From positions 248,001 to 312,000 of IMG/VR virus record IMGVR_UViG_3300031884_000002: a stretch of DNA of 64,000 bases. One strand, written 5' to 3'. The notes beneath the pieces are model-generated. The model did no database searches. It worked only from the letters and a program-made list of their open reading frames with translations, and had not been told where the DNA came from. The stretch comes from a virus. A program made the position numbers and the translations under genes. Position 1 is the stretch's first letter; each line of letters starts with the position of its first letter. Shown here in pieces: positions 1-64,000 of this stretch.

Positions 1-2
1 TA

Positions 3-29
3 TATCAAAACGGACCTAGAATAGCATAA
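3..29 (+). CDS. 3' end of an upstream gene (partial)
   Basis: A reading frame enters from the left edge and ends at TAA 27-29, three bases before the next ATG. The junction TAA-TTT-ATG is the same as at two other gene borders in this cluster (near 2004 and 10273), which is why I take it as a real gene end. Only eight residues are visible, so no function can be given. Confidence 0.3.
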   Translation, partial: YQNGPRIA

Positions 30-32
30 TTT

Positions 33-1334
33 ATGACAATATTTTATCCAGTTGGTTCATTCATATATAGTAGAAATACTGCTAGTTCAAGTTATGTCGA
101 ACTAGCACTATCTACAAATCCAAATACAATTTTGTATATGGATACATCATCAAACATGAGTTTGATATCGTCGTCTGTGTTAGATTTAACATCGTCGGCA
201 GCAGTAAGTTCAAGTTGGGCTTTATCAGCATCATATGCGCCCGGAAGTCCATCGGTATCTGCTTCTTATTCCAACACTGCATCATATGCTAATCAAGCAT
301 CTAGTATGTCAATTAGTTCAAATGACGCATTAGGAACTTTATATTATGTGATGATGGCAACTGGATCATCAGGACAATCTCCTGTATATATAGATACAAT
401 TGATTTAGTATATAATCAAGCTACTTCTGTATTGACTACTACAAATCTATCGTCGTCGGCAACAGTTATTAGTGGAAGTGCAACTCAAAATCCATTATCT
501 GTAATTGGAAATAATAATTCATTTTGTGAAATTACTAATCAAAATTATTCTAGTGGAAATATAGCGTCATCAGATATTGTTGCTACGGCTGATATTGGAA
601 ATGATAATATTTATTATATTGATTTAGGAATCAATTCATCTGGATATAATGCATCTCAAATTGGAAATGCACTGGATTCATATATTTATGCAACCGGAAG
701 TAATAGTAGTAGTTTATATATAGGACACACTGATATTAGTGGTTCTGTTCATATTTTTGCCGGTAGCATTATAAACACTGGCTCTGGAATAGTTGTAACT
801 GGACAATCAATTACAACTACTCTTCCATTAATTGCATCTGTTTTTATAGTATCCTCCAGTAATACTTTACAGCCTATCTTTGTAAGTTCCAATTTAAATA
901 ACGAACTTGAAGCAATAGTTCAGAATCTAAATACAGGTGCTACTGCATCGGCAGATTTTGTATGTGTTAATGCATCGGGAAGTTATTTGACAAATAATTA
1001 CGTTGATTTAGGTATAAATGGACCGGGTTATGCAATTTCTCAATTTATTGGAGGACCAAACGATGCTTATTTATTTTCAACGGCAAGTAATTTTTATATA
1101 GGAAACATAACTCCAAATTATAATTTGTCATTATTTGCTGGAGGAACTATGTCAACTGCATCTATTACGGTAAACGGAACTACAAATAATATAGGAATTG
1201 GAATTGTCAATCCAGTTAATAAATTAGATGTGACTGGTAATATTTCATGTTCGGTAATAACTGCATCTATGGTATACGGCTCAAATCTAATTACTCCCGC
1301 ATTATCCATTGCATATGCAGTCGCATTGGGATAA
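33..1334 (+). CDS. Fibre-like virion protein, Ser/Ala-rich
   Basis: A 433-residue protein dominated by Ser, Ala, Thr, Asn and Gly, with ASY/SSY tripeptides in the first 100 residues. Near the C-terminus (about residues 385-420) it has IGIGIVNPVNKLDVTGN followed by ISCSVITAS. This is the collar seen in many phage tail fibres, and it recurs almost unchanged in the large fibres at 11964 and 16838. It is first in a tightly packed + strand late cluster. It has no catalytic motif, signal peptide or membrane segment. It is most likely part of a fibre or baseplate appendage; the exact role is inferred from composition and context. Confidence 0.6.
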   Translation: MTIFYPVGSFIYSRNTASSSYVELALSTNPNTILYMDTSSNMSLISSSVLDLTSSAAVSSSWALSASYAPGSPSVSASYSNTASYANQASSMSISSNDALGTLYYVMMATGSSGQSPVYIDTIDLVYNQATSVLTTTNLSSSATVISGSATQNPLSVIGNNNSFCEITNQNYSSGNIASSDIVATADIGNDNIYYIDLGINSSGYNASQIGNALDSYIYATGSNSSSLYIGHTDISGSVHIFAGSIINTGSGIVVTGQSITTTLPLIASVFIVSSSNTLQPIFVSSNLNNELEAIVQNLNTGATASADFVCVNASGSYLTNNYVDLGINGPGYAISQFIGGPNDAYLFSTASNFYIGNITPNYNLSLFAGGTMSTASITVNGTTNNIGIGIVNPVNKLDVTGNISCSVITASMVYGSNLITPALSIAYAVALG

Positions 1335-1361
1335 AATAACGAAAATTACAAAATAGATTAC

Positions 1362-1369
1362 TATTTATA
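1362..1369 (+). promoter_or_regulatory. Late-type octamer TATTTATA
   Basis: TATTTATA lies 10 nt before the ATG at 1380, with GGAG between them as a likely ribosome binding site. It belongs to the recurrent octamer set discussed in the findings. Confidence 0.5.
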
Positions 1370-1379
1370 TGGAGAAACA

Positions 1380-1997
1380 ATGAAGATTCTAATACCAAAT
1401 TATATATTTAATGCATCGGCAAAACAAATCACTTTTCCGACATACACTGCTTTATCATTATCTTCATTTTTAATTATTACAGATACTACAGTAAACAAAA
1501 TAATTTATAATTTTGCTGACCCAACTGCGGGCGGAACTGTATCGGGAAATATATTAACATTAACCTATAATACGGTTGGACTGAGTAATTCTGACCAATT
1601 ATTGATATATTATGATGATGGAACGGTTCAAGCGAGAGACACTACACTTCAGTTAATGGAAAATCAAAATGATTTATTAAGAAGAATGGTGAAATTGTTA
1701 GAATCGCAAGGAACCGTGGATTTAAGTAATAGACAACGAGTTTCTTTGGATGCGGCCCCCGCAGCATTAACTATAGGTGTTATTAATACAGGTATAGGAA
1801 CTTTTAATTCGACTCTTTCAACTGCCACTACATCTAATGGGTGGCAAGTAGCAAACGGCGGTGCTGGATTCACTCCATACGCATTGACTAATTTATTTCC
1901 AATGCCTGTTGCGGAAGGACCTGTTGGGCAAGAGTGGAGAATCGCCGATAACGCTAGGAACACTTTCGCAAATGCAATTAGACCAAATATAAAATAA
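1380..1997 (+). CDS. Virion structural protein (205 aa)
   Basis: The first 85 residues look like a small beta domain ending in LLIYYDDGT. A helix follows (NQNDLLRRMVKLLESQ), then a Gly/Thr-rich C-terminal half. Proteins with this helix (LLRRMVKLLES, then NRQRV) are common in structural clusters of myoviruses, but I know of no biochemical role. The start is supported by GGAG 6 nt upstream and a TATTTATA octamer before it. The next gene starts 6 nt after its stop, so the two are probably co-transcribed. Confidence 0.6.
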   Translation: MKILIPNYIFNASAKQITFPTYTALSLSSFLIITDTTVNKIIYNFADPTAGGTVSGNILTLTYNTVGLSNSDQLLIYYDDGTVQARDTTLQLMENQNDLLRRMVKLLESQGTVDLSNRQRVSLDAAPAALTIGVINTGIGTFNSTLSTATTSNGWQVANGGAGFTPYALTNLFPMPVAEGPVGQEWRIADNARNTFANAIRPNIK

Positions 1998-2003
1998 TAA
2001 TTT

Positions 2004-4991
2004 ATGGCACAACAACCTCCTTATATAACTACACCATTCACATCTTCTCTGAGAAGAACCTTAGATTTACCAGTATGGGAATGGTTAAGATTTTCACCAA
2101 TTGCAACGGCTGCGGCTTTCTGCACATGTACTTCTGATATTGGCACGGATAGATACATTTATTATCTCACTACAACCGCAGCACCTACTACTTTTTATAG
2201 ATATGACACTTATACAGACGGTTGGCAACAATTATCTCCTCCAAACACCGCATTGTTAACGGTTGGTGACATGCAGTATACAATGTTTAATGGGTTTCGT
2301 TGTAGAGCATTGTCTGGTAGTAATGCTACCAATATAATAATGCCAGCACTAACCGGACAAGTATTATCGGGAAGTGTAATTAAAATACAAGAAGGAACTG
2401 GTAGAGGACAAGTAAATACAATAGCAAACGTATCAGACCCAATTATTCAGGATCAAGGAGTTTTAACTACTGCGACTGCAACTCAATTAACTGATACTAC
2501 TAAAAAATGGAAGTTTAATCAGTGGACTGGTTATCAAGTTAGATTGGTATTTGATGCGGGTGCATCACAAGTACGTAATGTTTTATATAATGATGCTACT
2601 AATTTATATTTAAGTGATACTAACTATCAGCAAATTGATAGTTGGAACAATACAGGATTTTCAGCAGTTTTACCATTTGCTATACCCGTTGCCACTGCTG
2701 GTTCTCAAACTTATTATACGATTGAAGCATCCAATGTAAGTATGTCGGCAGCATTTCCAATTGCTCCTGATGTAACTTCTAAATTGATAGTTCAAACCGG
2801 AGGAATATGGTTATTATCTGGGGCTGCTGGTGCTCCGTTTTTTACTCTTCAATATTATGATATTGCGGAAGATTCTTGGACCACTAAAACTGCAAATCAA
2901 ACAATTCTTGCGGGTGCCGCCACTGATTGTGCGCTTGAAAAAATAGTTGAAGAAGCTGGTGTATTTTATACTGGTTACTGTGGAAATCCATCTGGTTCTC
3001 TATTTTATTTGGCGGCACCATCTGCATCTGTATTTGATATAAATGCAACTGGGTCTGCATCTTTTCCAGTTGATAGATATGTAAATTATCAATGTCGTAT
3101 TGTAAGCGGCAGTGGAATGGGACAAAGACGACGTATTATAGCAATGACTGGTTCATCATTTCAAGTAGTTCCTAATTTTAGCCCAATGATAGACTCCAGT
3201 TCTATTTATTATATCTATGGAGATACTGATAAAATGTATGTTAATTTTGGAGGTAATGCTGCTCAATTTCAATATTTAGTAGAACCAGATTTATGGGCGT
3301 TAGGAGATGTGTCATATACTGGTCTTGCTAGAAACTGGTCAGCACAATGGAATGGATCGGCTTCATATGAGCCAATCGCATTATCAACATTGGTTAAAAA
3401 CACAGGTGCTATAATTTCTATGTCGGCAACTCCAAACATTGGAGGAAGCGGATATTATGTGGGAGATGTATTCAATTTAACTACTGGTGGCACTGTGGGT
3501 AAAGGACGTGTAACCCAAGTGGGAGTTAGTGCTTCATTAATGAATGCCGTTCAAGCCGTAGAATTATATTCGGTTGGAACCGGTTATTCAGTTGGAAACA
3601 GCGCAACTACAAACGTTTTAGGAACTGGTGCTGGATTAACAGTTCAAATTACGGCAGTAAGTTCTGCTGGAAGAGTAACTACTGCTACTAACCATTTTTT
3701 TCAACGAGGTGATGTTATTAACCTACAAGGAACCACCGACCAAACGTGGAACATTCCTTATACTATTTTAGGAGTTGATGGATTAACTACATTTGATATC
3801 ACTGGGTCATCTACCGCTGCTCCAACCGCAGTAAGTTCATCGGGTGCCGCTACATTTGTCGATTCGGCTGCCAACTGGCAACCTAATGAATTAGTTGGAA
3901 AACTTATTCATAAATATTTAGTAGGTGTTACTGGAACAAGCGAAGTAAAACGTATTATTAGTAACACTGGAAATACAGCAACAGTAACAAGTAACTGGGT
4001 GGCAAACCCAGTAAGCGGAACTGGACGATATTCAATTTATGAAGCCAAAGGATTTGGACGTGATGAACAGTTTAGAAATCCAGTTTATAATGGTCGTGGA
4101 TATGCAGTGAGTGGTTCTGGAAATACTCCAACTTCATCCATTTTATATGATACGTCTCATAATTGGGCCTATAATCAATGGTCCGGTTCAATTGTAAGAT
4201 TTACCGGAGGAACAGGAACAAACTCAGAATGTTTAATTTATACTAATACTTCACAATCATTAAGTTTTTCAACCTCTAGTATAACCGGTCAAACTGGAAC
4301 TTTAATTATTCCTGATACATCTTCAAAATATTTAATATATGATTCATTTGGTATTTGCACAGCGGCTGGAACTGCCACTACTTTAATAGATTATACAAAA
4401 AATTGGACGGTTAACCAATGGGCCGGTAAAAACGTAAGAGTTATTGGTGGAACTGATGCTGGATTTATTGAAGTTAAAGTAGCATCAAATACAAGTAATA
4501 CGTTGACAGTTGCGACTTTAACAACCGCAACTGCGGCAGATACTAATTATGTAATATATGGAGAAGCACCACGAAGTACTGGAATCGAAACCGTATGGGC
4601 GTTTGGAACTACGATTCCTAATCAAGCCGGAAAATACATATGGTGTCCAATAGGTGGTGGTTCTAATAGAATTAGTAGATATGATTTAACTCAACATCTA
4701 TGGGATTATGGTATTTTTATTCAACCAATATCAGAAACATTAACTACCGGAACTATGTATTGTTATGATGGTGTAAATAGAATATATTTTACTGTTAATG
4801 CTACGGGACGTGTAATGTATTTGGATATATCTGCTAATAAAGTTGTTCCATATGGAATGACTCCATATGCCCATGGTGCCGCTGCCATAGGCAATCGAAT
4901 GGAACTTATAAACAGTCCAGATGGGTTACAATTCATTGTTATATTCCGTCATACTGGACAGGAAGTTTGGAGAAGTTTGATTATTGTATAA
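2004..4991 (+). CDS. Large virion protein with repeated beta modules
   Basis: A 995-residue protein. At least four modules share a pattern of Leu-x-Asp, x(4), Asn-Trp, x(3), Asn-Gln-Trp-x-Gly, then a Gly-Thr-Gly turn and an Asn-Thr run. They are seen around residues 160-200, 610-660, 715-760 and 790-840. Modules of this type occur in phage fibre and tail-surface proteins and probably form beta-strand repeats. Each likely binds the next or a surface ligand, but no enzyme motif is visible. It lies between other late structural genes, and its stop overlaps the next start (TAATG). Confidence 0.55.
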   Translation: MAQQPPYITTPFTSSLRRTLDLPVWEWLRFSPIATAAAFCTCTSDIGTDRYIYYLTTTAAPTTFYRYDTYTDGWQQLSPPNTALLTVGDMQYTMFNGFRCRALSGSNATNIIMPALTGQVLSGSVIKIQEGTGRGQVNTIANVSDPIIQDQGVLTTATATQLTDTTKKWKFNQWTGYQVRLVFDAGASQVRNVLYNDATNLYLSDTNYQQIDSWNNTGFSAVLPFAIPVATAGSQTYYTIEASNVSMSAAFPIAPDVTSKLIVQTGGIWLLSGAAGAPFFTLQYYDIAEDSWTTKTANQTILAGAATDCALEKIVEEAGVFYTGYCGNPSGSLFYLAAPSASVFDINATGSASFPVDRYVNYQCRIVSGSGMGQRRRIIAMTGSSFQVVPNFSPMIDSSSIYYIYGDTDKMYVNFGGNAAQFQYLVEPDLWALGDVSYTGLARNWSAQWNGSASYEPIALSTLVKNTGAIISMSATPNIGGSGYYVGDVFNLTTGGTVGKGRVTQVGVSASLMNAVQAVELYSVGTGYSVGNSATTNVLGTGAGLTVQITAVSSAGRVTTATNHFFQRGDVINLQGTTDQTWNIPYTILGVDGLTTFDITGSSTAAPTAVSSSGAATFVDSAANWQPNELVGKLIHKYLVGVTGTSEVKRIISNTGNTATVTSNWVANPVSGTGRYSIYEAKGFGRDEQFRNPVYNGRGYAVSGSGNTPTSSILYDTSHNWAYNQWSGSIVRFTGGTGTNSECLIYTNTSQSLSFSTSSITGQTGTLIIPDTSSKYLIYDSFGICTAAGTATTLIDYTKNWTVNQWAGKNVRVIGGTDAGFIEVKVASNTSNTLTVATLTTATAADTNYVIYGEAPRSTGIETVWAFGTTIPNQAGKYIWCPIGGGSNRISRYDLTQHLWDYGIFIQPISETLTTGTMYCYDGVNRIYFTVNATGRVMYLDISANKVVPYGMTPYAHGAAAIGNRMELINSPDGLQFIVIFRHTGQEVWRSLIIV

Positions 4992-5317
4992 TGCCATTTG
5001 TATATTATAATTGGGAACAAGTTAATATAAACTGGGAGGCTGAATCTCAGGTATGGGAGGCAGTTGGTTATATACTCAATGAGTTAGGAATACCTCTAGG
5101 AGCACCTCCTATTTCATTTGCAAATGAAATAGAATTACAAGAAAAGATTGACAGGTTAGAACATCAGAAAAAAGAAAAACTTATTTCGGTTTTAATTATG
5201 ATAGGAAATGAAGAGTATAAAGAAAAAAGAAAACAAAATAAGAATATAAAACTTAAAGTATCTGATATAAAAACTATTGCGGCACACCATGCTCTAAATG
5301 TAACTTTACAGAAATAA
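4991..5317 (+). CDS. Small virion-associated protein (108 aa)
   Basis: I place the start at the ATG that overlaps the upstream TAA (TAATG), not at an in-frame ATG 24 nt earlier inside the previous gene. The N-terminus is aromatic (YYNWEQVNINWE, then VWEAV). The rest is a charged helix rich in Lys and Glu. The Trp-rich opening followed by a helical tail is seen in small proteins of phage tail clusters; function unknown. Translational coupling ties it to the 995-residue protein. Confidence 0.5.
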   Translation: MPFVYYNWEQVNINWEAESQVWEAVGYILNELGIPLGAPPISFANEIELQEKIDRLEHQKKEKLISVLIMIGNEEYKEKRKQNKNIKLKVSDIKTIAAHHALNVTLQK

Positions 5318-5343
5318 TCATATATTTTTAGTATTTTATTCTA

Positions 5344-5351
5344 TATTTATT
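5344..5351 (+). promoter_or_regulatory. Late-type octamer (variant TATTTATT)
   Basis: A one-base variant of the octamer, 4 nt before the ATG at 5356. Confidence 0.35.
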
Positions 5352-5355
5352 ATCA

Positions 5356-5940
5356 ATGAACGATTATTATAAAATAGAACTGGATAAAGCGTCTACCTTT
5401 GAATGTAACATTAAAGTCGAAGGTGCCAGCCTTAAAAAAACCAAAGTTAATTTGATAATGGAGTCTGATGATTTTAGCTTAAAATTTAAAGGGGATATTG
5501 ACGAAGATGGAAAAATAACAGTTCCATTATCAAAGTTAAAAGGAGTTATTGATGAAAATAAAAAGGGAAACTTATATCTCGAAGTAATTGCCGATGATAC
5601 ATATTTTACTCCATATGAGACAGAATACATAACCGAAATGTCTAAAAAAGTTGAAGTTGTATCTGTTAAAAACAAAAAAACACCAGTTCTTGCTGAAACA
5701 AGACAGCCCAAAGTTACAGTTCAAAATGTTAAAGATAGTAAATCTAATTTGATTTTGGAACATACCAAAACAATCGCTCATCAAATAATTTCAAGTAAAT
5801 TGAATATATCAAACTCCAAAGACAAGTCAAAAATATTAGAAATAGTTCTTAATTATTTACATAAGCATAATATAAACGAAAGCATTAACAAAGATATTAT
5901 TTATACTTTATTTAAGGTTATTTCAAAGATTAAGAAATAA
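5356..5940 (+). CDS. Conserved-type structural protein, unknown function (194 aa)
   Basis: Residues 1-105 alternate charged and hydrophobic positions like an Ig-type beta sandwich (a run of strands from FECNIKVEG to KGNLYLEVIADD). A Lys-rich linker follows, then a helical domain from about residue 130 to the end. Unlike its neighbours it is not Ser/Ala-rich. An octamer variant precedes the start. It sits between tail-surface genes, so a virion role is inferred. I do not recognise the family. Confidence 0.5.
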   Translation: MNDYYKIELDKASTFECNIKVEGASLKKTKVNLIMESDDFSLKFKGDIDEDGKITVPLSKLKGVIDENKKGNLYLEVIADDTYFTPYETEYITEMSKKVEVVSVKNKKTPVLAETRQPKVTVQNVKDSKSNLILEHTKTIAHQIISSKLNISNSKDKSKILEIVLNYLHKHNINESINKDIIYTLFKVISKIKK

Positions 5941-5958
5941 TAAAAATATATATAAGTT

Positions 5959-6801
5959 ATGCCTTTGCCGTTTATATTAACAGGAAATACGGTTTCATCG
6001 ACCTATCCTAGATTGGTGCAAGTTGTAAGTAGTTCATTGTATGATGGACTTGGAAATCCTCTTACAGTATCAGCTTCAATTGCATTCAATGGAAATCGTG
6101 ATATAACCAGAGGAGAATTCACCGGATTAAATGTTGGTGGTGCCGATGTTGTTACTTTTTTAGATAATCTGTTTTTTCCATTTTCTCCTGCTACTGTATC
6201 TGATTCGGGCGGCGGATTATATGAAATCGGAACATCTCAAAACCCTTCTATTTTTTCATCTATATCAGTCAATAATGAAACTTTGTTTGGAACTGGAAGT
6301 GTATTCAAAAACTCTTCATTATGGAATACTCAAGCATCAATTCCTCCATATTCATTTACCTTTAATGATACTGGAATCACCACAAATACAACCTATCAAA
6401 CATTTATTCAGACCAATAATGATGGAAGCCCGACTATAATTTCATCAAATACTACCACTGTTTCATTTGTATATCCATATTTATGGGGAATGAATGTTAC
6501 ATCTGGATTGTCAGGAACGTCATTATATAATGCGTTCACGCCACAGATAATAAACCAGCCAAGTAGTCAGATAGTTAATCTTGTAGGAACTGCAACATAT
6601 ATATATTTTGCATATCCGTCAAGTTATCCTGATTTAACTTCTATATTAGACCCTAACAGTTTTCAAATCATAACTGATTTTACTAAAACTATAGTATCGG
6701 TCACAAGCACCGGATTAACTAATAATTGGACTACTAATTATAAAGTGTATCAAACGAATGTAATTGCAAGTCCAAGTGGAAATTACACATTTACATATTA
6801 A
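5959..6801 (+). CDS. Virion surface protein, unknown function (280 aa)
   Basis: A beta-rich protein full of Ser, Thr, Asn and Gly, with no helices obvious by eye. The first 75 residues hold an NGNRDITRGEF segment that may fold as a small attachment domain. The C-terminal half has the strand-turn pattern of a phage appendage module. The next gene starts 3 nt after its stop. No catalytic motif is seen; tail or fibre placement is inferred from context. Confidence 0.5.
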   Translation: MPLPFILTGNTVSSTYPRLVQVVSSSLYDGLGNPLTVSASIAFNGNRDITRGEFTGLNVGGADVVTFLDNLFFPFSPATVSDSGGGLYEIGTSQNPSIFSSISVNNETLFGTGSVFKNSSLWNTQASIPPYSFTFNDTGITTNTTYQTFIQTNNDGSPTIISSNTTTVSFVYPYLWGMNVTSGLSGTSLYNAFTPQIINQPSSQIVNLVGTATYIYFAYPSSYPDLTSILDPNSFQIITDFTKTIVSVTSTGLTNNWTTNYKVYQTNVIASPSGNYTFTY

Positions 6802-6804
6802 CAT

Positions 6805-9800
6805 ATGCCAATTTCTATTATAAATGGATTCAATGTGACATCTGCCAATCCGGCAGATTTAAAAACCATTGTTCCTAATTCTGCAAGTATTGGCTACATT
6901 ACCGCTTCTTGGAGATATGATGGAATGCCAGTTTATAGCGTGGCAGAAGCGGCAGAATGGAGGTTAATTGGAGGTACTTCAAATTCTAATTGGGTAAATG
7001 TATCAAATAGCGGAAGCGTAGTTTCTTCAAGTTATTCATATACGTCTTCCATATCTCAAAATGCAATAACAGCATCATATATAAGTGGTTCGATTTCAAA
7101 TGTAATTTCATCAAGTTATTCAACTACTGCTTCATATGCATTAAATGGAAATAGTTCTGGAACTACACTAATTACAGGAGCAACATATCCTATTACTTCG
7201 AGTTGGGCGTTATCAAGTGTATATTCGGTTGCATCTGATTTTTCTGAATTATCACAGAACTCAATCACATCATCATATATTACTGCTTCCAATGTTATTG
7301 GAATCGTATCAAGCGCATCATATTCTTTAACTGCTTCGTATTTAACCGGATATTCAATTCCAATATTTGTATCATCTTCATTGAGTTCAAGTTTTGCAAG
7401 TCAATCTATTTCGTCGAGTTATTTGATTGGATATGTTCCTCCATTTTTGGTAACAAGTAGTATATCGGCATCATTTGCATCACAATCATTAAGTTCTTCG
7501 TATTTTATTGGATACTCTATACCTACTTTAGTATCAAGCTCAATTTCAAGTTCGTTTGCGTATAGTTCTATTACTTCTTCATATCTTATTGGATACATGC
7601 CTCCATTCTTAGTATCGAGTTCGATAAGTTCAAGTTTTGCATCTCAGTCATTATTTTCAACTACTGCATCATATTCCATTTCATCATCATATGAATTTAT
7701 ATCAGTATATTCAATCACATCAAGTTTCGCAACTCAATCTTTAAGTTCTAGTTATGCAAATACGGCATCATATTTAATTGGATATTCTATTCCCATTCTG
7801 GTAAGCAGTTCGATATCAAGTTCATTTGCATCACAATCATTAAGTTCGTCATATGCTAACAATGCTTCAACGGCATCTTATTTAATAGGATATGTCACAC
7901 CAACATTCGTGTCATATTCATTAAGTTCAAGTTTTGCCAGCCAGTCAATAAGTGCCTCATATGTTTCTTCTAGTAATATAATTGGAATAATTCCAAGTGC
8001 AAGTTATTCGACTACATCGAGTTATTCTTTAACTGCATCTTATATATCGGGACAAGTTACAGCAACTACTCAAAGTTTTATAATTAGTCCTAACAATTTA
8101 ACTTATGTATCTGCCAGTTCAACTTCAATCAGCGGAACTGTTGCTGGACTTCCAATTTTTACGGTTATAACTCAAAGTTCTCCGACATTACAAACCGGAA
8201 CCGGAAGTTTACTTCTCAACGCAAATATAAGCAGTTCCAATATAAATGTAGGAGTTCCTAATAATTCCTATCAATGGGGACAATCTCTGGTTGGTTCATA
8301 TTTTTCATCGTGGAATAGCAATACAAATGTTTCTGATATGTTAAGATTTTTCGCTGGCGCATTTAGTGCAAGTTATCCAAGTCCAACCCCAAATACAAAA
8401 ACGTTGGGAAGTGTTACCTTAAATAACAACTTGGGAGGCTCAACTGTTACTATAAACGGATATGTTCCATATAGTTCATCCAATGCTAATATAAATTATT
8501 TACAACCATTGGGATGGGCAAATGTTGGTAATACTATATTTCAAGGATATACATTCAAAAATGGAACGGGATATGTTTATTATAGTAGTAATACTGCCGG
8601 TAGTACAACGGTAAGTTCAAGTTTAGGAGCCAGTGCATTTGGTCTTGGAGCATTAACAACTGGTAACATTACAACCATAGATTTAAGTGGTTCATTTTTG
8701 TTAACCTTTATATCAAGTAGTGCTGGAACTATAAATTATACAAGTTCATCAGTAATACTAATGTCACAAGCAACCCAGAACTTAGCAACTTCGATTGCTA
8801 ATCCAATTGCAGTTAATAGTATTCCATCGGCAAATATAGCAGTAATTCCAGCCGTATATGAAGATGGATATTTTAATAATTTTACTGGCTCCAATTTAAC
8901 CAATAGTATAAGTTTATTATCGGTAAGTTCATCGGGATTATATGGATTTTCTGGATCAATTGGAATAAACTCAGGAAGTTCTCCTTATCAATATTTTACT
9001 CCTTCTCCATTAGCATATTATTATACACCGATTGCCGATGGTAATTTTACACAAACAATATCATCTCCAAATAGTTCATTAACTCAAGTAACCGCAGTGT
9101 CCCGCAGTTTTAGTGGAGTTCCATATTTAACCAATGCATCGGGGTATCATTATGTAGTAACTGCCAGTGGTGCTTTTGCTCCATTATATCTTAGTGGAAC
9201 TGTATCAACTACGACTATTCCGGGAAATACATTAACCTTATCCACTACAAGTTCAACTACATTAACTACCAATCCAACAATTCAAACTGCTGGATTGGTT
9301 AGATCGTCTAGTTTATTAGTAGCCAGAGCAACCGGCACATATCCATATGAAAGTGATTTGATTGTTTTTGATTTTGTAGCAAATACAGGAGGAACAGGAA
9401 CAACCGCAGCAGCATCTGGGTCGGCATTACAAACATTTACTATAAGTAATACAACATATAATAGAGCCAATTCTGGAACTGGAGTTGGAAGTCAAACTAT
9501 TCCAATTCATGTAGCTGGAACATTCGGACAACCATTAAGCAGTGGAAGTTTATTATATTACGGAAGAGCCGATGGATACACTACGTCGTCTCTATTATTT
9601 GGATTAGTATCTAATACCGAGCAATTTTTAGATGAAACCAATAGAATTAATTTAACCAATACAGTTTTGACTTTAAGTGGGTCATCATTTGTAAGTTCAT
9701 CCTATATTTCTGGTTCCGACTTACAAGTTAAACCCGGATTTCTGGTTAATTCATCGGCCACTGGTTCTTCTCATACTGGATATTGGTATCCTACGAACTA

Positions 9801-10269
9801 TGGAACTAATTATAAATATTATATTAGACATTTTCAAACTAACGCAGTCATAAATACTTTACAAATAGTATTAACCGGAGTTAATAATTTAGTAAGTTGG
9901 GCCGATACAAGTACCGTAAACAGCACAGCAGTTGCATTAATATTTGAAAGTGGAGATGCAAATAATTATACAAATTGTAGAGTGTATGATGTATTTAATA
10001 CAGCACAAGATTTGATTCAAGCAAATATAGCACCAACAAATCAAATATCATCTGGGACAAACCCATTTTCTTCTAATATAGATTTATATGGTAATAATGG
10101 GTCGGGAGCAAGTGTAGCAGGTTCAACGGTATTATTTCCATTACGAAGTGCAGATGGAGCAATATTAGATAGTACTAATGCGGGTCGAGATGAATTATAT
10201 GTATTGGTAAGATATAATGGAACTCCTACCACTCCATTAACAAATATAATATTATCTAAATATTCATAA
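6805..10269 (+). CDS. Giant Ser-rich tail fibre protein (1154 aa)
   Basis: Residues 1-75 form a short anchor-like domain. Residues 75-430 are almost entirely S/A/T/Y in short units (TASY, SSYA), including six or seven copies of a unit near 27 residues long built on SSSFASQS followed by SSYLIGY. The last 700 residues are a mixed beta domain without repeats, possibly the tip that touches the host. It is the first of the three largest fibre genes in the cluster. Its C-terminus is unlike those of the two fibres that follow, so it probably recognises something different. Confidence 0.65.
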   Translation: MPISIINGFNVTSANPADLKTIVPNSASIGYITASWRYDGMPVYSVAEAAEWRLIGGTSNSNWVNVSNSGSVVSSSYSYTSSISQNAITASYISGSISNVISSSYSTTASYALNGNSSGTTLITGATYPITSSWALSSVYSVASDFSELSQNSITSSYITASNVIGIVSSASYSLTASYLTGYSIPIFVSSSLSSSFASQSISSSYLIGYVPPFLVTSSISASFASQSLSSSYFIGYSIPTLVSSSISSSFAYSSITSSYLIGYMPPFLVSSSISSSFASQSLFSTTASYSISSSYEFISVYSITSSFATQSLSSSYANTASYLIGYSIPILVSSSISSSFASQSLSSSYANNASTASYLIGYVTPTFVSYSLSSSFASQSISASYVSSSNIIGIIPSASYSTTSSYSLTASYISGQVTATTQSFIISPNNLTYVSASSTSISGTVAGLPIFTVITQSSPTLQTGTGSLLLNANISSSNINVGVPNNSYQWGQSLVGSYFSSWNSNTNVSDMLRFFAGAFSASYPSPTPNTKTLGSVTLNNNLGGSTVTINGYVPYSSSNANINYLQPLGWANVGNTIFQGYTFKNGTGYVYYSSNTAGSTTVSSSLGASAFGLGALTTGNITTIDLSGSFLLTFISSSAGTINYTSSSVILMSQATQNLATSIANPIAVNSIPSANIAVIPAVYEDGYFNNFTGSNLTNSISLLSVSSSGLYGFSGSIGINSGSSPYQYFTPSPLAYYYTPIADGNFTQTISSPNSSLTQVTAVSRSFSGVPYLTNASGYHYVVTASGAFAPLYLSGTVSTTTIPGNTLTLSTTSSTTLTTNPTIQTAGLVRSSSLLVARATGTYPYESDLIVFDFVANTGGTGTTAAASGSALQTFTISNTTYNRANSGTGVGSQTIPIHVAGTFGQPLSSGSLLYYGRADGYTTSSLLFGLVSNTEQFLDETNRINLTNTVLTLSGSSFVSSSYISGSDLQVKPGFLVNSSATGSSHTGYWYPTNYGTNYKYYIRHFQTNAVINTLQIVLTGVNNLVSWADTSTVNSTAVALIFESGDANNYTNCRVYDVFNTAQDLIQANIAPTNQISSGTNPFSSNIDLYGNNGSGASVAGSTVLFPLRSADGAILDSTNAGRDELYVLVRYNGTPTTPLTNIILSKYS
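7345..7965 (+). repeat. Coding repeats of about 27 residues in fibre gene
   Basis: Six to seven imperfect copies of a unit reading S(I/L)SSSFASQS(I/L) then SSYLIGY, with a variable xxPxxV joint. At DNA level the copies have drifted through synonymous changes, which argues for selection on the protein rather than a very recent duplication. Confidence 0.6.
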
Positions 10270-10272
10270 TTT

Positions 10273-11901
10273 ATGGCATTTGATTTATTAACAAAAGTAT
10301 CGAGATTAGTCAATGGACAACGATACACAAGTACTGATTTAGGAAGTACACAAGAAGCATATCAGTCATCCATTCAAATGGGAATTGGAGAAATATGGGC
10401 GCAAGATAATACACTTCCAAGTTCAAGTTTGCCATTTTCAGGAAGTTCATCTCCAAATACAATATTAACCAGTGGAAGTTTAAAATATTGGTATAGGTGG
10501 GGATTGACGCTTGATAATAGTGCAACTGCAACTGGAAGTTCGGTTTGGTTTTTTACGTCTCCATCGGGTTCGGCTGGAGGAATTGGTGGTCAATTAATTG
10601 ACCCCGGCCAACAAACTAATTTTATAAGTCCAAAATACGGTATTCCGGGTATTTCTGGATTTAAATCAGAAGATTCTCCTCCCGGATATGCAGTGACTAT
10701 AAACAGTTCATCCAACGATGTCAGTTTTGGATTCGTTAATCCAAACAGTTTTCCATATCAATTCGATTATAAAACCGGAGTACTTGAGTTTACTTCGACT
10801 ATAATACCATCAGGAAGTTTATATGCAACAGTATATCAATATAACGGACAATTTTTATCGGCGGCATTAACCAATATTACATGTAGTACAATTAATGCAA
10901 CCTCTTTTACAGGAAGCCATTTTGGAACTAGTAGTTATGCCATAACTGCATCATACATTTCAGGAAGTAATTCAGTATCTTCATCATATGCCACAACTTC
11001 GTCATACGCATTAACAAGCGGAGGTGGAGGAACAACTTTAGTTACCGGTTCAACATATCCTATTACATCAAGTTGGTCGATTACATCTAGTTATTCATTG
11101 TTGAGTTTATCGGCATCATATTTTAGTGGCTCAATTTCAAATGCGGTTACTGCTATAACTTCGTCGTTCTCATATTATGCTATTTCATCATCATATTCGG
11201 CAACCTCATCATATACAAGTTCATTATATACAACAAGTTCATTATCATCATCATTTGCATCCAGTTCCATTTCATCTAGTTATGCATTAACTGCATCCTA
11301 CGTTGCAACAAGTTCCGGAGTTATGGGAGGAACTTTAAATTATATACCTATGTGGTCTGGAAATACAGCATTGTCATCCAGTAATATTTATTTAACTGGA
11401 AGTAATATTGGAATAAATACAATTTCACCTTCATATTCAGTTCAAATAAGCGGAACATTTGCACCAGTTGGAGATGCGATATATTCACTTGGAAGTTCCA
11501 CCAATAGATTTAACACGTTATACGCACAATCAACCACCGTTGGAGCATTCTTTGAAGTTGGATTAAGAACTGAGGGGGTTGGAATAAATCCAACCGGAAC
11601 TATTGTAATATGGAAAAAGGGAAAATTGGAACCATCTACAATAGAAGAAGATGAAATGGTAATGGGAGTATTAAAAGAAGGAAAAGATGAACCTATAATT
11701 TTAGGAGCCGAGCCTATTCTGGTAACTGGAAAAGTAGAAGAAGGAGATTATATAGTAACAAGTAATAAAAAAGGACATGGAAAAGCAGTAAAACGAGGAA
11801 TGGTATTTAAAAAGGATTTATTTGGAAAAGTTATAGCTCAAGCATTGGAAGCATCAGATAAAGATAGTAATTTAATAAAAGCGATGATTCGGAAATTTTA
11901 A
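10273..11901 (+). CDS. Tail fibre with G2-like C-terminal domain (542 aa)
   Basis: The N-terminal 200 residues look like an anchor. Residues 205-345 are TASY/SSYA repeats. The last 130 residues form a compact, charged domain with DEPIILGAEPILVTGKVEEG and a GKVIAQALE stretch, ending in IKAMIRKF. This C-terminal domain is shared with the next gene. It resembles the chaperone or peptidase_G2-type ends of other phage fibres, some of which cleave themselves after assembly. Whether this one does is not shown by any residue I can identify with confidence. The N-terminal anchor differs from its neighbours. Confidence 0.65.
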   Translation: MAFDLLTKVSRLVNGQRYTSTDLGSTQEAYQSSIQMGIGEIWAQDNTLPSSSLPFSGSSSPNTILTSGSLKYWYRWGLTLDNSATATGSSVWFFTSPSGSAGGIGGQLIDPGQQTNFISPKYGIPGISGFKSEDSPPGYAVTINSSSNDVSFGFVNPNSFPYQFDYKTGVLEFTSTIIPSGSLYATVYQYNGQFLSAALTNITCSTINATSFTGSHFGTSSYAITASYISGSNSVSSSYATTSSYALTSGGGGTTLVTGSTYPITSSWSITSSYSLLSLSASYFSGSISNAVTAITSSFSYYAISSSYSATSSYTSSLYTTSSLSSSFASSSISSSYALTASYVATSSGVMGGTLNYIPMWSGNTALSSSNIYLTGSNIGINTISPSYSVQISGTFAPVGDAIYSLGSSTNRFNTLYAQSTTVGAFFEVGLRTEGVGINPTGTIVIWKKGKLEPSTIEEDEMVMGVLKEGKDEPIILGAEPILVTGKVEEGDYIVTSNKKGHGKAVKRGMVFKKDLFGKVIAQALEASDKDSNLIKAMIRKF

Positions 11902-11933
11902 TTAAAATCTATATTTTATATAAAATAAATCTA

Positions 11934-11941
11934 TATTTATA
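11934..11941 (+). promoter_or_regulatory. Late-type octamer TATTTATA
   Basis: It lies 22 nt before the ATG at 11964; AGAAAG lies between them as a possible ribosome binding site. This is one of the longer spacings in the set. Confidence 0.5.
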
Positions 11942-11963
11942 TAAAAGAAAGCAATAAAATATT

Positions 11964-14900
11964 ATGGCAGTAATTCAAACTATTAATGGTAATATATTAA
12001 CAACTGGGTCGTTAAATATAGCAGCAACACAATCGATTGGACTATCGTTAGGAGCAACTCCGTATTTATATTTAACGTCTTCAAAAATAGGAATTGGAAA
12101 CAATCTTAATCCTCAATATTCACTAGATACTACCGGAGATAATAACGTATCAGGAAATTATAGAGTCGGTGGTAACATTTTGTCGGACAATAACAGAAAC
12201 ATATTTGCCGCTTCAATTTCATCAAGTAATAGCGTATGGGTAGCTGGTTCCGTAACCGCTCCGTCATTCACTGGTAGCTTTAGTGGGTCAATAGGAACAG
12301 CCGCATATGCATCATCTTCTACATATGCTCAGACCGCAAGTTATTTAAGTGGTTCTTATGCATTTGTAACTTCACTCACATCATCTGGTATTTATGATAC
12401 TGGAAATGCATATATAGGTGGTAATTTAACTCTTTCTGGAAATTTTACAATGCAAGGTTCTGGGTCAGTTGTAAACATTACTTCCAGTGCAGTTGATATT
12501 GGAACAAATGTAATTTTAGTTAATGCATATTCTCCATTTCAACGATATGCCGGTATTTCTGCAATTGATAGCGGTAGCGCAACACCAGCCAGCAGTTCTC
12601 TTTTATGGGACAGTTTAAAAAATAGATGGATATTCCAAGGTGATGCTGGAGTATATGGAGCTATTCAATCAAGTTCAGTTATAATCGGAGGTCCAGTAAG
12701 TTCAATAGGAAACGAAACTCAGTTAACTCAAAACACAATTCCTAAAGCTTTAACCGGATTAAATATTGGGGATTCATTATTAACTGATAATGGAACTATA
12801 TTAAATTACGCTGGAACAGGATTTTCTGCAAGTTATATTACAGTTGCAAATACCATATCAGCATCGGCATTATCAAGTAATACATTAAGTACAAATACAA
12901 CATATGCCACAACTGTTAATGCGACTAGTATTACTGCAAGTGGCATATCTGGGGTAACTTCTATATCAGCAACTAGTATTACGGCATCTTTATTAGGAAC
13001 AGCAAGCTGGGCAAATAATGCAGTTACTGCATATACCGCTTCATTCGTTAATGCTGGAAATATTACACTTGGAACTTTATCAAACTCCGTATTGCCATCC
13101 CAAATAAATGTTACCGGTGTAACCGCATCACTATTAGGGACATCTAGTTGGTCTACTTATTCATTATCAAGTTCAATTGGAATAAATACTTCAGCACAAG
13201 TTAATTATTTAACATTTGTTGTAAATACCGGGTCTAATCAAGCGTTAAATACAAATCAATTATTAAATTACAATTCTGCAACAAATAAATTATATTCTTA
13301 TATAGTTTCGTCGTCTGGAATAACAACTCCCGAAATCAGCGGTCCTAACGGTTCGCAGATTGATATGAATAACGGACTGTTACAAGACAGTGCCGCAACA
13401 AATACTTCTTTGAATTGGAATACTAGAACATTAGTAGGATATGGAGGAACGGCAATTACAGTAGATTGGACTAACAGATTTTTAAGTGGAAGTTGGTATT
13501 TATCTGGTTCAATTACAGGTTCAGTTGCGGGTACTTCTAGCTGGTCAACATATTCATTATATGATAGTATTGTTACGGCATCTGCCAATCAAAATTATTA
13601 TATCGAAATGGTATCGGGAAGTTCTGGGTCTCAACTTACATATACTGATTTATTATTAACGTTTAATCCTTCAACTAATGTTTTAATATCACCAACTATA
13701 AGTTCTTCTTTATTCACTGGTTCTCAGATAAATATCAATGGATTGAGCGGTTCTGTTGCTATTCTAAATAGTTTAAGTATTGGTAATACATTATTTACAC
13801 CATCATTAATCAATACATCTGGGGGTGGCTCAACATTTACTGCAAGTGTTGGCTCCGGTGCTAATGGAAGCCAATTACAATTAAAAGCCGGAAATGGAAC
13901 AGGATTTGCTTCATTAACTACATCTAATGGTGGGTTATATGTCGATGGTAATGGTAATATATCGGCTTCCAATTCTTTATATTCTGGAAATGCTACCATA
14001 ACTACATTAACCGCTTCAACCGAATTAGTATCAACTTTACTTGTAACTAGTACATTAACTTCTCCTACTGTAAGTGCTTCTTTATTTACCGGTTCTCAAA
14101 TAATAGTAACCAGTACAACATCGTCTTTCACTGGTTCTTTAGTTGGAGCATTAATTGGTACTTCTAGTTGGGCTAACAATGCAACTTCGGCTAGTTATTC
14201 AAAACTTTCAACAACTGCATCATATGCATTAAATAGTTCATATCCTGATATTACTGATATATCCGGCCAGTTCGTTGGTATATTTAATTCAAATCCAAAA
14301 TCTCCATTGGATGTTGTTGGAAATATAAGTTTAACTGGAATGTTAATTAACACTGCTAGTTCTTTAGTATCTGGAAATAGCAATTTTATTGGAACTGGTG
14401 CTGGGGCAGGAAATCCAAGCGTAATACAAAGTAATTTTATAGGATTGAATGCAGGTAGCGGAGCAACAACATCAAATTATAGTAATTTTATTGGAACTGC
14501 CGCTGGATTTAATTCTAGCAATACTCCATACAGTAATTTTATAGGAGTTCAAGCTGGAGCTAACTCTACTAATGCAAATAGTAGTAACTTTATAGGTTAT
14601 TATGCAGGACAAATTACTCCATATGCAGTTGGAAGTAATTTTTTAGGTTATCAAGCTGGATTAACTGCTACTTCTGCAAGTAATAGCAATTTTATAGGTT
14701 ATAATGCCGGTAATGCGGCAGCTACTGCAAATAATAGTATTTTTATTGGAAATAGTGCAGGACAAAATGATACTGTAAATAACATATCAAATACGGGGTC
14801 TTCCATTCTTATTGGTGATTATACATCAACAAAAGGATTTTCTAATAGTATAGCAATAGGACGTGGAACATCTAACACAGCATCGGCACAATTAAACTTA

Positions 14901-16790
14901 GGAAACTTAATTTGGGTTAATGGTATTTATACTGGTTCTGCTACATATTCTCAATCGGTAATTGGAGGTAAAGTTGGTATTGGATTAACTACTCCTGTTA
15001 ACTCATTAGATGTAATAGGAAATATTTCATGTTCGGTAATTACTGCATCATTACATTTCGGAACTTCTAGTTATGCATTTACATCAAGTTGGGCATTAAA
15101 TGCTGTTAATGGAGGAACTACATTAGTAACTGGCTCAACATATCCGATAACTTCAAGTTGGTCTAATAATTCAGTTTCATCTAGTTATTCATCAACTTCA
15201 TCTTACATTGGACTTGGAAGTACTGGATATGTTCCTATTTGGAATGGAAATACATTAACTTCTACAAGTTCAATTTATCAATCGGGAAGCAATGTTGGTA
15301 TAGGAACACTTACTCCATCTCAACCATTATCAGTAAATGGAAATCTATATGTCAATGGAAACATAGTCGCCGTTACTACTTCTGGCACTGGAACAACCGG
15401 AATAGGTACTGGTGCAGGAGGGTTATCGCAAAATGCATCATATTCCAATTTCATGGGATACAATTCTGGTGGTTCTGCCACAAGTGCATCTTATAGTAAT
15501 ATGTTAGGATATTATTCAGGAGTTAATGCAACTAACGCAAGTGGTAGTAATTTTATAGGTTATTATGCTGGAAGTAATGCATCTAATTCTAATAATAGTA
15601 ACTTCATTGGATATCAGGTAGGGTTTAATGCAACTAACGCAAATGGTAGTAATTTTATAGGTTATATAGCCGGAAACAATGCAAATAATGCTTCGCAAAG
15701 TAACTTCATTGGATATAGCGCAGGAGGTTCCGCAACAACTTCAAATGCGGCATTATCTAATTTTATAGGTTATTATGCTGGATATAATTCCTCTACTGCT
15801 AATAATTCTATATTCATTGGAAGTGGGTCTGGATATAATGATACTGTAAATAATAGTACTGGTGGATCGTCAATTTTAATTGGCGATAATACTTCTACTA
15901 AAGGATTTAGTAATAGTATAGCGATTGGTAAAGGAACTGCAAACTCAGCCTCGGCTCAATTTAACATTGGTAATTTGTTAATTGGTAATGGTATTTATAC
16001 GGGAGGAACTCCATCGACAGCATCCGTTATAGGTGGTAGAATTGGTATTGGAACTTTTAATCCGGTTAACGCATTAGATGTGATAGGTAACATTTCATGT
16101 TCTGTAATAACCGCATCATTATTTTTAGGAACAGCATCGTGGTCTAACAATGCAATTACTGCTTCCTATTCATCAACTTCTAGTTATTCAATTGCATCTG
16201 CCAATGCATTTATACAAAATGGTAATAGTTTTGGTGCCGCAGCAGTTTTAGGAACTAACGATGGAAATATATTATCCATCAAAACAAATGGCTCAATTCG
16301 TTTAACGTTTGATACAGGTTCAACGGCTGGTATTACGGCATCTGCAAACGTTGTTCCCATCACTGACAATTTATATACATTGGGGTCGGCAGGAGCAAGA
16401 TTCTCTGGATTGTATGCTACTCAAACAACCATCGGCGCTTTATTTGAAACTGGATTAAAAACCGAAGGAATAAACAAATATTCAACCGGTACGGTTTTAA
16501 TTTGGGAAGGCGGCAAACTCAAACCATGTTATAAAGAATTGGATGCTAGAGTAACCGGAGTATCTCAATATGGAAAAGACGAACCAATCATAATGGGAGC
16601 AGAACCTATATTAGTCACTGGAGAAATCCAAGAAGGAGATTGGCTGGTAACTAGTAATAAAGAAGGACACGCAACTGGAATATCTATGGAATCATCTCCC
16701 TCGGCAATTTATGGAAAAGTCATAGCCCAAGCACTTGAATCTGGAAACGGAACTTCGTATATTATTAAAGCAATGATTAGAAAAATGTAA
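11964..16790 (+). CDS. Giant fibre with YadA-head-like arrays (1608 aa)
   Basis: The order is: a collar-type start (about 1-60), TASY/SSW repeats, a first array of SNFIGYxAG units (about 805-970), a KLDV-type collar with ISCSVITAS, a second SNFIGYxAG array (about 1145-1325), a second collar, and the same 130-residue C-terminal domain as the previous gene (DEPIIMGAEPILVTGE, ending IKAMIRKM). The IG..AG units resemble the head repeats of trimeric autotransporter adhesins, which stack as a left-handed beta roll. No signal peptide or membrane anchor is present, so this is a phage fibre and not a bacterial autotransporter. The double array-plus-collar block suggests internal duplication. Confidence 0.7.
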   Translation: MAVIQTINGNILTTGSLNIAATQSIGLSLGATPYLYLTSSKIGIGNNLNPQYSLDTTGDNNVSGNYRVGGNILSDNNRNIFAASISSSNSVWVAGSVTAPSFTGSFSGSIGTAAYASSSTYAQTASYLSGSYAFVTSLTSSGIYDTGNAYIGGNLTLSGNFTMQGSGSVVNITSSAVDIGTNVILVNAYSPFQRYAGISAIDSGSATPASSSLLWDSLKNRWIFQGDAGVYGAIQSSSVIIGGPVSSIGNETQLTQNTIPKALTGLNIGDSLLTDNGTILNYAGTGFSASYITVANTISASALSSNTLSTNTTYATTVNATSITASGISGVTSISATSITASLLGTASWANNAVTAYTASFVNAGNITLGTLSNSVLPSQINVTGVTASLLGTSSWSTYSLSSSIGINTSAQVNYLTFVVNTGSNQALNTNQLLNYNSATNKLYSYIVSSSGITTPEISGPNGSQIDMNNGLLQDSAATNTSLNWNTRTLVGYGGTAITVDWTNRFLSGSWYLSGSITGSVAGTSSWSTYSLYDSIVTASANQNYYIEMVSGSSGSQLTYTDLLLTFNPSTNVLISPTISSSLFTGSQININGLSGSVAILNSLSIGNTLFTPSLINTSGGGSTFTASVGSGANGSQLQLKAGNGTGFASLTTSNGGLYVDGNGNISASNSLYSGNATITTLTASTELVSTLLVTSTLTSPTVSASLFTGSQIIVTSTTSSFTGSLVGALIGTSSWANNATSASYSKLSTTASYALNSSYPDITDISGQFVGIFNSNPKSPLDVVGNISLTGMLINTASSLVSGNSNFIGTGAGAGNPSVIQSNFIGLNAGSGATTSNYSNFIGTAAGFNSSNTPYSNFIGVQAGANSTNANSSNFIGYYAGQITPYAVGSNFLGYQAGLTATSASNSNFIGYNAGNAAATANNSIFIGNSAGQNDTVNNISNTGSSILIGDYTSTKGFSNSIAIGRGTSNTASAQLNLGNLIWVNGIYTGSATYSQSVIGGKVGIGLTTPVNSLDVIGNISCSVITASLHFGTSSYAFTSSWALNAVNGGTTLVTGSTYPITSSWSNNSVSSSYSSTSSYIGLGSTGYVPIWNGNTLTSTSSIYQSGSNVGIGTLTPSQPLSVNGNLYVNGNIVAVTTSGTGTTGIGTGAGGLSQNASYSNFMGYNSGGSATSASYSNMLGYYSGVNATNASGSNFIGYYAGSNASNSNNSNFIGYQVGFNATNANGSNFIGYIAGNNANNASQSNFIGYSAGGSATTSNAALSNFIGYYAGYNSSTANNSIFIGSGSGYNDTVNNSTGGSSILIGDNTSTKGFSNSIAIGKGTANSASAQFNIGNLLIGNGIYTGGTPSTASVIGGRIGIGTFNPVNALDVIGNISCSVITASLFLGTASWSNNAITASYSSTSSYSIASANAFIQNGNSFGAAAVLGTNDGNILSIKTNGSIRLTFDTGSTAGITASANVVPITDNLYTLGSAGARFSGLYATQTTIGALFETGLKTEGINKYSTGTVLIWEGGKLKPCYKELDARVTGVSQYGKDEPIIMGAEPILVTGEIQEGDWLVTSNKEGHATGISMESSPSAIYGKVIAQALESGNGTSYIIKAMIRKM
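14379..14867 (+). repeat. First IG..AG (YadA-head-like) coding array
   Basis: Seven or more units of about 23 codons, each with SNFIG and a following AG, ending in a SIAIG unit. Probably a stacked beta-roll shaft. Confidence 0.65.
15399..15935 (+). repeat. Second IG..AG coding array
   Basis: A second block of SNFIGYxAG units in the same gene, also ending with GFSNSIAIGKGT. It is close in sequence and order to the first block, which points to duplication of the whole array and collar. Confidence 0.65.
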
Positions 16791-16825
16791 TGTAAGTTAT
16801 ATCAATTTAAGTTTTGATAAATTGA

Positions 16826-16833
16826 TATTTATA
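16826..16833 (+). promoter_or_regulatory. Late-type octamer TATTTATA
   Basis: It lies 4 nt before the ATG at 16838, with no Shine-Dalgarno-like sequence in between. Confidence 0.5.
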
Positions 16834-16837
16834 TTAT

Positions 16838-19800
16838 ATGGCAAGAATAGTAACAAATAATAGTAACATTGCTTCAACCGGTAGCGTGCTAATTTCAGCA
16901 TCTGGATCTACCTCAATGATAGTCAATGGTATATCTTCTTTATTTGTTACCACATCATCAATCGGAGTGCTGAATACAACGCCATTTTATACGGTTGATA
17001 TTTCCGGATCAATAAATGCAAATAGTCATTATTCAAGCGGAAGTTTAGTTATAGATGTTAATTCAAATGTATCTGCATCATTAGTTAAAGTGAATAATTT
17101 AAGTTCCAGTGGAATTATATTTTATGATGGAACTAAATTAGTAAACAATTCAAGCAGTTTATATTGGAATAATTCTACATTTCAATTAGGAATTGGAACT
17201 TCAAGTTTAAATGCAATAGTACATATCAATTCTAATAATTCTGGAAATAGTAATTTTTTAACTGAAAAAATTGCAGGTCAAATATGTTATTCTTTAACTC
17301 CATGGACTAATCAAGTTTATATTGGTGCCGGAACTTATTATAAAGGAAGTTCATGGATTACGCAAAATAGTGGAAATCCACAATATCAATTATTTAGTTT
17401 ATTTCCTGGTACTGGCGTTACATGGTATGCCAATGGAGCAATGTCAAATCCAGTAACTCAAACTGTTACGTTGTGGAATGATAGTGGAAGTTGGGTTGGT
17501 AATATAAATAATATAACTACAACTTCCAGTAATTTTTTAGCACTTGATGGTATAAATTACTTTCAATATGTTCCAACTGGTTCTTTACAATTTCCGGATT
17601 TATATTTTACAAGCAGCGTTGCAACTGGAAGTGATTCGGTTATGGGTATTTGGCAAAGCGTTGCAACTGGAAGTTCATATGGAATTTTAATAAACGCTAT
17701 ATCATTGAGTAGTGGAAATGCAATAGCTATTAGTGCAAGTGCCGGAAGTATTATCGCAAGTTCATTTACGGGTAGTTTTTCAGGAACTTCCTCATATTCT
17801 AACAATTCCGCCACTGCATCTATATTACTTGGTAGTGTTGTATCGGCATCATATTCCAATACTTCTAGTTATGCATTTACATCAAGTAATTTCAATGGTA
17901 ATTCCATTACTTTAAATTCTACCACATACACAACAAATTCAATTCAATCCAACATTGGTGCAGCGGGAGGTGGATACTCAATTGTTAATGCTGGCGGAAG
18001 CAATAAAGTTTCACAATTAACACTTACTGCCGGAACAACAACTATTCCTGGTATCGCACAATTTAGTAATATTAGTGGTAGCACAGTTGGTATTGATAGC
18101 AATGGAAATTTAAGTGCATCATATAATATTTATGTAAGCGGCTCAATTACTGGTTCAATTACAACTGCTTCATATGCCACATTAGCCGCAACTGCTTCAT
18201 ATTTTAGTGGATCTATTTCTAATGCTATCAATGCAATAACTGCATCATATCTTACTGGTTCTAATTCTATATTAAATAGTTTAACCGCATCCAATGAAAC
18301 TGTTACTAATTTAAATGCTTCAAATATTGTATTGACAAATTATATTCAGAATACTGGTAATACCGCTACAAATTCTAATATAATTGGTAATGGTGCTGGT
18401 GTGGGTTCAACCGGTGGTTCAAACAATTTCATCGGACAAAGTGCTGGTAACTCTGCTGGTGCTTCTAACTATGCAAACTTCATCGGTGTATCTGCTGGAA
18501 CAAGTGTAAATAGCGCAAGTTATAGCAATTTTATTGGTTATAATGCGGGTGGTTATGCTACCAATTCCAGCCAAAGTAATTTTATAGGTTTCAATGCTGG
18601 CGCATCATCTACCAATGCCTATAATAGTAATTTTATTGGTTATCGAGCCGGTGGAAGTGCTACTCACTTTAATAATGCTATAGCAATTGGCTATCAAGCC
18701 GGATATGGCGAAGGTGTTAATAATAGTGCTAGTAATTCCTCTATATTAATTGGTGACTATACCTTAGCCAATGGGTTTAAAGATAGTATAACTATTGGTA
18801 AAGGTACACAGAATAGTGCTAATAACCAATTAAATATTGGTAATAGTTTATTTATCAATGGTATATATTCAGGTTCTTCAACTACTTCAACTCCACAACT
18901 TAATTTAACAGTAGGTATTGGAACTAATGCACCCGTAAATGCTTTAGATGTTATTGGTAATATTTCTTGTAGTGTAATAACCGCATCCTTACATTATGGA
19001 ACGTCCTCATATTCTAATTATTCGGCCACTGCATCTTATTATTCGGGTTCTATATCAAATGCTACATCTGCTTCATACGCATTAACATCATCATATGCAT
19101 CAAATGTTATATTATTGGTAACTGCTTCAACCTATCCAATAACTTCAAGTTGGGCAATTACCTCCAGCATTTCTCAAAACTTATTTAATCCACTCACGGC
19201 AAGTATAATTGGATTTGGAGGCATAAATATAAATGCCACTGGTTCTATAACAATTGGAAATGCGGTAGCAAGTAGCATTGGTACAAGTGTAAACATTCAA
19301 TCATTAAGTAGTGGAACTGGAAATATTAATTTAACGGCTGGATCATATGGTAATGGAGGTCAGTTTAATTTATATTCTGACAGTGGATTACTTCTATTGT
19401 CTTCTAGTAATGGAACTGGACCACTTTTTAACTGGAATAATGGCAATTTAAATATTAATAAAATAGTTAGTGCGTCTAATTTTCAAGGTCCACTTACAGG
19501 TTCTGTGATTGGAACCGCAAGTTGGGCTACGAATGTAGTAAATGGAAGTTCATACAATAATACATCGAGCGCATTATTAATTAGTGGATCAATTGGAAAT
19601 ATATTAAATGTTTATGGAAATATATCATCTTCAAATGTAAGTGCATCTGGATTTTTTGTAAATGGGGCTACCAATACAGTAGGAAGTTCATATCCAGTAT
19701 ACGTCGGAGTAAAAACCAGTGCTGGTGCATTAGTATATTCCATTGCAAGTGATCCTGGTAATTTCACTAGGATTTATACTGGGCCAAGTGGATTATCACT

Positions 19801-21076
19801 GGGAGCAGCCAATTTAGTGGAAGATAAAAACAGTCCTTCAGCAGATAATTATTATGGAGAAAGTACGGATGGAGGAGGATTTTATTTCAGAGGACAGGGA
19901 ACTTTTAGTTTTGGAAATCAATCAGCTCCGTCAATTTATACCCTCGGTTCCAGTGGAAAAGTAGGAATAAATAATAATACTACGCAGATTAATTCATTAG
20001 ATGTGACGGGTAATATATCTTGCTCGGTAATTTCTGCATCATTAAATGGAACTGCATCATGGGCTACTAACGTAGTTAATTCATCAGCAACTTCGAGTGC
20101 ATTATTAGTATCAAGTTCAATTGGTAATATTATTATAAGTCAAAGTTTAATAGTAAACACAAGCCCAACCAGTTCAATTCCAGCATTAAATGTAGAAAGT
20201 TATTGGACCGGCTTAAGTTCTACTTCATATGGAACTTTAATACAAGGAGTTGTTAACTGGACTGGTTCTTCTATTAATAATTCTAATCAATATTTATTAA
20301 ACTTACAAAGTTTCAATCCGGCATCATCTCCTAATAACAACCAATTCAAAGTGGCTGCTGGTGGAAGTATAACAATGGGTTCCACTAATCAACCATGTAT
20401 GATGCAATTTGGTAATTCTATACTTCAATTTAGTGCCAATGGTGGAAGTACAGTTGATATGGAACTTGCAACTAATGGAGGAACAACATTAAACATCGGG
20501 AGTGGATTTACATTTGGATGGTCAAGTACTGCTGCTGCTGGGGGATTGGTGGGAGTTGATACCAGATTAGTTAGGGATGCAGCAAACACTATCGGACAAC
20601 GTAACGGAGGAACAACTTCTTCATTGGTCCCCCAATCATATAATTTATATAATTATTATAATACCGCAACTGATAAACAATATCTTTCTCATTATTGGAC
20701 AGGTTCAAATTTTTATATACAAATAATAGCAACCGGCTCAGTAACAGGTTCGTCTAATATTAACCTCGTAACTAGTGGTTCCGTAATAGTAAGTTCAAAC
20801 TTAATCATTAACAGTATATCAAAACAAACTGGAAGCTATGCATTAAAATCAACCGATGCAACTGTACTGATGAGCGGCAGTTCTGCATTAAGTGCTTCTT
20901 TACCATTGACCAGTACAGTTCCCATTGGTATTGAATATACTATAAAAAATCTATCAACTTATCCGGTTATAATTACTGGAAGTAATCCGATTGACAATCA
21001 ATCAAACCAAATAATAACCAGTCAATATACATCAGTCACAATTCAATCAGATGGTACTAATTGGTGGATTCTATAA
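16838..21076 (+). CDS. Giant fibre with IG..AG array and different tip (1412 aa)
   Basis: It is built like the preceding fibre: an N-terminal collar, TASY repeats, one SNFIGYxAG array (about residues 510-655), the NALDVIGN-ISCSVITAS collar, and a further KLDV-type collar near residue 1050. Its C-terminus is different. The final 60 residues (VPIGIEYTIKN, then SVTIQSDGTNWWIL) match a closing motif found in many phage tail proteins and lack the G2-like domain. The two large fibres therefore share shafts but carry different tips. The octamer 4 nt before the start suggests its own late promoter. Confidence 0.7.
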   Translation: MARIVTNNSNIASTGSVLISASGSTSMIVNGISSLFVTTSSIGVLNTTPFYTVDISGSINANSHYSSGSLVIDVNSNVSASLVKVNNLSSSGIIFYDGTKLVNNSSSLYWNNSTFQLGIGTSSLNAIVHINSNNSGNSNFLTEKIAGQICYSLTPWTNQVYIGAGTYYKGSSWITQNSGNPQYQLFSLFPGTGVTWYANGAMSNPVTQTVTLWNDSGSWVGNINNITTTSSNFLALDGINYFQYVPTGSLQFPDLYFTSSVATGSDSVMGIWQSVATGSSYGILINAISLSSGNAIAISASAGSIIASSFTGSFSGTSSYSNNSATASILLGSVVSASYSNTSSYAFTSSNFNGNSITLNSTTYTTNSIQSNIGAAGGGYSIVNAGGSNKVSQLTLTAGTTTIPGIAQFSNISGSTVGIDSNGNLSASYNIYVSGSITGSITTASYATLAATASYFSGSISNAINAITASYLTGSNSILNSLTASNETVTNLNASNIVLTNYIQNTGNTATNSNIIGNGAGVGSTGGSNNFIGQSAGNSAGASNYANFIGVSAGTSVNSASYSNFIGYNAGGYATNSSQSNFIGFNAGASSTNAYNSNFIGYRAGGSATHFNNAIAIGYQAGYGEGVNNSASNSSILIGDYTLANGFKDSITIGKGTQNSANNQLNIGNSLFINGIYSGSSTTSTPQLNLTVGIGTNAPVNALDVIGNISCSVITASLHYGTSSYSNYSATASYYSGSISNATSASYALTSSYASNVILLVTASTYPITSSWAITSSISQNLFNPLTASIIGFGGININATGSITIGNAVASSIGTSVNIQSLSSGTGNINLTAGSYGNGGQFNLYSDSGLLLLSSSNGTGPLFNWNNGNLNINKIVSASNFQGPLTGSVIGTASWATNVVNGSSYNNTSSALLISGSIGNILNVYGNISSSNVSASGFFVNGATNTVGSSYPVYVGVKTSAGALVYSIASDPGNFTRIYTGPSGLSLGAANLVEDKNSPSADNYYGESTDGGGFYFRGQGTFSFGNQSAPSIYTLGSSGKVGINNNTTQINSLDVTGNISCSVISASLNGTASWATNVVNSSATSSALLVSSSIGNIIISQSLIVNTSPTSSIPALNVESYWTGLSSTSYGTLIQGVVNWTGSSINNSNQYLLNLQSFNPASSPNNNQFKVAAGGSITMGSTNQPCMMQFGNSILQFSANGGSTVDMELATNGGTTLNIGSGFTFGWSSTAAAGGLVGVDTRLVRDAANTIGQRNGGTTSSLVPQSYNLYNYYNTATDKQYLSHYWTGSNFYIQIIATGSVTGSSNINLVTSGSVIVSSNLIINSISKQTGSYALKSTDATVLMSGSSALSASLPLTSTVPIGIEYTIKNLSTYPVIITGSNPIDNQSNQIITSQYTSVTIQSDGTNWWIL
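18371..18805 (+). repeat. IG..AG coding array in third large fibre
   Basis: Six or so SNFIGxxAG units followed by AIAIGYQAG and a DSITIG unit. It is homologous to the two arrays in the previous gene. Confidence 0.65.
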
Positions 21077-21084
21077 TTTTACAA

Positions 21085-21092
21085 TATTTATA
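21085..21092 (+). promoter_or_regulatory. Late-type octamer TATTTATA
   Basis: It lies 3 nt before the ATG at 21096. Confidence 0.5.
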
Positions 21093-21095
21093 ATT

Positions 21096-22322
21096 ATGTC
21101 ATATATCAATAACTTCAATGTCAAATATGCAGATTCTCCTAACATGGATGCATTTCAACGGTTGCGTGTTAGCGAAGGAGTAACTTTATTTGATAGTAAG
21201 TTTTTAAGAGATACTGGTTCGATTAACTGGAATACATTAATTACTAATAATGCAACTGCATCATTTTGGTCGTCATCTGTGTTATTACTTGCATCTAGTT
21301 CTGTAGCTGCTCCCGCATCGGTTATTAGGCAAAGTCGTCGCCGTTTTAATTATCAATCGGGAAAAAGTAATTTAGCAATTTGTACTGCTAATTTCGTAGC
21401 TCAAGATGTAAACACTATAAAACGTGTTGGATATTTCGACCAAAACAACGGAGTTTATTTTGTATATACTGGAAGTCAATTTGGAGTAGGATATAGAAAT
21501 AACGGAAATGATATATTTATATCACAATCAGCATGGAATATGGATACCTATAATGGGTTAGGTGCATCCGGCAATAGTTTAAACATTACAGCTTCCCAGA
21601 TTTATTTTACTGATTTAGAATGGCTTGGAGTAGGACGTGTTAGATGGGGAATATTTCAGGGTGGTATTCCAACTTACGTTCACCAATTAACTAATATTAA
21701 TGCATTGCCATATACCAATCCGGTTTATATAGCAAGTCCAAACAATCCAATAAGATACGAATTGATTAATTCGGGAAGTGTAACTTCTTCATTCGTTCAG
21801 ATTTGTTCTACTGTAATCAGCGAAGGAGGTATTCAATTAACCGGTCCAACCTTGGGGGTTGATAACGGAGCATTTCCAGCTTATGTGGCATCTGGAAGTT
21901 ATAATGCTGTATTAGCATTACAATATCAAACAAGTTCTTTTTTAAATGAAACCATAATTCCACAACATTTAAGTATAGTATGTCCTAATACAACTGCAAT
22001 TTTAAAATGGTCTCTATTGTTAAATCCAAATATCACTGGGTCTGCATTGACATATTCGGTAGTTCCCAATAGTACATTGCAGTATTCGACATGTTCTATA
22101 AATAATACAATATTAAATGAAGGAACTAAAATTTCAAGCGGATATACTAATGCGTACTATCCTGAAATATTGATATCATATGATCCAAGTCTTGGAATTG
22201 GTTCCAGTGTTACTGGATCGATAAGTGATACATTAGTTTTAGCAGTTGCTAATTACACATCAGGGTCAACGGCAAATACGGCAAGTATATTTGCGTCAAT
22301 TACATGGCAAGAAACAATATAA
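21096..22322 (+). CDS. Conserved virion protein with PNMDAFQRLRVS motif (408 aa)
   Basis: I start it at 21096, just after the octamer, and not at an in-frame codon 45 nt upstream inside the previous gene. The N-terminus carries SPNMDAFQRLRVSEGVTLFD. This motif opens a family of large-phage structural proteins that I recognise by sequence but whose place in the virion I do not know. The remaining 350 residues are beta-rich with the same Ser/Asn/Thr bias as the fibres. It probably belongs to the tail or capsid surface. Confidence 0.6.
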   Translation: MSYINNFNVKYADSPNMDAFQRLRVSEGVTLFDSKFLRDTGSINWNTLITNNATASFWSSSVLLLASSSVAAPASVIRQSRRRFNYQSGKSNLAICTANFVAQDVNTIKRVGYFDQNNGVYFVYTGSQFGVGYRNNGNDIFISQSAWNMDTYNGLGASGNSLNITASQIYFTDLEWLGVGRVRWGIFQGGIPTYVHQLTNINALPYTNPVYIASPNNPIRYELINSGSVTSSFVQICSTVISEGGIQLTGPTLGVDNGAFPAYVASGSYNAVLALQYQTSSFLNETIIPQHLSIVCPNTTAILKWSLLLNPNITGSALTYSVVPNSTLQYSTCSINNTILNEGTKISSGYTNAYYPEILISYDPSLGIGSSVTGSISDTLVLAVANYTSGSTANTASIFASITWQETI

Positions 22323-22337
22323 TAGAAAGAAATTAAA

Positions 22338-22631
22338 ATGATACCATTATTAACTCCAATAACTCCTCCGTCACCAACATTTGATTCAGTATGGATTACT
22401 TCATTAAATATAAATGCATATAATCCTCAGCAGCCGGTAACGGCGAATGTTATTGTATGTCCTATGAGTACTGCTACACAAACATTAAATACTAACTTGA
22501 GTGTTAATGTACAGATACCAGATTTATTTGCTTTAGCCGCTAGTAATAATTATATTGCAAATACAATGGGTTCAATATTTGCATATGTTTCCGACCAGAT
22601 TGCAAGTGGAAGTATAGTATTTCCAACTTAA
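22338..22631 (+). CDS. Small virion-type protein, first of a tandem pair (97 aa)
   Basis: It is paralogous to the next gene, with the same length and the same order of blocks. These are an aromatic FDSVW start, an Ile-x-Ala stretch, Pro-rich turns, VQIPDLFAL, then an M-x-x-IF-x-Y helix near the end. There is no known domain. AGAAAG lies before the start. It sits at the end of the fibre cluster, so a small tail or fibre-attachment role is inferred only. Confidence 0.5.
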   Translation: MIPLLTPITPPSPTFDSVWITSLNINAYNPQQPVTANVIVCPMSTATQTLNTNLSVNVQIPDLFALAASNNYIANTMGSIFAYVSDQIASGSIVFPT

Positions 22632-22636
22632 CAACT

Positions 22637-22930
22637 ATGATAACTCCAACTAACGCAACCATACAACCATCTATTACTTATACTGGTATTTGGGTTAAAA
22701 ATATTAGTATTGTAGCAGCATCTCCAAATTCTCCAATGCAAGCCACAATACAGATATCTCCATATGATCCAATAAGTGGATTGGTATCTCCAATATTAAA
22801 GCAGATTTTTATACCTGATATAGTTGCGATATCACAAGGAACATCGGCAAGTTCGATGTATGTTTCTCAATCGATGATAAATATATTTGGATATATTCAA
22901 CACCAAGTTATTAGCCAGAGCTTGTTTTGA
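22637..22930 (+). CDS. Small virion-type protein, second of a tandem pair (97 aa)
   Basis: A diverged copy of the upstream gene: GIWVKNISIVA for VWITSLNINA, IFIPDIVAI for VQIPDLFAL, and MINIFGYIQHQVIS for MGSIFAYVSDQIAS. It ends exactly where the convergent - strand gene ends, with no terminator hairpin visible between them. Confidence 0.5.
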   Translation: MITPTNATIQPSITYTGIWVKNISIVAASPNSPMQATIQISPYDPISGLVSPILKQIFIPDIVAISQGTSASSMYVSQSMINIFGYIQHQVISQSLF

Positions 22931-23305
22931 TTATTTACGATATATTTGTTGATGGGGCTTGTCTCGTATAAAAGGTTTCATCTCTTCCGATTTAAGAGCC
23001 AATAAAAATGATTCTTTCCAAGAAAGTTCAACTGGATTGCCGACTTCATTCAATGTTTTACTTTCATTGTGTATTTTAGAAGCTAAACTTCTCCATTTAG
23101 AAGCGGCTTTCTTTCTATGATTTTCTTTATCTACTCCGTGATTATTTCTAAAATGTATTTCAAATTGTAATCTAGAATTATCTAACGGGAACATTACAGT
23201 TATAATTCTATCTCCTTCGTATAATATATAATTTTTATTTAATTTACTATATTCTTCATTTATTACTTGAGCTACAGTAGATTTAATTGTTTCTAAAATA
23301 TTCAT
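22931..23305 (-). CDS. Small late protein with head-targeting-like N-terminus (124 aa)
   Basis: I choose the start at 23305 because a TATTTATA octamer ends 4 nt before it; another start codon 18 nt upstream would lie inside the octamer. The N-terminus MNILETIKSTVAQVINEE is an amphipathic helix ending in INE. This fits the (L/I)xE cleavage rule of T4-type prohead proteases. The body is basic and Trp/Lys-rich (RKKAASKWRSLASKIHNE), suggestive of nucleic-acid contact. Head packaging is inferred; the family is unknown to me. Confidence 0.5.
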   Translation of the reverse strand: MNILETIKSTVAQVINEEYSKLNKNYILYEGDRIITVMFPLDNSRLQFEIHFRNNHGVDKENHRKKAASKWRSLASKIHNESKTLNEVGNPVELSWKESFLLALKSEEMKPFIRDKPHQQIYRK

Positions 23306-23309
23306 TATA

Positions 23310-23317
23310 TATAAATA
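23310..23317 (-). promoter_or_regulatory. Late-type octamer TATTTATA (minus strand)
   Basis: Read on the minus strand, it lies 4 nt before the start codon at 23305. Confidence 0.5.
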
Positions 23318-23395
23318 TAACACATATAAATGACTACTAAAAATATTTTCATTTTCTTCGACTTTTTATTCTACGACATTATATGTATATAGTGT

Positions 23396-24364
23396 ATGAA
23401 TAAACAACAATTAAATAAGAAAAAAGTTATATGGGAAGAAAAAAACTTAACAGAACAATCGAAGAACTCCGAATCGCCCGCCGAATTAGACAACAACGAT
23501 TTTATAATAAACACAAAGAACGACTCAATGCCGAAACAATGCGAAAATATTGGGAAAATAAAAAAAATAAATTGGAATAATCCAGTAGAAGTAAAAGAAA
23601 GACAACAATTATATAATCAAAAAAATAAAGAAAAAATTAAATTACAACGTCGTTTATATTATATAAATAACAAACAAAAAGAAATTGAATATGCTAATAA
23701 ATATAATTCCGAAAATAAAGAAAAAATAAAAGAAGCCCGTAAATTAAATAAACATAGAACAAAAGAATATGATTCTAAATATAGACTAAAAAATAGAGAA
23801 AAAATTAAATTACGACAAAGATTTGATTATAAAATAAATACTAAAAAATATTTAGAAAAAGCTCATAGATATAATATAAATCACAGAGAAAAAATAAATA
23901 ATAATGCGAAAATATATAGAAAAATAATAAAAAATAAAGAAAACCGAAAAATATATAATAGAAATTATAATAGAATTAAAAATGTATTAGACGTAGAATA
24001 TAAAATAAAACATAGACTTAGAAATAGGTTGAATAAAATGATACATCGAAACAATAGAACAGCCTCAGCAATTAGCGATTTGGGATGTTCGATGGAAAAA
24101 TTTAAAAAATACATCGAAAGTAAATTTAAACCGGGAATGACTTGGGATAATTATGGAAACAATGGATGGCATTTTGACCATATACGTCCATTAGTATCAT
24201 TTAACTTAACTATTAAAGAAGAATTATTAGAGGCAGTTAATTATACTAATTTACAGCCGTTATGGGCGACAAGTGAAATAGCAAGAAAACACGGAGATAT
24301 GAGTTCAATAGGAAATTTAGAAAAAGGAAATAAAATCATTCTGGGTAAGATACTTCAAATGTAG
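23396..24364 (+). CDS. HNH homing endonuclease, Lys-rich (322 aa)
   Basis: The first 230 residues are extremely rich in Lys, Asn, Arg and Tyr with repeated KNREKIKLR-type units, probably DNA-binding helices. The C-terminal 90 residues hold an HNH core with GWHFDHIRPLVSFNL and NYTNLQPLWA, the form found in many phage HNH endonucleases. It is a free-standing selfish gene between late genes. Its 3' end overlaps the convergent gene by 29 nt. It stops with TAG, a codon used by very few genes in this window. Confidence 0.8.
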   Translation: MNKQQLNKKKVIWEEKNLTEQSKNSESPAELDNNDFIINTKNDSMPKQCENIGKIKKINWNNPVEVKERQQLYNQKNKEKIKLQRRLYYINNKQKEIEYANKYNSENKEKIKEARKLNKHRTKEYDSKYRLKNREKIKLRQRFDYKINTKKYLEKAHRYNINHREKINNNAKIYRKIIKNKENRKIYNRNYNRIKNVLDVEYKIKHRLRNRLNKMIHRNNRTASAISDLGCSMEKFKKYIESKFKPGMTWDNYGNNGWHFDHIRPLVSFNLTIKEELLEAVNYTNLQPLWATSEIARKHGDMSSIGNLEKGNKIILGKILQM

Positions 24365-25157
24365 GATTATTTTCAATAAATAACTTCATTCTATCGTATA
24401 GACTATTATTTATTTTATTATAACTATCTTCACTTATTTCACCCGTTCTATCATCTGAATATTCTGGGGTTTCTTCATCGGAATATGTATTTGGAATTTC
24501 TGGTTTATTTTTTACTGCCGGAACAATTCTTTTAGGTTCTTGTTTATATTTTGGTCTTATTTTTGTAACTGGTTCCAACGTATCTTCTGGAGAAGTGTGA
24601 TCATCCTCTGGGCTGGGTGAGTCACTTGTTACTGGTTTTATTGCTTTTTGTTTATTTTTTTGAATAGATTTTTCAACTGATTTTTGTTGATTGTATTCTG
24701 GCTCAGGTGCTTTAACTCCAGTATCTAAATGGGAGCCTAGACTTATTAAGTGCTTACAAATTCCAATATTTGACTCGTTAAAATTTTTAGGTCGTTGCCC
24801 GTTATTAGTTGACAGTGCGGTTGAACCTATAGGTGCTACTCCTTGTTTATTTAAACCATAGGCATACTTGTATTTAAAATCGGGGCAGGAACACTCGCAT
24901 ATACAATTAACATCTTCTAAACTATTATGTTTTTTAATATCATCATTATAAAATTGTATATAACCTTTGTGCCGGTTGCCCGTGGTAGAAGGATTTGATT
25001 TATATGAAAAAACCATTCTTTCTTGATTGTCTCCAGATTGAACTGATAAATTTTTACTTGAAACTGTTTTAGCCCTATCAATACGTTTAGGATCGGAATG
25101 ACCTAGAAGATCTCTAAATGACATTTTTTCCAATAATAAATCTTTTAATTTAATCAT
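24336..25157 (-). CDS. SWIM zinc-finger late protein, likely head-packaged (273 aa)
   Basis: It opens with MIKLKDLLLEK, the clearest form of the shared head-targeting-like peptide, with LLE as the likely protease site. Residues 80-145 form a SWIM-type zinc finger (CICECSCPDF, then GICKHLISL) of a kind common in large-phage proteins. The rest is a Pro/Ser/Asp-rich, probably disordered tail. SWIM fingers bind DNA or protein. With the octamer promoter, the picture is a DNA-contacting internal head protein; packaging is inferred. Confidence 0.65.
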   Translation of the reverse strand: MIKLKDLLLEKMSFRDLLGHSDPKRIDRAKTVSSKNLSVQSGDNQERMVFSYKSNPSTTGNRHKGYIQFYNDDIKKHNSLEDVNCICECSCPDFKYKYAYGLNKQGVAPIGSTALSTNNGQRPKNFNESNIGICKHLISLGSHLDTGVKAPEPEYNQQKSVEKSIQKNKQKAIKPVTSDSPSPEDDHTSPEDTLEPVTKIRPKYKQEPKRIVPAVKNKPEIPNTYSDEETPEYSDDRTGEISEDSYNKINNSLYDRMKLFIENNPTFEVSYPE

Positions 25158-25161
25158 AATA

Positions 25162-25169
25162 TATAAATA
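25162..25169 (-). promoter_or_regulatory. Late-type octamer TATTTATA (minus strand)
   Basis: It lies 4 nt before the start at 25157 and fills the whole gap after the stop of the upstream gene, so that gene pair need not share a promoter. Confidence 0.5.
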
Positions 25170-25577
25170 TCATGCGGCAACCAAAGAAGGATGTTCCCAG
25201 AGAGTTAATTCATGTTCGCCATCATCGACTAATTTTATTGTGTGTGCTAATCCTTCATCTCCGATAATATATGCAAGTTTTTCTATTTCTCTAAGTTGAA
25301 ATGATTTAAGTTTTGGAATAGAATTATTTCCTCTTATATATAATTCATCGGTTCCTCCCATCCATATCAACATTAAATATCCGAGTTTATTTAAATCATT
25401 ATATACATCATCTATTCTGTCGGCTAATTCACCGTAATCATAATTTCCATATTTATTTTTTAAAACATTTTCTGCCGCCCAACTAACGTGGTCATCAACT
25501 ACAAATAAATTACCATGAGGGTCGAGAATATATCTTTCTTCTCTGGATTCTAATAGAAGTCGTTTAAGTTTAATCAT
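25170..25577 (-). CDS. Small late protein with head-targeting-like N-terminus (135 aa)
   Basis: It begins MIKLKRLLLESRE, nearly identical to the start of the neighbouring SWIM protein, although the two bodies are unrelated. The body has a DPHGNLFVV strand pair, an acidic helix-rich middle and a C-terminal HELTLWEHPS segment. I do not recognise the family. The identical leader on two unrelated proteins is the best evidence that the leader is a sorting signal. Confidence 0.55.
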   Translation of the reverse strand: MIKLKRLLLESREERYILDPHGNLFVVDDHVSWAAENVLKNKYGNYDYGELADRIDDVYNDLNKLGYLMLIWMGGTDELYIRGNNSIPKLKSFQLREIEKLAYIIGDEGLAHTIKLVDDGEHELTLWEHPSLVAA

Positions 25578-25587
25578 ATGATACTAT

Positions 25588-25595
25588 TATAAATA
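25588..25595 (-). promoter_or_regulatory. Late-type octamer TATTTATA (minus strand)
   Basis: It lies 10 nt before the start at 25577. Confidence 0.45.
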
Positions 25596-25601
25596 TAAAA
25601 T

Positions 25602-26363
25602 TTATAATTGTTCCTTTAATTTAGACCTATGATATTTTACAGCAAATGTAGATATATTATATTTTTCTGCTATTTGAGGAATACTTAATATTTTGGATTT
25701 TATATCATTTATTAAATCATTTTTACAGATTTTCATTCTAAGTTTGGCGTCATTTGCTTTTTGTTTATTTTTTTCAGACATAGCCCCACGTTTTATTCCT
25801 TTGGTTTTGCTTGGATTACTATAATTCATTTTTCGATTTGCTAACATTGTTCTTCTTTCGTCGAATTTAATTTGGCCTTGCTCTGCTCCATATTTATTTA
25901 TAAACCAATCTAATGTAAATCTTCCTTTTGCTTTGTCTTTTTGTTTTTTTAATGCCTCCTCACTATGAGTTCGTCCAAACATAGGATTTCCTTCACCAGA
26001 ACATATGTCACTCATTTTTTCTATAAACGCATCTCTATTTGGATTATATGTTATGTTATCTCCTCCACTTGCTATATGACATATATTATATCCGATTCCT
26101 CTTATATGTGGCTTAAATATATCCAAATAATATTGTTCTCGCTCGAATAGTTTTTCCTGTATTGGTTCTACTTTTTCTAATATTAGAAAACTAAATTTAT
26201 CTTCTCCGTAAAAGTTCCAAGAATGTTGTAATTTTGGGTTTGTATGAATATTTAATTTCAATTCTCTTTTATGGTCGTACCATCGTCTATCTATATCTTT
26301 AGCACTTCCGATATAAAATTTACCAGTTATTTCGTTTGTTATTTTATATATTCCACTTTTCAT
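25602..26363 (-). CDS. GIY-YIG homing endonuclease (253 aa)
   Basis: Residues 1-90 are a GIY-YIG nuclease domain, with GIYKITNEITGKFYIGSA and a catalytic-type Arg in DIDRRWYDH. A NUMOD3-like DNA-binding segment follows (GNPMFGRTHSEEA, about residue 125). The C-terminus has a helix-turn-helix-like IPQIAEKYNISTFAVKYH. This is the layout of Seg-type free-standing homing endonucleases of T4-like phages. It lies just downstream of the major capsid gene, beyond that gene's terminator. Confidence 0.85.
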   Translation of the reverse strand: MKSGIYKITNEITGKFYIGSAKDIDRRWYDHKRELKLNIHTNPKLQHSWNFYGEDKFSFLILEKVEPIQEKLFEREQYYLDIFKPHIRGIGYNICHIASGGDNITYNPNRDAFIEKMSDICSGEGNPMFGRTHSEEALKKQKDKAKGRFTLDWFINKYGAEQGQIKFDERRTMLANRKMNYSNPSKTKGIKRGAMSEKNKQKANDAKLRMKICKNDLINDIKSKILSIPQIAEKYNISTFAVKYHRSKLKEQL

Positions 26364-26419
26364 ATACCATATATATCAGAATTTTATTAAATAATCAAGT
26401 TATTTTAATAATATGTTAA

Positions 26420-26427
26420 TATAAATA
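26420..26427 (-). promoter_or_regulatory. Late-type octamer, distant (minus strand)
   Basis: TATTTATA lies 56 nt before the GIY-YIG start and directly after the capsid terminator's T-run. The spacing is outside the usual groups, so its role is doubtful. Confidence 0.25.
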
Positions 26428-26461
26428 ATAAAAAAGCCCTTCCAGTTATGGAAGGGCTTTG
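26428..26461 (-). terminator. Intrinsic terminator after the major capsid gene
   Basis: An 11-bp perfect stem (AAAGCCCTTCC with GGAAGGGCTTT, loop of 6) is followed on the minus strand by TTTTTTATT. It sits 18 nt after the capsid stop codon and is the strongest terminator in the window. Confidence 0.9.
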
Positions 26462-26478
26462 TGTTAAATGACTTATGA

Positions 26479-28206
26479 TTAGATCAAGTTAGCATCAGAT
26501 ACCAGTATGATCCCATAAAATTCGGGCCGGACTAGTTTCTTAGCGTAGCGGGTCATTACCCCCCTGCGAGGGGTAAAATTAATTGGATCATACACCAATG
26601 GAGTTTGAATCAAAGGAATATATGGAGAATAAACTGCACCAGTCTCCAAGAAGTTATTACCTCTAAAGCCCATCAAGATCAAGTTTTCTTGCATGTATGG
26701 GTTTTTATATACTTGGAATCTGCTTGCGAATGCTCCAACTTTGGAAACACCCATTGCAAACTTAGCAGAATCACCATCCGTATTAACTACAAATCCGGGA
26801 ATGGATTCCAAGATAGTAGCAACCGTTGGTCCCACGACCATGAAGTTAGCACCACCACGGAGAGTTAATTGATGAATACTATTGGAGATCTTTTGAATCT
26901 TTTGTCCAAGAGTTTGATACCAACTTGATTTGGTGTAGTAACCGAAACCTGCACCAGCGTTAGCAGCCGTTGAGTTATCAATAATCTGATAGCTATTCGC
27001 ACCAGTCTTGATAATATCACGATTGATCTTAGCACTCCAACGTTCCTTGTTGATGTTAGGAGCGCCGTTAATTAACATGTCAAGGATTTCGAGATCGATT
27101 TCCATTGATACATATTCCGACAATAATGCTGTTAATTCTGCTTCGGCATCGACAGAGTGATAAGCATTTAAATCTTGAGCCAATTCAGGAGTCCAAACGG
27201 CTTTCAATTTACGAGTTTTAGCAACAATAGGCTCACTATTCAATTGCAAGTTGATTTCGGGAATACCTATATCTTTATGCAATCCAGTAGAAGTACCACC
27301 AGCATCAGCAGAACCTTCAGTACCATGATCTTCGAAATCACCACGAGAGGTTGGCTCAGGTTGTAATGAGAAGTTAATGGTTGCTGGAGAAGTAATACCA
27401 GATCCACTAACAACGAAAATTAAATCATTAGGAGTATATCCACCATCATTAGGAGTAATGGTTGCACGAGTGAAACCGGGATAGTAGTTCAAAATACCAG
27501 AACCACTAACAGTAAACGAACGGATCGCCGATACATCAGGATATGATCCAGAATTAATATTGATACCGACACCAAATCCAGTAGTAGTAACTGTGAATAA
27601 TGAACCATTAGCTAAAGACGATGAAATCGCTTGATTAACAGGATCATTCACGTTACCAGTATCAAAATTAATATCAGATACACTTGCAGATGCAACTGTG
27701 ATAGAAGCAGTAGCAAAGTGATCATTGATGCTATATGCATAGCGACCAACACCATATAAACCACCAACAGGTGCATCAGTTGAACCGGATTTTACACCAG
27801 TACCACCGAATAATGATTGATAGTTAGTAGGAGAATCAGCAGTGAACGGACCATTTGACGTACCATACTTGAAGTCCAAATAGAATACTAATCCAGATGG
27901 CAAGTTCATGGGCTGTACGGAAACGAACTCCTTAGCAGCGATTTCAGCGAAAACACGGCGAACCAATGGCAAAGCTACACCAGCCCATTGTTCGGAGTTT
28001 CCTTGTGTGCCAGTAGCAGATGATTCTTCAATCAACTGTTTAGCTTGGTTTTCAAGCAATACTGACATGTTGCTCTTCTCGACTTGATTCTTCAAGCCTT
28101 CTAAGAGACCGGTTTTTTCCCATTTGGTTACTAAACCACGGGTTTCTTGTAACAATCTGGCTTGAGGATTCAAGGCAGAGATTAATAGTTGTTTTACATC
28201 ATTCAT
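26479..28206 (-). CDS. Major capsid protein, T4 gp23-like (575 aa)
   Basis: The main hexameric shell subunit. The first 60 residues are a helical prosequence with several LLE motifs. LIEESS at residues 58-63 fits the prohead protease rule and lies close to where T4 gp23 is cut. The core follows with LVRRVFAEIAAKEFVSVQPM and SGLVFYLDFKYG, typical of gp23. Later come LKAVWTPELAQDL and DAEAELTALLSEY, the conserved capsid helix. An Ig-like Gly/Ser-rich insertion lies at about 180-280. The scaffold gene is immediately upstream and a strong terminator follows. The GC content looks higher than in the flanking genes, as expected for a highly expressed gene. Confidence 0.9.
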   Translation of the reverse strand: MNDVKQLLISALNPQARLLQETRGLVTKWEKTGLLEGLKNQVEKSNMSVLLENQAKQLIEESSATGTQGNSEQWAGVALPLVRRVFAEIAAKEFVSVQPMNLPSGLVFYLDFKYGTSNGPFTADSPTNYQSLFGGTGVKSGSTDAPVGGLYGVGRYAYSINDHFATASITVASASVSDINFDTGNVNDPVNQAISSSLANGSLFTVTTTGFGVGININSGSYPDVSAIRSFTVSGSGILNYYPGFTRATITPNDGGYTPNDLIFVVSGSGITSPATINFSLQPEPTSRGDFEDHGTEGSADAGGTSTGLHKDIGIPEINLQLNSEPIVAKTRKLKAVWTPELAQDLNAYHSVDAEAELTALLSEYVSMEIDLEILDMLINGAPNINKERWSAKINRDIIKTGANSYQIIDNSTAANAGAGFGYYTKSSWYQTLGQKIQKISNSIHQLTLRGGANFMVVGPTVATILESIPGFVVNTDGDSAKFAMGVSKVGAFASRFQVYKNPYMQENLILMGFRGNNFLETGAVYSPYIPLIQTPLVYDPINFTPRRGVMTRYAKKLVRPEFYGIILVSDANLI

Positions 28207-28241
28207 ATTATTTATTTTTTAATTCTTGTCTGTTTATTAAG

Positions 28242-29690
28242 TTATTTCTTAAGTTTAATTCCCGCAAGTTCTTGGAATCTTACTTTATCAAACGTATTTT
28301 CGGAAATAATTTCCTTGGTTGTTTGATTTTTACCAGAATTAGCAAGACTACGATCAATTCCTTCAGTTATCGACTGTACTTTGGCGGCAGAAATATTAGA
28401 TTTCTTAGGAGCCGTAGAAACAGGATTTCTATTTCCGAGGAACTTAGATGCAGTTGCATAGTTCATTTTAACTTCACGAATGGTTTTGGCGAGGTCAAAC
28501 ATTTCGACAATTTCCATCTTTTGGTTGTGGCCGATGTTGTGTTCTTTAAACAATCTATTCGTGTATAGAAGTTTAGTATTCAACAAGTTGATCTCATTAA
28601 GTTCATTTTTAAGATAATTAATAGCATCTGATTGCTCTTTAATGGTCTGCTTCAATTTAGAAGTTTCCATACTATCTTTAGTTACTGGTCCTTCATTGGG
28701 ACGTTCTGTTTCAGTAGGGTCAGTTCCTTTATTAACAGTTTTAAATGCTCCAGCATCAGGGAAACCAACCTTAGCATCCGTATGTGCCTTACTTTCTTTG
28801 GTAAGTTTAGGAGTTGACATTTTATTTTTATTCACTGGTCCTTCATTGGGACGCTTTATTCCAATTGTTGGATCTTTTCCGCCAACCGTTTCTCCTTCGG
28901 GAATACCATTATGTACATTAGTAATAGTTTCAATTTTAGAACTGGATGATGCCGCTTTACTTGGTTTATTCGATTTTCCGGGAGCACCAGCAATACCAGA
29001 AGAATCTAATGTAGTATCTTCCATAATACATTCTTCCTCTTCTTCTTTCTTATCTTCTGCTTCGATTTCTTTCTTTAAAGATTCAAGCAATTCATCTAAA
29101 TTAACATCTTCTTCGGAAGGAGCACCACCACTTGGAGGTAATTCACCAGTAGATTCTCCACCTTCAGGAGCACCCTCAAATCCACCTTCAGCACCAGTTT
29201 CACCTTCACCAGAATCAGGAGCAACCACAATAACAGGAGCTTGAACAACCGCAGTTCCGGGAGGAGCAGTTTTACCGGCAGGAGCAGGAGTTGCTGTCGC
29301 AGTAGGCTCGGCACCAGTTTCACCTTCGGGAGAACCACCAAAATCACCTTCAGCACCAGCCGTAGGTTCGGCACCAGCATCGGGAGAAGAAGCATCGGCT
29401 CCTTCAATATCAGATTCTAATTCTTTAATCAATTCGTCAATATCACTTTCTTCGACGGCATCTTCTTTAATTGGATTTTGTCCCAATGTTCTAGTTAATC
29501 TACAAGTTCCAGCAACCGTTTGAACGGCACCAGTTTCCATAGCTTCCTTTTTCAATTTTTCAGCAAATAATGCTTTATAATTTTCGTTAAATTGTTCCGT
29601 GAGAGCAATCTTAGCATTTTGCAATGCAGTGTTACGAACTGCTTTGGCAAGTGCGATTGCATCATTGATTTCGGTTTTTGCGTTAGTCAT
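28242..29690 (-). CDS. Prohead scaffold/core protein, gp22-like (482 aa)
   Basis: An acidic, low-complexity protein placed directly upstream of the capsid gene, as gp22 is in T4. The N-terminus (1-65) is helical with LFAEKLKKEA sites that a prohead protease could cut. The middle (80-210) is Gly/Ala/Pro/Glu-rich. The C-terminal 150 residues form a coiled coil (IKEQSDAINYLKNELNEIN) and end in FQELAGIKLKK, likely the capsid-binding tip. Function is assigned from position, acidity and coiled coil; sequence identity to gp22 is weak. Confidence 0.75.
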   Translation of the reverse strand: MTNAKTEINDAIALAKAVRNTALQNAKIALTEQFNENYKALFAEKLKKEAMETGAVQTVAGTCRLTRTLGQNPIKEDAVEESDIDELIKELESDIEGADASSPDAGAEPTAGAEGDFGGSPEGETGAEPTATATPAPAGKTAPPGTAVVQAPVIVVAPDSGEGETGAEGGFEGAPEGGESTGELPPSGGAPSEEDVNLDELLESLKKEIEAEDKKEEEEECIMEDTTLDSSGIAGAPGKSNKPSKAASSSSKIETITNVHNGIPEGETVGGKDPTIGIKRPNEGPVNKNKMSTPKLTKESKAHTDAKVGFPDAGAFKTVNKGTDPTETERPNEGPVTKDSMETSKLKQTIKEQSDAINYLKNELNEINLLNTKLLYTNRLFKEHNIGHNQKMEIVEMFDLAKTIREVKMNYATASKFLGNRNPVSTAPKKSNISAAKVQSITEGIDRSLANSGKNQTTKEIISENTFDKVRFQELAGIKLKK

Positions 29691-29816
29691 AAAAGTTTTT
29701 CTTATTCTCTGAAGTTATTAGAACCCCAATAATATTTTTATTTATTATCACTACAAAAGATTGTAGCATTTGAATATAAATATAATTAAAAAAACGAAAA
29801 ATGAAATTATTTTTTA

Positions 29817-29824
29817 TATTTATG
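29817..29824 (+). promoter_or_regulatory. Late-type octamer (variant TATTTATG)
   Basis: It lies 3 nt before the ATG at 29828 and matches the octamer except for its last base. Confidence 0.35.
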
Positions 29825-29827
29825 TTT

Positions 29828-30430
29828 ATGATATTGAACGAAAATCTAAAAACTCTAATAAAATCAAAGAGATTTCTTACATTGGAGCATAAAAAAAAGT
29901 TATTAAAAATCTTAAAAGAATATAGGATTTTATCGGAAAATGACAATTATATAGGAGCCAGAGATAATATGGAAATGAATGTTATTTCTAAGAAGTTTTC
30001 TACCAATGCAGAGTTTGATAGTTATGTATCACAACATAGAGGATTGGAGATTTTACCAAAAGAACAACAGGCGATTACAAATTATAAAAATATTAAACCC
30101 AGTGAGTTTACCAAGTTTTTTGTGAAATACGAATCAACCGATGAGTTTTCCAATAATACTACAACTATAATTAAAAAATTAAAAGAAGGTGGAAAATGTT
30201 GCTGGACTGCATTTCAGAAGATACAATCTCTAAATGGTTCGGAATCCTCTATTCAGGAAGCTGACGAGATGCCGACACCAGAAAATCAGCCAGCCCCAAA
30301 TCAGCAACCACAAGAACAACCAGAACCTCAAAATGATAAAAAAATTGAAATTGTTAAGAGCATTCCATTCGAAGATGAAATCAAAGGTTCTGAAATAATA
30401 TCGGAGTTTTTGATAAAGTTGGATTTATAA
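29828..30430 (+). CDS. Late hypothetical protein (200 aa)
   Basis: An in-frame ATG at 29801 would give nine more residues, but I prefer 29828 because the octamer ends 3 nt before it. The first 40 residues are a basic amphipathic helix (MILNENLKTLIKSKRF). A compact middle domain follows with a GGKCCWTAFQKIQSL helix. Residues 150-175 are Pro/Gln-rich and likely flexible. It is divergent from the scaffold and first of three + strand late genes. No family recognised; a head role is inferred from its neighbours. Confidence 0.5.
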   Translation: MILNENLKTLIKSKRFLTLEHKKKLLKILKEYRILSENDNYIGARDNMEMNVISKKFSTNAEFDSYVSQHRGLEILPKEQQAITNYKNIKPSEFTKFFVKYESTDEFSNNTTTIIKKLKEGGKCCWTAFQKIQSLNGSESSIQEADEMPTPENQPAPNQQPQEQPEPQNDKKIEIVKSIPFEDEIKGSEIISEFLIKLDL

Positions 30431-30434
30431 TTTA

Positions 30435-30442
30435 TATTTATA
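30435..30442 (+). promoter_or_regulatory. Late-type octamer TATTTATA
   Basis: It lies 3 nt before the ATG at 30446. Confidence 0.5.
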
Positions 30443-30445
30443 GTT

Positions 30446-30769
30446 ATGATATTGTTAAGAGAATTGCTATCGGATATGCATCATGAGAAGAAAAACGGCA
30501 TGTTACATGTCGAGGAATGGAAACTTCCTGAAGTAGAATATTTACATAATGTTGGATTTGATTTTTTAGATGATTATAAGATGGGAATTGATAAAAGTCC
30601 GTATTTAACCATTTATAAAAATGAAAACGAAACCGAAGAAAAAGGTAAACCGAAAGTATTTTTTACAGTGGAAGAAAAAGGAAAAAGCAATAAAACATTC
30701 AAAGAGTTTGGAGATGTAATATCATATTTTGATACATTTCCCCAGCATGAGATAGATAAAAGAAAATAA
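30446..30769 (+). CDS. Small late protein with head-targeting-like N-terminus (107 aa)
   Basis: It begins MILLRELLSD, a variant of the M-I-x-L-K-x-L-L-x-E leader with Asp for Glu. The remainder is a small charged alpha/beta domain with PYLTIYKNEN and KVFFTVEEKG strands. No catalytic residues or known family are visible. The octamer promoter and leader place it with the predicted internal head proteins. Confidence 0.5.
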   Translation: MILLRELLSDMHHEKKNGMLHVEEWKLPEVEYLHNVGFDFLDDYKMGIDKSPYLTIYKNENETEEKGKPKVFFTVEEKGKSNKTFKEFGDVISYFDTFPQHEIDKRK

Positions 30770-30790
30770 GATAAATCAATACCTGAAACA

Positions 30791-30798
30791 TATTTATA
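30791..30798 (+). promoter_or_regulatory. Late-type octamer TATTTATA
   Basis: It lies 3 nt before the ATG at 30802. Confidence 0.5.
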
Positions 30799-30801
30799 AC
30801 T

Positions 30802-31407
30802 ATGAGTATTCCCAAAACAACTAAATGGACTTTAAAAAAGATAGTAGAAAACCTTGAATCTATTCCTGATGGAGATGGATTTGGAACTGAGCCAAAAAAA
30901 TTAACATCCGAACAAAAGAAACAGTTAATGGAAATGGCGGCAATGTTTGAAAAATATGGGGAAGTATTTAAAAATGAAACGGCAATAATGGATTCTGCTA
31001 AATCCATGACACAACTATGTGAATTAGCTGAGACATATGCATTGAATGAATGTGGAGAACAATTTCAGACGGAAATTGTTAAGAAAGATATGATTGGAAT
31101 GAAGAAACGAGTTCAAGAATATGGGAAACTTGCCAAAGAATGTTATGCTAAGACTCAACAATTAAGAGTTGCCCATGAAGACATAGGACATATTTTAGAC
31201 AGATATTATGATACTAAAGCATTAGCCGAAGCTTATAATCAATCAGTTGATTCTGCTCCTATGACTTCACTTCAAATGGAATCTCATAATGGAAGTTTTA
31301 AACCATGTACTGATTGCGGAAAACTATTATATCGTGGAGAAGAATGTGCCGCATGTAAAGATACATTGGACGAATCAATTTCCAAGAATAATTTTCTGGC
31401 GGATTAA
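30802..31407 (+). CDS. Helical late protein with C-terminal zinc ribbon (201 aa)
   Basis: Residues 35-150 are predominantly helical and charged, with a probable helical bundle (KKQLMEMAAMFEKYGEVF). At residues 170-192 a zinc-ribbon knuckle pair is visible (CTDCG, then CAAC). It does not carry the head-targeting leader, but the octamer precedes it by 3 nt. A similar zinc ribbon occurs in the large internal protein at 39880-41484. Function unknown. Its end overlaps the convergent NADAR gene by 4 nt. Confidence 0.5.
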   Translation: MSIPKTTKWTLKKIVENLESIPDGDGFGTEPKKLTSEQKKQLMEMAAMFEKYGEVFKNETAIMDSAKSMTQLCELAETYALNECGEQFQTEIVKKDMIGMKKRVQEYGKLAKECYAKTQQLRVAHEDIGHILDRYYDTKALAEAYNQSVDSAPMTSLQMESHNGSFKPCTDCGKLLYRGEECAACKDTLDESISKNNFLAD

Positions 31408-31895
31408 GCAAATATTTTATTCATTTTTGAACGAACGTCCATTAAGGCTTTTCCTAAAAGGTTTAATCCTTTCCAGTTTTTTTCATCCAGTATAAGAGGG
31501 TCATCTTCTAGTAATCCAACTCCCCATATTTTATCATAGGGAGATGCTTCTACTATAATTCTATTTTCTGTATTGAGCAATGCTTTTCCATAATGTGGAT
31601 TTTGTGAAAACTTTAATTCGTTTACATATACCATGTTTTCAAATCGAATTGTATTCCATGTTTCATCATTATATTTTTTTACTTGTCGTCCTAACTGTTT
31701 TACTTGTTTTGGATTTGGAGTATATTCAATTAGTTTTTTAGTTTCTTCATCGTCAAAAAATGCCGCTTTATACCACATAAAAGCCTGTTCCGAGTTCTGA
31801 AATCTAATACAAGATTTAGGGTCTGTAAAATGACAATTATCCCAATTAGAATAAATGCCATTCCAAAAATAAACATGCGTATCAGTTGTTTTCAT
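31404..31895 (-). CDS. NADAR (YbiA-like) family protein (163 aa)
   Basis: NADAR proteins bind NAD/ADP-ribose-type ligands; some remove ADP-ribose from guanine in nucleic acids. Family hallmarks are visible: NSEQAFMWYKAAFF (about 35-48), the LGR turn, WNTIRFENM, LLNT then VEASPYDKIWGVGL (about 110-130), and a final NLLGKALMDVR helix. The full length fits the family. I start at 31895, placed after a perfect sigma70-type promoter; a codon 18 nt upstream lies nearer the -10 box. It may reverse host ADP-ribosylation of phage DNA, which is inference. Confidence 0.85.
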   Translation of the reverse strand: MKTTDTHVYFWNGIYSNWDNCHFTDPKSCIRFQNSEQAFMWYKAAFFDDEETKKLIEYTPNPKQVKQLGRQVKKYNDETWNTIRFENMVYVNELKFSQNPHYGKALLNTENRIIVEASPYDKIWGVGLLEDDPLILDEKNWKGLNLLGKALMDVRSKMNKIFA

Positions 31896-31901
31896 TGTGT
31901 A

Positions 31902-31930
31902 ATTATAACACAACTGAAAAAAAATGTCAA
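31902..31930 (-). promoter_or_regulatory. Sigma70-type promoter for NADAR gene
   Basis: On the minus strand: TTGACA, 17 bp, TATAAT, a perfect match to the consensus. The start codon lies 6 nt past the -10 box, so the mRNA leader would be very short or absent. Confidence 0.8.
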
Positions 31931-31973
31931 TAAAATAATTTAATGTTTACATGATTATTAGAAAAGTTTTATA

Positions 31974-31981
31974 TATTTATA
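31974..31981 (+). promoter_or_regulatory. Late-type octamer TATTTATA
   Basis: It lies 3 nt before the ATG at 31985. Here it drives a homing endonuclease gene. Confidence 0.5.
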
Positions 31982-31984
31982 ATC

Positions 31985-32929
31985 ATGAATAATGAAACTA
32001 TAAAATTATGTCCAATATGTAACTTACGACCATTAAAATTGGTAAAAAATTGTAAATCAAATTATTATGCTACGTGTTGTTATACTGATTGTGTTAAGCT
32101 AAAAAAACAACAAACTAATCTAAAAAAATATGGACATGTATGTGGAATTCATGGAACAAACAAACAAAAAGTAAAAGATTCTATATTTAAAAAATACGGA
32201 GTAATAAATGTTTCTCAGATTGACTGGGTTAAAAAGAAAAAAATTAAAACTTGTCAGAAAAATTTCGGATGTGATTTTCCAATGCAATCTTCTGAAATAA
32301 TGGAAAAAAGTAAGCAAACATTATTAAAATTATATGGAGTCATAAATATATTTCAAGTTCCTGATATCATAAATAAAATACATGATACTATGTTTAAAAT
32401 AGATCCAACGTTAGGAATAAGTAAATATGATTTAGTAATGCTTAAACATAGAGATAGAAACATGAAAAAATACGGAGTTCCATATTATGTTCAGACTGAT
32501 GAATTTAGAAAAAAATCAACTAAAACAATCATAGAACGATATGGAGTTGATAATTACAGTAAAACTAAGGAATTTCAAGAATTTTTAATATCATCTGGAA
32601 TTAAAAAGAATGATGAATTACGTAGTAAGTTTGATTTATATTATGGAAAAGTAATAAAATATACAAATAGAACATTTAGAAAATATAAACAGTTATTACA
32701 ACAAATATATGTTAGATCAAATAAATTTCATCTCGATCATATATATTCTATATCAGAAGGATTTAGAAATGATATAGATCCACGAATGATTGGATCATTG
32801 AGCAATTTACAATTAATTCCTGCTATTGTTAATATGAAAAAAAATTATAAATCATGGATAACTAAAGATAAGTTAATAGAATTGTATAATAAGTTATCAG
32901 ACGAAGATAAATATTTATTAGACTTATAA
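31985..32929 (+). CDS. HNH-type homing endonuclease with KYGV repeats (314 aa)
   Basis: Residues 7-35 contain Cys pairs (CPIC, then CCYTDC) like a zinc knuckle. Next come four or five FKKYGVxNxxQ units, a DNA-binding repeat also present in the endonuclease at 41506. The C-terminus has HLDHIYSISEGF and LSNLQLIPAIVNMKK, an HNH core with the His-Asp-His and the downstream Asn. It sits between the NADAR and NadV genes on the opposite strand and overlaps the 3' end of nadV by 6 nt. Confidence 0.75.
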   Translation: MNNETIKLCPICNLRPLKLVKNCKSNYYATCCYTDCVKLKKQQTNLKKYGHVCGIHGTNKQKVKDSIFKKYGVINVSQIDWVKKKKIKTCQKNFGCDFPMQSSEIMEKSKQTLLKLYGVINIFQVPDIINKIHDTMFKIDPTLGISKYDLVMLKHRDRNMKKYGVPYYVQTDEFRKKSTKTIIERYGVDNYSKTKEFQEFLISSGIKKNDELRSKFDLYYGKVIKYTNRTFRKYKQLLQQIYVRSNKFHLDHIYSISEGFRNDIDPRMIGSLSNLQLIPAIVNMKKNYKSWITKDKLIELYNKLSDEDKYLLDL

Positions 32930-34291
32930 CCAACTATTCCGCTTAACATCATCGAACGTATATCGTTTAGTAATATTTCCATTTAGAAATACGATTTCTA
33001 ATTCAAGATTATCATCAAACCTTCCTCGTTGACTTGCTTTAGATATATCCAACGGAGTTTTATAAATATCATACCATGTTCCGTTTCTTTTTTGCGCCGA
33101 ACATTTAAACGCAAAACGTTCGGTGTCACGATTTAATTTTCTAACTAAATATGAACCACATCCAAACACACAAGTTTCAGCACTAAATCCGTTAGTTTTT
33201 AATGTTTCAAGTATGTTTTTTATATCGTGTTCTGTTAATGAATCTCCATATATACATCCAACGTGACTATCTAATACTTTATAATTTTTAGAATTTATAG
33301 TTCCTCCAAACCCGTTCCATAATTGTTGAGCAATCCATAATACTTGGGATTCTGGAGTATCTCCTTGGAACCTTGGACTATCGGGGCGAACAACAAATTT
33401 TCCATTTCTACTTAAAATATCAGATTTTAATTCATTACAATATACTTTAATCGCATTAGTAATATTATAACTATCGGATACAACGGATAGAATCCCGGTA
33501 GGATATTTTTTAATTAAATGTTTAGTAACTTCAAACTCTCCCTTTTCTCCAAGTGAAGTTGCAATACTATGTTCACTCGCTGGAACAGAATATGCTAATC
33601 CATCTATATTTGCATTATAATAATTAATAGCATATGGAAGAGCCATTAGACTATCGGTTCCTCTACTATTTACCAAATGTGCCATACACGCTACTCCGGC
33701 TTCTTCCATACATGACAATCCCCGTTGGGAAAAATCATGTAAGTAAAAATCTGCAAGCCACCGATTAGAAAAATCACAAGTTTTTTCAAAATAATCTTTT
33801 ATAATATTAACAATGTAATTACTTCTTGTACAGACTGTAATAGTGTCCCAAACCTGTTGTAAAACAGTTTCAAGTGCATTAGTAAGCCAATAGCAATTAG
33901 GATCTGTATTTTCAACTGTCATTAACACTGTTCCTACTGGATAATTTTTTCCTTCTTTTACCGCTTTAATTTTAACTGGAAGTTTTCCGTTATGTTTTTC
34001 AACAATATAATCCCATTTTGCACGACTCCAGACATCTCCATTAAATTTAAAATGTTCTTTTAAAATAGGCTCGGCTTGGTCTATTAATTCTTTTGTTATA
34101 ACCGTTCCTTCTAACCATTTAATTAAAATATATTGAAGTCCGAAAAATGTAGTATAATCATACATTGCTCCTTTTCTTGCTTCTAAATAAGAATATACAA
34201 CTTCAGTATTTGGCATATACATATCACTATGTAATTGTTTATAGGAATCTAAGGTCCAAATTATAGAATGTTCGTTAATTTTATTATTCAT
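32924..34291 (-). CDS. nadV: Nicotinamide phosphoribosyltransferase
   Basis: Makes nicotinamide mononucleotide from nicotinamide and PRPP, the key step in NAD+ salvage; acts in the cytoplasm as a dimer. The 455-residue length suits the family. Visible motifs: DSYKQLHSDMY at the N-terminus, the dimer-interface HDFSQRG (185-191), GTDSLMALP (211-219), PASEHS with the catalytic His at 241, VVSDSYN, and RPDSPR for phosphate binding. It is third in an operon after two small genes led by a sigma70-type promoter. Phage NadV can restore NAD+ destroyed by defences such as Thoeris; that role here is inferred. No adenylyltransferase partner is in this window. Confidence 0.93.
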   Translation of the reverse strand: MNNKINEHSIIWTLDSYKQLHSDMYMPNTEVVYSYLEARKGAMYDYTTFFGLQYILIKWLEGTVITKELIDQAEPILKEHFKFNGDVWSRAKWDYIVEKHNGKLPVKIKAVKEGKNYPVGTVLMTVENTDPNCYWLTNALETVLQQVWDTITVCTRSNYIVNIIKDYFEKTCDFSNRWLADFYLHDFSQRGLSCMEEAGVACMAHLVNSRGTDSLMALPYAINYYNANIDGLAYSVPASEHSIATSLGEKGEFEVTKHLIKKYPTGILSVVSDSYNITNAIKVYCNELKSDILSRNGKFVVRPDSPRFQGDTPESQVLWIAQQLWNGFGGTINSKNYKVLDSHVGCIYGDSLTEHDIKNILETLKTNGFSAETCVFGCGSYLVRKLNRDTERFAFKCSAQKRNGTWYDIYKTPLDISKASQRGRFDDNLELEIVFLNGNITKRYTFDDVKRNSWL

Positions 34292-34318
34292 AATGTATAT
34301 ATTTTTAAAAATAATTTA

Positions 34319-34495
34319 TTAGAGTTTAGAGTATTTGTCATCATATATTGGATATTTAAATGTAACAATATATTCATTTCCGGTTCCACCTTCGATTATA
34401 TTACGTTCACAATAATTACATTGTGGAAAATATTCAATTTTATATTTTTTAGCTAATTTCTTTAATTCAGTTTCAAATTTTTTATTAAGTTTCAT
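34319..34495 (-). CDS. Small CxxC protein in the nadV operon (58 aa)
   Basis: Begins MKLNKKFETELKKLAKK, a basic helix, followed by PQCNYCERN (one CxxC pair) and a short strand segment. It lies 27 nt upstream of nadV and 7 nt after the stop of the preceding small frame. Operon position, a clean ATG and a coherent composition support it. A single CxxC could bind metal as a dimer. Function unknown. Confidence 0.5.
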   Translation of the reverse strand: MKLNKKFETELKKLAKKYKIEYFPQCNYCERNIIEGGTGNEYIVTFKYPIYDDKYSKL

Positions 34496-34502
34496 AATTT
34501 AT

Positions 34503-34643
34503 TCAATTGTATTTTTTTAAAAATTCTTTTAATTCATTCGCTTTTTTAGACCAATAAATAGACTCTCTTCCATCACTATAAAATGCGCCTTGACCGTAAT
34601 ATGTAGAAACTTCAGTATATGCTTCAATTGTTGACTCTATCAC
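34503..34643 (-). CDS. Possible small protein, first in the nadV operon (46 aa)
   Basis: An open frame from a GTG at 34643 ends 7 nt before the next gene. The sequence (STYYGQGAFYSDGRESIYW, then KKANELKEFLKKYN) looks like a genuine helix-ended small protein. The open frame extends upstream through the promoter without an ATG, so the true start is uncertain; the only nearby ATG is in another frame and ends after two codons. Confidence 0.35.
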   Translation of the reverse strand: MIESTIEAYTEVSTYYGQGAFYSDGRESIYWSKKANELKEFLKKYN

Positions 34644-34676
34644 TAATATAGCATTTTCTTTACTTGTTCCTATTGT

Positions 34677-34704
34677 ATTATACTGAAGTTTTAAATAAAG
34701 TCAA
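34677..34704 (-). promoter_or_regulatory. Sigma70-type promoter of the nadV operon
   Basis: TTGACT, 16 bp, TATAAT on the minus strand, just upstream of the small-gene pair and nadV. AGGAA follows 7 nt after the -10 box. Confidence 0.75.
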
Positions 34705-34707
34705 CGA

Positions 34708-35190
34708 TTAAATGAAAGTTGCTCCACCGTTCTCAATAATTTTTTCGATAAGTCTATGATGGGTATCTACCACAATATCTTTATAATTTTTTACAATTTC
34801 ACTCCATTTGAACCATTCTACCTTTTCAATATCATCTCCACCTTTGGCATGTCCATATAAAAATTGAAACAAAAATACAGCCGTTAAAATTTTATGCTCG
34901 CTATTTCTATATCGAGGGTCATCTTGTCTATTGCTAAATAAATATTTAGGAGAAGAACATTCTAGATTTTCACCTGCTTCTTCTTTTAATTCTCGAATTG
35001 CTGCCATTTCAAGAGTTTCGTCTTTTGGATCGACAAATCCACCAATAAGTCTAAACTTTGTTTCGGTTGGTTTTTTTCCTAGTAATACTAGTACATTTGT
35101 TTTGAGTGGATTTTCATCGTCGGCTGCTAAATTGATTACGACGCAATCCACACATTGGAACGAGGTTGGATATCTAATTGGTTCAATCAT
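34708..35190 (-). CDS. Nudix hydrolase (160 aa)
   Basis: A complete Nudix box is present at residues 50-72 (GGFVDPKDET, then REL-KEEAG), so metal-dependent hydrolysis of a nucleoside diphosphate linked to another group is expected. The substrate cannot be read from the sequence. ADP-ribose or NAD-type compounds are plausible because it lies between nadV and other nucleotide genes and resembles the Nudix half of phage NadM-type proteins. It lacks the adenylyltransferase half of NadM. It has its own sigma70-type promoter. Confidence 0.85.
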   Translation of the reverse strand: MIEPIRYPTSFQCVDCVVINLAADDENPLKTNVLVLLGKKPTETKFRLIGGFVDPKDETLEMAAIRELKEEAGENLECSSPKYLFSNRQDDPRYRNSEHKILTAVFLFQFLYGHAKGGDDIEKVEWFKWSEIVKNYKDIVVDTHHRLIEKIIENGGATFI

Positions 35191-35196
35191 AAATGT

Positions 35197-35224
35197 AGTA
35201 TATATTATAGATTTAAAAAGTCAA
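35197..35224 (-). promoter_or_regulatory. Sigma70-type promoter for Nudix gene
   Basis: TTGACT, 16 bp, TATACT on the minus strand. The -35 box overlaps the stop of the upstream truncated gene. Confidence 0.65.
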
Positions 35225-35484
35225 GCATTTGTTTTTGGAATAATGTATTCATGACTATAGCATAACCGATTGGCATGATTCATTTTATATTTTTGTTCTT
35301 TTCCTTTTCTATCGACATTATTTTCGGCTTGTTCGAAGTTTTGAAATAAATCATTTTCAACCGAAGAAGGAGGAAGGCAAATGCCTTTTAAATCCAAATC
35401 GGATAATTCATTAGCAAAACCGTAGCACTGACTTCCTGCTACAGTCATATACAGCAATCTATCTTGTAACCAATTTAAGTTCAT
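35221..35484 (-). pseudogene. Truncated RlaP/YcgL-type nucleotidyltransferase (87 aa)
   Basis: Residues 17-34 hold GSQCYGFANELSDLDLKG, the G-S-x(n)-S-D-x-D signature of the predicted nucleotidyltransferases of the RlaP/YcgL group, followed by ICLPPSS. Full members run to 200 or more residues and carry a third carboxylate and a helical C-terminal half. This frame stops after 87 residues with HEYIIPKTNA, at the promoter of the next gene. Either the remainder has been deleted or a short stand-alone core is retained. It still has its own promoter. Confidence 0.6.
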
Positions 35485-35490
35485 GTTGAT

Positions 35491-35518
35491 ATGGTAACAT
35501 ATTTTAGAACAATGTCAA
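35491..35518 (-). promoter_or_regulatory. Sigma70-type promoter for truncated nucleotidyltransferase
   Basis: TTGACA, 16 bp, TACCAT on the minus strand, ending 6 nt before the start codon. Confidence 0.55.
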
Positions 35519-35521
35519 TTA

Positions 35522-35749
35522 TTAACATTCTTCCTTAGTTAATTCTACAAAATTATCAGTGTGCCATGCCCAGCTAAGAGTTCCATCACTTCTGGCAACC
35601 ACACAATGCCCTTTCATCTGAGGAATTTCTCCTAAAAATAATATTGATTCATTCTTTTTAAATGGATATTGTGAATGATATTTTTCTGGTAGATTTGTAA
35701 AATCAAACTTAACCAAACTTAATTTACGGGGAGTTTTTTGTTTTTTCAT
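35522..35749 (-). CDS. Small hypothetical protein (75 aa)
   Basis: A basic N-terminus (KKQKTPRKLSLVKF) is followed by strands that look like an SH3/KOW-type barrel (ESILFLGEIPQ, CVVARSDG, LSWAWHTDNFVELT). Its ATG overlaps the stop of the upstream gene (ATGA). It is last in the four-gene operon running from 36910. Function unknown. Confidence 0.5.
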   Translation of the reverse strand: MKKQKTPRKLSLVKFDFTNLPEKYHSQYPFKKNESILFLGEIPQMKGHCVVARSDGTLSWAWHTDNFVELTKEEC

Positions 35750-35937
35750 ATTAAAACTTTTTTAATTAGTTCGGATAATTTATCGAACTCTGATTCGGTT
35801 AATGAACGAGTTTTCTCGAATATGAATATCTTTCCATTATCTATTTCAACCGAAATTATAGTTTTATCATACCCATTTTCATCTTTTTCTATTAAAGACC
35901 AGATGTGTCCTCCTACATATTCAAACTCATCATTCAT
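35746..35937 (-). CDS. Small hypothetical protein (63 aa)
   Basis: I start it at 35937, where ATG overlaps the upstream TGA as at the other junctions of this operon; earlier in-frame codons lie inside the upstream gene. The protein has GGHIWSLIEKDENG and a TIISVEIDNGKIFIFE strand pair, then a C-terminal helix. It looks like a small alpha/beta fold. Function unknown. Confidence 0.5.
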   Translation of the reverse strand: MNDEFEYVGGHIWSLIEKDENGYDKTIISVEIDNGKIFIFEKTRSLTESEFDKLSELIKKVLI

Positions 35938-36386
35938 ATAAAACATTTCCATACTGTTTTTCCAACTGGATTTATCCAATAAAAGTTTTTTCTTTTTTCT
36001 ATTAACTGTTGAAATACATTTGCCGTTCCTCCTTTATTTCCATCAAAAACTACAATGGCAGTGTCTATATTTTCAACCATCCAAGAGTTTTTTACTTCTT
36101 TAACTTCTTTCGAATCTTCTATAAGTTTATGATGAAGAACCCAGTTTTCGGGACTCATATATTTATCTTGTTCTTTAAATGGAATACATACTATATATGG
36201 AAGATTTAACATTCTACAAATATCGCAAAATATTAAATCTATTCCATCTGCCATTCCCGAATAGCATAATGGCTTATATGGTTCTAATTCAGTTAATATT
36301 TGTTCTATACAATTAGATATCCATTTTATATCATATCCATTTTCTATGAGTTTCTTCTCTCTATGACCTGTAATCATCAGCCTCAT
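35934..36386 (-). CDS. SLOG-like (DprA/YspA-type Rossmann) protein (150 aa)
   Basis: A Rossmann-like fold is suggested by MITGHREKKL at the N-terminus, the CYSGMADGIDLIFCDICRML segment, LPYIVCIPF, an AIVVFDGNKGGTANVF loop (about 110-125) and the strand FYWINP. The TGHR opening and GMADG turn are typical of the SLOG group. SLOG members bind or process NAD-derived and other nucleotides, and one is a sensor in Thoeris. Here the neighbours (HD-like upstream, NAD genes nearby) suit a nucleotide-linked role, but the ligand is unknown. Confidence 0.65.
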   Translation of the reverse strand: MRLMITGHREKKLIENGYDIKWISNCIEQILTELEPYKPLCYSGMADGIDLIFCDICRMLNLPYIVCIPFKEQDKYMSPENWVLHHKLIEDSKEVKEVKNSWMVENIDTAIVVFDGNKGGTANVFQQLIEKRKNFYWINPVGKTVWKCFI

Positions 36387-36910
36387 TTATTTAAATTATT
36401 GAATGGTTTTTGACATAAAATATCAACATAGGTCATTATTTTTTTATACACTTCATCTTCTTTAGTAAATCCAAACCGCTTGGTTGCTTCATCATCAATC
36501 CATTCTCTTAAATTGGTTCCAAACTCCTCCGAACGAGCTTTCCAATCTGCTGCTAATTCCGCCAGATATACATCGGGCATTCCTTTAATCCCAGAACTCC
36601 AAAACTCTGGGTGATGGGCGTTTGTTAAACTATGATGATGAATTGCTAATTTTAATTTTAATTTAGATTCTTCTTCTTTGGTTGGTTGCGTAGAAGACAT
36701 AAACTCAAACTCAATTCCACTGAACTTAGAAGAATCATGAATATATCCATTGGCAATTAACTGTTTTCCTAATTCTAAATGACCTTGTAAAATCAAAGAT
36801 TCTCCTAATAATAGGCAATTATCCTCCACATTTCTAATGTGGCGAGCAATTGAACGTATTTTAACAAGCATTTCTTCGGCTTGTTTTTTCAATCTATCAT
36901 TTCTTTTCAT
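36383..36910 (-). CDS. HD-like (DUF5662-type) protein (175 aa)
   Basis: Conserved-looking metal-ligand positions are NGYIHDSSKFSG (His-Asp), AIHHHSLTNAHHPEFW (several His) and LAELAADWKARSEE. This is the pattern of the DUF5662/HD-domain group, predicted phosphohydrolases. The substrate is unknown; nucleotides are likely. It leads an operon whose next three genes overlap by ATGA junctions. The start at 36910 follows TGGCTTGT, an untranslated stretch also found before the GMP reductase-like gene. Confidence 0.7.
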   Translation of the reverse strand: MKRNDRLKKQAEEMLVKIRSIARHIRNVEDNCLLLGESLILQGHLELGKQLIANGYIHDSSKFSGIEFEFMSSTQPTKEEESKLKLKLAIHHHSLTNAHHPEFWSSGIKGMPDVYLAELAADWKARSEEFGTNLREWIDDEATKRFGFTKEDEVYKKIMTYVDILCQKPFNNLNK

Positions 36911-36919
36911 ACAAGCCAA

Positions 36920-36947
36920 AGTGTATCAGATACTTACCAGAAGTCAA
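36920..36947 (-). promoter_or_regulatory. Sigma70-type promoter of the HD/SLOG operon
   Basis: TTGACT, 16 bp, TACACT on the minus strand, then TTGGCTTGT-ATG. The region from -35 to ATG closely matches that of the gene at 39602. Confidence 0.65.
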
Positions 36948-37199
36948 GTATATTTTAACACTGTATTCATCATTTCTTCATCTATTTCTTTTGAAATCTC
37001 CTCATTCAATATACGCATTAGTTCTTCTCCCGCATCAATATTATAATATGCTGTTAAATTTTGTTCTAATTCAGCAGTCCAAGTGCATTTTAATACTCGT
37101 TTTTGACTTGCCGGTTTAACATTTTTAAGTAAACTTGGAGCAAGTGCCAATGCACCTGTTAATACTGGTAATAATTTAAAAAAAACTTCTTCTATTCAT
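36944..37199 (-). pseudogene. Frameshifted gene: twin-arginine signal joined to capsid-like segment
   Basis: From the ATG at 37199 (preceded by AGAGGA) the frame reads MNRRSFF and hits TAA after a run of eight T. With seven T it continues as MNRRSFFKLLPVLTGALALA, a textbook twin-arginine signal. It runs straight into a 68-codon open segment whose second half (KRVLKCTWTAELEQNL, then GEELMRILNEEI) matches LKAVWTPELAQDL-DAEAELTALL of this phage's major capsid protein. It is a frameshifted gene, a slippery one, or a sequencing error in a homopolymer. The product would be about 84 residues. Confidence 0.65.
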
Positions 37200-37201
37200 A
37201 A

Positions 37202-37369
37202 TTATCCTCTATGACAAATTATTCTTGTTCGTTGTTCTGTTTTACATTTGGGACATTTGGTATTTATCAATTTATATCTATCAATATCGCATAAACATTT
37301 TGAACTGTTAATATTTTTTATAATAACAGGAGAGTTAATCCAGTTAAATAGTGTTTTAAAAATATTCAT
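37202..37369 (-). CDS. Small zinc-ribbon-like protein (55 aa)
   Basis: Starts MNIFKTLFNWINSP, has CLCD and, 15 residues later, CPKC, so four Cys in two pairs could bind zinc. The C-terminus is basic (KTEQRTRIICHRG). It begins 3 nt after the stop of the 114-residue gene and ends 3 nt before the frameshifted gene, so it lies in a compact operon. It is too short for most gene callers. Function unknown. Confidence 0.5.
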   Translation of the reverse strand: MNIFKTLFNWINSPVIIKNINSSKCLCDIDRYKLINTKCPKCKTEQRTRIICHRG

Positions 37370-37372
37370 ATT

Positions 37373-37717
37373 TTAATGTTGTATCCATCCTCTAACAAAT
37401 ATATGGTTCCATCTATTTGTTATATCGAGATTAAAATAATTACCATCGGGATTTATAAATATTTCTCCGAAATAAACTCGATGAACGTGAGTTATACCTA
37501 AATATTTTATCTTTTTAATAATATTTGATTTCCAATCATATGGTATATCCATATTATCACGATTGGGATATATTCCTAAATCATATGTTACAGTAATATA
37601 AGGTTGATTATCCAATGTTATATTTGCCGGTGTATCAGTAAAAACAAATCCGGCTTGTAATATTTCATCAGTGGTAAGAACATTCCTACCATATTCACAA
37701 AATTCTTTATTATTCAT
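37373..37717 (-). CDS. Hypothetical protein (114 aa)
   Basis: An alpha/beta protein with an N-terminal Cys-containing helix (NNKEFCEYGRNVL), then PYITVTYDLGIYP and THVHRVYFGEIFINPDGNYFNL strands. Its ATG overlaps the stop of the homing endonuclease upstream (ATGA). I do not recognise the family. No signal or membrane segment. Confidence 0.5.
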   Translation of the reverse strand: MNNKEFCEYGRNVLTTDEILQAGFVFTDTPANITLDNQPYITVTYDLGIYPNRDNMDIPYDWKSNIIKKIKYLGITHVHRVYFGEIFINPDGNYFNLDITNRWNHIFVRGWIQH

Positions 37718-38583
37718 ATTTTATATTTATTTACAAGTTCGTCTATTATATCAAATTCCTTTTTAATATCTATTTTTCGTTTTATATCTTCTTTTATTCT
37801 ATATAAAATAAAACCATTATCAAATGCTAATTTAGTTTTTATATCGTCGTTTTTTGATTTTCGTTCTTCGTGCCAATAATATCCATCATATTCTATTAAA
37901 ATTTTATCAAATAATATAATATCATACACATATGGATATGGAAAAATAACATATGAACTATTTACATTATTTTTTCCATATTTATTGGATAATAATTCAT
38001 GTATTTTTATTTCAATTGCTGATTTTGTTTTTGTTTCTGGACTTAAAAACTGTTTTAATTTTGTTATTCTTCTCATTTCAATCGGATTAACTACATTAGT
38101 TATAATCCAATATTTCTTTAATATTCGCTTGTCACATTTTATTTTAAATTTTTCTTTTAATATTTCAAAATTACATATATGATCTTTATAGTATTCAAAT
38201 GATTCTTTCAATATATCTAAAGTTAAATCTAATTTCCTCATTCCTTCCGAATAAATACGTTCTTTATTAAGTTCTCTATATTGTTTATTCTTTAATATTA
38301 TTGTATTTATAGTATCTTTGGTATGAGTTTTTCCATAAAATCCATTACGTTCTCCTAAATTGGATATTCTATTTTTTTCATTTGACTCTTGTTGTTTTAA
38401 ATCTGCTATTTTTTTACCATATTTAAATACCCATACATCATAATTTGTTCTTCCGTACATCGGATTATTTTTACCAGAATAATCATGAATGGCTGCTCCG
38501 ATTTTTTTCTTAGATTCTTCGGTATGGTGCTTTCCATAAAATGGATTATTCTTACCTTCATAATTTTTAATTTGATTTGACAT
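37714..38583 (-). CDS. Homing endonuclease: NUMOD3 repeats plus Vsr-like nuclease (289 aa)
   Basis: I choose 38583 because GAGAGG lies 7 nt before it; codons further upstream lack a binding site. Three NUMOD3-type units open the protein (GKNNPFYGKHHTEES, GKNNPMYGRTNYD, GERNGFYGKTHTKD). The C-terminal 100 residues contain YPYVYDIILFDKILIEYDGY and WHEERKSKNDDIK, a Vsr/PD-(D/E)XK-type nuclease core. Such fusions are free-standing homing endonucleases. It follows the GMP reductase-like gene by about 50 nt. Confidence 0.75.
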   Translation of the reverse strand: MSNQIKNYEGKNNPFYGKHHTEESKKKIGAAIHDYSGKNNPMYGRTNYDVWVFKYGKKIADLKQQESNEKNRISNLGERNGFYGKTHTKDTINTIILKNKQYRELNKERIYSEGMRKLDLTLDILKESFEYYKDHICNFEILKEKFKIKCDKRILKKYWIITNVVNPIEMRRITKLKQFLSPETKTKSAIEIKIHELLSNKYGKNNVNSSYVIFPYPYVYDIILFDKILIEYDGYYWHEERKSKNDDIKTKLAFDNGFILYRIKEDIKRKIDIKKEFDIIDELVNKYKI

Positions 38584-38633
38584 ACACATCCTCTCGCTAT
38601 ACCAATATACATATAAATCAAACATTAAAATAA

Positions 38634-39602
38634 TCAATAAATTATTTGATATTCACATTTTCTAATGTCTTTTAATTTAGTGCCACCAGCGTAACTTATG
38701 CTTGACTTGAGAGATTGTTCTATCAATTTAATCATTTCCAAGGTTGTTAAACCATTGGTTTTGATATTATCCAATAAAGTTCCTTCGACGTGTTCGTTTC
38801 CTTTGGCTTTTCGACTAGCATTTCCATAATATCCATTTATAATAGCCGGAGAGTCTATACAATTTTTAAATAATGCTCCACTTAAAATGAAATCGGCACC
38901 AAATCTAATAGATTTGGTAATATCTCCAATTAAAACCTCTCCATTATCAATCGTTAATCCTCCATCGGATATTATATCAATATTGGATACGGTAGCACAT
39001 TCATATAAATCGCTAATAGTAGTTGAACCAAACCCAGTAAATTGCCGAGTTCTACAACTTGCCGATACACCTATATTTATTTTGGCTGCATTTACTCCGT
39101 ATTTCTCTAACCATAAAACCCAATCGACAGAATCTCCGTTCCCTACTATTAGATATGTATTTTTAAAATTATTCTTAATATATTCAATAACTGGAAGTAT
39201 TACATCATTATATGAAAATGCAACATCTATACAAATGCTATCAATTCTATATCCGGTCTGTTTAATCCATCTTAATAAGTCTAAATCTTGTTTTTTTATT
39301 CCAATTGATATAGATACAAAATACAAATTGTTGTTATTGGACCATTCTATATAATTTTTTATGTGGTTATAATCACCTATTCTATGCCAAATATGAAACC
39401 ATTTACTGTCATCGAATTTTTTAATGATATCATAATTTAATATAGATACCATATTACTTGGAATAACTGGAGCATTTACTTTTTTATTGGCTATAATGGT
39501 AGAAATATCACATTCGCTTCGTGATGATACTACACATTTTCCATGTTTTAGAAGAATATTTTTATAGTTTAATGAAATTTCATTTTTTAAAATAGTAGCC
39601 AT
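38634..39602 (-). CDS. GMP reductase/IMP dehydrogenase family enzyme (322 aa)
   Basis: A TIM-barrel enzyme of purine nucleotide metabolism. GMP reductase converts GMP to IMP with NADPH; IMP dehydrogenase runs the oxidative direction with NAD+. The active-site loop reads INIGVSASCRTRQFTGFG with Cys183 as the likely thioimidate residue. DGG in IISDGGLTIDNG and GADFILSGALF bind phosphate. There is no CBS pair, and the length is close to GMP reductase, so I favour that. The loop departs from the usual GPGS form, so activity should not be assumed. Start at 39602 after the sigma70-type promoter. Confidence 0.8.
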   Translation of the reverse strand: MATILKNEISLNYKNILLKHGKCVVSSRSECDISTIIANKKVNAPVIPSNMVSILNYDIIKKFDDSKWFHIWHRIGDYNHIKNYIEWSNNNNLYFVSISIGIKKQDLDLLRWIKQTGYRIDSICIDVAFSYNDVILPVIEYIKNNFKNTYLIVGNGDSVDWVLWLEKYGVNAAKINIGVSASCRTRQFTGFGSTTISDLYECATVSNIDIISDGGLTIDNGEVLIGDITKSIRFGADFILSGALFKNCIDSPAIINGYYGNASRKAKGNEHVEGTLLDNIKTNGLTTLEMIKLIEQSLKSSISYAGGTKLKDIRKCEYQIIY

Positions 39603-39612
39603 ACAAGCCACT

Positions 39613-39640
39613 ATTATAGTAGAATTATAACAGAAGTAAA
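39613..39640 (-). promoter_or_regulatory. Sigma70-type promoter for GMP reductase-like gene
   Basis: TTTACT, 16 bp, TATAAT on the minus strand, followed by TGGCTTGT directly before the ATG. Confidence 0.7.
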
Positions 39641-39646
39641 CTTATT

Positions 39647-39865
39647 TTAATTTTCAGAAGCCATTTCGTAACCATTATCCAAATATGTTTTTAAATCCTT
39701 TTTGTTTATATAAATCATAGCACCTTTATCCACAATCCAATAAACCTCTATTTTAATTTTATCCGGCTTATCCTTATAAATAAATTTATCAGAATTACTC
39801 GATGTATTTTCATTTAATCGAAACGAATGTAATCCTGTTCTTTGAAATAGGACTCCTCGGAACAT
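39647..39865 (-). CDS. Small hypothetical protein (72 aa)
   Basis: A basic small protein with strands KIKIEVYWIVDKGAMIYINK and a C-terminal helix. It lies 14 nt after the large internal protein gene and is probably co-transcribed with it as a late gene. No domain recognised; the ribosome binding site is weak. Confidence 0.45.
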   Translation of the reverse strand: MFRGVLFQRTGLHSFRLNENTSSNSDKFIYKDKPDKIKIEVYWIVDKGAMIYINKKDLKTYLDNGYEMASEN

Positions 39866-39879
39866 ATATTATTATTTTA

Positions 39880-41484
39880 TTATCTAACGGCTATGGCATT
39901 TACATATGCCGAAATATCATATTTATCCAATGGCTGTTCTACAGAACCGGCACCATGAGCAGTAATATTACCTACTAATTTAGTTGGCTTTCCTTTATTA
40001 TTAGTAAATGGAATTGAAATCTGCCATTCTTTATATTTTGGTATTCCATTAGAAGTATCGGCATGTCCTCCATATTTAGCACTTTCGAGGGTAACGTCCA
40101 ATCCTAATTCTTTTAATTTGGTAAATATTTTATGTATTTGTTCCCAGCTATTATCAGAAAATAAACCTCTGGATAATTCCGCCAATACTTTATTTACAAA
40201 AGAAGTAGCCGCAACATTAGATTTACCTTCAAGTGGATTGGATGTAATTCCTATATTTTCTTCGTTGAAGTTTCCATAGGCATCAGCAGGACGTTTGGCA
40301 CCACGATTCATTCTCTTAGGAGGAAGTGATGTTTTATCTTGTGTTTCACGACATTTAGGACATTTATCAGTTCCTTTATCAACTACTCTACCACATCCTT
40401 TACATGTTCCAAAATTAGCATGATTTTCAATCTCCATTCCTTCAATTTCCATACCCTCTTTTACAAGATGTTGAGATACTTCTAAACAATCAGGACACAT
40501 TACTTTACAAGACCCCGGCTTCGATGGATGTGAAACATCTTTTCCACAATCACAACAATGATGTTGAATATCACTTTTTTCTTCTTCAAGTTTTTTATGT
40601 AATTTCCAAGCAGTTGCATATATGGCATCAGGATTATTTGGATATTCTTTTTTTAACTTATCATATATTTTTTTAGGAAACTTAGGTGGCAATTTCTCAT
40701 CTAATGTTTTCAAATCTGTATCGGAACCTAAATCTTCTTCCATTTTTCTCATTTTAGCATTCTGGTCTTCATAACTTTCTAAATTAGCACCGGCACCGTT
40801 AGACCACGGATCGAATCCTTCTGTTAATTTCGTTCCAAATCTTACTAAACTAACAGTATCCGAATGTCTATCATATACTAATGTATATTTTCCTACCTTA
40901 TATGTTTTATCATAAGTTCCCCAAGGTGCTTCTTGAGATACACTCATGGAATGTTCGTTTTCACCACCCATATCCCATTGAGACATATACTGAATTGCGG
41001 CTTTTGGACCTTTTGTATTTAATAAATCAATTACCGGTTTAGCATCATTATATTGTAAAGTAACTATAGTATAATAAGTTCTTCCTGCTTCATCAAGTCT
41101 AGGTTCATCACTGCGAACTCTCATTTCAGGAGCATGTGAATATTCTCCAGTATCCAGTTGATGTTCTGTATCATTTGCTCCACCATATTTAGATACTAAA
41201 TCTTGATACATCATTTCTTCCATAGACCCTTCCTGTGGTCCTCTTGAAATTTGTCCGGGAGAAAAATCAGATGTGCTTAATGCTGAATATAAATTACTAT
41301 CCTGTCCCCCATGATAATCATTAGCAAACCAATAAATGGCGGCTTCAGCATCATATTCAAATCCCTCTTCATTTCCAAATTGAGAACGAAGATATTCCAT
41401 CATTTCTTCTTTAGAAGGGTCTTGAATTGAAGTTTCATTCAAAACTTCCGTGATACATCGCTTGATTATTTGTTTTATATTCAT
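39880..41484 (-). CDS. Large internal head-type protein with two zinc ribbons (534 aa)
   Basis: The N-terminus MNIKQIIKRCITEVLNETS is an amphipathic leader with ITE and LNE sites suited to the prohead protease. Residues 130-215 form a strand-rich domain. At about 280 lies FPKKIYDKLKKEYPN followed by AIYATAWKLHKK, a short module I know from other large-phage proteins. Zinc ribbons follow (CCDCGKDV with CKVMCPDC, then CKGCGRVV with CPKC, about 310-385). The C-terminal 120 residues are a separate alpha/beta domain. The octamer lies 10 nt before the start. An internal or core protein is inferred. Confidence 0.6.
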   Translation of the reverse strand: MNIKQIIKRCITEVLNETSIQDPSKEEMMEYLRSQFGNEEGFEYDAEAAIYWFANDYHGGQDSNLYSALSTSDFSPGQISRGPQEGSMEEMMYQDLVSKYGGANDTEHQLDTGEYSHAPEMRVRSDEPRLDEAGRTYYTIVTLQYNDAKPVIDLLNTKGPKAAIQYMSQWDMGGENEHSMSVSQEAPWGTYDKTYKVGKYTLVYDRHSDTVSLVRFGTKLTEGFDPWSNGAGANLESYEDQNAKMRKMEEDLGSDTDLKTLDEKLPPKFPKKIYDKLKKEYPNNPDAIYATAWKLHKKLEEEKSDIQHHCCDCGKDVSHPSKPGSCKVMCPDCLEVSQHLVKEGMEIEGMEIENHANFGTCKGCGRVVDKGTDKCPKCRETQDKTSLPPKRMNRGAKRPADAYGNFNEENIGITSNPLEGKSNVAATSFVNKVLAELSRGLFSDNSWEQIHKIFTKLKELGLDVTLESAKYGGHADTSNGIPKYKEWQISIPFTNNKGKPTKLVGNITAHGAGSVEQPLDKYDISAYVNAIAVR

Positions 41485-41494
41485 ATAGATATAA

Positions 41495-41502
41495 TATAAA
41501 TA
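41495..41502 (-). promoter_or_regulatory. Late-type octamer TATTTATA (minus strand)
   Basis: It lies 10 nt before the start at 41484. Confidence 0.5.
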
Positions 41503-41505
41503 TAC

Positions 41506-43200
41506 TCAAATATTCCATTCATACTTAAAATTACCACAATCCCATATTCTATCCCATCCATTATTTTTCATATTTTCCCATTCTGATAAAGAAGGATTGA
41601 ATGATTTTAGTATTTTTGATAATTGGTCTTTTCTAAAATTAAACCTATGATATCTCTTATAGTTTTTACGATGATTTCCAAAATACCAGTAACTCGGAGC
41701 AGTTTTCCCTGTGAGTTTTAAGTTTAATTTTTCATATACGTTAGAATTAGAAAAACTCCACCGTCTATCAGCATATGATATAATTTTAATTGGTTTATAA
41801 TTAGTAATAAAGTGTTTTAGTAGTTTATCGCATATGCCGGTTATTATATAAGAAGTTTTAACACATAATCTATATAATTCATATGTTCCATCTTTTTTAA
41901 CCTGTCCTAAACATTTTCTAAGTTGTCCGAATGTTGCCACTGCTACTAATTCATTGTTATGATATGCACCAAGTCGAATAGAAGACGTTTTTTCTTTTCC
42001 TTGAATGTGATTATTATTCAGAAAATCTATATAAGAATTATCGGTTATTTCTTTAATAATACATTTTCTTGCATTTATTTTAATTGAGGCATTACGTTTT
42101 AGGATATGTTTTAACTTTGATTTAATTAGTTCCTTTTTATTTATCCATTCATCCTCAAATAAATGAATAAGTCTAATTCCTATTTTTTCACATTCTTCCG
42201 TTTTTGATACGTGATATGTTTTATTTTTACATCCTCCTATTTCACTGTGCCAGTATAATCCATCACATTCTATTGCAATTTTCAATATGGGTATGTATAT
42301 ATCTAACTCTCTATTATTTAATAATATTCGTTTGTTTTCTTCTACTGATATGGTAGACGGTAATATTGAACGAATAAAATCGGTAACTTCTTTTTCAAAT
42401 GTAGATATACCAGAATTGCAGGTAGTGCATCTAGGCAAATCTCCATCTTCTAAACAATCATCGAATACAACTTTACATATATTACATTTAAACTTATATT
42501 TCTTAAATAATCCTCCGCTCAGATATTCATCTCTTGAAAATAACGGTTCGGCTAATGACTGTAACCTATTACTTGTAAACAAACTATCATAAAATATTCC
42601 CCGTCTTGTATTTATTCTTTTATTAGCCACCGACTTTACTTGTTGTATATTTTTTACTCCGTATTTCTTAAATACCGCATTTTCTATTTTAGATTTATCA
42701 CTTAATATCCACTCTACTCCATAATTTTTTAAACACGTTTCTTTTTTCTTATTTGATATTTCTAATGATTTTGACACATTATCAACACCATATTTTTCCA
42801 TGATTGTGGCTTTGCATTTTTCTTTCACTGTCGGATTCTGAAATCCATATTCAGTTCCGTATTTTTTAATATTTGAGTATTTAATGTTATTTTTTGTAGA
42901 TTGATTTGTCTGGGCGCATTTATATGAACAATTTTTGGAATACCCTAATCCGTAAGAATGAAATTTTACTAAATTATTACAGTTTATATTAGAACATTTT
43001 ATAGGTTCCAATTTATTATTTAGAATATGCCATACTCTTTGACCTATAGTTATATCATCTGGTAAAAACGAAGTTGCCGCAATTATTTCATTATATTCAA
43101 ATAATTTAGAGTTTACCGTAAACCAACGTAATGACATTCTACTTGAAATGGTTATATTTTTACAAAATAAATTTTCCAATATCCAGTTTTTTAAGTTCAT
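41506..43200 (-). CDS. Large homing endonuclease: KYGV repeats plus Vsr-like nuclease (564 aa)
   Basis: I start at 43200, after the promoter; an earlier codon lies within it. The order is: an N-terminal domain with a Cys cluster (CSNINC, then CSYKC), four KKYGVxN-type DNA-binding units (about 110-200), and a second zinc knuckle (CNICK, CTTC). A Vsr/PD-(D/E)XK core follows (ELDIYIPILKIAIECDGLYW, then HLFEDEW, about 300-370). The C-terminal 170 residues resemble an acyltransferase-like fold often attached to such nucleases. It sits directly after the protease gene but has its own early-type promoter. Confidence 0.75.
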   Translation of the reverse strand: MNLKNWILENLFCKNITISSRMSLRWFTVNSKLFEYNEIIAATSFLPDDITIGQRVWHILNNKLEPIKCSNINCNNLVKFHSYGLGYSKNCSYKCAQTNQSTKNNIKYSNIKKYGTEYGFQNPTVKEKCKATIMEKYGVDNVSKSLEISNKKKETCLKNYGVEWILSDKSKIENAVFKKYGVKNIQQVKSVANKRINTRRGIFYDSLFTSNRLQSLAEPLFSRDEYLSGGLFKKYKFKCNICKVVFDDCLEDGDLPRCTTCNSGISTFEKEVTDFIRSILPSTISVEENKRILLNNRELDIYIPILKIAIECDGLYWHSEIGGCKNKTYHVSKTEECEKIGIRLIHLFEDEWINKKELIKSKLKHILKRNASIKINARKCIIKEITDNSYIDFLNNNHIQGKEKTSSIRLGAYHNNELVAVATFGQLRKCLGQVKKDGTYELYRLCVKTSYIITGICDKLLKHFITNYKPIKIISYADRRWSFSNSNVYEKLNLKLTGKTAPSYWYFGNHRKNYKRYHRFNFRKDQLSKILKSFNPSLSEWENMKNNGWDRIWDCGNFKYEWNI

Positions 43201-43221
43201 ATGCTTAGTCTTTGTAATATA

Positions 43222-43249
43222 ATTATAACAAAAAGACAAAATATATCAA
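43222..43249 (-). promoter_or_regulatory. Sigma70-type promoter for homing endonuclease
   Basis: TTGATA, 16 bp, TATAAT on the minus strand. It shows that the endonuclease is expressed separately from the late head genes around it. Confidence 0.65.
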
Positions 43250-43272
43250 CTTATTTTAATTTCATTCTGGTA

Positions 43273-43899
43273 TTAGTTCAATTCGGAGAGAATGTTATAA
43301 ATCAACTCGTCGGTTCGTTCCCATCGGTTGGTCATTGGATTTTTAACAATTCCTTCGGCAAGTGAAATTTGTTCTACGGGTGCCATAAACGCACCTTGAA
43401 CTGAAGGATTACTTACAAAGTCCCAGCATATAATACTGTAATCATTATTAACTTCAACCGAAGATTCTGATAATTTTCTTACGGAACCAGTTCCACGGCT
43501 TGATATTCCAACTCTGATATTACACTTGAATAACTCTCTCAAAATATTTCCACTTGGAGTTGTTAATACATCAATGTCAGCAATTAAATCATTACCATTC
43601 CATTTAAGACCAACTATATTATGAGATACATTTTTAAGATTTACAACTTCAGTTTCAGCATGGTCTAATTCTCCAACTGCTCGTTTTTCATTTATAAATG
43701 TATTAACATATTCCGATACACTTTTATCCAAAACATCATCGGGATATACTCTTCCATTTTGATTGCGGACACCCTTTCTTTGTACTAAGCCACGAACTCT
43801 AAACGGTTTGGCTTCATTCATTAGGGACTCTTTTAATAAAGTATCATCTACCTCAAATGTTATACATTCTATTAACAATTTTTTATTTATATCATTCAT
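43273..43899 (-). CDS. Prohead protease, T4 gp21-like (208 aa)
   Basis: A serine protease that matures the prohead by cutting scaffold, capsid and internal proteins. Catalytic landmarks are His80 in AVGELDHAE and the Ser in GISSRGTGSV (133-134). The YPDD start of the fold and a WDFVSNPSVQGAFM segment near residue 160 also fit the S78/gp21 group. The N-terminal 30 residues (LLKESLMNEA) carry a possible self-cleavage site. The gene overlaps the upstream endonuclease by ATGA, so it may depend on translational coupling across an inserted gene. Confidence 0.88.
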   Translation of the reverse strand: MNDINKKLLIECITFEVDDTLLKESLMNEAKPFRVRGLVQRKGVRNQNGRVYPDDVLDKSVSEYVNTFINEKRAVGELDHAETEVVNLKNVSHNIVGLKWNGNDLIADIDVLTTPSGNILRELFKCNIRVGISSRGTGSVRKLSESSVEVNNDYSIICWDFVSNPSVQGAFMAPVEQISLAEGIVKNPMTNRWERTDELIYNILSELN

Positions 43900-44615
43900 A
43901 ATGGTATTGAATAAGTAGGATATGATTTATATAATTTATTATATTTCTTACTATATCTAATTATTTCTTTTATTTTTTCGTTTTTTAACAATTTTTTCGT
44001 TCTTCCTAAATCAAGAAATTTATTTTTCTTTTTTTCGTGCTGTGGTTCATCATACTCAAATGCTATTGAGTTTTTATAATCGTATCCATCAAGACAAAAT
44101 CCATCTATCCATACTTCTCCACCGTTTAACGCATGTTGAAAATTATATCCGTTTTTTGTTCCGTAATTTTCAATAAATACACACGCATCTTTATTAAAAT
44201 TTGACACTCCTCCTTGTGTTTTAATTCGAAGTATAGCCGATTGTTTCATTTTATTGCGACATTCCGATGAATAAATTCTATTTTTAGAAATACATGAATA
44301 ACATAAACAATTTATTCGTTTTAATGCTTTATTTGGAGTTGATGCTTTAACATCTTTTTTACAATTAGAACATTTTCTATACCATATATTATTCAAGTCG
44401 TGCCATACTAATCCACTTGATATAGCATCCAAAACAGGTTGAGAATATTTTCCTTTTTTTGGACTCTCTTTACCATATAAATGATGTCGGCTACCTTTTT
44501 TAGAACATGATAAGCACATAGAGCCTAATGATAATGCTCGTTTAAGATTGTGCTTAGACGAATATAATAATTCTTTATTACATATCGAACAAGTTGTCTT
44601 ATAATCATTAGTCAT
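43896..44615 (-). CDS. Homing endonuclease with zinc knuckles and PD-(D/E)XK-like end (239 aa)
   Basis: Two Cys-rich knuckles at the N-terminus (CSICN, then CLSC) are followed by SRHHLYGKESPKKG, a NUMOD3-like unit, and a further pair (CSNC, then CLCYSC). The C-terminus has GGEVWIDGFCLDGYDYKNSI and AFEYDEPQH, a nuclease core of the Vsr-like class (Asp, then Glu-x-Asp). It is inserted between a core protein and the prohead protease and has the late octamer 4 nt before its start, so it seems to have acquired late expression. Confidence 0.7.
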   Translation of the reverse strand: MTNDYKTTCSICNKELLYSSKHNLKRALSLGSMCLSCSKKGSRHHLYGKESPKKGKYSQPVLDAISSGLVWHDLNNIWYRKCSNCKKDVKASTPNKALKRINCLCYSCISKNRIYSSECRNKMKQSAILRIKTQGGVSNFNKDACVFIENYGTKNGYNFQHALNGGEVWIDGFCLDGYDYKNSIAFEYDEPQHEKKKNKFLDLGRTKKLLKNEKIKEIIRYSKKYNKLYKSYPTYSIPL

Positions 44616-44619
44616 AATA

Positions 44620-44627
44620 TATAAATA
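44620..44627 (-). promoter_or_regulatory. Late-type octamer TATTTATA (minus strand)
   Basis: It lies 4 nt before the start at 44615, between the stop of the core gene and the homing endonuclease. Confidence 0.5.
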
Positions 44628-44630
44628 TAT

Positions 44631-45485
44631 TTATTTTTCTCTATAAACCTTCTTTATTCGTAAATCCCAATATTGGTCTTTTTTATTCTCTTCCAATTTA
44701 ACAACTTTTAACAACGGGGCTTTATTATAAAATAGATTTTGTAAACCTTTATTATCTAATTGATATTTTAACATATTGGACGGTATTTTTAATTCAAATA
44801 CCGATACTATTACTCCATGTTCTTTTCGGTCAGTCCAACCTATTTTTTTAACTAAATCTTTTAACGGAGTTTCTTTTTTCTTTAACAGTAAAGGAAGCCA
44901 TGATTTAATATCTTCAGTTATATCGAAAATTGAATATGCCTCATAATGTTTATTAACATTAACATCTTTTTCTTCTTCTTTAATATGAGATATAGGTTCC
45001 GGATTTAAAACAGGGACTTTAGATTGATTGCTATTAGGGCTATTATTGACAGGATTAGGATTATTGTTATTATCATGTGGAACCTCCGGTTGTTTAATTT
45101 GGGCTGGATTGACTCCCTTTTGAGGAGATGGTTGACCGGTTGCCTGTCCTATAATTTTAATTTTCTCACTCGTGGATAAAAAATATTTTTTTGGTTTAGA
45201 TGACATATCAGTAGCAATTATCACATAATGCCCATAATAATTTTCAATTGTAACGTTATTTATATCAAACTCATATTTGGTAGAAAACTGTTTATATCCT
45301 CTTGAAGATTTAGCAATAACTCTTTTACCCTTTAGATATTGGTTAATTTTAGTTTGATATTTTTTAATCAATTCTTTAGATTCTGTTTTTAATGAAGTTA
45401 AGAATTCAGAATACTCAATTCCAATATCAAAAAATTGAAGATTATCATCTGTTGTATTTTCTAACAATGTCGCTAATATTATCAT
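44631..45485 (-). CDS. Prohead core-type protein (284 aa)
   Basis: Begins MIILATLLENTTDD, with LLE as a possible protease site. Residues 20-115 form an alpha/beta domain. A Pro/Asn/Gln-rich flexible linker lies at 120-170, and the C-terminal 110 residues are a second domain (YSIFDITEDIKSWLPLLL). Its position between portal and protease matches that of T4 gp67/gp68 core genes, but I see no direct similarity. Its ATG overlaps the upstream endonuclease remnant's stop (ATGA). Confidence 0.5.
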   Translation of the reverse strand: MIILATLLENTTDDNLQFFDIGIEYSEFLTSLKTESKELIKKYQTKINQYLKGKRVIAKSSRGYKQFSTKYEFDINNVTIENYYGHYVIIATDMSSKPKKYFLSTSEKIKIIGQATGQPSPQKGVNPAQIKQPEVPHDNNNNPNPVNNSPNSNQSKVPVLNPEPISHIKEEEKDVNVNKHYEAYSIFDITEDIKSWLPLLLKKKETPLKDLVKKIGWTDRKEHGVIVSVFELKIPSNMLKYQLDNKGLQNLFYNKAPLLKVVKLEENKKDQYWDLRIKKVYREK

Positions 45486-45751
45486 TTTAATTCGGATTGT
45501 AATATTTTTTCTGTTATATCAAACTCAGTATATTTTATTCGTAATAATTTTATATTCTTATTTTTAGCATATTCGGTTTTAATATTATCTTTATATTTGA
45601 TATATTCTAGGTCTTTATACGTTATTTTATGCCCGTTAAAATTTCCTCCATATGATACTTCAGCCGGAGTTTTATTATTTAATGAAAAATCCCATTCTTT
45701 ACTTATTTCTGGATAAGTTATATCTAATTTATTTTGTAATTCCTTTAACAT
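45482..45751 (-). pseudogene. Remnant of a zinc-ribbon/Vsr-like endonuclease (89 aa)
   Basis: The first half (YPEISKEWDFSLNNKTPAEV, then SYGG) is the start of the treble-clef repeat found in DUF4379-type nucleases, but the expected Cys/His ligands are missing. The second half (YKDNIKTEYAKNKNIKLLRI, then KYTEFDITEKIL) matches the last segment of Vsr-like homing endonucleases. The catalytic middle is absent, so this looks like an endonuclease gene reduced by internal deletion with its frame preserved, perhaps because flanking genes are translationally coupled through it. Confidence 0.55.
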
Positions 45752-45757
45752 TTTTCA

Positions 45758-46084
45758 TTATTCTATCATTTTATCAGGACGACGAGCCAAATCTTTTTTT
45801 CCAATTGGAGTTAATTCATATCCAAGTGCATTGCTTCCAGCTAACGCTTTTTTACTACCTCCATCATTTTTTGAAAATGCGGCAGGAATAGTATAACCTT
45901 CACCACCTGTAACCGACGATTCCTCGATTTTTTCCTCTTCTTCATCTTCCATTATTCTTCGTTGAAGTGGAAGTTTTCCGGTTGCTGGAGCAACTGCTCC
46001 CGTTGCCGATTCTTCCGTAGTCAATTCTTCCAACAATGTCTTAGTTATAATTTTAACTAATGATTTTAAATCGGATTGTTTCAT
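45758..46084 (-). CDS. Small prohead core-type protein (108 aa)
   Basis: Residues 1-30 are an amphipathic helix ending TLLEELTTEE with LLE and LTTE sites for the prohead protease. An Ala/Thr/Pro-rich stretch, an acidic EDEEEEKIEE patch and a basic C-terminus follow. Its size, acidity and place downstream of the portal recall T4 gp67, a small core protein largely destroyed by the protease. ATGA overlap links it to the preceding gene. Confidence 0.55.
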   Translation of the reverse strand: MKQSDLKSLVKIITKTLLEELTTEESATGAVAPATGKLPLQRRIMEDEEEEKIEESSVTGGEGYTIPAAFSKNDGGSKKALAGSNALGYELTPIGKKDLARRPDKMIE

Positions 46085-46977
46085 ATTACTCTCGAAGTAA
46101 GATTTTTATTGATTTCTTTCAATAATTCATAACTAAGCATAACTACGGTAACGTGATTATCTTTAACAACTTTATCTGGGTTAATTTTATCTAATTGATT
46201 TATAACTTCATTTATTTTAATCTTTATAACATCTGAATCTTTAATTTTTGTAGAAGATTCTTTAAGCTTGGATTTAATTTTGGAGATATGTTCTTTTACT
46301 AATACATCAAACTTATTAGTATTGGCAACATTACATATATATTCTCTTAATATTTCATGTTGTTCGTCATCTAATATACTTGCAAACTTTTCGTTTAATT
46401 TTTCAACTAATAATTTATAAGTAAGTAATCGTATATCTTCTGATTGTTCGTTATAAGTTTCCATCGAAACTTCATTTTCTTTTAACATTGATTGCTTATT
46501 AACCAAATGTTCTACAATTGAGTTTTTTGCTTTATAGATTTCATCAACATCAAATTTTAAATCGGAAGTAGCATTCTCAAATAGTTTATAAATAGATGCT
46601 GATATTTTATAATTTTTAACATGAGATTTTAACATCTGTTCCAATGGATATGCCGCTTTAATCTCCTTAATTAGTTCATATTTTTCAAATAACAATGATT
46701 TATCATCTAATTTTTTACGAGCATCTAAAATAGTAGAATAATAACGTTCAGCATATGCTTCGGTTTTAATATTTTCACTTAATAATTTATTATATAATTG
46801 CCATTCTTTCCCAATTTCAGTATCTATTTTGAAAAACTTATGAAGTATTTCTGATGCTTTTGATGACTTTTTACCGCTAATAATATCAGCGGTAACTTGC
46901 TTAGTCAATAATTCGAACAAAATGCCCGTATTTCTAAACTTTGAATGGCGCATTTTTTTCTGGGTTGTATTATTCAT
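46081..46977 (-). CDS. Head-module protein with HSKFRNTGILFELL motif (298 aa)
   Basis: An almost wholly helical protein. Its opening RHSKFRNTGILFELLTKQVT is a strongly conserved start that I know from proteins placed next to the portal gene in many large myoviruses; the role is not defined. Long charged helices follow (for example KKLDDKSLLFEKYELIKEI). It occupies the region where T4 has core genes 67/68. The octamer lies 18 nt before the start. A core or assembly role is inferred. Confidence 0.6.
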   Translation of the reverse strand: MNNTTQKKMRHSKFRNTGILFELLTKQVTADIISGKKSSKASEILHKFFKIDTEIGKEWQLYNKLLSENIKTEAYAERYYSTILDARKKLDDKSLLFEKYELIKEIKAAYPLEQMLKSHVKNYKISASIYKLFENATSDLKFDVDEIYKAKNSIVEHLVNKQSMLKENEVSMETYNEQSEDIRLLTYKLLVEKLNEKFASILDDEQHEILREYICNVANTNKFDVLVKEHISKIKSKLKESSTKIKDSDVIKIKINEVINQLDKINPDKVVKDNHVTVVMLSYELLKEINKNLTSRVI

Positions 46978-46995
46978 ATTATATTAAATGATAAT

Positions 46996-47003
46996 TATAA
47001 ATA
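46996..47003 (-). promoter_or_regulatory. Late-type octamer TATTTATA (minus strand)
   Basis: It lies 18 nt before the start at 46977, in the short gap after the portal gene. Confidence 0.45.
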
Positions 47004-47031
47004 TATTCTTTTACCTGTAAAATATAATATA

Positions 47032-50000
47032 TTATAGTATTTCCTTTATATTTACCTCATCTAACATAGATGGTAATGTTGATTCTTTAATCAATTCTTT
47101 TTTTACATCAATAGGCTTGTCAAAAAACTCAGATAAAGACAATATTAACTTGGAGTTTCTGTTTTTCATTTGTTTATTATCTTGTACCGGTTTTTTTATT
47201 TCTTCAAGTGCATATGGAGAATCTCCTTCAAAGTTTTGATATAATTCGCTTTTCTTTTTAAACTCGCTATTCTTTCTTGGTTTTCTATTGAGTTCTAAAT
47301 GTCCCAATGGGTCTTCTCCAAATGGATGATCGCTCGCCTTATGCTCTCCACTTTGGTCTCGATTAGCATCTTCTTTAACTATATCTTCCGGTTTTCCGAT
47401 TTTAGGCTTCTCTTCGGTTTCGGGATTTGGTTCTTCTTCATTTCCCTCTCCTCCTTCTTTATTCCCTTCTCCCTCCTCACCCTCTCCTTCTAAATCTCCA
47501 AGATCGGAAAGTCCACCTCCACCACCATGTCCTCCACCACCACCGAGACCACCCAATCCACCACCTTCTCCTTTTTCTCCACCTCCACCACCCGTTCCTA
47601 TTTTCTTCATAGGCATAGCTGGATCATCTCCATCATTTTCAATAGCCGCCAATCTATATTTGCGTTTTGCGAACTCTATTACTGATTTCATTTCCGTTTC
47701 AATATCATCATTAGACATTTGGAATATATATTTATAGATATATTCAGGAGAAAATAAACCACTTTCCATCATATCTGTAGACAATGCTGTTTTTTCAGAT
47801 AAAATGCTTATTTTCTCTTTTTCTAATATAGTACTAGAATTAGTTAGTTCAATTTTGAAATTGATTAAACTTTCATCTCTATATCCCTGAGCATATAAAT
47901 GTATAACTCCTATCTTTTCCAATTCCACGCACAGTATTTTCTGAATACGTTGAATAGTTCGGGCAAATCGTATATCTTCATTGCTTAATGTTGCCTTACT
48001 ACCACCTTCTTCTCCAAAGTTTAAGAATGTTTTTGGTATTTTTAAAGCGGCAAACATCTTATTTTTAAGATATTCAACATCATCAATACCTGTCCAATCC
48101 ATACCTGGTAGAGTATCTATTCTAGTTCCCGAATCACTTCCACGAGTAGGGATATAAAAGTCATCCAACATATTTTGAAGATTGAACTTGAGATTATATT
48201 CTCCTCGTTCATTCATATATGGAACTTTTTTAATTTTATCCTGTAATTTCTGCATGTAATTATCAACTTCGGCTGGTGGAATGTTGCCTATATCAACATA
48301 AAATATTCTTCTTTCGGGAGCACGAACTACACGATGAATCATCATTGCGTCTTCCAATAGGGATAATTGTTTCCATATTCTTCTTGCACCTTCCAAATAA
48401 GAACGACCATATGGGAAGAAGTTAGAATCGCCCGTTAATCTAAAATGGCAAATCTGCCAGTTTTCCAATACTTCGGCTTGGGATGTATCAGTCGGACGGA
48501 TTTGAAACTTGACATACTTCTTATTATAAGGGTCGGCATTTTCAATTCGCTCTACATTTTCCGCATTTATAGGCTCCACCATATAAACACCATACTCTGG
48601 ACTAACATATACTTTTAAAAAATGATCTCCTAATTTTAAAGTATTTCTAAGCCATCCCCATAAATTAAAGTCTAGGTTTAAAATATCATCGTATAAGTTT
48701 TCAAGTATTTCTTTAACATTATTATTTTCACAGTGTACGGTAAGCATTTTACCAAGTGCATTAGTCGTAAGACAATTATGGGTAAATAATTTAGATCCAT
48801 CCTTAGTTTCTATCGCATATAAATGTGAACTAGTTCCTACATTTACTAAATCATATGCTTTATATTCGCCACATGGTTCTACTGATATTACTCTATGATT
48901 ATTTGATTTTGTATAATCAGCGTATGAGTTATATCCTATAATTTTATATTTTAATCTATCTATACGAGTAATATTATATTTATTACATATTTGTTTATTT
49001 AATACACTACAATCTTCTCTGAGAATGTTATATTTCTGTTTTAATTCTTTTCTAGATAATCCGTTTATTATATCTTTTTCATATTCCTCCATATTTATGT
49101 GTTCGAAACGATTTACGGCTTCAATCCATCTTCCGTTTTTATTTTTGGTTAACTTATAACCATTTCCAAACATTCCATTCTTATTTCCATTTCTTCCAAA
49201 CTCTTTATTTCTATCTTCTTTAGACATTCCTTCCAGTCGCTTTAACATAGTAAAATGACAATTTTCGGAATGATATTTTCTAGTTTCATCATTCCAATAT
49301 CTTCTATGTCCTTCTCTGGTTTTTTCTTTATATTCGTGTGTTTTTGTTTTATCTGCCCATATTTCTTTATTAAATTGAGAGTGTATTTTTTTATGCTCTA
49401 TATAACCAACCCATTTAAGATATTCTGGACTATTATTTAATTTATTAAACGACGAATGATGAATTACTTTATCGGTTTCACATACTGTTTCTCGCTGAGT
49501 TATTAACGAAGGTTCATTTTTTGCAACTAATCTATGAGTAAATTGCCATTTTCCATTTATATATAACATCTCATATCCATTCATAAATTTGAAATTGGAT
49601 AATTTAGTATTAAATATTTTTAACGATGTCCCTAATTCAAGTTTATCGGTTGATATAATAGACATATCTGATTTTACCCACATATGATTAGACGTACATT
49701 TTATCTCGGTTCCATCGTCCAATAATACTTTATACATTGGTTTAATACCATTATATGCCACTCGTTCACATTTTTCGGGTTTGAAGTTCCCATCGGAATC
49801 TATAGAATATACCCAGAAATCTGTTTTATTTTGATTATATAAATCTTCAATTTTTACTTTATCTCCATTCAATAATGGTATAATAGTGTTCCCCTCTATG
49901 CATTCGTCTGCTACAATATCTAAAGTTGCATTTAGAATTGGGTCCATATCCATTGTATTGTGTGAAAATACAGTATCTGATGCAAAATTTTGATATTTTT

Positions 50001-51294
50001 CAACTGTTACATCATATACATCTATTTCTCCGACATATTCTATGGATTTTACTTTATGATTTAATTTAGTAAAAATCTCTTGTTTAAACGATTTCCAGTT
50101 ATGATTGTTAGATTTTAATCGATTGGTTATAAGTGATATATCACAATGTAAATATTTAGATACTTCTTTAAGATTTAATTTTCCATAATTTCTATAATAC
50201 TCAAAAGATTGCTCTTTTATTATATCAAATGTTAATTCGTCTCTATAATTTGGATTTTTTCCTAAATTATAATTTCTGGTTTTACAATATGTTTTTAATG
50301 ATTTAGAACGTACTTCATTAGATTCTTTCGTATGTATTTTTCCATAAAATGGATTATTAGTTCCAGATCTTTCACCATTCCAATGATGAAACTTTCTATT
50401 TTTATATCCTTCGGAAGAATGTATTTTTTCTAATGTTTTTTGTTTATTTTCAAACGACCACATTTTATCAGTTACTAATTTAATATGATATTGTTTATGT
50501 GCTGTTTTATCCATTATAACTAAATTATCCGGCATATTATATGATGGATTGAACTGTTGATGATGAACCACTTCATTATCTTTGAGAGGTCTATTAAATT
50601 GTTCTGCTATTACATTGTGTTCTGGTTGCCATCCTTTTGAAAAATTATAAACATGCCTATATCCTTTGTTATAAAAATCTTTTTGATAAAACGGCATTAT
50701 AGAGTCCCCTACTTTTATATCTTCTAATTTTTTATAATCTCCATTTCTCATTAAGAACGGATGTCCTCCGCTTGCTATTATATATTTACCCTTTTCAAAT
50801 GTTAATTTCCATGCTTTTAATTTTCCTCCATCTTTTTTTCTTGGATGATATGCATTTCCCAATTTTATAGAGTTTGATTCGTGGTCATAAGAATAAACAT
50901 AAAATCTTTCTTGTGGTTTATTTTTATATTTTTCAGCCAACTCTGCTATTGTAGGATACGTTCCATCTGGCAGTGGAATGATAGTTTCTCCTGCCACACA
51001 TTGATAATCCCTAAACATTTCAATACGAGCCGCTTGATAAGATAATGAAAAGTCTCTAGAATATGCATTATACGCAGTTGAACGAATACGATTAAATCTA
51101 TCTCGGAGAGAGTTTCTATCTCCTGCCATCATCGAATGGTCGGTGTCTTTAACAATTAATTGTTTTCCACCGACATTTCTAACTATTGTTTCTGATGAGA
51201 ATAAAGTTTTTAACCGAGCATATAAAGATTGTTTCTTTATATCTACGATATCATCGTTAATTGAATTTGGTCTATTTATTTGGTTAAGTGCCAT
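47032..51294 (-). CDS. Portal protein, gp20-like, interrupted by two inteins (1420 aa)
   Basis: The portal is the dodecameric ring at the capsid vertex through which DNA enters. The extein parts are residues 1-98, 447-464 and 841-1420, about 696 residues after splicing. Portal features: RDYQ joined to TMDMDPILNATLDIVADE, then CLTTN, a WGWLRNTLKLGDHFLKVY strand, GRSYLEGARRIWKQLSLLED, APERRIFYVDIGN and LNFGEEGGSKATLS. The spliced C-terminus carries a Gly/Glu-rich, low-complexity stretch (about 1215-1280) not expected in gp20, plus a helical tail ending in a possible protease site (LIKESTLPS). The terminase gene lies just upstream. Confidence 0.9.
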   Translation of the reverse strand: MALNQINRPNSINDDIVDIKKQSLYARLKTLFSSETIVRNVGGKQLIVKDTDHSMMAGDRNSLRDRFNRIRSTAYNAYSRDFSLSYQAARIEMFRDYQCVAGETIIPLPDGTYPTIAELAEKYKNKPQERFYVYSYDHESNSIKLGNAYHPRKKDGGKLKAWKLTFEKGKYIIASGGHPFLMRNGDYKKLEDIKVGDSIMPFYQKDFYNKGYRHVYNFSKGWQPEHNVIAEQFNRPLKDNEVVHHQQFNPSYNMPDNLVIMDKTAHKQYHIKLVTDKMWSFENKQKTLEKIHSSEGYKNRKFHHWNGERSGTNNPFYGKIHTKESNEVRSKSLKTYCKTRNYNLGKNPNYRDELTFDIIKEQSFEYYRNYGKLNLKEVSKYLHCDISLITNRLKSNNHNWKSFKQEIFTKLNHKVKSIEYVGEIDVYDVTVEKYQNFASDTVFSHNTMDMDPILNATLDIVADECIEGNTIIPLLNGDKVKIEDLYNQNKTDFWVYSIDSDGNFKPEKCERVAYNGIKPMYKVLLDDGTEIKCTSNHMWVKSDMSIISTDKLELGTSLKIFNTKLSNFKFMNGYEMLYINGKWQFTHRLVAKNEPSLITQRETVCETDKVIHHSSFNKLNNSPEYLKWVGYIEHKKIHSQFNKEIWADKTKTHEYKEKTREGHRRYWNDETRKYHSENCHFTMLKRLEGMSKEDRNKEFGRNGNKNGMFGNGYKLTKNKNGRWIEAVNRFEHINMEEYEKDIINGLSRKELKQKYNILREDCSVLNKQICNKYNITRIDRLKYKIIGYNSYADYTKSNNHRVISVEPCGEYKAYDLVNVGTSSHLYAIETKDGSKLFTHNCLTTNALGKMLTVHCENNNVKEILENLYDDILNLDFNLWGWLRNTLKLGDHFLKVYVSPEYGVYMVEPINAENVERIENADPYNKKYVKFQIRPTDTSQAEVLENWQICHFRLTGDSNFFPYGRSYLEGARRIWKQLSLLEDAMMIHRVVRAPERRIFYVDIGNIPPAEVDNYMQKLQDKIKKVPYMNERGEYNLKFNLQNMLDDFYIPTRGSDSGTRIDTLPGMDWTGIDDVEYLKNKMFAALKIPKTFLNFGEEGGSKATLSNEDIRFARTIQRIQKILCVELEKIGVIHLYAQGYRDESLINFKIELTNSSTILEKEKISILSEKTALSTDMMESGLFSPEYIYKYIFQMSNDDIETEMKSVIEFAKRKYRLAAIENDGDDPAMPMKKIGTGGGGGEKGEGGGLGGLGGGGGHGGGGGLSDLGDLEGEGEEGEGNKEGGEGNEEEPNPETEEKPKIGKPEDIVKEDANRDQSGEHKASDHPFGEDPLGHLELNRKPRKNSEFKKKSELYQNFEGDSPYALEEIKKPVQDNKQMKNRNSKLILSLSEFFDKPIDVKKELIKESTLPSMLDEVNIKEIL
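48775..49902 (-). mobile_element. Intein 2 in the portal (376 aa, HNH)
   Basis: Residues 465-840 of the precursor. Block A is CIEGNTIIPLLNGDKVKIED. Block B is IKCTSNHMWV (T-x-N-H type). An HNH core follows (KVIHHSSFNKLNNSPEYLKW, then EHKKIHSQF). Block F is YKAYDLVNVG, and block G is LFTHN followed by extein Cys841. All splicing residues are present (Cys1, the penultimate His, the final Asn, Cys+1). The HNH endonuclease motif looks intact, so the element may still be mobile. Confidence 0.92.
49957..51000 (-). mobile_element. Intein 1 in the portal (348 aa, HNH)
   Basis: Residues 99-446 of the precursor. Block A is CVAGETIIPLPDGTYPTIAE. Block B is IIASGGHPFLM. An HNH core follows (EVVHHQQFNPSYNMPDNL, then AHKQYH), then a NUMOD3 unit (GTNNPFYGKIHTKES) and DNA-binding helices. 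Block F is DVYDVTVEKYQNF, and block G is VFSHN followed by extein Thr447. Cys1, His and Asn are all in place, and a Thr at +1 is allowed. It is a different intein from intein 2 by sequence. Confidence 0.92.
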
Positions 51295-51315
51295 CGTATT
51301 ATCTTTCTATTATTA

Positions 51316-51323
51316 TATAAATA
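51316..51323 (-). promoter_or_regulatory. Late-type octamer TATTTATA (minus strand)
   Basis: It lies 21 nt before the portal start; AGAAAG between them may serve as ribosome binding site. Confidence 0.45.
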
Positions 51324-51343
51324 TATCTATACATTGTCTAAAA

Positions 51344-52957
51344 TTAACCAATTAGCCATTTTAATGACTCAACTTCATTGTTTATACCGCCCGTTTTCAT
51401 ACTCCATGGATCATTTGGCATGTTTCTTTGATTATTATGATATACTGGAACGTTGTCAATTTTTGCTTGTCTAAAATGGTCAAGAGATGACCTAGTTAAA
51501 TCTATTCCTTTTTGTCTAAGTAATAATGCAGTATCTCTTATCCACAGTCCAATACATAAACTCATGACTAAATCATCGTTATAACCTTGCATTGCTTGTG
51601 CCTTGAAGTTTTTCCAAATGAAAGTTTCCAATTCTGATAAGGTTCTGGCGGAATATATTTTAATTTCTTTTTCCGACATATATCTGCGAAGGTAATCTAT
51701 CATCACAGGTCGAGTTTTCATAGATGTTGAAAATCCTGCCGTTGATTTTTTTTCTTCTGCATTATATCTATTAGAATGCTGATGTTCTGGGTCAACATAT
51801 TTTAAATCATCCGTCATATAAAATAAGTTTGAATATTTTCTATTTATAACTTGTTGAATAACTGCCCATCCCGTATTTTCACGTTCAATTACTAATAATG
51901 CAGTGTTGTATTCCGCCGCAAGATTTACTAACATATTTCCATATTCTGTAGTTCCTATTTGACCTTTATATTCGGCACATTGTTCTAACGATACCGCATC
52001 TAAAACATGACATGCTTGATAATCTCCACCATCTCCACGAGCTGTATCGGCTGATAAAATATAAGATTTATCATAATTGGGTTCTTTCCAATACCACAAA
52101 CATCGGTCACTTAGTCGTTTATCATATGGGTCAGTTCTAATATGTTTTTTATAATATTCTATCAATTCTAGAGCTATAACGTTATCTCCGGATGCTAACC
52201 AATCACAATCACATTCCTGACCTGCTAATGATGCTCCCAATTCCTTTGTTTGAGCGTCTCTCCATGCTTGATTTCTCTCTGGGTGTAAATCCCACGGAAG
52301 CCTAATAGGATTAAAATTATTTCTTTTTTCACTCGCATCGCACCACATTCTATGGAAAAAGTTTCCATATCCATTGGGAGTTGATAAAATAATAGAATTA
52401 CCACCCGTTGACAATGTACTCCAAGATGAAGCCCAAATATCATCTATGTTTTCAATAAATGCGGCTTCATCAATAATAAGAAGATATACTGCCATAGAAC
52501 GACCAGCATCACCACTGGATGATACTGCTCTTATATGTGATCCATTTTTAAATTTTAATGATAATCGATTATCTTCAATGCATGGTATTTTTAACCAAAC
52601 CGGCAAATTATCATTTGCAAATCTAACTTTTGAAATTAACTCTTTCGAAACTTCTTGTTTAATCGAAATAATAAGAATATTCTTATCTTTATTGAATATC
52701 ATTACCCATAATGAATATGCCGCCACTAATGTAGAGATACCCATTTGACGAGATTTTAAAACTATATTAAACTTATTATCGGCAAATTGTTTAAGCGTAT
52801 CTTCCTGAAATGGAAATAATTCAAATTTTAAGGTTCCTTTTATTTGATGTTGTATCTTTACATAATTTTTCATGAAATATACAGGAGACGCTGCACATTT
52901 GGCATATTCTTCCGCTACTATTTCTTGTAATGTTTTCTTTTTTGCTGGCTCACTCAT
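51344..52957 (-). CDS. terL: Terminase large subunit, gp17-like (537 aa)
   Basis: The ATPase and nuclease that packages DNA through the portal. Walker A SRQMGIST is at residues 69-76 and Walker B YLLIIDEA at 158-165 with the catalytic Glu following. The coupling motif LSTPNG lies at 191-196. The nuclease domain starts near 300 with SADTARGDGGDY (Asp304) and continues to GYNDDLVMSLCIGLW, where further acidic residues fit the RNase H-like site. Length is slightly shorter than T4 gp17. No intein is present here, in contrast to the portal next to it. The start overlaps the upstream gene. Confidence 0.93.
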   Translation of the reverse strand: MSEPAKKKTLQEIVAEEYAKCAASPVYFMKNYVKIQHQIKGTLKFELFPFQEDTLKQFADNKFNIVLKSRQMGISTLVAAYSLWVMIFNKDKNILIISIKQEVSKELISKVRFANDNLPVWLKIPCIEDNRLSLKFKNGSHIRAVSSSGDAGRSMAVYLLIIDEAAFIENIDDIWASSWSTLSTGGNSIILSTPNGYGNFFHRMWCDASEKRNNFNPIRLPWDLHPERNQAWRDAQTKELGASLAGQECDCDWLASGDNVIALELIEYYKKHIRTDPYDKRLSDRCLWYWKEPNYDKSYILSADTARGDGGDYQACHVLDAVSLEQCAEYKGQIGTTEYGNMLVNLAAEYNTALLVIERENTGWAVIQQVINRKYSNLFYMTDDLKYVDPEHQHSNRYNAEEKKSTAGFSTSMKTRPVMIDYLRRYMSEKEIKIYSARTLSELETFIWKNFKAQAMQGYNDDLVMSLCIGLWIRDTALLLRQKGIDLTRSSLDHFRQAKIDNVPVYHNNQRNMPNDPWSMKTGGINNEVESLKWLIG

Positions 52958-53616
52958 ATCGTATCTAATTTATATTGTTTACATAACTTAGCATACTCTT
53001 TTTTATTTTCTGCTTTTATTTTTGTGGCTTCCTTAATAAGTTTCAATACTTTTTTTAAATCCGATTTAGAATCGGCTAATATTTTATCTTTATTAGTATT
53101 TACCCATACCGCATCGTAACCAACTCCATCTTCACAGGGAAGTTTTACATCTCCATTGTCATTAGTAAAATATTCAACTATCTCTTTTAATTTTTCTTTG
53201 CTATCTTTCAAATCTCCAAGTGCATAAGATGATAATTTATATTTTTCATATACATCCCATGCCCCTACAATTCTCAATTTGGTTTCATAATCTATCAAAC
53301 AATTTTCACATAATCCGGTTCGATTGAAAAAATATTCATCTCGTTTAGTTCCCCATTTAATGTTTAATTTACATTTACAGATTTTATTTCCAATGGCTTC
53401 TCTAATTATGTCTCCTTGGGTCTTGGTTAATTTAACTATTTTGCCATTTTCTTTTCTATATTTAATGTCGTTATGGTCTATCCATTCTTCCCCTTCTTTT
53501 CTAAACTTATCTTTTTCTGCTATGTGATTAGATACTTTAATCTCTGTCTTTTCTCCTTTTTGCCATTTTTTAATGACTTCGATGTTACCCATTGATTTAT
53601 GTAATTTTATAGCCAT
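52954..53616 (-). CDS. Hypothetical protein upstream of terminase (220 aa)
   Basis: A Lys-rich protein with two Cys pairs, KICKCKLNI and GLCENC, spaced about 25 residues apart like a zinc finger (about residues 80-110). Helices then run to the end. It overlaps the terminase start (ATGA) and follows a 56-residue gene, so the three form one late operon. Location alone might suggest a small terminase subunit, but no similarity is visible and the zinc-finger pattern would be unusual for one. Confidence 0.5.
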   Translation of the reverse strand: MAIKLHKSMGNIEVIKKWQKGEKTEIKVSNHIAEKDKFRKEGEEWIDHNDIKYRKENGKIVKLTKTQGDIIREAIGNKICKCKLNIKWGTKRDEYFFNRTGLCENCLIDYETKLRIVGAWDVYEKYKLSSYALGDLKDSKEKLKEIVEYFTNDNGDVKLPCEDGVGYDAVWVNTNKDKILADSKSDLKKVLKLIKEATKIKAENKKEYAKLCKQYKLDTI

Positions 53617-53619
53617 AAC

Positions 53620-53790
53620 TTATTTTTTGATTTTTAATTTTTCCCACTGTTTAAGGTTATTTGATTTCCAAAGAAGATATTCTTTTTTAAGATGGAAATA
53701 ACATGATTCTGGAACCATAATTGAAAAATACCGCCAGCCATCGCTTTCTTTTAATTTTCTATATTTTGATTGGTATTCTTTATTTGCCAT
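53620..53790 (-). CDS. Small late protein heading the terminase operon (56 aa)
   Basis: Starts MANKEYQSKYRKLKESDGWR, continues with YFSIMVPESCYFHLKKEYLL and ends in a basic WEKLKIKK tail. It ends 3 nt before the start of the 220-residue gene. The octamer sits 4 nt before the ATG, with AGAG between, which argues that it is expressed and leads the terminase-portal operon. It is too short for most gene callers. A basic helix could contact DNA; function unknown. Confidence 0.6.
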   Translation of the reverse strand: MANKEYQSKYRKLKESDGWRYFSIMVPESCYFHLKKEYLLWKSNNLKQWEKLKIKK

Positions 53791-53794
53791 CTCT

Positions 53795-53802
53795 TATAAA
53801 TA
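53795..53802 (-). promoter_or_regulatory. Late-type octamer TATTTATA (minus strand)
   Basis: It lies 4 nt before the start at 53790, at the head of the terminase operon. Confidence 0.5.
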
Positions 53803-53862
53803 GCGTTAAAAACACTAAATAACACTAAAATAAACTAATTATGTTAATATAAGATAATAATA

Positions 53863-53870
53863 TATTTATA
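53863..53870 (+). promoter_or_regulatory. Late-type octamer TATTTATA
   Basis: It lies 4 nt before the ATG at 53875. With the octamer at 53795 it makes a divergent late pair. Confidence 0.5.
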
Positions 53871-53874
53871 TAAT

Positions 53875-54750
53875 ATGATTAGTTTAAAACAATTATTAGA
53901 AGGAATATCGTATCTATCAAATACTAATAAACTGAATTTTAGTTTTGATAGTGATTTTCCAGCACCCGACGATAATTTAATATACTTGAAACCAAATAGA
54001 AGAAATTCTAGGTTATATAATATAAAAGGATTTAAAATTTTTTATGGATATTATTTCAATCGAAATTTTACTCCTAATAAACCTTCGTATTTTAAACCAA
54101 ATAATACACAATCTATAAATGATGCAAGAACAACAATAAAACACGTTGATATTAAAAAAATATATATGTTTAATGGGATGGATTCTGCTGGAAATTATAC
54201 ATGGACTAGGGATGAATCTCCAATTATAAAAATGATAGATTTAGCAATTGAACGATTTTCTGAATTGGTAGATTTAAACTCATTTACATCCATCATATCG
54301 GCTCCTTCTAGTTCTCGGTTGAATGATTTAATATTAGATAGATTTCAAATGAGTGTTGGAACCCATATAATTACAAAAAATGCACTTCAAAAAAATGAAA
54401 TAAATCAAATTGCATATTTTATGGATGAATATAATAAATTAAGCGATGACGGTAAGCGAAAATTTCACTCTGTAAAAAACGGAATTGTTAAAAAAACAGG
54501 AACATTTGAAATGAAACACGTCCCTCCTACTATGCGAAGTTTATTCCATAATTTTATATCATTGAAACAAAATAATCAAAAAGAATCTATTAAAATAGCA
54601 AATAAAATATCAAATGGAAAAGTTTTAATAATAGACGATACTATAGGAACTGGTGGAACATTTTTAGAAATAGTTAGAGAAATAAAACCATTAAAACCAA
54701 AAGAAATATATTTATTTGGACTTTTGCAAGATTATTATTATAGTGTATAA
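53875..54750 (+). CDS. Phosphoribosyltransferase-like protein with head-targeting-like leader (291 aa)
   Basis: Opens with MISLKQLLEGIS: the shared leader, with LLE followed by Gly, which is a textbook T4 prohead protease site. The C-terminus (252-262) has IIDDTIGTGGT, the PRPP-binding loop of type I phosphoribosyltransferases (ComF/Apt-like fold), after GKVL. The middle (AIERFSELVDL, ISAPSSSRLNDLI) fits the core strands. The reaction needs PRPP; the acceptor base is unknown. A head-packaged enzyme that could be injected with the DNA is inferred from leader and promoter. Confidence 0.7.
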   Translation: MISLKQLLEGISYLSNTNKLNFSFDSDFPAPDDNLIYLKPNRRNSRLYNIKGFKIFYGYYFNRNFTPNKPSYFKPNNTQSINDARTTIKHVDIKKIYMFNGMDSAGNYTWTRDESPIIKMIDLAIERFSELVDLNSFTSIISAPSSSRLNDLILDRFQMSVGTHIITKNALQKNEINQIAYFMDEYNKLSDDGKRKFHSVKNGIVKKTGTFEMKHVPPTMRSLFHNFISLKQNNQKESIKIANKISNGKVLIIDDTIGTGGTFLEIVREIKPLKPKEIYLFGLLQDYYYSV

Positions 54751-54752
54751 AA

Positions 54753-57700
54753 TTATATATGTTTAACTTGAGAGAATCCTCCGATTCGTTTTACCTCTAT
54801 ATTATTTTCTATAATATCTTTGATTTCCGATTGATGGCTAATGATAAAAATACCAGAAAACTTTGATTTTAACATAGAAAATAAAGTATCCATAGATAAT
54901 AAGTTTTCACTATCAAGGACTCCAAATCCCTCATCACACAGAAGAACGTCAGTTCTAACTAAATTGGAAGCCATTATAAGACCAACTCTTATAGCAAACT
55001 CCATTTCAAACCTTTCTGCTCCAGAACACGTTTCAATTACATTCTTTCTATCATCGTAACAGATATATGGAATTATATCTGTTCCGGTATCCTCTAATTT
55101 CAATGTAAAATCAGTAATTTGAGTGAGTATATCATTTACTTCCTTTTCAATGGTAGGAATGGCGTTGCATATAATACGATAGGGAATTCCATCTCGTCCG
55201 ATTGCTTCTATATATTTTTCATAATCATCGAATTGTGCTTCTTTTTCTTTAATATTCTTAATTGTAGTTTTTAGATTTGATATGGTATTTTTAAATACTT
55301 CTGCTTTACCGTATATCTCGGTCATTTTACTATTTTGTTTATTTATAGAAGATTCAATATTATTTGCTTCGGTTTTATAAGTTGATAATGTCTTATTGAT
55401 TGTATTATTATTTTCAACCGAGGTTAGATTTCTATTATATATATCTATTTTCAAACTGGTCGAAGTTAAGTTTTCTTTGTTTTTTGTCAATACATTGTTT
55501 TTATTTAGAATTGAAATTGATAATGACTGAGATATATCTTTTAAAACTCCTTGTTTACTTAATAATTTGGTATATAATTCATATTTTGAAACCACCCATT
55601 TAATATTTTCAAACTCCGATTCTAATTTTTCAAGATTTTCTACTAATTCTTTTGCTATTATTTTATCTTGTTTTAATTGTTCTTTACAACTGGTAGCATC
55701 TTTTACAAACGCATTATCATTACAGAACTTACAATTTGGGTCGTATTTGTGATTTTTAAGTTTATCTACTTTGTCTAATTTTCCTTTAATTTCTATTTTT
55801 TTATCGTTCATTTTCTTTTTTGCCGCAGAAATTTTATCAACGATTGATTTATATTTTTTATGATTCTCTATTAAATCTAATTTTTCAATTTTAGACACGC
55901 TTTTTTCTACCATCCTAATATAACGCTCATATCTTGATGATTTATGTTTTAGAAATGAAATATCCGATGTTAATTGATTAATAGCTGATTCCAATTTTGA
56001 TTTTTCGATTGTTAGTGAACTTATATCAGTCGGAATATTAAAATCCAATTTAACCAATTTTGATGCCTCTTCCTGTATTTTATTATTGATATTATCTAAT
56101 TCTAATTTTGATGATTTTGTTTCGTCTATTAGTTTATTGTATAATTCATTGGCATAAGCTAATGCATTTTCATTTTGAAGTAGGTCAGTTTGATAATCCT
56201 TTCCTTTGTGTAATTTTAATTCAATGTTTAATTCTTTCCTATTTTCAGTTGCCACACCGCATAATTTATCAAATACATCAATTCCTATAAACTTTACTAA
56301 CATATCTTTCCGGTCACTATTCCCCATATCTATGAATGCTAAATTATTTTTTCCAAATTGAAAATAAGCAGATGTTAAAATAAAATCATCAAATGTTCCA
56401 ATATGATTTCGTATAATTTCATTTGTATCACTTCTTTCCGTTCCATTTAATTCTATTTTTTCATCATTTTCCAATTTCCAGAAATAAACATCCACTTTAA
56501 CTGCTCCTGTCCTTCCGGTGGTTCCAATTCGCTCTATAAAATATCGGATTCCATCAATTTCAATTTCTAATTTGCATTTAAATGATGTTTTTTGATTATT
56601 TATAATATGATTTCCCTTGGATACTCTTGAAGTTTTATCAAATAGTGTAAATAATAAAATCTCGAAAATAGAACTTTTACCGATTTTATTTTTGCCTAAT
56701 ATTCCATATATTCCATTTATATTTTCAAAATTGATACTATTATCCTCTCCATAAGAAAACATGTTTTCCCATTCTAATTTTATGAGTTTGTATCTGGATG
56801 TTTTAGTATGGTCCAAGATTCCGATTTCATTATTAATTTTGCGATTTATATATAAGACACTATCGAGTTTAGTGACCGATATATCAGGTATTATTTCTTT
56901 TAAGTAATCTTCAATTAACTTATTTTGATATTCGACATTGAATATATTTTTAATATTTATATCAGACACTTGTTTATTTGTAGTATCTATATCGGAAGTT
57001 TCTCTGATGTATGAAGTTTCGACTATATTGGATTTTTCTTTTAATTTTGATATTATAGATTTTACTTCGGATGGAATAGTTTCCTTACATATAGTTCTAA
57101 GTCTAACGTTTTTTGGAAGTTTACTAATATCAGTTACTAAATTTCCATGATTTATTTCAATAGTAAAAAATCCATAGTCGTTTGGAATTGTATTATGAAT
57201 ATACGTATTAGTTTCTAAATCCCATAATGAATATCCTTTATTACTTGTTTCTCCGTGATTTTGTTGAATTAAACTACCAGCATATCTTACTGTTGGTTTA
57301 TCATTATTAGAATCATATATTTGTAAATCTTGAGATTTATGAATATCTCCCATTAGAATTAAATGATGATTATCAAACAATGGAAGCATTATATTTGGAT
57401 TATTTAATATGTGTCCCGTATCGGAAATAGATTGGTCGATGGCACCATGAAATAATCCTATGATTCTTTTATATTTGTTTTTATAAACTGACGGAATATT
57501 TTTTCCTAACATGTATTTATCAGGAGAGTCAAACACCGACATATGATTAAATAATATGTCGGCATATCCATATATACCAGAATCTTTTAAATAATATATA
57601 TTATCATTATTTAACATGCTTATGATAGGAGTCAACGCATCCAATCTGTTTTTGTTTTGAACTAAACCGTCGTGATTTCCTGGAATAATAAGGGTTGGAA

Positions 57701-57950
57701 ATATATCAGAACATCCTATAAATAACTCTTTAACTAATTCCAATCCTTCCGGTTCCATTGAAGTTTTTTGATGAAATATATCTCCACATATTACAATTAT
57801 ACTATTATCTACAGGGAGTCCTTTAATCATCTCGAAAAAATTACTAAATACGTGTCTATATTCTTCTATACGTGAGTTATTTCTACAATGGATATCCGCC
57901 ATATGGACGATGTATTTAATATCGTGTTGATTTGTTTTTAATATATTCAT
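54753..57950 (-). CDS. Fused Mre11/Rad50-type protein (SbcD-SbcC, gp47-gp46 fusion; 1065 aa)
   Basis: The N-terminal phosphoesterase has ADIH (18-21), GDIFH (56-60), GNHD (91-94) and GDIH (201-204). From residue 390 the SMC-type ATPase begins: Walker A GKNKIGKSS (419-427), long coiled coils, a zinc hook CKFC (740-743), signature CSGAE (975-979), Walker B DVLLCDEG (1001-1008) and ISH. In T4 these are two genes, gp47 and gp46, acting in recombination-dependent replication and end resection. Here nuclease and ATPase are one chain with both parts apparently complete. It overlaps a membrane protein frame upstream. Confidence 0.92.
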   Translation of the reverse strand: MNILKTNQHDIKYIVHMADIHCRNNSRIEEYRHVFSNFFEMIKGLPVDNSIIVICGDIFHQKTSMEPEGLELVKELFIGCSDIFPTLIIPGNHDGLVQNKNRLDALTPIISMLNNDNIYYLKDSGIYGYADILFNHMSVFDSPDKYMLGKNIPSVYKNKYKRIIGLFHGAIDQSISDTGHILNNPNIMLPLFDNHHLILMGDIHKSQDLQIYDSNNDKPTVRYAGSLIQQNHGETSNKGYSLWDLETNTYIHNTIPNDYGFFTIEINHGNLVTDISKLPKNVRLRTICKETIPSEVKSIISKLKEKSNIVETSYIRETSDIDTTNKQVSDINIKNIFNVEYQNKLIEDYLKEIIPDISVTKLDSVLYINRKINNEIGILDHTKTSRYKLIKLEWENMFSYGEDNSINFENINGIYGILGKNKIGKSSIFEILLFTLFDKTSRVSKGNHIINNQKTSFKCKLEIEIDGIRYFIERIGTTGRTGAVKVDVYFWKLENDEKIELNGTERSDTNEIIRNHIGTFDDFILTSAYFQFGKNNLAFIDMGNSDRKDMLVKFIGIDVFDKLCGVATENRKELNIELKLHKGKDYQTDLLQNENALAYANELYNKLIDETKSSKLELDNINNKIQEEASKLVKLDFNIPTDISSLTIEKSKLESAINQLTSDISFLKHKSSRYERYIRMVEKSVSKIEKLDLIENHKKYKSIVDKISAAKKKMNDKKIEIKGKLDKVDKLKNHKYDPNCKFCNDNAFVKDATSCKEQLKQDKIIAKELVENLEKLESEFENIKWVVSKYELYTKLLSKQGVLKDISQSLSISILNKNNVLTKNKENLTSTSLKIDIYNRNLTSVENNNTINKTLSTYKTEANNIESSINKQNSKMTEIYGKAEVFKNTISNLKTTIKNIKEKEAQFDDYEKYIEAIGRDGIPYRIICNAIPTIEKEVNDILTQITDFTLKLEDTGTDIIPYICYDDRKNVIETCSGAERFEMEFAIRVGLIMASNLVRTDVLLCDEGFGVLDSENLLSMDTLFSMLKSKFSGIFIISHQSEIKDIIENNIEVKRIGGFSQVKHI

Positions 57951-57979
57951 AAATTAAGCAGTATAATTCCTATAATAGA

Positions 57980-58264
57980 CTAAATAATTCCTATAAATTG
58001 TAAGTTGGTTATATGTTCCTTGAAAATTACCAATCCTAAAAATATAGTGGATAATGATGCTAAAATATTCCACATACTTCCAGTAGTAGATAGATTTTTT
58101 CCATAGTAAATTGCTGGCAACCAACCTATAGTTCCTATTAAATATGATATACATACTATAATTGCTAATTTTATATTAGGAGATATAGAAAATAATTTAG
58201 AATAATATTCTCCTATTATAAAAAAAATGGATGATATTATCAAATATAATATTGGTTGTCTCAT
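57980..58264 (-). CDS. SMR/DMT-type membrane protein, cut short by TAG (94 aa)
   Basis: Three to four membrane segments (PILYLIISSIFFIIG with an early Glu, LAIIVCISYLIGTIGWL, MWNILASLSTIFLGLVIF, LQFIGII) match the small multidrug-resistance/EmrE group. The frame ends with TAG at 57980. If that codon is read through, it continues SIIGIILLNL and ends in a TGA that overlaps the next ATG (57947-57949). This completes the fourth helix and restores the ATGA junction used elsewhere in the operon. It is a nonsense mutant or a suppressed codon. The transported compound is unknown. Confidence 0.65.
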   Translation of the reverse strand: MRQPILYLIISSIFFIIGEYYSKLFSISPNIKLAIIVCISYLIGTIGWLPAIYYGKNLSTTGSMWNILASLSTIFLGLVIFKEHITNLQFIGII

Positions 58265-59211
58265 AATTTACTTAATTTATACAAAAGTCCTTGTTCCCAG
58301 TTATATGATACAGAGTTTCTAATCAATTCACTTACTTTTTGAAATCCTATTTGAGATGGGTCTTTCCCATTCAATCTTACCCAATGAACGTTTATTCCAT
58401 ATCTTATTAATTTTTCACAATTTTTAACGGCATCATCCATAGCATCATTATCCAAAATTATATTAACTCTTTTAACTCCTTTGAATATAAGTTTTTCTTG
58501 TAATTTTTTTGATGGATATTTACCAAATAATGGTATTGCGTTTTTCCGGACGGCAAATGCATCAAATACTCCTTCTACCAGATTAACATCTTCATTGAAG
58601 TTTATCATATTTTCAAATCCAATAATATTCATATCTCGATTTGGTTTTCGATATCTATAAACATCATTGTCATAATATTGACGACCTATAAAAAAATTTA
58701 ACTCATTATTAGAATCGTATGATGGAATTATAATATGATTCTGATATTCACCATCTTCACAATAACCTAAATTATAACGTATAATATCATCTATTAATAC
58801 GTTTCTTTTTTTGAGATATTTAATAGCATTTTTATATTCTTGTGTGTTGGTTGGACGTGACAATGAAATAAATCCAGATGGAAGAGACAATTTTTCTTCT
58901 ATTTTTTCAATGATTCCGGATTTTCTATAAGTTCTTATTTCTCCCGATAACTTGAATAATTTTTCTCTTAGATAAGATGGAGAATTTAATTTTCTAAGCA
59001 ACGACCCTAATGATTTACTTGGAACATTACATCTCCAACAATTACTATACCCAATATGCTCTCCTTCAATACAAACTTCGAACTTTTTAGACCCATCATT
59101 ACGTTTACAAAACGGACAATTAAACAATAATTGAGTATCGGCTCTTCTGAGCCTTCCGGTCTGTTTAAACGCCTCGTTTAATATTGAAATTATGTCGGAC
59201 TTGATTAGCAT
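58261..59211 (-). CDS. DnaG-type primase, T4 gp61-like (316 aa)
   Basis: Makes RNA primers on the lagging strand at the fork. Zinc-binding pairs CPFC (32-35) and CWRC (58-61) open the protein. The toprim core has VEGVFDAFA (about 213) and ILDNDAMDD (about 253), which supply the acidic metal ligands. There is no helicase domain, as in T4 gp61. It lies in an operon with the 62-residue gene before it and the membrane protein after it (ATGA overlap). Confidence 0.88.
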   Translation of the reverse strand: MLIKSDIISILNEAFKQTGRLRRADTQLLFNCPFCKRNDGSKKFEVCIEGEHIGYSNCWRCNVPSKSLGSLLRKLNSPSYLREKLFKLSGEIRTYRKSGIIEKIEEKLSLPSGFISLSRPTNTQEYKNAIKYLKKRNVLIDDIIRYNLGYCEDGEYQNHIIIPSYDSNNELNFFIGRQYYDNDVYRYRKPNRDMNIIGFENMINFNEDVNLVEGVFDAFAVRKNAIPLFGKYPSKKLQEKLIFKGVKRVNIILDNDAMDDAVKNCEKLIRYGINVHWVRLNGKDPSQIGFQKVSELIRNSVSYNWEQGLLYKLSKL

Positions 59212-59213
59212 CC

Positions 59214-59393
59214 TTACTTGGAAGCTTTTTTAATCATTTCAACTGCCCATTTAGTTGGTGATTTTTCCATTTTTTTAAATGGAGAATTGGGCAAATCTTT
59301 AATTCTGAATTTGGGATGCATATACATAGAACTCACGGTAAGCCCATTTTCCAACGTAATCTCAATTTTAATATTTTTCACTTTAGTATTCAT
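59214..59393 (-). CDS. Small hypothetical protein before primase (59 aa)
   Basis: A small basic alpha/beta protein (KIEITLENGLTVSSMYMHP, then a KWAVEMIKKASK helix). Two ATG codons lie 9 nt apart; I take the second at 59393 as the better spaced after a sigma70-like promoter, but the first (59402) is possible. It ends 2 nt before the primase start. Function unknown. Confidence 0.45.
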   Translation of the reverse strand: MNTKVKNIKIEITLENGLTVSSMYMHPKFRIKDLPNSPFKKMEKSPTKWAVEMIKKASK

Positions 59394-59437
59394 ACTTTTC
59401 ATAGAATACCAGAAATCAAGTCACTTCTCAACTTTTT

Positions 59438-59836
59438 TTATTTGGCTCTATTAACTAATCTACATCCCACATATTTATTATAGTATTCTTTATCAAAAAT
59501 AGCATTACTATCTATAATATGTTTTACCTCGGCATAATTCAATGTTAATTTTGAATCGCACCATTGTATAATTTCAAACTTAAAATTATCTTTTCCTAAT
59601 TTAGATATATCTTCCTGTAACGAAACACACGAACCACAATAGGTTTTCCAATCACTTTCCGTTGTTCCTCTTCTTTTATTTTTATTTCCTTTTAATGCCT
59701 TTTTACAGGTTTTAAATATAATAAGTTTTCTACCTATATATTTTTTGTTATTGGATTTATTAGTTATTAAATATATAAATCCAATACTACCATCTGGAAT
59801 ATTTCCTTCAAATTGCCAATGTCCATTATCATTCAT
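59438..59836 (-). CDS. GIY-YIG nuclease, short form (132 aa)
   Basis: GFIYLITNKSNNKKYIGRK carries the GIY and YIG elements (here IYL and YIG), followed by DWKTYCGSCVSLQED and a Lys/Asp-rich core with an AEVKHIIDSNAIF helix that supplies the catalytic Glu. It lacks a separate DNA-binding domain. This short class occurs in T4-like phages as Seg-like or repair-type nucleases. The octamer is 4 nt before the start. Confidence 0.75.
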   Translation of the reverse strand: MNDNGHWQFEGNIPDGSIGFIYLITNKSNNKKYIGRKLIIFKTCKKALKGNKNKRRGTTESDWKTYCGSCVSLQEDISKLGKDNFKFEIIQWCDSKLTLNYAEVKHIIDSNAIFDKEYYNKYVGCRLVNRAK

Positions 59837-59840
59837 AGTA

Positions 59841-59848
59841 TATAAATA
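59841..59848 (-). promoter_or_regulatory. Late-type octamer TATTTATA (minus strand)
   Basis: It lies 4 nt before the start at 59836, directly after the hairpin of the upstream gene. Confidence 0.5.
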
Positions 59849-59853
59849 GCAAA

Positions 59854-59875
59854 CCCTCTCAATTAGATGAGAGGG
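59854..59875 (-). terminator. Hairpin at the end of the 59859-60095 gene
   Basis: An 8-bp perfect stem CCCTCTCA with TGAGAGGG and a 6-base loop. The stop codon of the gene lies within it. Only a weak T-run follows (TTTGCTATTTA), so termination may be partial or the hairpin may protect the transcript end. Confidence 0.55.
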
Positions 59876-60095
59876 CTGCTAAATATAACTCTTTAGGATT
59901 GTTTATTTGATTTTTTTTAAACGAACAGCCTCCAGTATATGGGAATGTTATATATTCAGATGTAAATACATCTTTCATATTTAAGTTTTTTAATCCACGA
60001 TAATAGTCGGGCCAAGTATTATCAATCAAATATTCACTATTTTCATATTTAACTGCTTGTTCTTCTAACCAAGTATTCAATGTTTCAATATCCAT
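59859..60095 (-). CDS. Small hypothetical protein (78 aa)
   Basis: I start it at 60095, after the stop of the upstream gene, and not at an earlier in-frame codon inside that gene. It has an N-terminal helix (DIETLNTWLEEQAVKYE), a Trp/Tyr-rich middle (NTWPDYYRGLKN) and YITFPYTGGCSF. No known domain. It is co-transcribed with the fibre/coiled-coil gene and ends in a hairpin. Confidence 0.45.
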   Translation of the reverse strand: MDIETLNTWLEEQAVKYENSEYLIDNTWPDYYRGLKNLNMKDVFTSEYITFPYTGGCSFKKNQINNPKELYLAALSSN

Positions 60096-60099
60096 ATAT

Positions 60100-60786
60100 T
60101 TAGAATGTTGATAATGCTGATAATGAACTTCCACTTATGGAACCAACTGCCCACGAAGAATTGGATACATCAAGTTGATGAGATGGATTTTTAATTCCCA
60201 CTCCAATATTTACATTGGAATAACTTGAAATTCCCCCCCAACTTGAGGTTCCCCAAGTTGAACCTGTTATTGCAAAAGATGCATTTGAATGTGAAGAATA
60301 TGATGAACTTAAGGCATATGAATTTGCATATCCCGTATTAGAATTAAGAAATGATTCTCTCCATTCCCATTTATTACGAACATATTGGTCGAACTCTTTA
60401 GTATCCAATTCAATTTCTTTATCAACGGATAATTCCAATCTACGAATGGTTCCGATATAATCATCACCGTGATCTTCGGGATACTTATTAGACATATACA
60501 AATATCCCCTCTTCTCTCTTTTTTCAACTAATTCCAATTCTTTTTTAACTTGTCCTTTGACTGCTGCTTTATTTTCCCTCAACTGTTTTCTCATCTTCTT
60601 AATTGTTGCTTTATGATTTTTTTCTAATTCTGATAATTTATCCTTTTCATATTTCTTAAGAAAATTAGAAGCATCATTCCAATAGCCTTCGATAGCATCA
60701 TTGAGTATTTTATCGTGCTTTTGTTTGTTCTCCTTCACTATTTGAAGGACTTCTGGTGTTTTTACTTTGATTTGATACAGTGACAT
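60100..60786 (-). CDS. Coiled coil fused to fibre-type module (228 aa)
   Basis: Residues 1-145 form a long charged coiled coil (KTPEVLQIVKENKQKHDKI, then KKMRKQLRENKAAVKGQV) of a type seen alone as a small protein in other myoviruses. Residues 150-228 are a piece of fibre: SYALSSSYSSHSNASFAITG, then NIGVGIKNP and HQLDVSN, the collar shared with the + strand fibres. A coiled coil carrying one fibre collar suggests gene fusion by recombination with a fibre gene. A short whisker or chaperone is possible. Confidence 0.55.
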   Translation of the reverse strand: MSLYQIKVKTPEVLQIVKENKQKHDKILNDAIEGYWNDASNFLKKYEKDKLSELEKNHKATIKKMRKQLRENKAAVKGQVKKELELVEKREKRGYLYMSNKYPEDHGDDYIGTIRRLELSVDKEIELDTKEFDQYVRNKWEWRESFLNSNTGYANSYALSSSYSSHSNASFAITGSTWGTSSWGGISSYSNVNIGVGIKNPSHQLDVSNSSWAVGSISGSSLSALSTF

Positions 60787-60898
60787 AACTTTTTGACTTT
60801 CTTTTTATTGTTTTTACGGCAAATGTTGTCATTGCCGACATTATATACATATATGAAAAATATTAAAAAATAACAAAATAAATGAATTATTTTTATAA

Positions 60899-60925
60899 TG
60901 AAAAAACTCTCCATTCGGAGAGTTT
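60899..60925 (-). terminator. Intrinsic terminator after the 88-residue gene
   Basis: A 9-bp perfect stem AAACTCTCC with GGAGAGTTT, 4-base loop, followed on the minus strand by TTTTTT. It lies 21 nt after the stop at 60946. Confidence 0.8.
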
Positions 60926-60945
60926 AATCGAAAATTATTTAATTA

Positions 60946-61212
60946 TTATTTATACCTAGTTGTATTTATGTTATTAGCATAGCGGGAGATTTCTTTATAA
61001 TTTCCTCCATCAGTTACTCCTTCAAAATTACTCTGTCCTAATGTTTCTTTAACTTGAAACTGTGGATTTGTATCATATAATTTTGATTGTAATGATGCCG
61101 GTGCAGTAGCAGTTCCAGCCGTTTTTGCATTAAATGCACCTCCTTCACTTTGCTGGGCATATCGAGTAGCTAGGTTAATAGTGAGGCTTGTTCTTTGTGT
61201 TTCGTTGGGCAT
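60946..61212 (-). CDS. Small virion-type protein (88 aa)
   Basis: A polar Gln/Thr/Ala/Asn-rich protein (LATRYAQQSEGGAFNAKTAG, then FEGVTDGGNYKEISRYANNI) without helices strong enough for a coiled coil. It has its own octamer promoter and a strong terminator, so it is a single-gene late unit, which points to high expression. The composition fits a decoration or tail-associated protein, but no family is recognised. Confidence 0.5.
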   Translation of the reverse strand: MPNETQRTSLTINLATRYAQQSEGGAFNAKTAGTATAPASLQSKLYDTNPQFQVKETLGQSNFEGVTDGGNYKEISRYANNINTTRYK

Positions 61213-61235
61213 AATGTTATATTTTTACTGTTATA

Positions 61236-61243
61236 TATAAATA
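61236..61243 (-). promoter_or_regulatory. Late-type octamer TATTTATA (minus strand)
   Basis: It lies 23 nt before the start at 61212. Confidence 0.45.
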
Positions 61244-61247
61244 TAAA

Positions 61248-63968
61248 TTAAAAGTCTATTCTCATTAAAATATTCAAAGGAACATTATTTCCATTTTTAA
61301 TTGGAACTCCCAATTTACCTATTGCCACGAGTTGAAGATTATTATCATATAATCCAACCGCTGAAATATAAGGAGCCAAATAACTTCCAGTAGGATTTTG
61401 CTCCACCTGTTGATTATAGTTAAAAAAGTTAGGATTAATCATAGGCAAATTATTTTTACCAGATAATCCATCTAAATAAGTTAATACATCGGCTAAATTT
61501 TGACGACTGGAGTTTGGGGTAGTGTATTTATTGTAATTATTTCCAAATAAACGATTACTAAAATACTTCCACAAAATATTCATATCTTTAATATCAATTA
61601 CATTATCTCCGTTAATATCGAGATCGGTTTGAATTGATGTATTTTGGAAATCCCATATAGGAATATATTGAATTACTTGTTGATTTATATATGAGGTATT
61701 CCACGTTGAAAGCGAAGTATAATAATTATATAAACTTATTTCATCATCATTTATAAGAACGGATGAACTCCAATCAGTAGAATATGATAATCCTAATGCT
61801 TGGTTGTTTTTATATTTCATATATCTCATTAAAGTGTCCAAATCTTCAAAATCAAATGTTCCATTTTGATTTAAATCAAAAATTGAAATTGGAACTTGAA
61901 TAGCCGTAGGATTTGTACTTACATTAAACTCGCTGGGGTTTATATTACATATTACTTGTTTTTCATAAATTGTATTTTGACCAGCAAAGTTTAAATTGTA
62001 GGAATAATTGGTTTGTCCGAATAATTCATCAAATATTGAACCAGAAGTCATCAATACTATATTTCCATTTCTATAAAATGAATTTCCAATATGAAATGTT
62101 TCTTTAAGATTTGGAAAATTATAAATAAATGCTTTTCCGCAAATATCATCCAATACATAATATTGGCTCTGAGTAACTTGTATATTGATTATTCGATTAG
62201 CATCTGACATTATTATAGGTGCGCCTAATACCATTGAAAAACTTCCAATTGAAACATTATTTCCGACTGAACGATACGGACTTAAATATTCTTTTTTACG
62301 TTGATAAACGTTCAATATGTCCCATGTATTATTGGTTTCTTGAATTAACAAACATTGACCACTCAATGAGTTTAATATTGACGAATCACATTCATGTAAT
62401 TGAAATATTGTATTTCCGATATAACTAGATGACAAACTTAATTGATTATTTTTAGGGCATCCTGCTATTACATTCGTATCCCATATATCAACTGAATATC
62501 CCAAATTGTTATTAGTTATAGTATTTTCATTTCCGTATGTTTTATATGCTAATTCAAAAAATGAAGATGATGCGTTACATTTGTTATAAATTGAAACCGA
62601 TCCTTGATAATATAATGAAGACCCCGAAAACTCATATACGGTTCTATCTAAATATTCTCCTATTACTACAACATCTCCAAATGTAGAAACCGAATATCCA
62701 AATCCACTTCCGCTTGTCGTGCCAGCATTCCTACTTTCACTATAAGGTAAATAGTTATTAAAAGTTAATGGATATTGTGTATAGTCTGGAGTAAATGTAT
62801 ATTCCAATTTCCATATCGATCCAGTTAATTCATAATAATATACCTGAGTGGAAGTTATGTTACCACAACCTATAACTAATCTCCCAGATGGAGTATTACT
62901 GTCTTTATTTAATTTAATACTATTTCCAAACAAACTTCCTGATTTTGTTCCATATATAGATTGATATAAGGTCCACGTATTACTTACAAATTGATATAAA
63001 TACACAGTTCCACTTCCGTTATTTTCAAGTGGAGATCCAACCGCTGCCCAAGTTCCATTTATAGCAACCGAAGTACCAAATGATCCGGTGCTTATGGTTG
63101 GATTTGGGTTTGGAAATACTGCAACTATGTTATCATACGATGAGGTCGAGTTAACAACTTCTAAATCTAGTATATATACTTTAGATCCAACTGTACTTAC
63201 TGATGTAACTCCTGAAAAATTAGTCATTTGATTATAAGAAGGACATCCTATAATTAAATTAGCATTATATAAATCTATAGATTTTCCAAACGTATTATTA
63301 TAATCATATGAACTTTGTTCGAGTCCCAGTGCTACAGTTCCGTTGGTAGAACTTAAAGTTAAATATTCGCTTCCTAGTGATCCATTTACCGATATTGTAT
63401 ATAACAAACTAGAAGTTGAATCATATATTAAAGGAGAAGTTAAAATATATGGATTGCTATTAGTTCCTATATAAGTAACGGACAATGATTCGTGTCCCAA
63501 TGTTCCAACTACATTTAAATTATAATATGCTTGCAATGCCGAATTATATAATTGAACTATTGATGCTGTAGATGATCCTGTTACATTTAAATTTATAGAT
63601 TCGGCTCCTACTGTTCCTATAATAGATATTGCATAATTTAATCCTGTAGAACTGTTATATAATGAAAATGGAGTTGCAGTATTTAGTCCATTATTAAGTT
63701 CAGTATGAATTGGAACTCTATACGTAACATCCGATCCAGTTTCTGCTGCCAATACTACTTGAATAACATCCATCGGACGATATAACGTATTGATTAAATC
63801 ATGTTGGTCTGTGCCTTTATTATATAGATAGTAATCTACTGAACTAGTGTGATATACAGTCGGATTTGCAAAACTATATAGCATAAAATCGGGATTGGAT
63901 ATAGCTACATAATTATCATATGTTGTAGTCGATATTCCGTAGTTTGAATTGTTTATTGTAGTATACAT
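61248..63968 (-). CDS. Large protein with FG-GAP-like and dockerin-like repeats (906 aa)
   Basis: Residues 220-640 contain at least six FG-GAP/integrin-type units (FGKSIDLYNANLIIGCP, FGTSVAINGTWAAVGSP, FGNSIKLNKD, FGYSVSTFGDVVVIGE, LGYSVDIWDTNVIAGCP, NNVSIGSFSMVLGAP). These should fold as a beta propeller. At about residues 705-720 and 815-830 come two EF-hand/dockerin-like loops (DLNQNGTFDFEDLDTLMRY and DINGDNVIDIKDMNIL), each with Asp/Asn ligands for calcium. A similar domain pair is used for protein-protein docking on bacterial surfaces. There is no signal peptide. A virion adhesin or baseplate-edge protein is most likely. Confidence 0.65.
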   Translation of the reverse strand: MYTTINNSNYGISTTTYDNYVAISNPDFMLYSFANPTVYHTSSVDYYLYNKGTDQHDLINTLYRPMDVIQVVLAAETGSDVTYRVPIHTELNNGLNTATPFSLYNSSTGLNYAISIIGTVGAESINLNVTGSSTASIVQLYNSALQAYYNLNVVGTLGHESLSVTYIGTNSNPYILTSPLIYDSTSSLLYTISVNGSLGSEYLTLSSTNGTVALGLEQSSYDYNNTFGKSIDLYNANLIIGCPSYNQMTNFSGVTSVSTVGSKVYILDLEVVNSTSSYDNIVAVFPNPNPTISTGSFGTSVAINGTWAAVGSPLENNGSGTVYLYQFVSNTWTLYQSIYGTKSGSLFGNSIKLNKDSNTPSGRLVIGCGNITSTQVYYYELTGSIWKLEYTFTPDYTQYPLTFNNYLPYSESRNAGTTSGSGFGYSVSTFGDVVVIGEYLDRTVYEFSGSSLYYQGSVSIYNKCNASSSFFELAYKTYGNENTITNNNLGYSVDIWDTNVIAGCPKNNQLSLSSSYIGNTIFQLHECDSSILNSLSGQCLLIQETNNTWDILNVYQRKKEYLSPYRSVGNNVSIGSFSMVLGAPIIMSDANRIINIQVTQSQYYVLDDICGKAFIYNFPNLKETFHIGNSFYRNGNIVLMTSGSIFDELFGQTNYSYNLNFAGQNTIYEKQVICNINPSEFNVSTNPTAIQVPISIFDLNQNGTFDFEDLDTLMRYMKYKNNQALGLSYSTDWSSSVLINDDEISLYNYYTSLSTWNTSYINQQVIQYIPIWDFQNTSIQTDLDINGDNVIDIKDMNILWKYFSNRLFGNNYNKYTTPNSSRQNLADVLTYLDGLSGKNNLPMINPNFFNYNQQVEQNPTGSYLAPYISAVGLYDNNLQLVAIGKLGVPIKNGNNVPLNILMRIDF

Positions 63969-64000
63969 TTATATTGAAAGTCCAAAATTAGCAAATACGT

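Follow-up and report, generated by a model that had tools for sequence, protein, structure and literature searches.

Does a ten-residue N-terminal leader carry a zinc-finger protein into the head of a jumbo phage, and might this protein then reach the host cell together with the genome? The question is raised by an open reading frame in the 64,000-nucleotide stretch of DNA analysed here (the window), which is part of a virus record of 353,772 bases (labelled G000). The original prediction described this frame as a SWIM zinc finger placed behind a head-targeting leader, whose injected product could act on host DNA or recombination proteins. The gene and its product show the following features:

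24336-25157, minus strand: SWIM open reading frame, 273 residues with an ATG start, made of the leader, a SWIM-like domain (to about residue 145), a Pro/Glu/Lys-rich linker and a tail
25128-25157, minus strand: leader MIKLKDLLLE (ten codons), similar to the capsid targeting sequence of T4
25128-25136, minus strand: predicted prohead-protease site L8-L9-E10 with a putative cut after E10, suggested by [LI]-x-E conservation
24750-24905, minus strand: core of putative zinc ligands, C85, C89xC91 and C134xH136
C-terminus of the protein: tail NPTFEVSYPE, kept in part of the family

The SWIM domain and its family

The protein carries the motif C89xC91PDF followed by GIC134KH136L, with 42 residues from C91 to C134 (CxC-x42-CxH), a spacing longer than in classical SWIM fingers. 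The Pfam SWIM profile (PF04434) returned 12.1 bits for the whole protein and 14.7 bits for residues 1-160, below the curated cut-off of 19.6. Since a scan of the whole genome record with this profile gave no match, the domain had to be demonstrated through its own family, and the SWIM label rests on the conserved family and not on a Pfam match.

An AlphaFold2 model of the protein showed a mean pLDDT of 85.5, the first ten residues averaging 64 and residues 11-140 averaging 81-95 in blocks of ten. Two phage proteins annotated as SWIM-type domain-containing, from Motura (E 9.7e-8) and BcepSauron (E 6.0e-7), were among the best fold matches in BFVD. Searches of the PDB returned no protein by sequence and no match by fold at E up to 0.001 (best VIA Z 3.7). 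The weak PDB fold matches, for example to NTF2-like folds and PUR repeats, gave no function for the protein, and the likeness to PUR repeats (Z 3.7) was set aside because unrelated rows score equally.

Related loci were searched with the single protein and with a three-row alignment as queries, both of which retrieved the same two relatives, while a DNA pattern for the CxCPD core retrieved 67 viral loci. On reading, 54 of these were assigned to the group of the window (A) and 13 to a second group (B); a script had divided them into 48 and 19, and L015, L019, L028, L038, L044 and L076 were moved to group A. Two of the 54 loci are the L001 and L002 contigs again, and some contigs are near-copies. 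A tblastn search of cultured phages with the L018-type domain found nothing. An alignment of 37 sequences was built from 36 of the 47 script-listed rows and the window protein. C89, C91, C134 and H136 are invariant in all 37, the CxC pair being fixed by the search pattern and CxH only by the choice of rows. The finger that had been predicted is thus present and conserved in its zinc-ligand pattern. The Pfam SWIM profile matched 28 of the aligned proteins at E up to 1 (best 0.0012), and phrog_18980, of unknown function in PHROG, matched 36 of the 37.

The triplet [LI]-x-E stands ahead of the SWIM domain in 37/37 aligned proteins (34 with L, 3 with I), behind upstream parts of 6 to 21 residues, in rows picked with E required and L/I left free. 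A wider set was drawn from 76 frames with a family match, with L205 (motif CDCNCPDM) set aside and duplicates counted once; 15 of the 76 had no recognised domain start, belonging to group B or being truncated at the 5' end. Here [LI]xE occurred in 30 of 32 N-terminal rows, the misses being L028 and a scoring error, L067, whose true boundary is PLQE followed by VLTF. It also occurred in 16 of 17 rows scored as internal, some of which have a long upstream part that is merely an untranslated frame, over a background of 369 in 28,216 positions. L028 is a family member without the leader, though its record carries gp21 and gp23. Conservation over the predicted cut site could also belong to the first helix of the SWIM domain itself.

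At the other end of the protein, a P-x-F-x-[VI]-x-Y-x-[DE] stretch closes many SWIM proteins of the clade behind a variable linker. It was found by regular expression in 14 of 65 distinct tails, with five further GPF variants recognised by eye, and could be a second docking peptide.

The leader MIKLKDLLLE

In T4, the first 10 residues of IPIII are sufficient for packaging; within its leader, residues 4 and 7 are important in targeting and residues 8 and 10 in processing, and gp21 cleaves behind L/I-X-E, as described in the available text of PMC9026906. The leader of the window protein agrees with the T4 capsid targeting sequence at L4, L7, L8 and E10, and so has the L/I-x-E end.

A degenerate DNA form of the leader gave five matches in the genome record of the window, two of which are the SWIM gene and its neighbour, the very genes used to build the pattern, and none when the pattern was read backward. 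A variant with E at position 9 gave three matches, against one for the backward control; two are real-looking genes and the third (L008) is a frame of only 25 residues. Public viral contigs yielded at least 142 matches in at least 119 loci, with one closed open reading frame shorter than 60 residues among the matches listed, and the reversed pattern gave none in the same 119 loci. With the leader removed, 133 bodies from the matches listed fell into 75 BLAST clusters. Position 8, left free among F, L, I, M and V in the scan, was L or I in 129 of the 142 matches listed.

A further test fixed only MIK[LF] and used 33 open reading frames from the loci fetched by the SWIM pattern and from the window; these are not independent, as they include the SWIM gene, its neighbour and some homologous pairs. 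Position 7 was L or I in 31/33, position 8 was L, I or V in 31/33 and position 10 was E in 26/33, and from position 11 onward no residue dominated. The leader is therefore not a product of chance, and the frame does begin with it, immediately ahead of the finger, as originally predicted.

Other genes carrying the leader

The same leader or a close variant was found on other genes of the window:

25170-25577, minus strand: neighbour gene directly upstream of the SWIM gene, MIKLKRLLLE followed by an "HxxWA" domain
22931-23323, minus strand: neighbour gene with VINE followed by EYSKLNKNYILYEG ("LYEG" domain), GTG or internal ATG start
44631-45485, minus strand: gene with the leader variant MIILATLLE, body without a Pfam match
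53875-54750, plus strand: gene opening with the variant MISLKQLLE, its body phosphoribosyltransferase-like (27.6 bits with PF00156 against a cut-off of 26.3)

The bodies found behind the leader are unrelated to each other and comprise GNAT-like (weak, below the cut-off), 2H phosphoesterase, ADP-ribosyltransferase (ART), phosphoribosyltransferase and, by reading, poly(A)-polymerase/CCA-like proteins. Tandem arrangements of leader genes are common, and L041 has seven consecutive ones when variants are counted.

Some leader genes of the genome lie outside the window. The leader MIKLKNMLNE precedes a 2H phosphoesterase at L003:1527-2306 (minus strand; G000:231429-232208), which scored 33.9 bits with 2_5_RNA_ligase2, over the cut-off, and 24.6 bits with Acb1, below the cut-off of 27; this protein is possibly a head-carried anti-CBASS enzyme. 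A leader-tagged protein at L004:82-1530 (minus strand) is ART-PolyVal/KptA-like (E 4.2e-9), and the leader-tagged L005 protein from G000:237127 (minus strand) is CCA/poly(A)-polymerase-like by reading only.

Shared N-termini of other kinds were also observed. Six tandem genes at L040:10159-13135 (minus strand) have in common the N-terminus MK[IT]RxGFVSNSSSSS(F/Y) or SSSASF with differing continuations, and two tandem genes at L048:12384-13262 (plus strand) start with MFTYKQFFSSLLTE and MFTYKEFFNYLYE, a second leader type, on a contig that also holds a MIKLKDLLNE gene. The leader genes of the window are flanked by two genes assigned by reading, an HNH-like gene at 23396-24364 (plus strand), which overlaps the 3' end of the SWIM gene by 29 bases on the opposite strand and for which Pfam returned nothing, and a GIY-YIG-like (homing endonuclease) gene at 25602-26363 (minus strand).

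Capsid genes and their co-occurrence with the SWIM gene

Two genes separate the SWIM gene from that of the major capsid protein, and the window holds the following head genes:

26479-28206, minus strand: major capsid protein gp23 (PF07068, E 3.8e-71), with LIE at residues 58-60 by reading
28242-29690, minus strand: probable scaffold or core protein and candidate gp22-type receiver of the leader, suggested by its position adjoining gp23 and its acidic make-up, with no significant profile match
43273-43899, minus strand: gp21-type prohead protease (PF03420, E 2.2e-22), itself starting MNDINKKLLIE

A gp23-like fragment at 36836-37099 (minus strand; E 3e-11) contains two in-frame TGA codons and seems to be left over from a second capsid gene.

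Co-occurrence of the SWIM gene with the protease and gp23 was evaluated in 48 records, namely 47 of the 54 group-A loci and the genome record of the window, the short contigs L015, L016, L040, L041, L054, L055 and L056 having been excluded. The gp21-type protease was detected in 25 of the 48 and gp23 in 33 (31 over the cut-off), and each was detected in all 19 records of at least 70 kb. The records without the protease are shorter contigs, yet the 65-kb record of L068 also has none.

Starting from gp23 instead, the best 80 of at least 599 related loci were inspected, and nine have a SWIM gene downstream of gp23 inside the 10-kb flank. All nine are among the 12 top-ranked loci, of which the other three end 0.6-2.1 kb after gp23. 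The gene is absent from the 68 lower-ranked loci, 28 of which have 5.5 kb or more downstream, and its absence from the remainder, with less than 5.5 kb, means little. On these sequence data, the SWIM gene looks like a fixed gene of the clade of the window and not an occasional one. The MIK[LF] leader was found in only 18 of the same 80 best-ranked loci and is thus not general among phages with gp23.

Taken together, the T4-like register, the end matching the gp21 consensus, the unrelated carriers, the nearness to gp23 and the presence of a gp21-type protease in the phage give good support to the identification of the leader as a head-targeting sequence. That part of the original prediction can be upheld on these grounds, while injection is the part that goes further and is put forward here as a proposal.

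Fused forms of the proposed cargo

The separate leader-tagged neighbours of the SWIM gene in the window occur fused to the SWIM domain in relatives. The HxxWA domain lies ahead of SWIM in L213, L214 and L215, and the LYEG domain lies behind it in L017, L018 and L041. Among 17 LYEG rows, 12 are true LYEG domains and five come from another family; in all 12, x-x-E is found at or within two residues of the domain start, the first place being I or L in 10, V in one and M in one. This holds where the domain stands alone (VINE in the window, TLNE in L059, LINE in L016, WIFE in L056) and where it is internal (NINE in L018, SITE in L017, TITE in L041, and others). For the HxxWA rows, [LIV]xE occurs within 12 residues before the domain in 4/9, a count that supports nothing alone because the domain boundary is not sharply defined.

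Larger fusions were also found. In L059, a Nudix domain (PF00293, E 1.5e-21) and a thymidylate kinase (PF02223, E 1.3e-25) are joined to SWIM, which keeps FKKVMREVLTE ahead of it. An 819-residue frame in L208, whose domains are named by likeness to L059, reads MPLLRDILLNE, Nudix-like domain, LLTE, kinase-like domain, a stretch MIKMSDLMRDS...ILCE, LYEG domain, SLNE and SWIM domain. Ten proteins have real upstream domains or extensions (L022, L025, L034, L042, L059, L078, L208, L213, L214 and L215); nine have [LI]xE before SWIM, and L034 has VxE.

A comparable array exists in the cultured jumbo phage Atu_ph07, where the tandem genes gp053-gp058 all start with M[KR]W..L[TN]E; gp053 has VTE followed by GVNDKHIFKAIFTAGGPGSGK, and a leader-tagged gene in L157 reads FITE followed by GVDDPAIFKAVFLAGGPGSGK. 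According to the available text of PMC6102473, 29 proteins of the gene cluster CDS 31-76 were found in virions of this phage. The array gp053-gp058 falls within that cluster, which does not imply that its products are among the 29; the numbering of the record agrees with that text at gp198, gp204 and gp215.

These arrangements allow a tentative model, which we consider possible but would not yet favour: the injected cargo might be a modular set with one short tag doubling as a protease site, encoded either as separate genes or as head polyproteins that the prohead protease would cut at [LI]xE. SWIM would then be the constant member of the set in this clade and would give the entering genome a recombination factor already at hand.

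Leaderless relatives in recombination neighbourhoods

Nine regions of cultured phages were examined, taken from listings of 80 and 81 records with SWIM relatives. The SWIM relative precedes an SSB gene in seven of the nine, and a RecA/UvsX gene is also visible in six of these seven; the Alexandra region ends inside SSB. A sigma factor is annotated in six of the seven. In the remaining two regions the relative is more distant, and its gene lies between neck and sheath genes in SP-15 and beside a baseplate gene in phiLo. The genome of the window has a RecA-type gene of its own at G000:200866-201489, away from the SWIM gene.

The homologs of Motura and BcepSauron begin MLTFPQI and MLTLPQI respectively, level with M12-S13-F14 of the window protein, and are thus missing just the leader and K11, so that they begin almost at the predicted cut. 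In PaBG and Sen-NF the N-terminus is extended differently and by a longer stretch. The available main text on PaBG makes no mention of gp120 or SWIM and reports 14 proteins identified by staining (PMC7412058), a silence that says little, since further virion-associated proteins exist whose names are not given there.

Because the leaderless relatives sit beside SSB, RecA and UvsX genes, the SWIM domain probably originated in DNA metabolism and acquired its leader on becoming head cargo. The predicted action on host DNA or recombination proteins is still a guess, to which these neighbourhoods (seven of nine with SSB, six with RecA/UvsX) lend one indirect support. They may point to the recombination and DNA handling of the phage itself as much as to targets in the host.

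Proposed mechanism and alternative explanations

Several elements are read directly from the sequence: the leader and its recurrence on proteins that are not related, a conserved site of the protease type, the conserved zinc ligands, and the genes for gp23 and the protease in the window. On this basis, we consider it probable, though by no means assured, that the SWIM frame encodes an internal head protein of the T4 IP/Alt type in a T4-like jumbo phage, which would use its leader for loading, be cleaved behind E10 and leave the head together with the DNA. MIKLKDLLLE, laid out like the capsid targeting sequence of T4 IPIII, would dock the precursor to the prohead core. The gp21-type protease would then cut after LLLE10, and the mature protein, starting from K11, would remain in the head with the DNA. 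It would next enter the cell with the genome, like T4 Alt and many internal proteins. Finally, since the leaderless relatives adjoin genes for SSB and UvsX/RecA-type recombinases, the SWIM protein might act on the entering or recombining phage DNA, probably with these partners, a step that we propose with less confidence than the others.

The leader might instead take the SWIM protein into the prohead core to work there, in core assembly, DNA condensation or genome arrangement, as a structural or morphogenetic protein of the head or neck with no effector role in a new host. The apparent fixation of the gene near gp23 in the clade, seen in nine of the 12 nearest gp23 loci with the other three too short, fits such a role, as do the relatives in SP-15 and phiLo among neck, sheath or baseplate genes and the location of the SWIM gene of L001/L002 between a tail sheath-like frame and a pre-terminase gene (by reading only). 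However, the leaderless relatives keep company with DNA-recombination genes, and the enzyme-like bodies that carry the same leader would make little sense as structural parts, so that we regard this explanation as rather unlikely.

A lower probability still is given to the possibility that the protein is not packaged and that the leader is an amphipathic N-terminus with another use, which might for example dock the protein to a complex for replication or assembly or be a feature of translation start, the SWIM protein working with the recombinase in the producing cell. Packaging is indeed deduced from sequence, and homologs without a leader are retained near recombination genes in Motura, BcepSauron, PaBG, Lu11 and others. 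Several observations speak against this possibility: the leader matches the T4 capsid targeting sequence exactly in register and ends in L/I-x-E, it co-occurs with gp21 and gp23, and the M[KR]W..L[TN]E array of Atu_ph07 lies in the cluster that supplied the 29 virion proteins (PMC6102473, available text). Least credible of all, to the point of being nearly dismissed, is a leader without function of its own that was propagated because gene starts of this kind recombine readily or because the 5' ends of genes were duplicated; the frequent tandem arrangement, as in L041, would agree with such a history, but conservation breaks off sharply past residue 10 and holds for the protein sequence, and the fused proteins mostly retain [LI]xE internally.

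If the preferred reading, that of an ejected internal head protein, is correct, ten N-terminal residues would predict which unknown proteins of these jumbo phages are taken into the head and take effect within the first minutes after infection. A list of injected effectors, comprising ADP-ribosyltransferase-like, 2H-phosphoesterase/Acb1-like, Nudix, kinase and SWIM proteins, could then be drawn from sequence for phages represented solely in metagenomes. From the fused forms it would follow that the capsid protease also frees several effectors from one precursor, and the SWIM protein would tie a zinc finger of the recombination type to the incoming genome.

Comparison with known systems

Short capsid targeting sequences (PMC9026906, PMC5694885) and injected multidomain proteins (PMC5512222) are already known from the available texts of these sources. 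A SWIM protein as head cargo, a MIKLK leader family across metagenomic jumbo phages and gp21-type sites retained where fused cargo modules join did not turn up in the open-licence literature searched, including PMC7824862, as far as the texts were available.

The closest parallel is offered by IPI-IPIII and Alt of T4, which share with the present system an N-terminal leader of about 10 residues with hydrophobic residues at positions 4 and 7 and an L/I-x-E end, a genome that also encodes gp23 and a gp21-type protease, and the use of one leader on unrelated proteins (PMC9026906). The present system differs in the letters of the leader (MIKLK...), in the many tagged genes and in the fused cargo with internal sites, and its packaging is presumed; a SWIM cargo is not mentioned for the T4 internal proteins in the available text of that source. 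The ejection proteins of SPN3US and phiKZ (PMC5694885) are likewise head proteins of jumbo phages whose propeptide is removed by a gp21-like protease, as is presumed here. In the available description, several of these propeptides exceed 100 residues, only gp45 (20 residues) is named as having the length of a T4 capsid targeting sequence, and no common short tag is named, unlike the leader found here.

Polyvalent proteins (PMC5512222, available text) resemble the present cargo in being multidomain, in their predicted co-injection with DNA and in combining ART with other effector domains, and the leader-tagged L004 protein from the genome of the window matches Pfam ART-PolyVal. Their processing has been proposed to occur through zincin-like metallopeptidases, whereas here gp21-type [LI]xE junctions and a short leader are seen.

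As for the finger itself, the SWIM-type proteins of Motura, BcepSauron, PaBG, Lu11 and Alexandra have no leader and are encoded beside SSB and RecA/UvsX genes. The zinc ligands are the same as in the window protein in the four leaderless proteins aligned (Motura, PaBG, BcepSauron and Sen-NF), with CENF in PaBG and Sen-NF at the place of CPDF. Shu2/SWS1 proteins, which act with RAD51, have in common with the window protein a SWIM-type motif and a link to the RecA family, which for the window protein is a putative one based on the gene neighbourhoods of its leaderless homologs, a likeness drawn from the available descriptions only.
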